From the NCBI GenBank assembly GCA_015228935.1, contig JADGCO010000039.1, positions 1 to 37,165 on the forward strand: DNA of 37,165 nucleotides. The letters are read 5' to 3'. The stretch's first letter is position 1; each line of letters starts with the position of its first letter. The position numbers and the translations under genes are program-made. The DNA is from Magnetococcales bacterium (GTDB lineage Bacteria; Pseudomonadota; Magnetococcia; Magnetococcales; DC0425bin3). Of the stretch, positions 1 to 37,165 are shown piece by piece. Below the pieces are notes generated by a model. That model made no database searches and was not told the DNA's origin. It saw only the letters and a list, made by a program, of their open reading frames with translations.

Positions 1-44
1 TTTATTATATACACTTTTCATGAAACGACCGTTTTTGCTTGAAA

Positions 45-209
45 TCATCTCAAAAGCAGCTCGAAAAATGGGAAAAGCTGCGAAGATGGGATGAGGGGAT
101 CTGCCACGGCTCCCGACACACTCAACAGCGGATCCGTGCCGACAATGTCCACCAGGGTCCGCCGAATTCCGGGAACACCAACGATGATGAGTACCCGCAA
201 ACCATCCAT
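45..209 (-). pseudogene. cheB 5' remnant (receiver-domain fragment)
   Basis: A 54-codon minus-strand ORF begins with ATG 22 bases after the cheW stop and has an AGGT Shine-Dalgarno-like stretch 6 bases upstream. Its first ~40 residues resemble the beginning of the CheB methylesterase receiver domain: VLIIVGVPGIRRTLVDIVG followed by TDPLLSVSGAVADP lines up with the usual VLIVDDS-x-x-x-RRxLxDIL-x-x-DP-x-x-x-VVGxAxDP pattern. The two acidic residues that bind Mg2+ near the phosphorylation site are replaced (Val-Gly instead of Asp-Asp). After ADP the similarity stops, and the frame ends 16 codons later in unrelated sequence. No phosphoacceptor Asp, linker or methylesterase domain follows. It occupies the place where cheB would be expected in a cheA-cheW-mcp-cheW-cheB operon. 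The assignment rests on motif reading only. Confidence 0.55.
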
Positions 210-230
210 GATATGACCTGAATTTTTGTT

Positions 231-695
231 TCAAACCTGGGCAGGGAGTGGATGCAGGCTGGCCATGTCACCCGAGCCGAACAAATGCTGCATATCAAAA
301 ATGACCACGAAGCCGCCATGCAATCGTCCGATGGCCTGAATATACTCCGATTTCCATGGTACACCAATATCCGGGGCCGTTTCCAAACTTTCAGTTGCAA
401 AATCGGCAACTTCGATCACCCGGTCCACCTGCATGCCAATGACCAGGTTGCGGTTTCCCATGGGCAGATCAACCACCAGGATGCGGGTGTCGTCGGTAGC
501 GGGAATCGCTGCCAGACCGAGCTTGATGCGCAGATCGACCACCGGCACCGTGCAACCACGTACATCGATGACACCGCACAGAAAGGGTGGGGCATTCGGC
601 AGGCGGGCGATGGGACGACTGTCGAGAATTTCCCGCACAATTCCCACCTCGACGGCAAACCGTTCCTCTCCAATGCCCATCGTGACATAGCTCAC
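231..695 (-). CDS. cheW: CheW-type chemotaxis coupling protein (distal copy)
   Basis: This 154-residue protein spans a single CheW domain, the SH3-like adaptor that links CheA to receptor tips in the cytoplasmic array. Visible hallmarks are the opening strand with FAVEVGIVREIL, the PNAPPFLCGVIDVRG segment that matches the conserved P-x-x-P-x-x-x-x-G-x-x-N/D-x-RG turn, then VVDLRIKLGL, and a C-terminal IFDMQHLF strand. The start is GTG at 695, preceded by GGAGG at a 5-base spacing, so it is well supported. An internal ATG at codon 6 is less attractive. The gene lies downstream of the MCP gene but is separated from it by 345 bases that hold a duplicated copy of its own start and a MITE-like element. 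A 26-codon leader ORF ends with TGA overlapping this GTG (GTGA), which suggests coupled translation. Confidence 0.9.
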   Translation of the reverse strand: MSYVTMGIGEERFAVEVGIVREILDSRPIARLPNAPPFLCGVIDVRGCTVPVVDLRIKLGLAAIPATDDTRILVVDLPMGNRNLVIGMQVDRVIEVADFATESLETAPDIGVPWKSEYIQAIGRLHGGFVVIFDMQHLFGSGDMASLHPLPAQV

Positions 696-801
696 GGCAG
701 CCTCCAGACGCTTGACAACAACATTTCAAACTGCAAACCGTTCCTCCCAATACCCATCGTGACTTGGCCCACGGCAGCCTCTGGACGCCTGACAACAACG
801 T
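655..801. repeat. degenerate tandem duplication of the cheW start
   Basis: Two direct copies of about 69 bases, 655-724 and 733-801, are separated by 8 bases. The first copy covers the first 14 codons of cheW, its GTG start and its ribosome binding site; the second is an upstream duplicate with scattered substitutions and one single-base deletion. The upstream copy keeps an AGAGG ribosome binding site and the GTG, but the deletion shifts its frame. Its outer edge (801) abuts the target duplication of the MITE-like element exactly. Confidence 0.85.
692..772 (-). CDS. putative 26-residue leader ORF upstream of cheW
   Basis: The duplicated cheW start gives an ORF beginning at GTG (772) with AGAGG five bases upstream. 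It reads MGQVTMGIG like CheW (MSYVTMGIG), shifts frame through a one-base deletion, and ends in TGA at 694-692, which overlaps the cheW GTG start by the tetranucleotide GTGA. No function is recognised for the peptide. The geometry is that of a translationally coupled leader, but it may simply be a by-product of the duplication. Confidence 0.35.
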   Translation of the reverse strand: MGQVTMGIGRNGLQFEMLLSSVWRLP

Positions 802-972
802 CTCAGAGGCTGTCTGATAACTTGTTAATTTCAAAAAAACGAATGAAAAACTGGGATGGAGGTCCAGGAGGAAGCGGCTCTGCCCTTCCTCTTGGCGGGG
901 TTTGGGGTGGAGCCCCAATAAAATCTTTCTTTCCGATTTTTTTTATCCGAGGGTTAATGGACAGCCTCTCAG
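802..972. mobile_element. MITE-like element with 5-bp target duplication
   Basis: A 161-base body (807-967) is flanked on both sides by CTCAG (802-806 and 968-972), as expected for a 5-base target-site duplication. Its ends are inverted repeats: left AGGCTGTCTGATAAC, right (reverse complement) AGGCTGTCCATTAAC, 12 of 15 identical. There is no coding capacity. Inside are two hairpins, 864-874 with 885-895, and TTGGGG 902-907 with CCCCAA 913-918, followed by a T-rich stretch. This is the pattern of a small non-autonomous element mobilised by a transposase elsewhere. It sits between the MCP gene and the distal cheW and could affect read-through. The remaining bases 973-1040 show nothing recognisable. 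Confidence 0.6.
902..935 (+). terminator. possible hairpin plus T-rich tract inside the MITE-like element
   Basis: A perfect 6-bp stem (TTGGGG/CCCCAA, loop TGGAG) is followed on the plus strand by an A/T-rich run containing CTTTCTTT. It resembles a weak intrinsic terminator, but no plus-strand gene is known to lead into it, so it may only be part of the element's fold. Confidence 0.25.
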
Positions 973-1040
973 GGGTTCACCGGGCTGTTACCATCGTGTT
1001 GTCTGATCATCCTGATTCTGGATGGTACCTGCCTGCATCT

Positions 1041-3329
1041 TCAATAGCGCGTAAAATTGTCATCGTCGGAATCATTGGATTCTCCCAGGTCCAGATTGAA
1101 TCCTTGCGTATTCTTGGCCGGACGGGACGCATTGTCGCTGCCAGGCTGGTCCCGGGTCGTGCGCGTCAAACTGGCGGCAGTCATTTCACGGTCTGTTTTC
1201 ATTGATGTGGCACGACGTTTTTTTTGTGTTCCCCTTTGCGATTGTGACTGCGACTGCGACTGCAACTGCAACTGCGCCTGCGTTTTCGGCCTGGCCTGAA
1301 ATGGGGCGGTGTGGCCAATCCGGGCGTTTTCTCCCAGATTGAAAAAGCGGATCATTTCCTGAAGCTGCACCGCCTGGTTGGACAGCTCTTCAGAGGTGGC
1401 CGACATTTGCTCGGCTGAGGCGGCATTTTGCTGGATCACCTGGTCCAGTTGCTGAATGGCGGTGTTGATCTGGGCCGCACCCAGATCCTGCTCACGACAG
1501 GCGGCACTGATGTCGCCCACGAGTTCCGCAGTTTTCTTGATGTCGGGCACCAGACGTCCCAGCATGTCACCTGCATGATGTGCCACTTCGACCGTTTCGG
1601 CGGAAACCGCTCCGATTTCCGTGGCGGCCCGTTGACTGCGTTCGGCCAGTTTGCGCACTTCGGAGGCCACCACGGCAAATCCCTTGCCATGCTCACCCGC
1701 CCGTGCCGCCTCGACAGCGGCATTCAGGGCCAGCAGATCGGTTTGCCGGGCAATTTCCTGAATGATGGAGGTCTTGGCGGCAATGGTTTGCATTGCCTGG
1801 ACGGTTTTGGCCACTGCCTGACCACTCTCTTCGGCATGTCTGGCCGATTGTTGGGCAATCTGTTCGGTTTTGTTGGCATTTTCGGCGGTTTGCTTGATGT
1901 TGGCCGCCATCTGTTCCATGGCTGACGAGGCCTCTTCGGCAGCCGTGGCCTGTTCGGTGGCACCCTGACTCAACTGTTGGGCATTGGCCGACAGCTCCTC
2001 GCTTCCGGAGGAGACTGCCGCCGAAGAGATCGTGGCCTCTTCCACCACGGCACGCAGACGTTGCAACATGGTCTCCAGGGCAACCCCCATCACGTCCCGG
2101 TCGGATTTGCGGCGAAAGTCGGCAGCCAGATTTCCACCGGCGATATCATTGGCCACCTGGGCTGTCTTGCGCAAATTGTTGATCATGATATTCAGGGCGT
2201 TGACCAGATCCGCCACTTCGTCCCGGGTGGTCACGGTCACATCAAGGGAGAGATCACCATCTGCCACGGCATCGGCCATGACCACTGCTTTGCCAACATT
2301 TTTACTGAGGTTGAAAGCAATGAAGAGCGCACTTCCCAGGGAGAGCAAAAAGGCGAGAATGGACATGGCAATCTGGAACAGACGAATGGTTTCATAATTG
2401 CGGTCGGCATCACTTCTGTCACTTGCCATGTCTTTTTCGGCGTGTTCGACCATGGCGGTCATGGTCTGGGCCATCTGGGTGGCGGCTTGCCGGACCTCGC
2501 CACGCGACAGGGCAAAGGCCTTGGCCTCCGTGTTTTTGTGGGACCATTCCACGACCCGTTCCATGATTTTTTCCCAGGCAGCCAATTTACCCTGGAAGAG
2601 ATCGTAATTTTGGCGTTCGATATCCGTGGTCAACAACGGGCGAATTTCTGCCAACAGATGATGAACCCGTGCCATGATCTCAGCCACTTTTTTCAGGGCA
2701 GCCTCGGTTTCGGCATCCGTATCGGCATTGGCACTGTCACGCAAAAAGGCTCGGGCATTCCCCCACAGCGTGGTGAGCAGGCGCAGACGCTCGGCAATAC
2801 GCAACTGGGCTGGTGTGGCTCCGGCAGTTTCAACCGGAGCAAAAAATGGTACCAGGGCGTTGTCAGCAGCATCCTTGGCCGTCAAACCTTCCGTCGTGAT
2901 CAGATCCATGGCCCGGTGATTGGATTGCAGACGACCCAACTCACGTACCTTGTCCTGGGCAGAAGTGAATTTATTGAACAGGCCCTCAATTATTGTAATA
3001 TCCTTGAGAATTTTTTCATCTGCCACCTTGCGGAGATGGTCGAGATGCTTCCGGAATTCCTCGCGACGGTCCAGAATGGCCTGGTCAAATTCATCCTTTT
3101 CGGCTGGCTCGACGGAGAGCAGAAAATTTTTTTCCTCGCGCTGGATCAAAAATACGGTGCGTTCCATATTGAGAACAAGTTTGACGCGCTGGGCCGCATA
3201 ATCGACCAGGGTGCTGATTTCCGCCTTCATGCTGGCCAGTCCCGACAGGGCGATCACCGACGAAATGCCCGACAACACAAAGACCACGCCAAAGGCCGTG
3301 ATCAATTTGCTCCGGATTGAAACGCGCAT
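1041..3329 (-). CDS. methyl-accepting chemotaxis protein (transmembrane receptor)
   Basis: This 762-residue receptor has an N-terminal membrane anchor (about 8-30), a ~290-residue helical periplasmic sensor, a second membrane segment near 318-342, HAMP sequence just after it, and the long cytoplasmic signalling coiled coil. The hairpin tip is unmistakable around residues 535-560: [20 protein letters not shown] followed by [20 protein letters not shown]. The protein therefore senses outside the inner membrane and controls CheA through CheW. The sensor looks like a helical-bundle domain; the ligand cannot be read. The start ATG at 3329 has GGAG six bases upstream. Downstream of the signalling domain is a low-complexity tail rich in Gln/Ser, encoded by hexanucleotide repeats, and then a Ser/Asp/Arg-rich end. 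No CheR/CheB-docking pentapeptide is seen at the C-terminus. It lies between two cheW genes in the cheA operon. Confidence 0.93.
1237..1284 (-). repeat. hexanucleotide repeat coding for a Gln-Ser/Gln-Leu tail of the MCP
   Basis: About seven imperfect copies of a 6-base unit (plus-strand GACTGC/AACTGC/GCCTGC) encode alternating Gln-Ser, Gln-Leu and Gln-Ala dipeptides just beyond the receptor's signalling domain. Because the unit is a multiple of three, slippage would lengthen or shorten the tail without breaking the frame. Confidence 0.8.
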
Positions 3330-3359
3330 GGTTTTCTCCAGCCCTTTGCAAAAATTGGG

Positions 3360-3821
3360 TTATACCACCAGATCGGCCGGCGCAAAAATGCGACCGATAT
3401 CCAGGATCATCACAAATTCATCCTGGCGTCGGCCAATGGCCTTGACAAATTCCGGACGCCAGCGTGTTCCCAGACGGGGTACCTGATCGGCAATCACCCT
3501 GTCCAGTTGGCTTACTCCGTATACCTTGTCGGCCAGGATGGCCACCAGGGTGGGAACCTCCTCGAATTCGATTTCCAGCACCACGATGCGGGTATCGGGG
3601 GTTTGTTGGCTGGTGGGCAGGCCACAGCGCCGGCACAGATTGGCCAGCGGCACCACCCGACCCCGAAAATTGACCAGATTGGCAACAAATTCCGGCGCGG
3701 TGGGAATCGGGGTCACTGGTCCAGGATCGAGAATTTCCAGCACAATGTCCGCAGGAAGGGCAAATTTTTCTCCGGCCAGGGAGATGATCAGGATTTCGGC
3801 AACCTCGGCCTGGGTGGTCAT
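3360..3821 (-). CDS. cheW: CheW-type chemotaxis coupling protein (proximal copy)
   Basis: A 153-residue single-domain CheW. Diagnostic segments are FALPADIVLEIL, PTAPEFVANLVNFRGRVVPL (the RG turn and following strand), a central strand TRIVVLEIEF, and a C-terminal MILDIGRIF strand. It couples the receptor to CheA. It begins 15 bases after the cheA stop at an ATG (3821) with AGGAG nine bases upstream, and is followed by the MCP gene 30 bases later, so co-transcription with cheA is likely. It differs clearly from the distal CheW of the same operon, so the two are probably not recent duplicates. They may have distinct positions or affinities in the array, which is inference. Confidence 0.92.
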   Translation of the reverse strand: MTTQAEVAEILIISLAGEKFALPADIVLEILDPGPVTPIPTAPEFVANLVNFRGRVVPLANLCRRCGLPTSQQTPDTRIVVLEIEFEEVPTLVAILADKVYGVSQLDRVIADQVPRLGTRWRPEFVKAIGRRQDEFVMILDIGRIFAPADLVV

Positions 3822-3836
3822 GATCCCTGTCTCCTT

Positions 3837-6035
3837 TCATGGTGCCCGGCGTTGTTCTTCCCGGCTCTGGCCGAATTCGATGAGGTGCAGGACATCCAGG
3901 ATCAACACCACGCCACCGTCACCCAGAATGGTGGCACCCAGGAAGGACTGTACGTTACGATGCAGGGGACTTAAAGGCTTGATCACCGTCTGGTGATCCC
4001 CCAGCAGGTGATCCACCACCAGACCAACGCGCCGATCCCCGGACGAGACGATTACCACCTTCTCGAAGGGGGGAACGGCGTCGGCAATGTTGAACAGATC
4101 CCGCAGCCGCAAAAACGGCACCAGATCGCCCCGGATATCCAGAAAACTGCTGCCCTCTTCCTCGGCCATGGAACCGACCGTCAGCTCCACGCACTCCTCG
4201 ACCGAGGAGAGCGGGATGATGTAGCGATACTTTCCCACGCATACCAGAAGGCCGTCCACAATGGCCAGGGTCATGGGAATGCGCACGGTGATGGTTGTGC
4301 CCTGGCCCGGGGACGAGGCAATTTCGACGGTACCGCGCAGGGCCTCGATGTCGCGTTTGACCACGTCCATGCCCACACCGCGACCGGAGACCTCGGTGAC
4401 GACTGCCGCCGTGGACACGGCGGGTGCAAAAATCAGTTCCAGCTTGTCGCGTTCCGACAAGTCACGGTTGCCATCGATGATGCCTTTCTGGCGGGCGGCC
4501 TGGACAACCCGCTCGACATCGATCCCGCGCCCGTCATCCGTCACCTCGATGACGATCAGTCCATATTGATGACAGGCGGCCAGGGTGATCCGGCCTTCGG
4601 GAGGTTTGCCTCTGGCCGTGCGTTCGGCGGGTGGTTCAATGCCGTGATCGAGGGCATTGCGGAGCAGGTGTTGCAGGGGGCCGCTGATCTGTTCCGACAC
4701 CTTTTTGTCCACCTCGGTCTCCTGGCCGACGATGGTCAAATGGATCTGCTTGCCGGTAGCGCGGCAATAGTCGCGCACCAGGCGCTGCATGGGATCCAGG
4801 GCGCTGCCGATGGGCACCATGCGGATGGTCATGGCCTGATCCTGAAGCTCGCGCAGGGTGCGTGAACTGTCGTCGAGAATTTCCAGCAGTTTTTCCGCCA
4901 GATCGGTATCTTTTTCTTCCAGGAAGGCCTGAAAGCTGTCCAGACGGGCTTCGACCGTGATCAATTCGCCGACCAGATTGACGAGTTTGTCGAGTTTGCC
5001 GGTATCGACCCGGATGGAACTCAGCTTTTGCACCGACTGGAGATCAACCTTGCCCGTGCCGGATTTTTGGCGCAATGAGGGGGGGGATGGGACGACCTCA
5101 TCCAGCGACCCGCCTGCATCTGGAGGAGGGGAGATATCCGATGATATGGTTGCAGCGGGATGTGTGGCCACGTCTGGAGGCGTGTTTGTGTCGATTGGGG
5201 TGGTCAGAGGCGTTGGCCCGGCATCCGTCGTGACAGCCGCATCGATCTGAGCCTGATTTTCCGGTGCTTCCGGTACCAGGGAAAGAAGGTCAATGACCAC
5301 CCGATGCCGGTCTGGCCACTCTCCCAATGCTGCCACAACACGTTCCTGATCGGCTTCGGTCACCAGATGGGCGCTGCGCCATAGATAAAAAATACCCTCC
5401 TGCCGTTGCTCTGTGGGTGGCAGACTGTGTTCGTGTGAAACCAGCCGCACCTTGCCCAGTTGACTCAGGGCATCCACCACCGCTGCCAATTCGGATGCCG
5501 AAGGGAACAGGTTTGCCTGCACATGAACCTGAATGATGTAGGTGTTGATGTCGTGAATGACAGGATCTGCGGCAGTGGTAACAACAATGGCAGGAGCCGC
5601 AGGGGCGACGACAGCGGCAGATGCAGCGGCAACCAGGACTTCGCGACCAGTCATGGCTGCATGGATTCTGGCACGACTGTTTTCGACCCGTTGCTGGTCA
5701 AGATTTTTCTCCCCCAGCGCCTCGGCCATGAAATTTTTCAAACAATCCAGGGCTTCGAACAACAACGATGCCAGAAGCTGAGTCAGGACAAGGTTTCCCT
5801 TGCGCACTTCGTCCAGCATGTTTTCAACGCCATGGGTATAATGGGAAAGCGCCTCCAGACCGGCCATTCCGGCACCACCCTTGATGGTGTGCAGATTGCG
5901 GAACAGCCGATCCACCAGGGCACGATCACCAGGCGAATTTTCCAGGACGAGCAAATCCTTCTCAAGCTCCTGGAGAAGTTCGCCCATTTCTTCAAGAAAT
6001 ATGGCTTGTATGGATTGCAGGTCGGCGTTGCTCAT
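3837..6035 (-). CDS. cheA: chemotaxis histidine kinase CheA
   Basis: A 732-residue CheA. In order: HPt/P1 domain with the phosphoaccepting His49 in NLHTIKGGAGMAG; a linker; a P2-like region near 165-260; a Pro/Thr/Asp-rich linker (260-330); the dimerisation helices (LDKLVNLVGELITVEARL); the ATPase domain with N-box HLLRNALDHGIE (about 455-466), G1 DDGRGID and G2 GRGVGMDVVK (about 550-560); and a C-terminal CheW-like regulatory domain. It autophosphorylates under receptor control and should pass phosphate to CheY/CheB-type regulators, none of which is intact in this window. The segment between the G1 and G2 boxes reads FAPAVSTAAVV where most CheA proteins have FxPGFST, a mild oddity in the ATP lid. 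The start ATG (6035) has GGAAGG just upstream. It is the first gene of the che operon. Confidence 0.96.
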   Translation of the reverse strand: MSNADLQSIQAIFLEEMGELLQELEKDLLVLENSPGDRALVDRLFRNLHTIKGGAGMAGLEALSHYTHGVENMLDEVRKGNLVLTQLLASLLFEALDCLKNFMAEALGEKNLDQQRVENSRARIHAAMTGREVLVAAASAAVVAPAAPAIVVTTAADPVIHDINTYIIQVHVQANLFPSASELAAVVDALSQLGKVRLVSHEHSLPPTEQRQEGIFYLWRSAHLVTEADQERVVAALGEWPDRHRVVIDLLSLVPEAPENQAQIDAAVTTDAGPTPLTTPIDTNTPPDVATHPAATISSDISPPPDAGGSLDEVVPSPPSLRQKSGTGKVDLQSVQKLSSIRVDTGKLDKLVNLVGELITVEARLDSFQAFLEEKDTDLAEKLLEILDDSSRTLRELQDQAMTIRMVPIGSALDPMQRLVRDYCRATGKQIHLTIVGQETEVDKKVSEQISGPLQHLLRNALDHGIEPPAERTARGKPPEGRITLAACHQYGLIVIEVTDDGRGIDVERVVQAARQKGIIDGNRDLSERDKLELIFAPAVSTAAVVTEVSGRGVGMDVVKRDIEALRGTVEIASSPGQGTTITVRIPMTLAIVDGLLVCVGKYRYIIPLSSVEECVELTVGSMAEEEGSSFLDIRGDLVPFLRLRDLFNIADAVPPFEKVVIVSSGDRRVGLVVDHLLGDHQTVIKPLSPLHRNVQSFLGATILGDGGVVLILDVLHLIEFGQSREEQRRAP

Positions 6036-6298
6036 GCCCTTCCGTTCAACCTGAATCGGGCAGTTGGTAGATGCACAGGCGTTCCTTATGCCCGGTTTCG
6101 GAATGTTTGGAATAAATGCCTGATTTTATTGAAATGAAAATTCATAATAAACTGAAAGAAATTCATAACATGATGGAGGGGCATCGTACCATGAAAGCCG
6201 AATTTTTGCCAACATTTAACAGTTGTTTTGTGGGAAATAATTAATATTCAAATGCTTTCAACTTCAACTCCATGCTCGGCCAACCATCATCAACCAGA
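6036..6298. other. AT-rich intergenic region upstream of cheA
   Basis: This stretch is clearly richer in A/T than its surroundings and is the likely promoter region of the cheA operon, although no single -35/-10 pair stands out. It contains one tiny plus-strand ORF of 17 codons (6191-6244) with GGAGGGG nine bases before its ATG; it resembles nothing known and may be chance. Confidence 0.4.
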
Positions 6299-6524
6299 TC
6301 ACGCTGCAACAGAGAAACGGCCACGCAGCAGTTTCAGGGGGGCATCCTGGCTTTCTACGACGCAGGCGATAGCTACGTCCGAGATTCAGGAAACCTTCGC
6401 CATCCACATATTCTCTGCTTGGGCATACGCCGCCGTAAAGGCTCTTTTTCGGTCAGCTCGAAAGCCGCGCGGCGTTGGTTGCTGTATGTAGCGGCGCAAC
6501 TGGTCCACGGCCTCGGCCAGGGGT
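6299..6524 (-). pseudogene. frameshifted remnant of a restriction-associated YgjP-like metallopeptidase gene
   Basis: Three minus-strand frames read one after the other give a coherent protein-like series. First comes EAVDQLRRY, shifting at a TACATACA duplication to YSNQRRAAFELTEKEP; then REYVDGEGFLNLGRSYRLR; then VVESQDAPLKLLRGRFSV and a stop. The central part closely matches the pattern Q-R-x-x-F...REYVSGESxxxLGRRYRLxVVE...LRG of the N-terminal half of YgjP-like (DUF45, M48-type) metallopeptidases, which often sit in type I restriction-modification loci. The first few residues could instead be the end of an HsdR-like protein. The zinc-binding C-terminal half is missing. It follows the DUF1016 gene by about 20 bases on the same strand, fitting a decayed restriction island. 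Confidence 0.5.
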
Positions 6525-6543
6525 TAGGGGAGGGAGGGGCTTT

Positions 6544-7614
6544 TTATTTTTCTTCTTTCTTCTGGTCGGCACCTGTTTCCAGACCGGCCAACTCCTGTTC
6601 GATTTGCTCGATACTCGGCAGGCTGGTTTGCAACTCCGTCGGCAGGGATTCCAGCAATTGATATTCGGCCACGCCCATGGGTCTGGTACTGTCGCGCAGG
6701 GCATACTCGGCCACCACCTTGTTTTTGCTTTTGCACAACAACAGCCCGATGGTCGGCCCATCCAGGTCATGTTTGACCTGGGCATCCACGGCGGTCAGGT
6801 AAAAGCCGAGTTGCCCCAGATGTTCGGGTTTGAATTTTTCCGCCTTCAGCTCGATTACCACATAGCAGCGCAATTTCAGGTGATAAAAAAGCAGATCGAT
6901 GAAAAAATCCTCGTCGCCCACCTCCAGCAGTACCTGCCGCCCGACAAAAGCAAAGCCTGCCCCCAGTTCCATCAAAAAGCGCGTGACGTGTTGCACCAGG
7001 GCTGCCTCGATTTCGCGTTCCTGGGCCTCGTTGGTCAATCCCAGAAAATCAAAGCGGTACGGATCTTTCAGGGATTCCCGTGCCAGGTCGGATTGTGGTT
7101 TGGGCAGCCGCAGATCGAAATTGTTCACTGCTTGGCCGGATCGTCCGCAGGCATTGACCTCGATTTGCATGACCAGAATGTTGCGTGACCAATTGTGTTC
7201 CACGGCCTTGGCCAGATACCAATCCCGTTCTTCGCGGGTTTTCAATTTGTCGATCAAGGTACACAGGTGGAACCACGGTAATTGTGCAGCAGCCTGCTGC
7301 ACAAATTCGGGATCCGGCCAGGCTTCGGCAAAGGTGCGCATGTATTTCAGGTTGCGCGAGGAAAACCCCTTCATCTCCGGAAAGGCCGTGCGCAGATTAT
7401 GGGCCAATCGTTCGATCACCTTGGTTCCCCACCCCTCCCGCGCCTGCCGTTCCAGAATATCGCGCCCGATCTGCCAATACAGCAGCACGAGTTCCCGATT
7501 GACCGCCAACGCCGCCCGTTGCTGGGCGGTGTGGATGCGGGTTTTCAATTCGGCCAGCCATTCGGCGTAGCCGGTGGGAGGTTGGGTGAGGGAGATGGAA
7601 GGTACTGTGGTCAT
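6544..7614 (-). CDS. DUF1016 / YhcG-type PD-(D/E)XK nuclease family protein
   Basis: A 356-residue protein with the two-part DUF1016 architecture: an N-terminal helical domain (VLLYWQIGRDILERQ, GWGTKVIERLAHNL, FSSRNLKYMRTFAEAWP) and a C-terminal PD-(D/E)XK nuclease-like domain. The probable catalytic set is Asp240 in FFIDLLFYH and Glu255-x-Lys257 in YVVIELKAEKF, followed by GQLGFYL. The family is frequently encoded beside type I restriction-modification genes and is thought to act on DNA; its exact substrate is not established here. I chose ATG at 7614, 14 bases after the preceding phosphatase gene. The frame stays open to 7677, inside that gene. A remnant of a YgjP-like gene follows. The C-terminus ends in a charged Lys/Glu run. 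Confidence 0.85.
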   Translation of the reverse strand: MTTVPSISLTQPPTGYAEWLAELKTRIHTAQQRAALAVNRELVLLYWQIGRDILERQAREGWGTKVIERLAHNLRTAFPEMKGFSSRNLKYMRTFAEAWPDPEFVQQAAAQLPWFHLCTLIDKLKTREERDWYLAKAVEHNWSRNILVMQIEVNACGRSGQAVNNFDLRLPKPQSDLARESLKDPYRFDFLGLTNEAQEREIEAALVQHVTRFLMELGAGFAFVGRQVLLEVGDEDFFIDLLFYHLKLRCYVVIELKAEKFKPEHLGQLGFYLTAVDAQVKHDLDGPTIGLLLCKSKNKVVAEYALRDSTRPMGVAEYQLLESLPTELQTSLPSIEQIEQELAGLETGADQKKEEK

Positions 7615-7627
7615 GAGGGGATACCTG

Positions 7628-8896
7628 TCAAAGTTTGAAGCCAACGACGGAGACATCGTCCCGACGGCGTTCGTCACCCTGCCACTGCAACAACGCCTGC
7701 CAGAGGATTTTCTTCTGTTCGTTCATAGTTAAATGTCCGTTTTGATTGATAATTTCTAAAAAACGTTTTTTGCCGAGGGCACGTCGCCGCTCTTTTCCCA
7801 CCTGATCGATCAACCCGTCCGAGGTCAGATAGAAGCGCATGCCCCGGGCAACGTTGAACGGATGCTGGGAATAGGACTGATCCATGGGGGTGGCCCGATA
7901 ACCGATGCCCCGCTTGGTTCCCTTGATTTCGACCAGCGGCTCACCTGCCAGCGAGATGAACAGAGAAAAGCCTGCTCCGGCAAAGACCAGTTCCGATTTT
8001 TCGGGATTCAGGTAGCAGACGGCCATTTCCATGCCATCGTCGGACTCACCACCCTCGACATCTTGCCGCAGCGTTTTTTTGACCAGTTGGTGCATGCGTT
8101 CGATCAGGTTGCCGACCTGCCCCGGTTTGACTTCCAGCAGGGCACGCTCAAAAGCACCGGTGGCCACCAGGGAAACGAAGGCCCCGGGAACGCCATGCCC
8201 GGTACAATCCCCCAGAATGAACAGAAAGCCGCCTCCCCAAAGACAGCTCCAGTAAATATCGCCGCCCACGACATCCCGTGGTTCCCAGAGAATGAAATGG
8301 TCCTGGAAAACCGTCTCGGTTAAACCCACCGGGGGGAGGATGGACCGTTGAATCCGGCTGGCGTAGCGGATACTCCCTTCCAGAACTGCAACCACTTCCG
8401 ATAATTCATTTTTGGTGATGTTCAGTTCCGTGTTGATTTTTTGTTGATTGGCCAGGGCCAGGGCCAGGTCGCGGGTCAGTTTGCGGTTGGCATCTTCGGC
8501 TTTTTTGGCCCGGACCAGGGCATTGACCCGGGCGAGCATTTCGCCGGCATCGAACGGCTTGGGCAGATAATCGTCGCCTCCCAGCAGCGTCAGACCTTGC
8601 ACCACTTCCGTCTTGCTTGCCTGGGCCGTCAGAAAAATGACCGGAATGGTGCGCCACACCGGATCGGATTTGAGCAGACGGATGCAGGCATCGCCGCTCA
8701 TGTTGGGCATGTTGCGATCCAGCAGGATGACGTCGGGCAGATGATCAAGAGGGGTGTTTTCCAGGTATGCCAGGGCTTCGTCCCCATCACTGGCCTCGAT
8801 CACGTCATAGTCGGCCTGTGCTGCGCCTTCCAGCAGTTGGCGAACCCGCATGCGCACGGTGCGCGAATCATCGACGATGAGAACCGGCGTACCCAT
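7628..8896 (-). CDS. response regulator fused to PP2C/SpoIIE-type serine phosphatase
   Basis: A 422-residue cytoplasmic protein in three parts. The receiver domain (1-120) has the acidic pair in LIVDDSRTVRMR, phosphoacceptor Asp60 in ILLDRNMPNMSGD, and Lys113 in YLPKPF. A coiled-coil linker (about 125-185) contains KLTRDLALALANQQKINTEL. The RsbU/SpoIIE phosphatase domain has metal-binding aspartates visible in DVVGGDIYW, GDCTGHGVPGAFVSLVA, SDDGMEMAV and YLTSDGLIDQ. In this class phosphorylation of the receiver switches a phosphatase acting on anti-sigma-factor antagonists. No such antagonist or anti-sigma kinase lies in the window. The start ATG at 8896 has AAGGA upstream; an in-frame ATG eight codons earlier is less likely. 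It is the nearest response regulator to the che operon, but no direct link is shown. Confidence 0.9.
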   Translation of the reverse strand: MGTPVLIVDDSRTVRMRVRQLLEGAAQADYDVIEASDGDEALAYLENTPLDHLPDVILLDRNMPNMSGDACIRLLKSDPVWRTIPVIFLTAQASKTEVVQGLTLLGGDDYLPKPFDAGEMLARVNALVRAKKAEDANRKLTRDLALALANQQKINTELNITKNELSEVVAVLEGSIRYASRIQRSILPPVGLTETVFQDHFILWEPRDVVGGDIYWSCLWGGGFLFILGDCTGHGVPGAFVSLVATGAFERALLEVKPGQVGNLIERMHQLVKKTLRQDVEGGESDDGMEMAVCYLNPEKSELVFAGAGFSLFISLAGEPLVEIKGTKRGIGYRATPMDQSYSQHPFNVARGMRFYLTSDGLIDQVGKERRRALGKKRFLEIINQNGHLTMNEQKKILWQALLQWQGDERRRDDVSVVGFKL

Positions 8897-9053
8897 TTGC
8901 CCCCATCCTTCCCATCCCAACTCCCCTGTCGGATACTTGAAAACCGGGTCTCAAGATAGGCTGCCCGACCCGATAAAGCCAGTGTTTCATGCCTGGCAGG
9001 GAGGCTCAACCGAGAATTGCTCGACAGCCTTTCATGCCTGTGATCATGCGGGA

Positions 9054-9071
9054 GATGGCCTGATGGCCATC
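9054..9071 (-). terminator. hairpin at the 3' end of the giant gene
   Basis: GATGGCC (9054-9060) and GGCCATC (9065-9071) form a perfect 7-bp stem with a 4-base loop, overlapping the stop codon of the giant gene. No T-run follows on the minus strand, so intrinsic termination is uncertain. It may instead protect the mRNA end or act with Rho. Confidence 0.3.
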
Positions 9072-12000
9072 AAATGATCCCGACATGGAATGGATTGTTC
9101 GGATCGACCAGGAGGGTATTCAACTGACCGCCAGGAGCGGTGCAGGGGGGGCATGTGTTGCATGTGTTGCATGTGTTGTTGCCGAGGGTAAGGGGAGTGG
9201 AACTCGGCAACACCTGTTCCAGAGTGAGGGGCTGGGGAGCCGTGCCGGTACCAGTCACGGGATTGATGACAGCGGCGAGTTTCGGGTCAGAAGGCGTGGC
9301 GCTCGGCAACACCTGTTCCAGGCTGAGGGGAGGGGGAGCCGTGCCGGTACCGGCCATGGGATTGATGACCGCAGCGTGTTTCAGGTCAGGACCGGTATTC
9401 AGGGTCGGAGGGTGGCCGGTTCCCTGGCCTGGCAGGGTATTGGCAACAGGAGCGCCAGCCATGAGGAGAGGGTCGGTTGGCTCATGAAAGAGAATATTGT
9501 CGCCCTGGCTGCCGGGGAGGGGAGGATTGTTTGCATCTCCCCCATACAGGAAAGAGACTTCCGCCAGATGGCCGGTTTTTCCATCACTGAATGTCAAATG
9601 ACCATCGGTCAAAATCTGGTTGGTTCCCTGCCATTGTCCGTTGCCGGTCGTCTGGAGGGAGAGAGAGACGATGCCTTTGTCGGCCAGTGAATGAAGTTCC
9701 CCGGTACCGGAGATGCCATCCTGGTTTTGATCCTGCCAGACCAGAAGGTCTGCGAACAGGGTATCCAGGGCATCGAGAATCTGGTCATGGTTGCTGTCGA
9801 GGAGTGCCAGGGCCTCCATGCCGGAATGGGCATCCGCGAACATGCGCTCCGAAAAAATTTCCGTGGCATCGTTGATGAGGCCATCGTGGTTGCGATCCAG
9901 GGCCAACAGGGCATCATCGGCACCCACCCAACCGGTCTGTTGGGGTTGTCCGGTCAGGCCCATGTCAAATTTCACGCCCTGTCCCCAATCCACCAACTGG
10001 ATGCCATCGCCCTTCAGGTCGAGAACGACGGGATCCAGATAGGTGGCCATGTCGGTATCGACCAGCAGGGAGACGGAACCCTGGACATAACGATGGTAAT
10101 TCTGGCCGCCAATGGTGGTGTAATTGGCCGTATAACTCCAGCCGGTTCCGATATGAAGCGTATCGCTGCCGTCGCCCATGATTTGCAGATCGGTGCCGCT
10201 GGCGGTCAAGTGGATGATATCCTGGGCCGTGAACCGCAAGACATGCGCTCCCGTGCCTGCTTGCAGGTCGATGACCTCGATGGAGGCCAGACGATAATCC
10301 GGCAGGGTGGTCAAATCGACATCGAGGGTATTGACCAGCAGGGTGTCGGTACCCGCACCCCCATCGATCAGGTCGAAGGTCGTATTGTCCAGAATAAACA
10401 GATCATCGCCATTTTCGCCAAACAACAGATCTGTGCCATTGGCGGTCAGGGTATCGTTGCCGTCGCCGCCCAGCAGGACCTCTTGTCCGGAGGTGCCAGT
10501 CAGGGTGTTGGCGCTGGCATCCCCCTGCTGGGTGACGGCCAAAGCCGTCAGTGTCAAACCGGTGCTTGTGAAAGAGGGATCCAACACCAATCCACTGCCG
10601 ATGTTGAGACCACTGATCCGGTCCACGGAACCGCTGGCTGCCGTATGACTCATGACCTGGAACGAGTTGCCGGCAACAGGCACGAACCCATTGATCAGGT
10701 TGATCTGGAGCGTGCCATTCAAGCCGACGGTGCCGGATATGGCGAGTTTGTCATACTGGGTGCCGACTGTGGTGCCGCCCAGGTCCAGGTTCAGGAAGGC
10801 CGTGTTGCCAAAAGCCAACGTGGAGCCGGTGTGGTTGATGGTCAGCAAGCCTGCTGTGCCGGCGGTTCCGGGTTGGATGGTCCCGTTCAGCTCGGAACCG
10901 CCGGTATTGGCCACGGTGAGTGTACCCGCGCCTTGCAGGATGCCCGCTGCCTGCAAGGTGAAGTCATTACCGGTACCTGATATACCCAGGGTGCGGGTAT
11001 TGGCGATATCGATGGTGCCGGCACTGGTGAGCATGCCGTTGATGGTCAAATCATCCACTGTCACACTGATCATGCCGCTGTTGTCGAGAGTACCGGTGAT
11101 GGTTTTGCTGCCATCGGCATCGCCACCCAGGGTGATGAGACCGGTATTGGTCAAGGTGTAGCCGCTGCCCATGGTCAGGGTGGCGTTCCAGGGGGCGTAG
11201 TCGGTGGTGAGGGTCAGGGTGCCGGCATTGTCCAGGTTGCCATTGAACGTCTGGCTGGAGGCGCTGCCCGCCGCCGATGTGCCATCGATGAACAAACTGG
11301 CTCCGACGGCATTGCTGAACGCCACGTTGAACGTGTCATCTGTACTGCGCAGGTAGAGAATGCCCTGATTGACGAAAGTGCCGGTGCCGGTCACGGTGAC
11401 GATACCGCCGAATTTCAAGGTGGCCGTACTGGTCAGGTGCGTATATCCCGTGCCGATGTTGAGCGAGGGGGTTCCCGTCAGATCAATCGTTCCGGTCCCG
11501 GCCAGGGTCGTACCGCTGCCAAAATAAATGGTGCCGTGACTCACGGCCAGGGTCATGCCGGCACTGACGCTGAGCGTGCCACCCTGGGTGTTGAATTGGG
11601 CATTGGTGTTGGTGATGTTCAGATCATCCACCGTCACCTGGATGGTTCCGGTGTTGGTGATGGAGCCGACGATGGTTTTGATGCCATCGGCATCGCCACT
11701 CAGGGTAATGACACCGGTGTTGGCCAGGGTATAGCCGCTGCCCATGGTCAGGGTGGCGTTCCAGGGGGCATAGTCGCTGGTGAGGGTCAGGATGCCGGCA
11801 TTGTCCAGGTTGCCATTGAACGTCTGACTGGAGGCGCTGCCCGCCGCCGATGAGCCATCGATGAACAGACTCGCGGCAGCGGCATTGCTGAACGCAACGT
11901 TGAAAATGTCATCCGTACTGCGCAGATAGAGGACGCCCTGATTGGTAAAGGTACCGGTGCCGGTCACGGTGACGATACCACCGAATTTCAAGGTGGCCGT

Positions 12001-15000
12001 ATTGGTTTGGTGCGTATATCCCGTGCCGATGTTGAGAGTGTGGGTTCCGGTCAGATCGACCGTTCCGGTCCCGGTCATGGCTGTGCCACTGCCAAAACGG
12101 GTGGTTCCGTTACCCACGGACAAGGCCACGCCGGTATTGACATTAATGGTGCCATTTTGCGTGTCGAACTGGACACCGTTGTTGTTGATGTTCAAATCAT
12201 CGACCGTTACCTGGATGGTACCGGTATTGGTGACCGCGCCGACAATGGTCTTGATGCCATCGGCATCGCCACCCAGAGTGATAAGGCCGGTGTTGGCCAG
12301 GGTGTAGCCGCTGCCCATGGTCAGGGTGGCGTTCCAGGGGGCGTAGTCGCTGGTGAGGGTCAGGATGCCGGCATTGTTCAGGTTGCCATTGAATGTCTGG
12401 CTGGAAGAGCTGCCCGCCGCCAAGGTGCCATCGATAAACAGACTCGCGGCAGCGGCATTGCTGAACGCAACGTTGAAAATGTCATCCGTACTGCGCAGAT
12501 AGAGGACGCCCTGATTGGCAAAGGTGCCGGTGCCGGTCACGGTGACGATACCACCGAATTTCAAGGTGGCCGTATTGGTTTGGTGCGTATATCCCGTGCC
12601 GATGTTGAGCGAGGGGGTTCCCGTCAGATCAATCGTTCCGGTCCCGGCCAGAGTCGTACCGCTGCCAAAATAAATGGTGCCGTGACTCACGGACAGGGTC
12701 AGACCGGTACCGACGTTGAGCGTGCCGTTTTGTGTGTCGAATTGGACGTTGGTGTTGGTGATGTTTAAATCATCAGCTGTCACCAGGATGGTGCCGGCGT
12801 TGGTCACTGCTCCGACAATGGTTTTGATGCCATCGGTATCGCCACCCAGGGTGATGAGGCCGGTGTTGGTCAGGGTGTAGCCGCTGCCCATGGTCAGGGT
12901 GGCGTTCCAGGGGGCATAGTCGGTGGTGAGGGTCAGGGTGCCGGCATTGTCCAGGTTGCCATTGAACGTCTGGCTGGAGGTGCTGCCCGCCGCCGAGGTG
13001 CCATCGATGAACAGACTGGCGGCAGCGGCATTGCTGAACGCAACGTTGAAAACATCATCTGTACTGCGCAGGTAGAGGATGCCCTGATTGACGAAAGTGC
13101 CGGTCCCGGTCACGGTCACGCTGCCACCAAATTTCAAGGTGACCGTACTGGTCAGGTGCGTGTATCCCGTACCAATATTGAGAGAGGGGGTTCCCGTCAG
13201 ATCGATCGTTCCGCTCCCGGCCAGGGTCGTACCGCTGCCAAAATAAATGGTTCCGTGACCCACGGACAGGGTCAGACCGGCATCGATGTTGAGCGTGCCG
13301 TTTTGTGTGTCGAATTGGACGTTGGTGTTGGTGATGGTCAGATCATCCGTGGTGACATGGATCTGGCCGGTATTGGTGAGAGCGCCGACGATTGTGTTGG
13401 TGCCATTCGTATTGCCTGCCAGGGTGATGAGGCCGGTGTTGGTCAGGGTCTTGCCCGTGGCCATGGTCAGGGTGGCTCCCCAGGGGGCATAGTCCGTCGC
13501 CAGGATCAGGGTGCCGGCATTGTTCAGGTTGGCATTGAAGGTTTGTGAGGCGAGGGCACCGGCAGCCGTTCTGCCATCCAGGGTTGCGGAGGCCCCGGAC
13601 TGGATGGTCAGGGTTGGATTGACCACGCCGGTGCCTTTCAGGGAGAGCGCATTTTGTGCCACCAGGGTTCCGCTGCCCGCCAGGGTGACGTTCTGGAGCG
13701 TGTCGGCGACGTTGTATTCCAGAACACCGTTGACAGTGAGGTTGTTGAAGGTGGTGCTGGCGCTGAGGGTCAGGGTGGTGCCGGTGGCCAGGGTCGAGGC
13801 GGTGGCAAAGGTGACCGTATCGCCGGCGTTGCCGTTGATGCGGATGGTGGTGCCGCTCATGATCTGATTCAGGGTGGCCGAGGTGAGGGTGAGGCTGTTG
13901 TTGCCGCTGCCGGTGAGGTCGATGATTTCAATATTGGCAATCTTGCCGGCCATGCCGGCAGTGGCGAGATTCAGGGTGAAACCGGCACCATCCAGACGCA
14001 GGGTATCCTGACCGGTTCCCCCATCGATTTTCAGGAACGTGGCATCGGTTATGGCCAGGATGTCGTTGCCGGCCCCGCCGATCAAAACATCCGCCCCGCC
14101 GGTCCCGGTCAGGGTGTCGTTGCCCAGCCCGCCGTGCAGGGTATTGGCACCAGCGGTTCCGTTGAGGGTTTGGGGTGTTGCGGGGGCTTCCGTGAAATTG
14201 CCACCGAAAAACACATGGGCGGTACCGGCATCCGTGCCATTTGCATCGGCCCAGGGGGCACCGGCAACGATATCATCGAATCCGTCACCATTGACATCCC
14301 CGGCCCCGCTGACCGACCAGCCGCTCCAGTGACCAGGTGCCGCACCATCCAGACGAAGGCCGGCATGGCCATCCAGGGCGGAGAGGTCGATCTGGGCAGC
14401 AAAACCGCTGGATTTGCCGTACACCACATAGATGGCCCCGGAGTCGGTGCCGTTCGTATCGGCCACGGGGGCACCGATGACGAGATCGGCATAGCCATCC
14501 CCATTGAAATCACCGGCACTGCCGACTGACCAGCCGCTTTTGTCGCCTGGTGCGGCACCATTCAGGCGGAAACCGTTCGTGCCGTTCAGGGAGGTCAGGG
14601 AAATCTGGGAGGTCCAGCCGGAAGCCTGCCCGAACACGACGTAGCTGGTACCGGAAAGGTTGCCGCCGGAATCGGCGGCATACGCGCCGATAAGCAGGTC
14701 GGCAAACCCGTCGCCATTGACATCGCCGGCACCACTGACCGACAGGCCACTGTAATCGTTCGCTGTTCCTCCATCGATGCAAAAGCCATTGGTGCCATTC
14801 AGGCTGGAAAGATCCAGGGTCGCGGTGAAACCGGCTGACTTGCCAAAAATGACATGGCTGGCCCCGGAATTGCTGCCGCCGGAGTCAGCCCCGCTAGCCC
14901 CCACGATGAGGTCGGCAAACCCGTCGCCATTGACATCACCGGCGCTGCTGACTGACTCACCGCTCTCGTCGGCAGCCGCCACGCCATCCAGACGAAAACC

Positions 15001-18000
15001 GTTCGTGCCATCCAGGGTCGAAAGATTGAGTGAGGCGGCAAAGCCCGAGGATTTGCCGAAAATGACATAACTGGCCCCGGTGTCGCTGCCATCCGGGGTG
15101 GCATGAATGGCACCCACGATGAGGTCGGCAAAGCCATCCCCATTGACATCCCCGGCGGCACTCACGCTGCCACCGCTCAGATTGTTGGTGCCTACGCCAT
15201 CCAGGCGAAAACCGTTGCTGCCATCCAGGGCCGAGAGATCGAGCTGGGCGGCAAACCCGGATGCCTTGCCGAAGATCACATAAGCAGCGCCGGAACCATC
15301 TCCGCCAGGGTCTGCACCGACGGCACCGATCACCAGATCATCGAAGCCATCCCCGTTGACATCTCCGGCCCCGTTGACAGCACTGCCGCTCCAGTCGTTG
15401 GCCGCCACACCGTTCACACGAAAACCCTGACTGCCATTCAGGGCCGAGAGATCAATCGATGCGGCAAACCCGGTTGATTGGCCAAATATCACGTAGCTGG
15501 CTCCGGTATCGCTCGCTCCAGCATCGGCCTTGCGGGCACCGACGATGATGTCGTGGCAGCCATCGCCATTGAGGTCGCCGACATGACCGACGGCCACGCC
15601 ACTTTCGTCGCCTGCCGCCACGCTGTTCAATTGGAAACCCTGGGTGCCGGTCAGGGAGGCAAGCGGCACGACCGAGAGGGGGGTGATGGTCACGGAGGGG
15701 GTCAGCAGGCTTTCGGCTGTGCCGTGGCCGTCGGTATAGGCGACCTGGACCCGAATCCGGGTATTGAGGTCCGTTTGCAGCGGCGTATAGGTGCTGCCGG
15801 TTGCCCCGCCGATGCTGCTCCAGGTGGTACCGCCGTCCGTGGAGCGTTGCCACAGGTATGCCAGGGTTCCCAATCCATCGGCATCGACCAGGGCGGTTGT
15901 GTTCACGGTCAGGGCCTGGCCGACTGCCGTGCCGGTTATGGCGATGGAGCCGGTGGGGGCATCGTTGACATTGCCGACGGCACCCGTGCTGCTGCTGGTG
16001 ACGCTTTCCGATGTGCCATGACCATCCGTATAACTCGCTGTCACGGTGATTATTTTGCCCACTTCGGCTTCGGCCAGCACCAGGGTGTTGCCGGTCGCCC
16101 CGGATATGTTGGTGCCATCGGCCAACCATTGCCAGGCGATGGTGCCCAGACCATCCGTATCGGTCAGGGTATTGGCTGCGGTCAGGGTGTTGCCCTGGGT
16201 CGCCGTGCCACTGATGGTCACGCCGCCGGTTGGGGCATCGTTGGTATTGCCGACAACACTCGTGCTGCTGCTGGTGACGCTTTCCGACGTGCCATGACCA
16301 TCCGTATAACTCGCTGTCACGGTGACCGTTTTGCCCACTTCGGCTTCGGTCAACACCAGTGTATTGCCGGTCGCACCGGCAATGTTGGTGCCATCGGCCT
16401 GCCATTGCCAGGCGATGGTGCCCAGACCATCCACGTCGGCGAGGGTGTTGGCTGCGGTCAGGGTGTTGCCCTGGGTCGCCGTACCACTGATGGTGACGGT
16501 ACCGGTGGGGGCATCGTTGGCATTGCCGACGGCGCTCGTGCTGCCGCTGGTGACGCTTTCCGCCGTGCCATGACCATCCGTATAACTTGCCGTCACGGTG
16601 ATCATGGTGCCCACTTCGGTTTCGGATGGTACCAATGTGTTGCCTGTTGCACCGGCAATGGGGGTGCCATCGGCGAGCCATTGCCAGGCGATGGTGCCCA
16701 GACCGTCCGCATCGGCCAGGGTATCGGTTGCGGTCAGGGTGTTGCCCTGGGTTGCTGTGCCGCTGATGGTGACGGTACCGGTGGGGGCGCTGTTGGTGGC
16801 TGCCACGGTGCTGGTGGCACTGCTCGTGACGCTTTCCGGCGTACCGTGACCATCCGTATAACTGGCCACCGCCGTGATGACTTTGCCGACCTCGCCTGCT
16901 GTCAGTGTCAGGGTATCGCCCGTGGCACCGGAGATGTTCGTCCCATCGGCCTGCCACTGGTAGCTGATGGTTCCCAGACCGTCCCTGTCGGCCAGGGTGT
17001 TGCTGGCCGTCAGGGTGCCTCCCTGAAGTATCGTGCCACTGATGGTCACGTTGCCGCTGGGCGCATTGTTGGTATTGACCGTGGCGCTTGTGGCGCTGCT
17101 CTCGACACTTTCGTTCGTGCCGTGACCATCGGTATAGCTTGCCACCACCGTGATCGTCTTGCCCACTTCCGTTTCGGAGAGAACAAGCGTGCTGTTCGTT
17201 GCTCCGGCAATATCCACGTCATCCGCCTGCCATTGATAGCTGACGGTTCCCAGACCATCCTCATCGGTCAGGGTATGGCTGGCGGTCAGGGTTTCTCCTT
17301 CCGTGACCGTACCATTGATGGTGACTGTTCCGCCGGGAGCATCGTTGGCGTTGGTGACAGCACTGCTGGCGCTGCTCTCCACACTTTCGCTCGTGCCGTG
17401 ACCATCGGTATAGCCTGCCACCACCGTGATCACTTTGCCCACTTCCGCTTCGGTGAGGACCAGCGTATTGCTTGTCGCCCCAGCGATATCCACACCATCC
17501 GCCTGCCACTGATAGCGGACGGTTCCCAGATCGTCTGCGTCGGTCAGGGTATGGCTGGCGGTCAGGGTTTCTCCTTCCGTGAATGTACCATCAATGATCA
17601 CGGCACCGCCGGGCGCATCGTTGGCGTTGGCAATGGTGCTTGTGGCGTTGCTGAGAACACTTTCGGCGGTGCCCAGGCCGTCGGTATAGCTGGCTGTTAC
17701 CGTAATGATTTTGCCTGTCTCGGCTTCGGTCAGCACCAGCGAGTCGTGTGTGGCACCGGCAATTTTTTCGCCATTCGCCAGCCATTGGTAGAGAATCGTG
17801 CCCAGACCATTCGCGTCGGCCAGGGTATGGGTCACGGTCAGGGTCTCTCCCTGGGTGGGGGTCCCTTGGATGGTCACGCTGCCGGTGGGGGCGGCGGCGG
17901 GATTGGTCACCTGGAGGGTGAAATCCTCGATATGGGGCAGAATGGCATGGGTCGGATCCGTCACCATGACGCGCACATGCAAAACAGGCTGGTTCGCATG

Positions 18001-21000
18001 GTCCAGTTTGGCTTCCGGCCCAAGTTGCAGTTGGCCATCGACCAGGACGAACAGATCGGCATCCGCACCGCCGACAATCTTGAATTCAGGCTTGACGCCG
18101 GCAGGGTGTGACAGGTTGAAACCGCTGACGATGGTTCCCGGTCCGGCATTGCCCGCGATGGTGTCGTCGGCGAGGGTGAAGCCTGCAAAACCATTTTGGG
18201 TGCCCTGTTTGGTCAGGGTATCCTGGAAGTGCGACCAGGCCTGTTCGGCGCTGACCGGATTTTTGTGGGACAATGGCCCCATCAAAAATGCCAGGTTTTC
18301 AATACGGATGGCCTGTTCCGGGGTGAGGGGTGCCAGTTTGGTGGCTGCCTGACCGACAGCCTCCGGAATCAGAATGCCGTTATCGGGGTTGTTGTCGCCA
18401 TCGAGGGATTGCAAGAGTTGCAGGATGCTGGTGATTTTGGCGAAATCCGCCGAGGGCACGATGTCCAGGGGGGTCAGGATGGCACTGCCCGGGGCCGTTC
18501 CCAGGACAATGTTGCCCAGGGAGAGCTGTACGGTTTCCCCGGGGCGGAAATAAAAATGCCCTGCGGCATCTGTGGTTCCCGACTGGGTGGCCGTCTGGAA
18601 ATGGATCCCTCCCACGAACCCGTCCAGGAAAGTGCCCTGGAGCAGCGGATTCAAGGTGAACGTGGTCGAGACCGCAGCCTGGCTGGTATCCTTGGCCGTG
18701 ACGCGAATGGCAATGGGTTGCAGGGGGATTGCCAGGGGTGGGGTGCCGGAAAAGGTGGCACTCTCTGGATTGAAGGTCAACCACGCCGGCAGGGGATCAC
18801 CGGCCATGGTTGTGGCGGAAAAGGTCAGGTTGTCGTTCAGATCGACATCGTCGAAAGCCGTTGCCGCGAAGCTGTAACTGAAAGGTTTGCCTGGCAGGAA
18901 ATTCTGGTCTGCGATTCCTTCCGCCCGGAGGGGTGGGGCATCGTTGCCCGGGGAGCTGATCACGTCGGTGCCGTGCAGGGTTGGCGGGTCGTTGACCGGG
19001 GTGATGGTCACGCCAATTTTACCGGTGGTGGCACTGAAGGGGGTGGAACCGCCTGTCTGGGTGGTATCCACCAGGATCTGGTTTTGTGCAGTTGACCAGC
19101 CACCGGTATAACTGTCGTCCATGGCCCGGATGAGCAGATCCGGGGCAGGTCCGTTGTAGTTGGCAACGGGGACAAAGCGCAGCAGGGAATCGGCGGAGAT
19201 GGCCACGGCGTTGGGGCCGTCGGTCGCTGTTGCGGGAATGGCAGCCCAGGTGTTGCCTCCATCGCTGGAAAATTGCCAATTCCCCTTGGTAGGGGCATCC
19301 GTGTTGCCGATGATGGCCACCCCGGCCAGGTGACCCGTGGCATCTGCATCCTGAAATGCTGCGGAAAGCATGGTGCCGATCTGGGTGCCGGTCAGACCGG
19401 TGGCATCCTCCAACTGGGGTGCCAGCGTAAAATCATGGCCATTCAGGATGGGAGCATCGTTGGTTCCGACGATGGTGAGCGTCACCTGGGCGGTCGCGGC
19501 AGCCCCACGGCTGTCGATCACTGTATAGGTAAAAGAATCTGTTGTTTGTTCTCCGGATGCCAGGGAGTCGAAATGGTCATCCGGTTGGTAGGTCAGGGTA
19601 CCGTCATCTGCCTGGGTGACAGTGCCTTGCAAGGCGGAAAAATCGAAACCATCCGGTTGGATTTGCAGGGTTATCTGGCCATCCGGATCCTGATCGTTGG
19701 CCAGCAGCACGGCCGGGGTCATGGTGAAAGAACCCTTGGCCGGGATCTCGAACGTGTCGTTTGTGGCCTGTGGTGGGATATTGGGTTTTTCCGTCACCGC
19801 CTGCATGACAGGCGGTGTGGCATCAGGTGAAGTGATTGGGGTGGATGTGGCATCAGGGTCGCCAGGCAATTGAGGAGTCAGGGCACTGATCAAACCGGAT
19901 GTACTGGCAGTACCGTACAAACCTGCTGCACCCATCCCAGTCTGTCCCAATGGGTCCGGTGGGAGAGGGATATTGTTGGGACCACTCTTGTCCGACAAGC
20001 CTCCCGGAATGCCGGAGGTGTTGCCGAGGCCGAAATCAGGTCCATTGCCGGGACTGTTCGTGTCGGCGGCGGGTTTGGTGGTTTCTTTGTTGGGTTCACC
20101 GACCGGTGTGGAGCCGCCGAAATCCGGTCCGCCGGTATGGGTTTTTTCGACATCACCCGTACCGAAGTCCGGCCCGCCGGCCCCCTGTTTTGCATCGCCA
20201 TTGCCCGTGGCGGGCGACTCTCCAAAATCCGGACCGCTGTTTTTTTTCTCTTCCTCTCCCTTTTTCTCTTCCCCCTTTTTCTCTTCTTCATGTTTCTCTT
20301 CGTTTTTTTTCTCTTCTTCTTTTTTGGTCTCTTCCTTGGCTTTTTCCTCGCTTTTTTCTTCGCCCTGCTTTTCCCCCTTGTTTTTGCCGGCATCTTCTCC
20401 CTTGTCACCCCCCTTGTCCGTTTTTTCCTTGCCTGAATCCTGTTTCAGTTCTTCCTGTTTGCGCTGTTCGACTTTTTCTTCGATCTTTTTTTGCTCTGCC
20501 TGTTCCTTGTGTTCGAAGGTCTGGGTGGACAATTGGGAATTCAGTTTGGCCATGAAGGTGTCTGGTGCCTTGAAGACCGGCTTTGGCGGACCTCCGGTAA
20601 ACGACACGGCCGTGGCCGTGCCCGGAGTGGTGAGGGTCACGGCTCCCTGTCCCTGGGCATCGCCAATGGACAGCACCCCCGATGTGTGGACCACGGTGGT
20701 CTCGCCCGCCGGGGTCACTTCCCCATCCAGGGCCGAACCCTTGATGCCAATTGTGGCCACCGGTGTTTTGATGACCGAGTGTTGTCCCGATTTGCTGAGA
20801 TGGGCCAGTTTGCCGCTGACATAGCGAAAGATGCCCTGCAACACCGTGGCGGCGAATTTGCCTGTGGAGGTACTCGGGTCATATACGTACTGGGTCAAAA
20901 TACCCCGGCCATCCTCACCGAGTTGGAACAGGGTGTCATCGTTGAGCAGGAGTTTCAGCAGGCTGCCGTGACCGGTCTTGAGGACATCGCCCAGACGTAC

Positions 21001-21462
21001 CGCATCCCCTTTTTGCAACAGGCGTGATTCGCCATTGCGGTCACGGGCGAACACCCGACCGACAACCCGGTCCACCCGGCCAATGATGGGTGATTCCGCC
21101 TCGCCGCCTGGCCAGAAGAGCGGGCCGGCCACCATGAAGGGTGCCACGGGGTTGAGCAGCAGTGACTGCACCGTGTCGGGCGTGAGGGTTGCTTCATTGT
21201 CGATTTTGAGAAGAGGGGGGGTGGCGGTGAAGTAATCGTGGATGACGAACCGTTCGCCGGCGGGATTTTCAATGATCAGATTGGCACCGGAGCGGGAATA
21301 TTCACCTTCCAGCAGGAAGGAGGCATCCGGGAGGTAGACCTCATGGTTGGCGAGGGTTTCTCCGGCATGCGGCTCCCGGGTTGCCTGGGAAACCCGACTG
21401 ACATGGTTGTTGTCCGATGGTGGACGGAGAGTCTGTAGAACGTGTGAAATGCCCAGTGCCAT
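9070..21462 (-). CDS. giant repeat-rich surface/secreted protein (FecR, Ig-like, FG-GAP, RTX, EF-hand-like)
   Basis: A 4130-residue mosaic, roughly 400 kDa. In order (residues approximate): a FecR-type domain (145-285); a Lys/Glu-rich spacer (317-408); a linker with four GPDFG motifs (410, 430, 445, 474); cadherin/VCBS-like and He_PIG-like Ig modules (560-1180); eight 92-residue Ig-like repeats (1190-1930); seven FG-GAP repeats with GD-x-NGDG-x-x-D calcium loops (1935-2430); a short RTX nonapeptide block (GGLGNDTLTG); a beta-helix-like array of 191-residue repeats (2640-3410); a second RTX block (3650-3715); EF-hand-like loops (LDRNHDGLIND, QDQNQDGISG; 3815-3915); and a tail with two 33-residue repeats and a Cys cluster. 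Calcium sites plus the absence of a signal peptide suggest type I secretion and an adhesin-like role, but no transporter genes are nearby. ATG 21462 follows AGAGGT by 7 bases; GTG 21471 is less likely. Confidence 0.9.
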   Translation of the reverse strand: MALGISHVLQTLRPPSDNNHVSRVSQATREPHAGETLANHEVYLPDASFLLEGEYSRSGANLIIENPAGERFVIHDYFTATPPLLKIDNEATLTPDTVQSLLLNPVAPFMVAGPLFWPGGEAESPIIGRVDRVVGRVFARDRNGESRLLQKGDAVRLGDVLKTGHGSLLKLLLNDDTLFQLGEDGRGILTQYVYDPSTSTGKFAATVLQGIFRYVSGKLAHLSKSGQHSVIKTPVATIGIKGSALDGEVTPAGETTVVHTSGVLSIGDAQGQGAVTLTTPGTATAVSFTGGPPKPVFKAPDTFMAKLNSQLSTQTFEHKEQAEQKKIEEKVEQRKQEELKQDSGKEKTDKGGDKGEDAGKNKGEKQGEEKSEEKAKEETKKEEEKKNEEKHEEEKKGEEKKGEEEKKNSGPDFGESPATGNGDAKQGAGGPDFGTGDVEKTHTGGPDFGGSTPVGEPNKETTKPAADTNSPGNGPDFGLGNTSGIPGGLSDKSGPNNIPLPPDPLGQTGMGAAGLYGTASTSGLISALTPQLPGDPDATSTPITSPDATPPVMQAVTEKPNIPPQATNDTFEIPAKGSFTMTPAVLLANDQDPDGQITLQIQPDGFDFSALQGTVTQADDGTLTYQPDDHFDSLASGEQTTDSFTYTVIDSRGAAATAQVTLTIVGTNDAPILNGHDFTLAPQLEDATGLTGTQIGTMLSAAFQDADATGHLAGVAIIGNTDAPTKGNWQFSSDGGNTWAAIPATATDGPNAVAISADSLLRFVPVANYNGPAPDLLIRAMDDSYTGGWSTAQNQILVDTTQTGGSTPFSATTGKIGVTITPVNDPPTLHGTDVISSPGNDAPPLRAEGIADQNFLPGKPFSYSFAATAFDDVDLNDNLTFSATTMAGDPLPAWLTFNPESATFSGTPPLAIPLQPIAIRVTAKDTSQAAVSTTFTLNPLLQGTFLDGFVGGIHFQTATQSGTTDAAGHFYFRPGETVQLSLGNIVLGTAPGSAILTPLDIVPSADFAKITSILQLLQSLDGDNNPDNGILIPEAVGQAATKLAPLTPEQAIRIENLAFLMGPLSHKNPVSAEQAWSHFQDTLTKQGTQNGFAGFTLADDTIAGNAGPGTIVSGFNLSHPAGVKPEFKIVGGADADLFVLVDGQLQLGPEAKLDHANQPVLHVRVMVTDPTHAILPHIEDFTLQVTNPAAAPTGSVTIQGTPTQGETLTVTHTLADANGLGTILYQWLANGEKIAGATHDSLVLTEAETGKIITVTASYTDGLGTAESVLSNATSTIANANDAPGGAVIIDGTFTEGETLTASHTLTDADDLGTVRYQWQADGVDIAGATSNTLVLTEAEVGKVITVVAGYTDGHGTSESVESSASSAVTNANDAPGGTVTINGTVTEGETLTASHTLTDEDGLGTVSYQWQADDVDIAGATNSTLVLSETEVGKTITVVASYTDGHGTNESVESSATSATVNTNNAPSGNVTISGTILQGGTLTASNTLADRDGLGTISYQWQADGTNISGATGDTLTLTAGEVGKVITAVASYTDGHGTPESVTSSATSTVAATNSAPTGTVTISGTATQGNTLTATDTLADADGLGTIAWQWLADGTPIAGATGNTLVPSETEVGTMITVTASYTDGHGTAESVTSGSTSAVGNANDAPTGTVTISGTATQGNTLTAANTLADVDGLGTIAWQWQADGTNIAGATGNTLVLTEAEVGKTVTVTASYTDGHGTSESVTSSSTSVVGNTNDAPTGGVTISGTATQGNTLTAANTLTDTDGLGTIAWQWLADGTNISGATGNTLVLAEAEVGKIITVTASYTDGHGTSESVTSSSTGAVGNVNDAPTGSIAITGTAVGQALTVNTTALVDADGLGTLAYLWQRSTDGGTTWSSIGGATGSTYTPLQTDLNTRIRVQVAYTDGHGTAESLLTPSVTITPLSVVPLASLTGTQGFQLNSVAAGDESGVAVGHVGDLNGDGCHDIIVGARKADAGASDTGASYVIFGQSTGFAASIDLSALNGSQGFRVNGVAANDWSGSAVNGAGDVNGDGFDDLVIGAVGADPGGDGSGAAYVIFGKASGFAAQLDLSALDGSNGFRLDGVGTNNLSGGSVSAAGDVNGDGFADLIVGAIHATPDGSDTGASYVIFGKSSGFAASLNLSTLDGTNGFRLDGVAAADESGESVSSAGDVNGDGFADLIVGASGADSGGSNSGASHVIFGKSAGFTATLDLSSLNGTNGFCIDGGTANDYSGLSVSGAGDVNGDGFADLLIGAYAADSGGNLSGTSYVVFGQASGWTSQISLTSLNGTNGFRLNGAAPGDKSGWSVGSAGDFNGDGYADLVIGAPVADTNGTDSGAIYVVYGKSSGFAAQIDLSALDGHAGLRLDGAAPGHWSGWSVSGAGDVNGDGFDDIVAGAPWADANGTDAGTAHVFFGGNFTEAPATPQTLNGTAGANTLHGGLGNDTLTGTGGADVLIGGAGNDILAITDATFLKIDGGTGQDTLRLDGAGFTLNLATAGMAGKIANIEIIDLTGSGNNSLTLTSATLNQIMSGTTIRINGNAGDTVTFATASTLATGTTLTLSASTTFNNLTVNGVLEYNVADTLQNVTLAGSGTLVAQNALSLKGTGVVNPTLTIQSGASATLDGRTAAGALASQTFNANLNNAGTLILATDYAPWGATLTMATGKTLTNTGLITLAGNTNGTNTIVGALTNTGQIHVTTDDLTITNTNVQFDTQNGTLNIDAGLTLSVGHGTIYFGSGTTLAGSGTIDLTGTPSLNIGTGYTHLTSTVTLKFGGSVTVTGTGTFVNQGILYLRSTDDVFNVAFSNAAAASLFIDGTSAAGSTSSQTFNGNLDNAGTLTLTTDYAPWNATLTMGSGYTLTNTGLITLGGDTDGIKTIVGAVTNAGTILVTADDLNITNTNVQFDTQNGTLNVGTGLTLSVSHGTIYFGSGTTLAGTGTIDLTGTPSLNIGTGYTHQTNTATLKFGGIVTVTGTGTFANQGVLYLRSTDDIFNVAFSNAAAASLFIDGTLAAGSSSSQTFNGNLNNAGILTLTSDYAPWNATLTMGSGYTLANTGLITLGGDADGIKTIVGAVTNTGTIQVTVDDLNINNNGVQFDTQNGTINVNTGVALSVGNGTTRFGSGTAMTGTGTVDLTGTHTLNIGTGYTHQTNTATLKFGGIVTVTGTGTFTNQGVLYLRSTDDIFNVAFSNAAAASLFIDGSSAAGSASSQTFNGNLDNAGILTLTSDYAPWNATLTMGSGYTLANTGVITLSGDADGIKTIVGSITNTGTIQVTVDDLNITNTNAQFNTQGGTLSVSAGMTLAVSHGTIYFGSGTTLAGTGTIDLTGTPSLNIGTGYTHLTSTATLKFGGIVTVTGTGTFVNQGILYLRSTDDTFNVAFSNAVGASLFIDGTSAAGSASSQTFNGNLDNAGTLTLTTDYAPWNATLTMGSGYTLTNTGLITLGGDADGSKTITGTLDNSGMISVTVDDLTINGMLTSAGTIDIANTRTLGISGTGNDFTLQAAGILQGAGTLTVANTGGSELNGTIQPGTAGTAGLLTINHTGSTLAFGNTAFLNLDLGGTTVGTQYDKLAISGTVGLNGTLQINLINGFVPVAGNSFQVMSHTAASGSVDRISGLNIGSGLVLDPSFTSTGLTLTALAVTQQGDASANTLTGTSGQEVLLGGDGNDTLTANGTDLLFGENGDDLFILDNTTFDLIDGGAGTDTLLVNTLDVDLTTLPDYRLASIEVIDLQAGTGAHVLRFTAQDIIHLTASGTDLQIMGDGSDTLHIGTGWSYTANYTTIGGQNYHRYVQGSVSLLVDTDMATYLDPVVLDLKGDGIQLVDWGQGVKFDMGLTGQPQQTGWVGADDALLALDRNHDGLINDATEIFSERMFADAHSGMEALALLDSNHDQILDALDTLFADLLVWQDQNQDGISGTGELHSLADKGIVSLSLQTTGNGQWQGTNQILTDGHLTFSDGKTGHLAEVSFLYGGDANNPPLPGSQGDNILFHEPTDPLLMAGAPVANTLPGQGTGHPPTLNTGPDLKHAAVINPMAGTGTAPPPLSLEQVLPSATPSDPKLAAVINPVTGTGTAPQPLTLEQVLPSSTPLTLGNNTCNTCNTCPPCTAPGGQLNTLLVDPNNPFHVGII
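9151..9177 (-). repeat. 9-base triplicate coding for Asn-Thr-Cys repeats
   Basis: Three perfect tandem copies of a 9-base unit (plus strand GCATGTGTT) encode repeated Asn-Thr-Cys (NTCNTCNTCPPC) about 25-35 residues before the C-terminus of the giant protein, giving four cysteines within ten residues. Confidence 0.9.
9203..9400 (-). repeat. two 99-bp (33-residue) repeats in the giant protein tail
   Basis: Two tandem 99-base copies starting at 9203 and 9302 encode imperfect repeats of the type AAVINPxxGTGTAPxPLxLEQVLPS. They lie between the EF-hand-like loops and the Cys cluster. Their role is unknown; a proline-rich flexible spacer is plausible. Confidence 0.85.
11231..13523 (-). repeat. 191-residue repeat array, constant 573-bp DNA period
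   Basis: The same sequence landmark (coding for SQTFNGNLDNAGTL and variants) recurs at 11231, 11804, 12377, 12950 and 13523, giving four consecutive intervals of exactly 573 bases with no insertions or deletions. Related partial units extend on both sides. The units are rich in Thr, Gly, Asn and Leu with short repeated strands (GTGTFxNQGxLYLRSTDD, LITLGGDADG), as in right-handed beta-helix or filamentous-haemagglutinin-like passenger domains. Confidence 0.85.
15690..17886 (-). repeat. eight 92-residue Ig-like repeats, constant 276-bp DNA period
   Basis: The landmark coding for LGTIxxQW recurs at 15865, 16141, 16417, 16693, 16969, 17245, 17521 and 17797, seven intervals of exactly 276 bases. 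Each unit reads like TVTISGTATQGNTLTA...DGLGTIAWQW...GATGNTLVLTEAEVGK...ASYTDGHGTSESV and ends in an NDAP-type linker, a pattern known from bacterial Ig-like adhesin modules. The unit nearest the C-terminal side is the most divergent but keeps the same period. Confidence 0.88.
20235..20510 (-). repeat. Lys/Glu-rich low-complexity segment of the giant gene
   Basis: The coding strand is an A/G-rich run specifying about 90 residues dominated by Lys and Glu (EEKKGEEEKK, KKEEEKKNEEKHEEEKKG). It separates the FecR-like domain from the repeat modules and is likely an extended charged helix or spacer. Confidence 0.8.
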
Positions 21463-21575
21463 CCTTCTCACCTCTGCGCAAATTCAAAAACCCAAAGATT
21501 AGACTCTGAAACGTTCAAAAAGTTTTCCGGCAGACCGGTTTCTGGTGAAAAAAATGCAATAAGCGGGCGTTTTTT

Positions 21576-21938
21576 TTAGATGGTATTCTGATCGTTTTCT
21601 GAAAATACCTCATCCAGTGACTGGGCATCCAATACCCGGAGACTCCACTCTTCCAGTGATGACAAATCGGCCTTGGCAACTTTTTCTCTGACCCAGTCAG
21701 GCATGGTCCCGAAGCGGTGGAGCAACAGGCGCGTCAGCACCTTGGCCTCACCATCCCGCTCGCCATCCTGGTGTCCAACTTGATGTTCCTGCATCAGGCG
21801 ATGCTCGATTTTTGGCTGGGAAAAAAGTTTCTCGTCGGGTGTTGTGTTCAAGATGAAATCGAACCATTCCTGCCCGAGTTGCGAGAGGTATTGTGGCGTG
21901 ATTGTTTCCATTGCCGGGCTGATCAACGCGTCTTTCAT
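21576..21938 (-). CDS. small DUF4351-containing protein, copy A
   Basis: A 120-residue protein. The N-terminal half (TITPQYLSQLGQEWFDFILN, then TTPDEKLFSQPKIEHRLMQE) is followed by a DUF4351-like C-terminal module (VLTRLLLHRFGTMPDWVREK, then SLEEWSLRVLDAQSLDEVF). DUF4351 usually caps Rpn-family PD-(D/E)XK nuclease/putative transposase proteins of about 300 residues; here no nuclease domain precedes it, so this is either a stand-alone form or a truncated relic. ATG at 21938 lies 14 bases after the stop of copy B and lacks a clear ribosome binding site, so expression probably depends on coupling to copy B. Compared with copy B it carries a short extra hydrophilic segment (VGHQDGERD). Frame open to 21974. 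Confidence 0.6.
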   Translation of the reverse strand: MKDALISPAMETITPQYLSQLGQEWFDFILNTTPDEKLFSQPKIEHRLMQEHQVGHQDGERDGEAKVLTRLLLHRFGTMPDWVREKVAKADLSSLEEWSLRVLDAQSLDEVFSENDQNTI

Positions 21939-22266
21939 TTGCAATAGCGGCTCATTCCTTGTCTGCGAATACATCGTTTAGTGACTGAGCATCTATAAAT
22001 CGAAGACTCCAATTTTCCAGGGATGACGGTTCAGCTTCGGCGATTTTTTCTTGGACCCAGGCAGGTAGATTGCCAAAGCGACGATGCAAAAGGCGTATGA
22101 GTATTGCGGACTCGCCTTTTCGATGTTCCTGCATCAGGCGATGCTCGATTTTTGGCTGGGAAAAAAGTTTCTCGTCGGGTGTTGTGTTCAAGATGAAATC
22201 GAACCATTCCTGCCCGAGTTGCGAGAGGTATTGTGGCGTGATTGTTTCCATTGCCGGGCTGATCAA
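21782..22266. repeat. 145-bp identical direct repeat in the two DUF4351 genes
   Basis: Bases 21782-21926 and 22122-22266 are identical, at an offset of 340 bases. They encode the shared N-terminal halves of the two neighbouring genes. Identity continues weakly for about 18 bases beyond, into the start codons, whereas the C-terminal halves of the genes differ considerably. Confidence 0.92.
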
Positions 22267-22278
22267 TGAATCTTTCAT
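21952..22278 (-). CDS. small DUF4351-containing protein, copy B
   Basis: A 108-residue paralogue of the gene that follows it. Its first 56 or so residues are nearly identical to copy A (TITPQYLSQLGQEWFDFILN onwards), and its C-terminal DUF4351-like half is diverged (ILIRLLHRRFGNLPAWVQEK, SLENWSLRFIDAQSLNDVF). ATG at 22278 is preceded by GGAGG at a six-base spacing, an excellent ribosome binding site that copy A lacks. As for copy A, the nuclease portion typical of Rpn-family proteins is absent. It is divergent from the thiazole synthase gene across a 249-base region. Function unknown; a fragment of a former recombination-promoting nuclease gene is the main alternative to a genuine small protein. 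Confidence 0.65.
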   Translation of the reverse strand: MKDSLISPAMETITPQYLSQLGQEWFDFILNTTPDEKLFSQPKIEHRLMQEHRKGESAILIRLLHRRFGNLPAWVQEKIAEAEPSSLENWSLRFIDAQSLNDVFADKE

Positions 22279-22527
22279 TTGCAACCTCCATAAACCGAAG
22301 ATGATCCGACCAAATGCCACGGAGAGTCAGACATCACAACCGGCTCATCTTATCAAAAGCCCATACCGGTGTCATGCGTTCCATGCCTGCATGCCCACTC
22401 CAAATGCGATTGCCCTGAGCTTTTCCCTGGACAACAGGGCCAAAAAAATTTTCAATGGCTGTCAGAGTGGCAGGTCGTCATCAGGCCTGGGTCTACAGGA
22501 TCCGGGCAAAGGAGAGAGATTCCAGTC
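22279..22527. other. divergent intergenic region before thiSG
   Basis: This region must hold the promoters for the DUF4351 pair and for the thiazole synthase gene. I looked for a TPP riboswitch (conserved CUGAGA and the pairing partner segments) ahead of the thiamin gene and saw none. A weak palindrome, GCATGCCTGCATGC-like, lies near 22382-22396. An open frame extends thiSG upstream to 22369 but does not resemble ThiS. Confidence 0.5.
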
Positions 22528-23523
22528 ATGAATATCATACTCAACGGCGAAACCCGTGACTTTCCCCCCGGCAGCACCATTGCGGATCTGCTGAATACCC
22601 TGCAACTGGACAGTCGCCGGGTGGCTGTGGAAAAAAATTTGGAAGTGGTGAAAAAGGATCGGTTTGCCGAAGTGGCCCTTGCCGATGGCGACCGGCTGGA
22701 AGTGGTCCATTTCATTGGGGGCGGGGCACCCAAACCCAAAACCGTGGCCGCCGGCGACCCCCTGGAACTGGCCGGGCGGACCTACCACAGCCGCCTGTTG
22801 GTGGGTACCGGCAAATACAAGGATTTTGAGGAAACCGTGCGGGCCATCGAGGCCTCGGAAGCGGAGATTGTGACGGTGGCCGTTCGTCGGGTCAACATTA
22901 CCGATCCGAAAGCGCCCATGCTGACCGACTATCTGGATCCCAAAAAATATACCTACCTTCCCAATACCGCCGGTTGCTACACCGCCGATGATGCCGTGCG
23001 CACCCTGCGCCTGGCCCGGGAAGCCGGCGGCTGGGATCTTGTGAAGCTGGAAGTCCTTTCCGATCCCAAATTTCTCTGGCCCAACAATCCGGAAACCCTG
23101 CTTGCCGCGAAAACTCTCATTGACGAGGGGTTCAAGGTGATGGTGTACACCACGGATGATCCGTACATGTGTCAACGTTTTGAGGAAATGGGGTGCGTGG
23201 CCGTCATGCCTTTGGCAGCTCCCATCGGATCTGGATTGGGTGTCCGCAACCCCTGGACAATTCGCATGATTGTCGAACAGGCCCGGGTTCCGGTCCTGGT
23301 GGATGCCGGCGTTGGCACGGCCTCCGATGCGGCCATTGCCATGGAACTGGGTTGCGACGGGGTTCTGATGAACACGGCCATCGCCGAGGCCCAGGATCCC
23401 ATCCGCATGGCCAACGCCATGAAGCTTGCCATCCGGGCCGGACGTGATGCCTGGCTTGCCGGGCGCATGCCCAGACGAACCCACGCGGCGGCTTCTTCAC
23501 CCATCGATGGCACCTTTTTCTAG
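22528..23523 (+). CDS. thiSG: ThiS-ThiG fusion: sulfur carrier protein / thiazole synthase
   Basis: A 331-residue fusion. Residues 1-66 are ThiS, the ubiquitin-like sulfur carrier: [20 protein letters not shown], ending in [10 protein letters not shown], the glycines that are thiocarboxylated in free ThiS. Residues about 75-331 are ThiG, a TIM-barrel enzyme that joins the sulfur, deoxyxylulose 5-phosphate and an imine (dehydroglycine) to make the thiazole of thiamin. Lys173 in [10 protein letters not shown] matches the Schiff-base lysine, and [19 protein letters not shown] and GVLMNTAIA are conserved phosphate-site segments. The Gly-Gly is internal, so the carrier must be cleaved or handled unusually to be charged. 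ThiF, ThiH/ThiO and other thi genes are not nearby. ATG 22528 follows a GGAGAG stretch; upstream extension is not ThiS-like. Confidence 0.93.
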
Positions 23524-23601
23524 GAAATAAACGTTTGAAAAACCGGCCAATCGTTTTTTTAAAAAAAACCCGTTTCTAAAATTCGCTAAACATGGTATCC
23601 C

Positions 23602-24174
23602 ATGCCCACGCTTGATCATGCCCCTGTATGGGAGTTTCGCTGGCCCGATCCGGTTGCCATCCAGGTGGCATCGGAACGTATTTTGCGGGAACTGCGAACC
23701 CGGGCGTCTGCAGATGGTACAGAGTTGACGAGCCTCAATCTGCGGTTGCCGGTCATGGTGCGCATGGAAAGCACAGCGGGGGCGGAAGAGTTGGCACGGG
23801 CTTTGCTTCTAACCCCGTGGGGTGTGGAGCGCATTTATTGGCATCCCCATGGTCAGGAACAATCCTCAATCATCGAATCGGCTTTTCCCCTGGAAGCCGA
23901 CACGGAAGGAAGGGTGGCAAAAGGACAGGGAGTTCTCCTCAGAGTGGCCGGAAGCCCACGCCCGGTTTTGATTGGCTGGGAACCTGAGACTGGCCATTAT
24001 TTTGTTGAAACCCTCCTGCATTCGGTGCAGGAATTTGATACAATCGAAGAGGCTTTCAACATGGCACAGGGTGTGCGTCCGTTGCGCAAACCCAAAATGC
24101 CGACCATCTCCGACCAGATGCAACGCCAAGTCAGTCGCCGGCAGCTTTTGGGTTTCTGGAGGGGGGGAAGTTGA
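23602..24174 (+). CDS. HybE/HupJ-like protein ([NiFe]-hydrogenase assembly chaperone family?)
   Basis: A 190-residue soluble protein. Features that recall the HybE/HupJ family are the central LLLTPWGVERIYWHP (family: LxVLxTPWxxNLxLLP), the later segment HYFVETLLHSVQEFDTIEEA (family: YxxCSLFSPxxEFxDxxxA), and a short basic end, SRRQLLGFWRGG, of the kind found at the C-terminus of such proteins. HybE-type chaperones bind hydrogenase subunits before Tat export. No hydrogenase structural or maturation gene is in the window, so if the assignment is right this gene is an orphan or serves another exported redox enzyme. It starts 78 bases after thiSG with no clear ribosome binding site. The assignment rests on short motifs; a different unknown family is possible. 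Confidence 0.5.
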   Translation: MPTLDHAPVWEFRWPDPVAIQVASERILRELRTRASADGTELTSLNLRLPVMVRMESTAGAEELARALLLTPWGVERIYWHPHGQEQSSIIESAFPLEADTEGRVAKGQGVLLRVAGSPRPVLIGWEPETGHYFVETLLHSVQEFDTIEEAFNMAQGVRPLRKPKMPTISDQMQRQVSRRQLLGFWRGGS

Positions 24175-24317
24175 TGAAATGACCCAAAAACTGCTCCCGT
24201 CATGAAATTTCATATTGATAATCATGCGGAATCGGTTATAAGGTGGGAAGATTTTTGCAAGTGGTCGCAGTTTCAATAAACAGTGCAGTCGGAAATATCC
24301 TATAGAGAGGGAAAAAC

Positions 24318-24722
24318 ATGATCAAATCCAAGTCCATTCCGGTCATGCTGATGGTCGCAGGTCTGATTGGTGGCATGACTCTTGGTGGTTGCGCCGGAAA
24401 ACAGCCGGAAACTCAAAGTGCAGACCTCCAAAAGGCAGAACAAGAACGCATCGCTGCTGAAAAGGCCCGCCAGGCCGCCAAGGACGAACTGGCCCGCGCC
24501 GAAGAAGCCCGTCGTGATGCCGAACGCGCTCGCCAGGAAGCTGCCGCCGCCGAAGAAAAAGCCCGTGCAGCAAGTGACAAAGCCAAAAAAGAACATGACA
24601 AGGGTCTGAGAAAAGGCGGTGCCAAAAAGACCCGCGCCATGAACAAAGCCTCCAAGCCGAAAGCTCACAAACCCAAAGCTGCCAAAGCCAAAGCCAAAGC
24701 TGCTCCGGCTGCTGCCAAGTAA
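24318..24722 (+). CDS. small coiled-coil lipoprotein with Lys/Ala-rich tail
   Basis: A 134-residue lipoprotein. A signal peptide ends in the lipobox LGGC with acceptor Cys25; Ala26 at +2 predicts outer-membrane sorting. Residues ~35-100 are an Ala/Glu/Arg-rich continuous coiled coil (EEARRDAERARQEAAAAEEK), as in Lpp-like proteins. The last ~35 residues are a Lys/Ala/Pro-rich basic tail (KPKAAKAKAKAAPAAAK) of histone H1-like composition that could bind peptidoglycan, DNA or polyanions; this is inference. ATG has GAGGG six bases upstream. Upstream, TTGATA (24215-24220) and TTATAA (24236-24241) could be a weak promoter. It is followed by a paralogue that lacks the basic tail. No family name is recognised. 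Confidence 0.85.
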   Translation: MIKSKSIPVMLMVAGLIGGMTLGGCAGKQPETQSADLQKAEQERIAAEKARQAAKDELARAEEARRDAERARQEAAAAEEKARAASDKAKKEHDKGLRKGGAKKTRAMNKASKPKAHKPKAAKAKAKAAPAAAK

Positions 24723-24794
24723 GAGTCATGGCTGAAAAAAAATGGGCAACGGGTGGATGGCTTTTGCCTGAAAACCATCAAAAGATTGCCATTT

Positions 24795-24832
24795 CGGGAT
24801 GATAAGGTCAGCTTCGTGACCTTATCATCCCG
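24795..24832 (+). terminator. 16-bp perfect hairpin between the two lipoprotein genes
   Basis: CGGGATGATAAGGTCA (24795-24810) pairs perfectly with TGACCTTATCATCCCG (24817-24832) around a six-base loop. It lies 73 bases after the first lipoprotein stop and about 120 bases before the second start. No strong T-run follows, so it may be a Rho-assisted terminator, an mRNA-stabilising stem-loop, or an attenuator that lowers expression of the second gene. Confidence 0.6.
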
Positions 24833-24950
24833 TTGCCAGAAATTTTCCCGCCCTTTTTATCGCGTTCGCACTCTCCCTGCCTCTCAATGACATGCATGCG
24901 CCGCCTTGCCTGCTGCATGTGGCGAAGTGTCCACCTTCAGAGGGATAATC

Positions 24951-25250
24951 ATGATCGTGTCCAGATCCGTTCCGGTCATTCTCATGGTTGCAGGAGCTAT
25001 TGGGAGCCTGGCTCTCGGTGGTTGCGCCAGCAAGAAACCGGATCCTCAAATCGAAATCAACAGAAAAGCCGAGCAGGAACGCCTGACGACCGAAAAAGCC
25101 CGCCGGGCTGCCAAGGATGAGCTGCTCCGTGCCGAAGATGCCCGCCGCGTCGCCAATCAAATGTTGCAGGAAGCCGCCGAGGCCGAAGAGAAGACCCGCC
25201 AGGAAAAAGAGAAGGCCAGACGCGCAAAAAAACTCCAGTATATCAAATAG
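24951..25250 (+). CDS. small coiled-coil lipoprotein, paralogue of the preceding gene
   Basis: A 99-residue lipoprotein with the same plan as its neighbour: signal peptide ending LALGGC with Cys25, then KAEQERLTTEKARRAAKDEL and an Ala/Glu/Lys/Arg-rich coiled coil to the end, with no Lys/Ala/Pro tail. The N-terminal halves of the two proteins align without gaps, so they arose by tandem duplication. ATG at 24951 has AGAGG seven bases upstream and is chosen over an earlier in-frame ATG at 24906, which would put non-signal sequence ahead of the signal peptide. It is separated from the first gene by a strong hairpin. The +2 residue is Ala, predicting the outer membrane. Function unknown; an Lpp-like structural tether is one possibility. 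Confidence 0.82.
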   Translation: MIVSRSVPVILMVAGAIGSLALGGCASKKPDPQIEINRKAEQERLTTEKARRAAKDELLRAEDARRVANQMLQEAAEAEEKTRQEKEKARRAKKLQYIK

Positions 25251-25335
25251 ATTCTTTTCGTCGGAGAATCGGCGCGGTTCGTTGTGACGTCAAACGCAGG
25301 CAGTGACCTGGAGCCTTTTTTTTTTATTGCAATGA

Positions 25336-26055
25336 TCAGCGTGATAAGTTGTAGCGCAAGATGCAATAGATGGCCCAGAATCCATCCCGCCAGGTGATCT
25401 TTTTGCCGTCAGCATAGGATCGTCCATGGTAGCTGATGCCCACCTCGTAGATGCGGATGGCACTGCCCAACCTGGCCACCTTGGCCGTGATTTCCGGTTC
25501 AAAACCAAAACGGTTTTCCTCAATCTGGATGGCGGCCAGGACCTCACGGCGGAACACCTTGAAACAGGTCTCCATGTCCGTCAGGTTCAGGTTGGTGAAA
25601 ATGTTGGAAAGCAGGGTGAGAAAACGGTTGCCGACAGAGTGCCAGAAATAGAGAACCCGCCCGGCATCCCCACCGCGGAAACGGGAGCCGTACACCACAT
25701 CAGCCACCCCGTCCAGAATCGGTTTCAACAGGCGCGGGTACTCGCACGGGTCGTACTCCAGATCGGCATCCTGTACCAGGACCAGATCCCCGGTTGCCGC
25801 CTGAAAGCCGGCCCGCAAGGCCGCTCCTTTTCCCTGGTTGACGGGTTGCACGACCAGGCGGATGGTATCTGGATGTTGCCGGGCCAGATCCTGGGCCAAT
25901 TCCCGGGAGTTGTCCCGGGAGCCGTCATCAACGATAATGATTTCCCTTTGCAAGCCAAGTGTTTCGGCTGTCAGCACCCGCCCGACCAGAGAGACCAGGG
26001 TTTTGGCCTCGTTGTAGCAGGGGACGACGATGGTCAGGCTTTTGGCATTTTTCAT
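25336..26055 (-). CDS. DPM1-like family 2 glycosyltransferase
   Basis: A 239-residue GT-A glycosyltransferase of the dolichyl/polyprenyl-phosphate sugar synthase type. Visible motifs are IVVPCYNEA at the N-terminus, IIIVDDGSRDNS (43-50), the GKGAALRAGFQAATGD segment, and the metal-binding VQDADLEYDP (94-103). The later segments GSRFRGGDA, NLTDMETCFKVFRRE and RFGFEPEITAK are characteristic of this subfamily, with acceptor specificity not readable. There are no membrane segments, so it is the soluble catalytic type. It probably transfers a sugar from a nucleotide donor to a polyprenyl phosphate for envelope glycan or lipid A modification, which is inference. Its ATG lies 7 bases after the glnD stop, so co-transcription is likely although the functions differ. 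Confidence 0.88.
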   Translation of the reverse strand: MKNAKSLTIVVPCYNEAKTLVSLVGRVLTAETLGLQREIIIVDDGSRDNSRELAQDLARQHPDTIRLVVQPVNQGKGAALRAGFQAATGDLVLVQDADLEYDPCEYPRLLKPILDGVADVVYGSRFRGGDAGRVLYFWHSVGNRFLTLLSNIFTNLNLTDMETCFKVFRREVLAAIQIEENRFGFEPEITAKVARLGSAIRIYEVGISYHGRSYADGKKITWRDGFWAIYCILRYNLSR

Positions 26056-26062
26056 GGCAAGC

Positions 26063-28888
26063 TCATGATTTTTTTTCTGGTTTTGACTCGCGACCCCACT
26101 GGTCCATGGTCTGCACCAGGCTCAGCGTGATGGTGCGAATCTTGGTTTCAGTCAATTTGAGGCCGAACATGTCTTTCAGATAGAAGACATCGACCGCCCG
26201 TTCGCCATAAGTGGAAACCTTGGCGGTGCCAATTTGGATCCCTTGTCGTTCCATCTCCCGGGTGACCGCATAGAGCAATCCGAGACGATCCAGGGCATTG
26301 ATTTCCAGGACCGTGGAGGTGTCGGAAAAGTCGTTGTCCCATTCAACCGTGCTGGGGACCTCGAAATATTCGTGCTTGCGGGTGGTGACCTTGGAACCGG
26401 CCAGCAGTTGATCTGGATGGGTATGGCCCGTGAGAACTGCCCGCAAGGTTTTTTCAATCCGGGCCAGCTTTTCTTCATTGCGAATGGCTCCCCCTTTGGG
26501 CTCTTCCAGGACAAAAATATCGAATACCATGCCATCCCGGGTCAGGTTGCCATTGGCTGCCAGAATATTGGCTGATTCGGCGGCCAGGGCACCGGAAATT
26601 TCCGCAAACAGACCGGCGTGATCCTGGGTCTGGACGAGCAGGGTGGTGGTATCGGAATTCGGATTGGGCAGGAAGGCGATGGCCAACGGCTGATGCAATT
26701 GCGCCACCAGGGCCGTAAAATGATCGGCGATATCTTCCGGCTCGTTGCCGACGAAATAGTCGGAATAAAACCGGTCCAGATAATTGTTGACCGTGGCGAC
26801 AGGATAGTTGGGTATGAGGATTTCCTGGACGGATTCGCGTTTTTGTCTGGCCTGTCGTGCCAGCTCGTCGGCGGGATAGAGACCCTTGTTGAGAAACTCC
26901 AGGACCAGATTGTACAGGCGAAGCAGGAGGTTGGCCTTCCATTGATTCCAGACTCCGGGTCCCACGGCCCGAATGTCGGCAATGGTGAGCAACAGCAGCA
27001 GGTCCAGGTTGGTCTGATTGCCGACCATGCGGGAAAATTGGACGATTGTCTGGGGATCGTTGATATCGCGTCGGAAGGCCGTGCGGGAAAAGATCAGATG
27101 GTTTTCCACCAGCCAGGCCACCTGTCTGGTTTCCCACTCCGGCAGGCCCAGACGGGAACACACGTCCAGGGCAATGATGGCGCCGGCTTTTTCATGCTGG
27201 CCACCCCGCCCCTTGGCAATGTCATGGAACAAAACCCCGAGATGCAAGACCACCGGATGGCGAATCTTGCGCATGATCTGGGTGAAATGGGGCAGATCCT
27301 CTTCCTTGCCGGACTTGATATGGCGCAGGTTTTCCACGGCCCGGATGGTATGTTCATCCACGGTGAAAATGTGGAAAAGGTCGTGTTGCGACTGGCCGAT
27401 GATGCGCCCGAACTCGGGAAGATACCGTCCCAGGATCCGACACAGGTTCATCATGCGCAACACCCAGGCAACGGACATGCGGCCACTCAGCATGTTCAAA
27501 AAAATCAGATTGATTTCCGGATTGCGGCGGAATTCCCGATCCACCAGCCCCAGATTGCGGGTGACGAGCCGGATCGTGTCGGGATGAATGCCTTTCACGT
27601 AGCGCTGCGCCACTTCGAACAGGCGCATCAACCGCACCGGATTTTCCTGGAAGGCCTCGGCATGGGTCACCGCCACCTTGTCGCCCATCAGGATGAACAC
27701 ATCTTCAAGCAGTTCCTGTTCGTCTTCGTCGGATTGCAGTTGTTCTTCCTGGTATTTCTGCAAAAGGACACAGGTGAGATTGCCCACCTGCTTGGCGACC
27801 TGATAATACCGGCGCATGAATTGCTCGACCCCGCGCATGTGGGGCCGGTCCCGGTAACCAAAAGCGGCAGCGATTTCCAACTGTTGCTGGAACGTCAGAC
27901 GGTCATCACGGCGTCCTGCCCCGTAGTGCAGGGCATTGCGCACCCGCAACAAAAATTCCCGGCAGCGCTGGAAAGTCAGACACTCCTCCTCGGTGATGAT
28001 GCCCTTTTCCACCAGATCCATGATGCGCTTGACGCGATACCGGTACTCCGAAATCCAGAGAAACGTGTGAATATCCCGCAAGCCGCCAGGATTTTCCTTG
28101 ATGTTCGGCTCCAGGTAGAACATGGAGTTGCCAAACCGTTCATGGCGTTGGCGTTGTTCGACGAGCTTGTCGCGCTGGAATCCCTCCACATCTTCCAGGA
28201 GCGTCTTGTCCAGCAGGATGGTGCGATAGCGGCGGAACAGCCGCTTGTTGCCTGCCAGAAAGCGTGACTCCAGGAGCGAGGTCCGGATTTCAGTTTCCTT
28301 GCTGGCCTGGTCGATGCAATCCTGGATGTTGCGTACCGCATGGCCGACCTCCAGGCGGAGATCCCACAAAAAGTAGAGCATCCACTCCACCTGCACGCCG
28401 AACTGGGCCTGCGTTCCATCCGGGAGGAGGAACAACAGGTCAATGTCGGAGTAGGGGGCGAGTTCTCCCCGTCCATAACCGCCGGTGGCGATCAGACAAA
28501 ATTGCACGGGGGGCCTGACCTGGCGACGCCGTTCCTTGATGCGGTGCATCAATCTTTGCAATAAAGGCTGTGGCTGATCCGGGGCATTTTTGGCTGTGGT
28601 GCCGGAAATGGATGATTCGTTGCCGGTGCGTATCAGTAAATAAAGGCGGCGCAACAGGATGTCCATCAAATAGGCATGGCCGCGGACGATGTACTGACCT
28701 GTGGCCCCCTCCAGGTGACTTTGACGCAATCGCTCCCGGCCCTGTTGCAAATGCTGACGGAATACCTCCAGCAGGGCACTCCGACTGGCGTCAAGGGCGG
28801 CACGCGCTCCGGCCTGATCGAGAATGGCGGAAATCTGCCGATCCAGTTCTTCCAGGTCAACGATGGTTCTCTTGCGAAATTTCGACAC
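26063..28888 (-). CDS. glnD: [protein-PII] uridylyltransferase / uridylyl-removing enzyme GlnD
   Basis: A 941-residue bifunctional nitrogen sensor. It uridylylates PII under nitrogen limitation and removes UMP when glutamine is high. Domains in order: nucleotidyltransferase with GGYGRGELAPYSDIDLLFL (136-154, catalytic Asp148 and Asp150); a helical central region; an HD phosphohydrolase domain with HLGVLFHDIAKGRGGQHEK (His-Asp near 555-556); and two C-terminal ACT domains (about 725-800 and 850-930; QTQDHAGLFAEISGALA and NALDRLGLLYAVTREM) that bind glutamine. Length and order are typical. The start is GTG at 28888 with AAGGAG five bases upstream. It is divergent from mreB, with a perfect 16-base palindrome 20 bases ahead of the start codon in the shared region. 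Confidence 0.96.
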   Translation of the reverse strand: MSKFRKRTIVDLEELDRQISAILDQAGARAALDASRSALLEVFRQHLQQGRERLRQSHLEGATGQYIVRGHAYLMDILLRRLYLLIRTGNESSISGTTAKNAPDQPQPLLQRLMHRIKERRRQVRPPVQFCLIATGGYGRGELAPYSDIDLLFLLPDGTQAQFGVQVEWMLYFLWDLRLEVGHAVRNIQDCIDQASKETEIRTSLLESRFLAGNKRLFRRYRTILLDKTLLEDVEGFQRDKLVEQRQRHERFGNSMFYLEPNIKENPGGLRDIHTFLWISEYRYRVKRIMDLVEKGIITEEECLTFQRCREFLLRVRNALHYGAGRRDDRLTFQQQLEIAAAFGYRDRPHMRGVEQFMRRYYQVAKQVGNLTCVLLQKYQEEQLQSDEDEQELLEDVFILMGDKVAVTHAEAFQENPVRLMRLFEVAQRYVKGIHPDTIRLVTRNLGLVDREFRRNPEINLIFLNMLSGRMSVAWVLRMMNLCRILGRYLPEFGRIIGQSQHDLFHIFTVDEHTIRAVENLRHIKSGKEEDLPHFTQIMRKIRHPVVLHLGVLFHDIAKGRGGQHEKAGAIIALDVCSRLGLPEWETRQVAWLVENHLIFSRTAFRRDINDPQTIVQFSRMVGNQTNLDLLLLLTIADIRAVGPGVWNQWKANLLLRLYNLVLEFLNKGLYPADELARQARQKRESVQEILIPNYPVATVNNYLDRFYSDYFVGNEPEDIADHFTALVAQLHQPLAIAFLPNPNSDTTTLLVQTQDHAGLFAEISGALAAESANILAANGNLTRDGMVFDIFVLEEPKGGAIRNEEKLARIEKTLRAVLTGHTHPDQLLAGSKVTTRKHEYFEVPSTVEWDNDFSDTSTVLEINALDRLGLLYAVTREMERQGIQIGTAKVSTYGERAVDVFYLKDMFGLKLTETKIRTITLSLVQTMDQWGRESKPEKKS

Positions 28889-30157
<1,269 letters not shown>

Positions 30158-30178
30158 CCGACATCGGGAGCCCAATAC

Positions 30179-31045
30179 TTGGACTCCTTGTTCAATCTGC
30201 TCAGAGAGCATCGCCATACCATCGCCGCCACGATCTTCATGCTGGTGGCGATCTTTTTGATGTTGTCCGTCCGCACCGGGACCGTCGCCTATCATGCCAT
30301 CCAGGAAATGGTCCTGGATCTGGTGGGACCGGTGCAACAACTCGTGCATGTCTCCCTGGAAACCTACGAAACTTCCAAAAGAACATTGGATTCCTGGGTT
30401 CTTGTCCACGAAGAAAACGAACGCCTGAAAAAAGAGCTGGAGCAGCGCAAGGTCACTCTGGTACAAAAAGAGGAACTTGTGCTGGAAAATCGCCGTCTCC
30501 GGAACCTGCTGAACATGCGGCTGGATCCGATCTACATGACGGTTTCGGCCCGGGTTGTGGGCATCTCCTCGTCGGTCTTTGCCCGTTCCCTGATCCTGAA
30601 CGCCGGCAGGATGGATGGCGTGCGCATCAATACCCCCGTCATCTCCACGGAAGGGTTGGTGGGCAAGATTGTCGAGATTGGTCAATACCATTCGGTGGCC
30701 TTGACCCTGCTGGATCTCAACTCCCGAACCCCGGTGCGCATTCAACGCAACCGTATTCCCGGCATTGCCACCGGTGCCAACGATCACGTCATCAGTATGG
30801 AATTTGTCGCCAAGGATGCCGATATTCAAATCCAGGACCTGGTCATCACCTCGGGTATCGGGGGCATATTTCCCAGGGGTCTGGTCGTGGGGCGGGTCGT
30901 GGCTTTTACACCTCCGGATGTGGGTTTGTTCCAGAAAGTCACCCTGGCCCCGGCAGTTGATTTTGATCGGATCGAGGAGGTATCGCTGCTTCTCGTTCCC
31001 GATAACGATCCTCGGCACAAGATTCAGTTGAGGTCCAATCCTTGA
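30179..31045 (+). CDS. mreC: rod-shape-determining protein MreC
   Basis: A 288-residue bitopic inner-membrane protein. A cytoplasmic basic start is followed by a single membrane segment (about 14-33, IAATIFMLVAIFLMLSV), a periplasmic coiled coil (HEENERLKKELEQRKVTLVQ region, ~75-110), and the two beta-barrel MreC core with VSARVVGISSSVFARSLILN and VVTSGIGGIFPRGLVVG-like strands (here DLVITSGIGGIFPRGLVVGR). It links MreB and PBP2/RodA in the elongasome. The start is an unusual TTG (30179) with GGGAG nine bases upstream; no in-frame ATG lies before the membrane segment. Its stop overlaps the mreD start (TTGA). Confidence 0.95.
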   Translation: MDSLFNLLREHRHTIAATIFMLVAIFLMLSVRTGTVAYHAIQEMVLDLVGPVQQLVHVSLETYETSKRTLDSWVLVHEENERLKKELEQRKVTLVQKEELVLENRRLRNLLNMRLDPIYMTVSARVVGISSSVFARSLILNAGRMDGVRINTPVISTEGLVGKIVEIGQYHSVALTLLDLNSRTPVRIQRNRIPGIATGANDHVISMEFVAKDADIQIQDLVITSGIGGIFPRGLVVGRVVAFTPPDVGLFQKVTLAPAVDFDRIEEVSLLLVPDNDPRHKIQLRSNP

Positions 31046-31536
31046 TCAGGTCGCTTGTCGCTCCCTGGATGCCGGCCACCACGCTTTTGCTGGCGATCAC
31101 CATACAGGAAATGGCACTTCCCTGGCCGGGGTGGCACCTGTTTCGTCCCAATCTGGTACTCATTTGTTTGTTTTATTGGCGATTGTACCGTCCGGATCGG
31201 TGTGGTCCCGGGCTGGCGTTTCTCAGTGGATTGGCCGTAGACTCCCTGACGACCCTGCCCCTGGGAATTTCGGCCATCACGCATATTCTGCTCATTCTGG
31301 CGGTGGGACATTTTGGCAACCGTTTGCGGGCTTTGGATTTTCTTTTCCTGATCCTGGTTCTGGGCCTTCTGTGCCTGTTGGAGCAGCTTGTGCAGATGGG
31401 GATGATTTCCATGTTTCGGTATCCTGGAACCCAGTGGTATCTGCCGGGATACCGGGCCATTGCTACTTCCCTGATGGCTGCCCCGTTGGTCTCTGCCCTG
31501 ATCTGGGTTCACCGCCAGTGGCTGGAGAGTGCCTGA
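31042..31536 (+). CDS. mreD: rod-shape-determining membrane protein MreD
   Basis: A 164-residue, highly hydrophobic protein with about five membrane segments (e.g. LVLICLFYWRLYRP, GPGLAFLSGLAVDSLTTLPL, FLFLILVLGLLCLLEQLV), the usual size for MreD. The GLAVDSLTTLPLGISA stretch matches the family's conserved D-x-x-x-x-x-x-G segment. It forms part of the MreCD complex that activates PBP2-RodA. The start is TTG at 31042, overlapping the mreC TGA stop as TTGA, so translation is coupled; AGGT lies upstream. The stop is immediately followed by the ATG of mrdA (TGAATG). Confidence 0.93.
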   Translation: MIRSLVAPWMPATTLLLAITIQEMALPWPGWHLFRPNLVLICLFYWRLYRPDRCGPGLAFLSGLAVDSLTTLPLGISAITHILLILAVGHFGNRLRALDFLFLILVLGLLCLLEQLVQMGMISMFRYPGTQWYLPGYRAIATSLMAAPLVSALIWVHRQWLESA

Positions 31537-33408
31537 ATGCTGGAAGACGATCACGAACTGTTCAGGGTGGATGCCCGACGCCGTCTTCTCCTCATTGGTG
31601 GCCTGGGGGGGGTATTGTTTTCGGTTTTGGGGATTCGGCTCTTTCATTTGCAGTTGCTCAAAGGGGGGGAGTATCGCGACCTGGCGGAAAACAATCGCAT
31701 CAGCCTGCAACCGGTTCCAGCCCCACGTGGCCACATTTTTGATCGTAACGGCTCGATTTTGGTGGAAAACCGGCCTGACTATCGGCTGGCGGTCATCCCG
31801 GAACTTTCGGGCGGCCTGCCGAAAACCCTGGAAAGATTGCGTGCCTACATCGAAATCACCGACAAGGACATCGAGGGAATCCTCAAACAGGCCCGCAAGC
31901 AGCGCTCTTTTCTGCCGGTCAAAATCCGTTCCCACCTGACCTGGCGGGAGGTCAGCCGCATCGAGGTGCGCAGCCACCTGTTTCCGGGTGCCATCATTCA
32001 AATACAGTCCCGGCGGCACTATCCCTTTGGCAGCCTGGGGGCGCATGTGCTTGGCTATCTGGGCGAGATCACCGAAACAGATAAACGGGATTTCACCGAT
32101 ACCACATTTTTGGGTATGGAAGATGCCCATCTGGTCAAACGGGATCTCAATGACGTTCGTTTCCGTTCCGGGGATCTGGTGGGCAAGACCGGGGTGGAGC
32201 GCCGTTTTGAAACCGTTCTCCGTGGTCAGGAGGGGGTACGCAAGATGGAAGTCAATGCCCTGGGACGCCAGGTGCGGGAACTGGGACATTCGTCCCCCAT
32301 GCCGGGGGATGATCTTTATCTGACTCTGGACATTGATTTGCAGAGAGACACGGAAGCGGCCCTGGGTGAAAAACTGGGTGCCGTGGTGGTCATGGATCCC
32401 CGTACCGGTGAAATATTGGCCATGGTCAGTCGGCCGGCCTACGATCCGAACGCCTTCATCCGGGGTTTCGGTCCGGGACAGTGGCGCTCCCTGATCACCA
32501 ATCCGGGTCGCCCGTTGACCAACAAGGCCATTCAGGGCCAGTATCCTCCGGGTTCCACCTTCAAGATGGTCGTTGCCCTGGCCGGTCTGGCCGAAGGCAA
32601 GATCGGAGCCAATGACCGGGTGGTCTGCAATGGTCACATCGAACGGGAAAAAGTGCGCTTTCATTGCTGGAAAAAGAGTGGTCACGGTTCCGTGGATCTG
32701 GTCCAGGCCATCGCCCAATCCTGCGATGTCTATTTTTATCGCCTGGCGGACAAGATCGGCATCGATGCCCTGGAGCGTTATGCCCGAAAATTCGGCTTCG
32801 GTGAACTTTCCGGTATTCGTCTGGTGGGTGAACGTCCGGGATTGATGCCATCACGGGAGTGGAAACGGGCCAGGCAGCGTGCCCCGTGGTATCCGGGAGA
32901 GACCCTGATCACGGCCATCGGTCAGGGTTATGTCATGGCGACGCCCGTGCAGTTGGCCAGCATGGTGGCCACCATTGCCAATGGCGGCATCCTGTATCAG
33001 CCGGCCATGGTGCGTCCGGGCAACAAGTCAACCGCCGTGGTGCGGCGACGGATTCGCATCGATCCCCAGCATCTGGCCCTGGTCAAACATGGCATGGAAG
33101 AGGTTCTCAATGGTTCGCGTGGCACGGCCCGCCAGGCCGCACCCAAGGGCGTGCGTGCTGCCGGCAAAACCGGAACTTCCCAGGTCGTGCGCCAAAAGCG
33201 GGAAGAGAGCGGCAAGGCCATTCCCTCGAGTGATCCACGGTTCCAGGATCACGCCCTTTTTGTCTGTTATGCCCCGGTGGAGTCTCCCGAACTGGCCATT
33301 GCCGTGATCATTGAACATGGTGGTCATGGCAGCTCAGCCGCAGCACCGGTGGCACGGGATATTCTTGAGCGCCATTTTGCCCGGAAAAATGCCGGTCTGG
33401 AGACTTGA
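31537..33408 (+). CDS. mrdA: penicillin-binding protein 2 (elongation transpeptidase)
   Basis: A 623-residue class B PBP. It has a short cytoplasmic tail, a membrane anchor (about 17-40), a pedestal/dimerisation domain with APRGHIFDRNGSILVENRPDY (broken here as APRGHIFDRNG and LVENRPDYRLA), and the transpeptidase domain. The active site is complete: Ser340 in PPGSTFKM (SxxK with Lys343), SCD at 395-397 (SxN-type position), and KTGTS at 544-548. It cross-links side-wall peptidoglycan in partnership with the RodA glycosyltransferase. It starts directly on the mreD stop codon with GGAGAG upstream, so it is co-transcribed and coupled. The SxN motif has Asp rather than Asn, which is also typical of many PBP2 proteins. 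Confidence 0.96.
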   Translation: MLEDDHELFRVDARRRLLLIGGLGGVLFSVLGIRLFHLQLLKGGEYRDLAENNRISLQPVPAPRGHIFDRNGSILVENRPDYRLAVIPELSGGLPKTLERLRAYIEITDKDIEGILKQARKQRSFLPVKIRSHLTWREVSRIEVRSHLFPGAIIQIQSRRHYPFGSLGAHVLGYLGEITETDKRDFTDTTFLGMEDAHLVKRDLNDVRFRSGDLVGKTGVERRFETVLRGQEGVRKMEVNALGRQVRELGHSSPMPGDDLYLTLDIDLQRDTEAALGEKLGAVVVMDPRTGEILAMVSRPAYDPNAFIRGFGPGQWRSLITNPGRPLTNKAIQGQYPPGSTFKMVVALAGLAEGKIGANDRVVCNGHIEREKVRFHCWKKSGHGSVDLVQAIAQSCDVYFYRLADKIGIDALERYARKFGFGELSGIRLVGERPGLMPSREWKRARQRAPWYPGETLITAIGQGYVMATPVQLASMVATIANGGILYQPAMVRPGNKSTAVVRRRIRIDPQHLALVKHGMEEVLNGSRGTARQAAPKGVRAAGKTGTSQVVRQKREESGKAIPSSDPRFQDHALFVCYAPVESPELAIAVIIEHGGHGSSAAAPVARDILERHFARKNAGLET

Positions 33409-33413
33409 GATTC

Positions 33414-34565
33414 ATGGCCCGCGCCGATGACAATAAAAATTTTCTCTCTTCCGAAGATGCCGTCGCCTTGCGTCTGCGCGAACGTCTGGCCCGCTTTCCC
33501 TGGGGATTGCTGCTGTTATTGACTCTGGCGGCCTGTATTGGTTTGACAGTGCTTTTTTCCGCCGTGGGTCGGCGCAATATTGGCATGCTGTTCAGTCAAA
33601 CCGTGCGTTTCGGCTTTTCCCTGGTGCTGATGGTGATTCTGGCCCTGGCCAATGAAAAGGTCTACCGTCGTTATGCCTACCTGATTTATGGCCTGATCCT
33701 TTTAATGTTGGTGGCGGTGGCCATCATGGGGGATGTCGGCATGGGGGCACGAAGGTGGTTGGAGATCGGTTTTGTGCGTCTGCAACCTTCGGAACTCATG
33801 AAAGCAGCCATTGTTCTGGCCCTGGCGCGCTATTTTCACGACCAGTCCGCCTCCCCTTTGCGGCTGCGGGATGTCCTGATTCCCTTGTGTCTCATCCTGG
33901 CTCCTCTGGCTTTGATCGTTCATCAACCCGACCTGGGGACGGCGGTCATTGTGGCGGTCATCAGCGGTGCGGTCATCTTTGTGGCAGGTCTTTCCTGGCA
34001 TGCCATCCTGGCCACCGTCATCATTGTGCCGGCGTCGTTTCCCCTGCTTTGGAATTTTCTCCATGACTACCAGAAACGCCGCATTTTTACCCTGTTTTTC
34101 CCGGAAGACGATCCCCTGGGGGCCGGATATCACATCATCCAATCCAAGATTGCCGTGGGTTCCGGAGGTTTGACCGGCAAGGGGTTCATGGGTGGCAGTC
34201 AGAGTCATCTGGACTTTCTTCCCGAGCGGCACACCGATTTTATTTTTTCGGTTTTGGCGGAAGAGTGGGGGTTCCTGGGGGCTGTCATTCTGATCGTCAT
34301 CTATGGCCTGATCACCTTGCGGGGAATCACCATCGCGGTCATGGCTCGGGACCGGTTCGGCCTGCTCCTGGCCTCGGGATTGCTTTCCCTTTTTCTGTTT
34401 CAGGTCATCATCAATATTGGCATGGTCATTGGCTTGTTGCCTGTGGTGGGCATTCCGCTGCCGCTGGTCAGTTATGGAGGCAGCTCCATGATCACCGTCA
34501 TGCTGGCCATGGGTCTTTTGGCACATGTAAGCATTCACTCCAAACAACACGGTCGCGCTGTTTAG
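33414..34565 (+). CDS. rodA: peptidoglycan glycosyltransferase RodA (SEDS family)
   Basis: A polytopic SEDS protein of about 383 residues with ten predicted membrane segments. Family landmarks are the MGARRWLEIGFVRLQPSELMK region (near 100-120, given here as GARRWLEIGFVRLQPSE), HQPDLGTAVIV, GSGGLTGKGFMGGSQSHLDF, ERHTDFIFSVLAEEWGFLG and the C-terminal PLPLVSYGGSSM. It polymerises lipid II glycan strands with PBP2. The frame also opens at TTG 33405, overlapping the mrdA stop as TTGA with GGAG three bases upstream; ATG 33414 is preferred but the TTG is possible, as in mreD. Its last codons and stop lie inside a duplicated stretch shared with the start of lpxD. Confidence 0.94.
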   Translation: MARADDNKNFLSSEDAVALRLRERLARFPWGLLLLLTLAACIGLTVLFSAVGRRNIGMLFSQTVRFGFSLVLMVILALANEKVYRRYAYLIYGLILLMLVAVAIMGDVGMGARRWLEIGFVRLQPSELMKAAIVLALARYFHDQSASPLRLRDVLIPLCLILAPLALIVHQPDLGTAVIVAVISGAVIFVAGLSWHAILATVIIVPASFPLLWNFLHDYQKRRIFTLFFPEDDPLGAGYHIIQSKIAVGSGGLTGKGFMGGSQSHLDFLPERHTDFIFSVLAEEWGFLGAVILIVIYGLITLRGITIAVMARDRFGLLLASGLLSLFLFQVIINIGMVIGLLPVVGIPLPLVSYGGSSMITVMLAMGLLAHVSIHSKQHGRAV

Positions 34566-34678
34566 GGAGTTTCCGTGATGAAATTGTCTGACATTGTCCG
34601 CCTGCCTGCCAACCGACACGGTCGCGCCGTTTCAGGGAGTTCCCGTGATGAAATTGTCTGACATTGCCCGTCTGCTTG
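34547..34678. repeat. degenerate tandem duplication spanning rodA end and lpxD start
   Basis: Copies at 34547-34608 and 34616-34678 differ by five transitions and one single-base indel. Each contains the sequence of the rodA C-terminus (HGRAV), an AGGGAG ribosome binding site, an ATG and the first ~10 codons of lpxD. The indel removes the rodA stop codon in the second copy. The second copy is the real lpxD start; the first opens a 27-codon ORF. Confidence 0.9.
34578..34661 (+). CDS. putative 27-residue leader ORF overlapping the lpxD start
   Basis: The upstream copy of the lpxD start has its own AGGGAG and ATG and begins MKLSDIVRLPANRHGRAVSG, the first eight residues nearly matching LpxD (MKLSDIAR). 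It then runs through the remainder of the duplication and stops at TGA 34659-34661, 12 bases inside lpxD. The overlap would couple or interfere with lpxD initiation. The product resembles no known peptide; it may be a by-product of the duplication. Confidence 0.4.
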   Translation: MKLSDIVRLPANRHGRAVSGSSRDEIV

Positions 34679-35592
34679 ATTTGCAACACTTCGGACCGGA
34701 TGTGACCATCACCGGTGTTGCGCCCATTGAGTCCGCCGGACCCGGCGATCTGACCTATGTTGCCAAAAAAAATTATCTGGCTCAAACCTCGGCGGCAACA
34801 GCCCTTCTGTTGCCGCCGGATCTGGCCGAGGCCACTGACAAGCCAAGGATGGTGACGCCGCATCCGGCCATGGATCTGGGCCGGGCCGGTCGCCTGTTTG
34901 CCCTTCCGGAACTGACCGTGACGGGAGTTCACCCGAGCGCCGTCATCGATCCGTCGGCAACGTTGGGGGAGGGGGTCAGCGTGGGTCCGCGGGCCGTCAT
35001 TGGTTCCCAGGTTGCCATTGGTCCGCAAAGCGTCATCCATGCCGGGGTGGTCATCCATGAACGGTGTGTCATCGGTGCCCGCTGTGTCATTCACAGCAAC
35101 GCTGTGGTGGGATCCAATGGCTTCGGCTTCGAGTATATTGCCGGTCGCTATGAACGGATCCCCCATTTTGGCACTGTCCTGATCGAAGATGATGTGGAAA
35201 TCGGTGCCTCCACCACCATCGATCGTGCCCGGTTTGGCGTCACCCGGATCGGCTCCGGTACCCGCATCGACAATCTGGTCCAGATTGCCCATAATGTTCA
35301 GATCGGCCACAATGTCATGATCATTTCCCAGGTGGGAATTGCCGGTTCCTGTCAGATAGGCGATGGGGCGGTGCTGGCCGGGCAGGCCGGACTCGTGCCT
35401 CATGTCACCATTGGTGCAGGTGCCCGGGTCGGGGCAAGTACCGGTGTGGCCACGGATGTTCCCCCCGGGGTGGCATGGTCCGGCTGGTGGGGCAAGGAAC
35501 ATCGACGCAACATGGTGGAAGTCAACTGCATGCGTCAGTTGCCCGAGTTTATGAAACTGGTCAGAAGCTTCATGAAAAAATCGGAGGGTTGA
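34648..35592 (+). CDS. lpxD: UDP-3-O-(3-hydroxyacyl)glucosamine N-acyltransferase LpxD
   Basis: A 314-residue lipid A enzyme that adds the second acyl chain to UDP-3-O-acylglucosamine. The N-terminal uridine-binding domain contains ITGVAPIESAGPGDLTYVAK. It is followed by the left-handed beta-helix of hexapeptide repeats (VIDPSATLGEGVSVGPRAVI and onwards). The catalytic His is expected in LVQIAHNVQIGHNVMI, and the segment SNGFGFEY is the usual substrate-site motif. A short C-terminal helix ends in MKKSEG. ATG 34648 has GGGAG nine bases upstream. The frame stays open to 34594, but the extra residues are not LpxD-like. lpxA and fabZ, often adjacent, are absent. The gene carries a tandem copy of its own start upstream and is followed 4 bases later by arsM. 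Confidence 0.95.
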   Translation: MKLSDIARLLDLQHFGPDVTITGVAPIESAGPGDLTYVAKKNYLAQTSAATALLLPPDLAEATDKPRMVTPHPAMDLGRAGRLFALPELTVTGVHPSAVIDPSATLGEGVSVGPRAVIGSQVAIGPQSVIHAGVVIHERCVIGARCVIHSNAVVGSNGFGFEYIAGRYERIPHFGTVLIEDDVEIGASTTIDRARFGVTRIGSGTRIDNLVQIAHNVQIGHNVMIISQVGIAGSCQIGDGAVLAGQAGLVPHVTIGAGARVGASTGVATDVPPGVAWSGWWGKEHRRNMVEVNCMRQLPEFMKLVRSFMKKSEG

Positions 35593-35596
35593 ACCC

Positions 35597-36751
35597 ATGA
35601 CCATGGAGCCTCACGTTCGTCAGCGGTATTCCCAGGGGGCACAGGAGGTCGTCCCGGCCTTGTGCTGTCCGGTAGAGTATGACGCCAATCTTTTGGCACT
35701 TCTGCCCCGGGAAATCATTGAGCGGGACTATGGCTGTGGGGATCCATCCCGGTATGTGCAATCCGGCGACACGGTCCTGGATCTGGGTTCCGGCACCGGC
35801 AAGATTTGTTATCTGGCGGCCCAGCTTGTGGGTCCGACGGGGCGGGTTATTGGCATTGACATGAATGACGACATGCTCGCCCTGGCACGCAAGTACCAGC
35901 CGGAAATGGCCCGTAAGCTGGGAGGGGATCGGGTCTCTTTCCACAAGGGCCGCATCCAGGATCTGGCCCTGGATCTGGAGGCCTTGGGTGTCTGGTTGGC
36001 AGCACATCCAGTCACCGATCTGACTTCCCTGGACGCCTTTGAACAAAAGCAGCATGAAATGCGTCGTGACTCTCCCATGATACCGGATGCCTCGGTGGAC
36101 CTCGTCGTCTCAAACTGCGTCCTCAATCTGGTGGATGATGCCCAAAAAACCAGCTTGATCCAGGAAATCTACCGGGTTCTCAAACCGGGTGGGCGGGCTG
36201 CCATTTCCGACATTGTGGCCGATGCTCCGGTTCCGCAATCCCTGAAGCAGATTCCAGAGCTTTGGAGCGGTTGCATTTCCGGAGCTTTCGAAGAGTATGA
36301 GTTTGTCAAAACTTTCCGGGATGCGGGTTTCACCGGCATGGCTTTTGACAAGTGGGACGGCAAACCCTGGCAGATTGTGGGCGGCATCGAATTTCGTTCC
36401 GTGACCTTGACGGCTGTCAAACAACCCGTTGCCCGGCAACAAACCGAGGGTGGCCATGCCGTTCTCTATCGGGGTCCCTTTGCCAGCATCGAGGATGATC
36501 TGGGCAACCGTTTTCCGGTCGGGGAGCGGATGGCTGTTTCGCGCGAGGTATACGAGCGCCTGGGTACCCCCCCTTTTGAGAAACATTTTGTGCGTTTTGC
36601 CCCATTGCGGGCGCAGCTTCCCACGCCCTATCTTGTACCGCCCGGTACCCTCCGCCCGGCAGCGGTCACCCGAGGCAACCCGGCCCGGGTCGAAGAGATC
36701 GAGGTGGCGTCGGCCTGTGGGCCGACAGGCAAGGGAGGTCGGTGCTGTTGA
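35597..36751 (+). CDS. arsM: arsenite methyltransferase, ArsM-like
   Basis: A 384-residue SAM-dependent methyltransferase. The SAM motif is VLDLGSGTGKICYLAAQLVG (59-78) followed by VIGIDMNDDML. The three arsenic-binding cysteines of ArsM are visible: Cys47 in RDYGCGDP, Cys174 in VSNCVLNLV and Cys226 in ELWSGCISGAFEEYEF. It should methylate arsenite, converting it to less toxic or volatile species. Extra features are Cys23-Cys24 near the start and a C-terminal CGPTGKGGRCC, so further thiols could bind As(III); the length and vicinal Cys pairs fit the long ArsM type linked to arsenosugar synthesis. It begins 4 bases after lpxD, with GGAGG ten bases before the ATG, so it appears to sit in the envelope operon. 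No arsR, arsB or arsS is seen. Confidence 0.85.
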   Translation: MTMEPHVRQRYSQGAQEVVPALCCPVEYDANLLALLPREIIERDYGCGDPSRYVQSGDTVLDLGSGTGKICYLAAQLVGPTGRVIGIDMNDDMLALARKYQPEMARKLGGDRVSFHKGRIQDLALDLEALGVWLAAHPVTDLTSLDAFEQKQHEMRRDSPMIPDASVDLVVSNCVLNLVDDAQKTSLIQEIYRVLKPGGRAAISDIVADAPVPQSLKQIPELWSGCISGAFEEYEFVKTFRDAGFTGMAFDKWDGKPWQIVGGIEFRSVTLTAVKQPVARQQTEGGHAVLYRGPFASIEDDLGNRFPVGERMAVSREVYERLGTPPFEKHFVRFAPLRAQLPTPYLVPPGTLRPAAVTRGNPARVEEIEVASACGPTGKGGRCC

Positions 36752-36773
36752 GATGACATGGAATGACGTGAAT

Positions 36774-36818
36774 ACAGGGAAATGCCGTTTTTTTCCGGTA
36801 ATCCGGTCCCTGTCTTTT
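36774..36818 (+). terminator. possible intrinsic terminator after arsM
   Basis: ACAGGGA (36774-36780) pairs with TCCCTGT (36807-36813), enclosing a smaller CCGG-TAAT-CCGG hairpin, and is followed by CTTTT. This could end the mre-to-arsM transcription unit 23 bases after the stop. The long internal loop and short T-run make it uncertain. Confidence 0.35.
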
Positions 36819-36941
36819 GGGTTCCATGGATGCGGATCGCATGCGTGAAAACTTTTTTGCGGTTGCGCCGGATCCGGGAATCGATTATGATACAGGCATT
36901 ATGGCTGACTCTGGATGTTTTTCAACCATCGCCATCTGGGC

Positions 36942-37165
36942 ATGATACCCGTTATGTCTACAATTCCACTTGATGAATCCCTGGCCGGCATTCGCATTGG
37001 TGTGGCGATTTTCCATAAGCATTATCTAAAAGAAATAGCTGATGCGATTCGTCGCAGGGGGTGGACGGGTGTTTTCCGCCTCATACCTCGTGAACTCCAG
37101 AGTACAGAATTTTGGGGATCAGAACATGCTCCGGAGATTATGGTTATTGATCCCGTTTTTATTGC
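36942..37165 (+). CDS. unknown protein, 5' part only (runs off the window)
   Basis: An open frame begins at ATG 36942 (or ATG 36954, four codons later) and is still open at the end of the window, giving about 74 residues: PLDESLAGIRIGVAIFHKHY, then a basic stretch ADAIRRRGWTGVFRL, then EHAPEIMVIDPVFIA. The alternation of short hydrophobic strands and helices looks like the start of an alpha/beta (Rossmann-like) domain, for example a glycosyltransferase-like fold. No family motif is present in the visible part. No strong ribosome binding site is seen before either ATG. Base composition is more A/T-rich than the preceding genes, which may mean a different origin. Confidence 0.5.
   Translation, partial: MIPVMSTIPLDESLAGIRIGVAIFHKHYLKEIADAIRRRGWTGVFRLIPRELQSTEFWGSEHAPEIMVIDPVFI

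Follow-up and report, generated by a model that had tools for sequence, protein, structure and literature searches.

The window, i.e. the whole stretch of DNA analysed here (37,165 nucleotides of contig JADGCO010000039.1 from a Magnetococcales bacterium), carries a cheA–cheW–mcp–cheW run, the last gene of which is the subject of this analysis. The features of this region, together with those of a second duplicated gene start in the same window, are collected in Table 1. A consensus scan of positions 600–1100 found neither a promoter nor a terminator, an RNA family search of the window gave nothing that reached the gathering score, and phage records showed no match to positions 1–1200. After cheW, on the same minus strand, lies an ORF of 54 amino acids (48–209). 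Its sequence (MDGLRVLII...) is similar, as judged by eye, to the first part of a response regulator, for example CheB; a Pfam search of this ORF returned no hit, and it is therefore possibly a remnant.

Table 1. Features of the cheW region and of the lpxD junction in the window
Feature	Coordinates	Strand	Basis or detail
cheA	6035-3837	minus	Pfam
First cheW	3821-3360	minus	Pfam
mcp, upstream of second cheW	1041..3329	minus	Pfam MCPsignal, HAMP, 4HB_MCP_1
MITE-like element, 163 bp	806..968	minus	between mcp and repeat
Repeat copy 1, drifted	730..805	minus	AGAGG (782-778), GTG 772, one base missing near 746/747
Predicted 26-codon leader frame	692..772	minus	stop overlaps cheW GTG
Repeat copy 2	652..728	minus	GGAGG (705-701), GTG 695, first cheW codons
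Second cheW, last gene of run	231..695	minus	Pfam CheW, E 8.9e-31
Tandem duplication, rodA/ftsW-like to lpxD junction	34540..34675	plus	TRF period 70, 89%
27-codon out-of-frame leader from copied lpxD ATG	34578..34661	plus	overlaps real start (34648)

The duplicated start of the second cheW gene

The start of the second cheW is duplicated in tandem directly upstream of the gene, as the first-pass annotation had reported. TRF returned an array at 655–799 (period 77, 1.9 copies, 88% matches, 1% indels, score 234), and an ungapped repeat search resolved it into the pairs 670–728/747–805 (spacing 77, 85%) and 652–668/730–746 (spacing 78, 94%), a single indel splitting the repeat into these two registers. 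The unit is therefore 77–78 bases long, which corrects the approximately 69 bases first given. In its best register the sequence upstream of cheW matches at 34 of 40 bases, compared with 19–24 of 40 upstream of 12 orthologs, and the repeat is far beyond chance. Two adjacent direct copies specific to the lineage are what is expected of a short tandem duplication.

The earlier description of the upstream copy was also borne out: a ribosome binding site and a GTG are retained, one base has been lost, and the resulting frame overlaps the true start. On recomputation from the sequence, translation from GTG 772 would run for 26 codons (MGQVTMGIGRNGLQFEMLLSSVWRLP) and end at TGA 694–692, overlapping GTG 695 as GTGA. 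By eye the original unit is 78 bases (26 codons), so that the copied start would have been in the cheW frame; read by eye without the one-base deletion, that start remains in the cheW frame and meets a stop after 15 codons, at TGA 728–726. It is therefore the deletion that sets the overlapping GTGA end. A Shine-Dalgarno-like site persists in copy 1, weaker than that in copy 2 (−5.8 versus −9.3 kcal/mol; called starts have a median of −5.7 and random 20-mers −3.3 kcal/mol). The predicted fold at the cheW start showed nothing unusual (z 0.47), with 132 of 200 shuffles folding at least as well.

Between the repeat and mcp lies an element with the features of a MITE: it is short, multicopy and bounded by terminal inverted repeats (ends GAGGCTGTC/GACAGCCTC) and by a short target duplication, TGA, at 803–805 and 969–971. 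We take it to resemble IS5/IS1031-type elements. A 316-base query containing the element gave 49 matches in its own genome, identical 3-base flanks were seen at 15 of the 30 element loci examined, and matches occurred in 14 of the 48 genomes searched (own included), elsewhere mostly to its core. As a separate observation, the element is abundant in its own genome, with TNA target duplications, and pieces of it lie at one end of contigs C1, C2, C4, C5, C6 and C7; it therefore probably breaks the assembly.

Orthologous cheW loci

The comparison used 12 orthologous loci (L032–L043) with 47–71% protein identity; one further sequence, G037:C168 (63%), lay outside this set. The cheW orthologs follow an mcp-type ORF; they come from other genomes of the order and, in two cases, from outside it. 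Conservation of the leader in relatives had been named beforehand as a check, and this failed, as a repeated start upstream of cheW was found at none of the 12 loci. Since the duplication is lineage-specific, absence in relatives taken alone is compatible with a young leader function. In the two genomes of the same genus, G001 and G002, CheW matches were distant only (32%), and a search of genome contigs for relatives of this cheW confirmed none.

The N-terminal motif is SYVT or SVVT in 10 orthologs (L032–L041), QFVT in L042 and QYLT in L043. Within the window, copy 2 encodes SYVT and copy 1 GQVT. In L032–L040 an ATG was seen by eye 8–11 codons ahead of the SYVT/SVVT motif, and the GTG start of the cheW in the window is therefore a local feature.

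Short tandem duplications and their placement

For the census, TRF arrays with a period of 30–150, at most three copies and at least 85% matches were counted after merging of overlapping rows. The 85% cut-off was chosen after an initial look without an identity cut, which had given 24 arrays in the genome of the window (G000), 18 in G002, none in 46 kb of G003 and one in G013. In contigs sampled by convenience (the longest, or those met earlier) and not at random, G000 held 19 arrays in 434 kb in a first sample and 31 in 825 kb in a larger one, or 26 in 788 kb once the three arrays of the window and two overlapping MITE sequence were set aside. The same rule gave 15 arrays in 339 kb of G002, two in 129 kb of G001, two in 218 kb of G003 and four in 200 kb of G031, which belongs to another family. 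None was found in 598 kb of three other genomes of the order (G006, 98 kb; G008, 100 kb; G013, 400 kb), nor in 509 kb from 78 loci of other bacteria, these being the loci left from a set of 80 after removal of two from Magnetococcales (L199 and L200). The excess is thus neither uniform in the genus, given the low count in G001, nor exclusive to it, given that in G031.

Array periods ranged from 31 to 99 in the first sample. Junction homology was slight: of 17 high-identity arrays, drawn from five genomes, 15 had a matched span minus period of −4 to +4. Ku (PF02735) was detected in none of 48 genomes of the order, with B. subtilis positive as a control, and Ku-type end joining was rejected on this ground as the origin of the duplications. 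At one gene junction a 78-base tandem duplication is present in G000 (C2:45491-45646), a different 57-base one in G002 (L301:1923-2031) and none in G001; as the two repeats differ, they are taken as independent events at the same place. For another G000 array, at C5:94516, neither G001 nor G002 offered a matching sequence for comparison. A literature search, for which most subscription journals fell outside coverage, gave, among the records listed, nothing on duplicated bacterial gene starts or on Magnetococcales and short tandem duplications in them.

Placement relative to genes was assessed with a crude gene caller made for this analysis, according to which the G000 arrays touched starts 8 times versus 2.4 at random placement (P 0.0023) and stops 7 times versus 2.3 (P 0.0053), while 11 arrays fell in gene interiors versus 21.6 expected, a count that low being reached in none of 3000 placements. 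The period was divisible by 3 in all 10 G000 arrays lying wholly inside genes versus 8 of the 21 others. Both the scarcity of arrays inside genes and the frame-preserving periods of those found there are as expected of short tandem duplications. By the same gene calls, G002 showed enrichment at stops (5 versus 1.3) and in intergenic sequence (7 versus 1.8) and depletion of interiors (3 versus 11.0), with no enrichment at starts (1 versus 1.3 expected). This placement is as expected if duplications arise at random and selection then filters them: gene-breaking duplications would be lost, and those at junctions would survive.

Five of the eight start-touching G000 arrays contain a start codon one period upstream, in frame in two and out of frame in three. 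All three out-of-frame copies give leaders that run into the real gene, the 22-codon one to base 7, the 26-codon one to base 4 and the 27-codon one to base 14; besides cheW, this layout is seen at C1:165352 and at lpxD. The latter lies in the window itself and has the same duplicated-start layout as cheW, the upstream ATG copy opening the 27-codon leader just mentioned. The rodA/ftsW-like/lpxD junction is present once in G002, and no tandem repeat was found at this junction in G001. The closest named record for lpxD is from Magnetococcales bacterium WMHbin3 (63%).

A null model was built by duplicating the called gene starts of G000 (540 starts, of which 209 begin NTGA). Of the out-of-frame copies, 23% terminated no later than base 15 of the gene and 15% gave an NTGA overlap; for genes beginning NTGA, an overlapping stop resulted in 38%. 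With a random one-base deletion added to the copy, NTGA overlap was obtained in 12% over all starts. On these frequencies the GTGA layout at cheW is an ordinary outcome, and the overlapping leader frame, once the duplication is granted, is within chance expectation.

Origin of the duplicated start and of its leader frame

Short tandem duplication mutations leave two copies side by side, each tens of bases in length, and their ends show little homology or none. The cheW repeat shares these properties; it differs in its setting, where such events are unusually frequent (G000 and G002) and no Ku was found in the 48 genomes searched. It is very probably a near-neutral, lineage-specific duplication of this kind, with the leader as a by-product. 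A duplication of about 78 bp, covering the ribosome binding site and the first cheW codons, would have arisen in the lineage, leaving copy 2 as the intact cheW start and copy 1 as redundant. Copy 1 would since have drifted to the present 88% match, with SYVT changed to GQVT, a weakened Shine-Dalgarno site and the one-base deletion, and the 26-codon frame overlapping the GTG would follow from geometry. The duplication would thereby form part of a large load, carried by G000 and a genome of the same genus, that persists where genes are left unbroken. We infer that the duplication is near-neutral and the leader without function; counting against this, the copy still has a fair ribosome binding site, a GTG and an open frame, all of which a functional leader would keep.

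A wider proposal, which we consider rather unlikely, is that short tandem duplication is hyperactive in this lineage (tens of bases, little junction homology, no Ku found) and, filtered by selection, repeatedly equips genes with an additional upstream start and ribosome binding site. Start-overlapping leaders would be made in this way time after time, and some of them, perhaps including the cheW leader, would tune expression. The duplication-rich lineage is of greater interest than the leader. If it acted as a control device, the cheW leader would add only a minor example of leader coupling; taken as one instance of a genome-wide process, the locus illustrates how upstream start sites and leader ORFs can be gained through mutation alone, and it directs attention to a lineage suited to studying how short tandem duplications originate.

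It is unlikely that the MITE-like element caused the repeat, its neighbouring 78 bases being duplicated through a break or an aborted transposition at its end. Position 805, at the edge of copy 1, is also the base with which the TGA target duplication of the element begins, a coincidence that may reflect either chance or cause, and the cheW array is the only one of the 31 sampled that abuts an element without overlapping it. Against this, only 4 of the 31 G000 arrays have an element match no more than 300 bases away, namely the cheW array, two that overlap (and are made of) element sequence and one 245 bases away. With so few arrays near element matches, the element was rejected as a general cause of the arrays.

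Recruitment of the upstream copy as a coupled leader, as had been proposed in the first-pass annotation, appears more doubtful still. Ribosomes would start at GTG 772, terminate at the TGA and reinitiate at GTG 695, thereby setting or tuning the level of cheW. All three features on which that proposal was built (duplication, frame change and GTGA overlap) are real, and it is further favoured by the GTG kept in the copy and by a Shine-Dalgarno energy that lies at the genome median for called starts. According to PMC6728339, overlapping pairs are often coupled, coupling having been found in 13 of 14 stop/start pairs tested; the pairs described there resemble the cheW layout in their NTGA overlap and in a Shine-Dalgarno site within the upstream frame, but consist of two genes, whereas the upstream frame at cheW is a 26-codon by-product of duplication. 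A closer likeness in form is the short leader ORF of iraD in E. coli, the stop of which overlaps the start codon of the gene and which mediates its control; as described in PMC5574718, translation and coupling were shown and are controlled by CsrA, whereas the predicted cheW leader is a degraded copy of the start of cheW itself and is missing from the orthologs. The stop at cheW does overlap the gene start, as in a coupled leader, but the frame is kept at none of the 12 orthologous loci, although such conservation is not obligatory for a young leader, and the layout is expected from geometry and arises elsewhere in the genome. As cheW has the stronger site of the two, and that site is not hidden by an unusual fold, strict coupling is unlikely; the predicted leader may have a mild effect on cheW.

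That the repeat is an assembly artefact is highly improbable: the genome is in 197 contigs and the period of 77 coincides with a k-mer length used by assemblers, but assembly would not create a divergence of about 12% and one indel between the copies, and array periods vary widely.

Elsewhere in the window, a 4133-amino acid ORF on the minus strand (9070–21471) gives matches to FG-GAP, cadherin-like, bacterial Ig and RTX repeats and contains several internal tandem repeats. On the plus strand, a single ORF at 22369–23523 matches both ThiS and ThiG, as a fused thiazole-synthesis protein.

Follow-up and report, generated by a model that had tools for sequence, protein, structure and literature searches.

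A short tandem duplication across the rodA-lpxD junction of a Magnetococcales genome and the leader open reading frame that it opens

In a 37,165 nt stretch of a Magnetococcales bacterium genome (GenBank assembly GCA_015228935.1, contig JADGCO010000039.1; this whole stretch is called the window here), the end of rodA and the start of lpxD are present twice in immediate succession, and the first copy of the lpxD start opens a short reading frame that ends inside lpxD itself. A first-pass annotation, made from the sequence of the window alone, proposed that competition or coupling between the two starts could tune lpxD. Is the leader such a device, or is it the by-product of an ordinary duplication? 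The features on which the answer depends are collected in Table 1.

Table 1. Features of the duplicated rodA-lpxD junction (positions are those of the window).
Feature	Position	Strand	Details
rodA	33405..34565	+	386 codons from TTG; true stop TAG 34563-34565; TIGR02210 rodA_shape 432 bits (cut-off 336.7)
rodA-lpxD copy A (69 nt)	34540..34608	+	working rodA end and spare lpxD start; 62-nt core 34547-34608
Leader Shine-Dalgarno TAGGGAG	34563..34569	+	overlaps the rodA stop; duplex with the 16S tail -8.4 kcal/mol
Leader ORF	34578..34661	+	ATG 34578, TGA 34659-34661; 27 sense codons; opened by the copy A start; 14-nt overlap with lpxD
rodA-lpxD copy B (70 nt)	34609..34678	+	relic rodA end and working lpxD ribosome binding site and start; 63-nt core 34616-34678
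Inserted C	34633..34633	+	turned the duplicated rodA stop TTTAG into TTTCAG; position by alignment; missing from G002 and G001
lpxD Shine-Dalgarno CAGGGAG	34633..34639	+	-7.7 kcal/mol
lpxD	34648..35592	+	314 aa, ATG 34648; TIGR01853 lipid_A_lpxD 263.9 bits (cut-off 242.5); start agrees with relatives' N-termini

The two-copy repeat of 62/63 nt that the first-pass annotation placed over the rodA end and the lpxD start is present at exactly those coordinates, and TRF gives the copy pair a score of 221 (period 70, 89% matches), far above chance. The core copies differ by five substitutions, all of them T/C transitions, and by one inserted C in copy B. The repeat can be extended leftward by 7 more nt from 34540 (CCAAaCa / CCAAcCg, 5/7 identical), and this extension adds two substitutions, one of which is an A/C transversion; the annotation's remark that the substitutions are all transitions thus holds for the core but not for the full unit, whose alignment has 62 matches in 70 columns with 7 substitutions and 1 indel. 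From this alignment 34540 is the most likely start of the repeat, and since the two units (69 and 70 nt) then follow each other directly, the duplicated segment most probably measured 69 nt, equal to 23 codons. The copy occurs in a single place in the genome, and we rejected a dispersed repeat as its explanation.

The leader translates as MKLSDIVRLPANRHGRAVSGSSRDEIV. Its codons 1-10 repeat the LpxD start, and its codons 12-18 encode NRHGRAV, a duplicate of the RodA C-terminus (SKQHGRAV) that is read in the RodA frame. The 27-codon upstream frame had been described correctly, including its stop (a TGA that begins at base 12 of lpxD), and so had its own ribosome binding site, as a usable Shine-Dalgarno sequence precedes each of the two starts. 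The frame continues into lpxD because of the C inserted in the duplicated rodA stop; without that base it reaches GTT TAG after 18 codons, 12 nt before lpxD, so that, counted from the lpxD ATG, the insertion moved the end of the leader from +12 to -14. Although the leader peptide opens with the LpxD N-terminus MKLSDI, the chance that lpxD truly begins in copy A, or that both starts yield forms of LpxD through frameshifting, is negligible: the copy A start is out of the lpxD frame (the period is 70) and runs into the TGA, and in relatives LpxD begins where the copy B ATG lies. We also rejected an extended LpxD initiated at TTG 34594; its Shine-Dalgarno energy is only -2.4 kcal/mol, and the relatives again start at the copy B position. 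On the other side of lpxD, 4 nt past its end, an ORF at window positions 35597-36751 is methyltransferase-like and has a CC at its C-terminus that, by eye only, recalls arsenite methyltransferases.

The differences between the copies were polarised with the closest relative, G002 of the same genus, as outgroup. The working rodA half of copy A shows one silent substitution (GCC to GCT) and the spacer one further change, and the spare lpxD half has acquired A7V and L10P; most relatives have Ala at LpxD position 7, and no relative has Val there. The spare rodA half of copy B carries two replacements, K to N and Q to R, as well as the insertion that destroyed the stop, and its working lpxD half a single synonymous change (CGC to CGT). 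The five disruptive changes therefore all fall in redundant halves, and the two changes in functional halves are both silent (Fisher's exact test by hand, ~0.05, on small counts). Such a pattern is what one expects of a true duplication with purifying selection confined to the working halves, and it gives no hint that the leader peptide has been selected as an LpxD-like segment. Between the copies, 7 of 69 aligned bases differ (10%), and the source genome (G000) differs from G002 by 20.5% in rodA and 24.4% in lpxD; since the divergence of the copies is lower than the 20-24% divergence of the genes, the duplication is probably younger than the split of these two genomes.

The same pattern bears on whether the repeat exists in the chromosome at all. 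The window belongs to a draft assembly of 197 contigs, and a metagenome assembler could have joined the overlapping ends of two strains uncollapsed and so produced a false tandem copy. We consider this very unlikely, since the damage in each copy falls in its redundant half (copy B has no rodA stop, and copy A has the two LpxD replacements), which two healthy strains would not have supplied, and since similar diverged duplications are found at other junctions of the source genome (below). The decay pattern thus argues for a duplication that is real in the chromosome.

We took LpxD loci from 44 relatives, in 43 of which the start could be read; the source genome is the one available representative of its own species, and a scan of genome contigs gave only distant LpxD relatives, which were left out of further analysis. 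None of the 43 readable loci has a second copy of the start region upstream of lpxD: when the 51-nt start region is matched without gaps to the 600 nt upstream, the best score is at most 26/51 in the relatives and 44/51 in the window. The junction is single-copy in G002, in G001 (also of the same genus) and in G003, and that of G002 reads CAGCACGGTCGCGCCGTGTAGGGAGTTCCCGTGATGAAATTG, one copy with 12 nt from the rodA stop to the lpxD start. Within the order, rodA and lpxD are separated by anything from 9 to >500 nt, and rodA was not found upstream of lpxD in some genomes of the order. From this variable spacing, and because no relative has a second start, we conclude that on the available sequences the junction is labile and that there is no conserved leader. 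The comparison of junctions in relatives that the first-pass annotation had called for thus went against its regulatory reading, the duplicated start and leader being absent in 43/43. Our search of the literature found no relevant account of a duplicated start region like this one. In G001, a sister species, the rodA-lpxD spacer (L004) contains a 145-nt element (1339-1483) that ends in perfect 16-nt inverted repeats, GAGGCTGTTTGAAAAC, and has a target duplication of TTA. Four further copies of it, full or partial, lie in 381 kb of G001 and none in our samples of the source genome or G002; the element resembles a small transposable element of the non-autonomous kind.

Could the leader nonetheless be a functional cis-regulator, whose translation tunes lpxD through coupling or through occlusion of the lpxD start? 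The two Shine-Dalgarno sequences are of comparable strength (-8.4 and -7.7 kcal/mol), the leader and lpxD overlap by 14 nt, and PMC12548453 discusses short upstream ORFs by which a gene is supplied with ribosomes. We nevertheless regard such a function as unlikely. The leader is found in one genome only (0/43 relatives), the relatives manage with a single-copy junction, and nonsynonymous decay has hit conserved LpxD positions in its LpxD-like part. The junction RNA has no excess of structure over shuffled sequence (fold z = +1.22), and no Rfam family matches it. That the leader frame is open is not evidence of use, because an open frame of 26 codons is expected about 1 time in 3 at the local composition. 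A search within the duplication for a promoter or terminator gave one promoter-like match, on the minus strand, and no terminator-like site. The overlap itself speaks against efficient coupling, which according to one review occurs at spacings of -4 to +3 nt, falls progressively for overlaps >4 nt with strong loss as the overlap reaches -25 nt, and is weaker on the other side out to about +40 nt for termination-reinitiation (PMC12548453); in an experimental study, coupling was nearly gone at an intergenic distance of ~20 nt (PMC10666635). Both the present spacing of -14 nt and the one that probably preceded the C insertion, +12 nt, lie outside the range of -4 to +3 nt. By this comparison a leader at -14 nt should couple poorly to lpxD, and ribosomes that cross the lpxD start would, if anything, lower independent initiation there.

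The claim can be narrowed to the insertion, in that the single base that turned an 18-codon leader ending at +12 nt into a 27-codon leader ending at -14 nt might have been favoured by selection for lowering LpxD synthesis or for linking it to the translation of RodA. This too is improbable in our estimation; if true, it would be a regulator born of a tandem duplication and seen very early. With the leader missing from relatives, A7V and L10P in its LpxD part, RNA of no unusual structure, an overlap of 14 nt and duplications of this kind common in the genome (below), the proposal that competing or coupled starts tune lpxD finds no support.

In 0.84 Mb sampled from the source genome we found 29 two-copy tandem duplications of 40-160 nt, or 35 per Mb, from which the whole genome would have perhaps ~160 comparable duplications. 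Of these, 17/29 lie at gene edges or in spacers, although ~92% of the sample was called coding, and among the 12 inside genes the period is divisible by three in 9. The corresponding values per Mb in samples of relatives are 20 in G002, 5 in G001, 2.5 in G013 and 0 in both G018 and G059; as genes were called by a crude longest-ORF scheme and the sampled contigs differ in size, these ratios are rough. Imperfect two-copy duplications are seen in the window at 655-799, 9203-9389 and 34540-34678, and in the source-genome samples L057-L096. Two more duplicated junctions were compared with the genus. At one of them both relatives have a shorter unaligned spacer, and at the other G001 does but G002 does not; these spacer lengths would fit a gain in the source lineage. 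The source genome appears to be unusually rich in junction duplications. Most of the near-perfect arrays show little homology at their ends. Two possible causes of the excess were rejected: no Ku, as needed for Ku end joining, was found in the 48 genomes searched, and the 5' exonuclease domain of PolA is present without internal stops. The window also contains tandem arrays at 15949-17892 (276-nt unit, 7 copies) and 14837-15283 (213-nt unit, 2.1 copies), of the type seen in large repeat-containing surface proteins.

With its abutting copies, its 69-nt unit, single-copy relatives and redundant halves that drift, the rodA-lpxD repeat resembles the short tandem duplications that arise in bacterial genomes through errors of replication or repair; it is unlike typical ones in that it spans a gene junction, so that a start and a ribosome binding site were duplicated, and in that its genome appears unusually rich in such duplications. 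Like overlapping pairs that are translationally coupled by termination-reinitiation, it has a co-directional upstream ORF that ends near the start of the next gene, but the overlap is 14 nt instead of the 1, 4 or 8 nt of those pairs, which is beyond the spacing for efficient coupling (PMC12548453, PMC10666635), and the leader ORF is not conserved. It shares with bacterial regulatory leader peptides and upstream ORFs a short ORF with its own Shine-Dalgarno sequence ahead of a biosynthetic gene, but unlike them it has no conserved peptide, no attenuator or alternative hairpins (none was found) and no relatives that carry the leader.

We therefore favour, with a probability of roughly 0.85, one tandem duplication event, confined to this lineage, that copied ~69 bp across the rodA-lpxD junction and after which the redundant halves decayed neutrally. 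Copy A provides the working rodA end, copy B provides the working lpxD ribosome binding site and start, and the leader is the spare lpxD start running into the spare rodA end. Alignment and parsimony suggest that at first 12 nt separated the rodA stop from the leader start and another 12 nt separated the leader's stop, 18 codons on, from the lpxD start, the same gap as between rodA and lpxD in G002, and that the one-base insertion later lengthened the leader into lpxD. Because its Shine-Dalgarno sequence is retained, the leader is probably translated to some level; the ribosomes on it would pass the lpxD initiation site and stop 14 nt within the gene. Retention of the leader ATG and Shine-Dalgarno sequence, with one change in the spacer, is compatible with youth and with use alike. 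A modest effect on LpxD output is possible, and any such effect would be at most modest and unselected.

We conclude that the duplication is most probably a genuine but ordinary genomic accident, and that the regulatory reading, beyond its plausibility, is without support. The locus is a clear small case in which duplication of a gene junction makes a spare gene start and the halves decay by redundancy. The duplication alone alters nothing known about the control of lipid A; the wider lead is the apparent wealth of junction duplications in the source genome.
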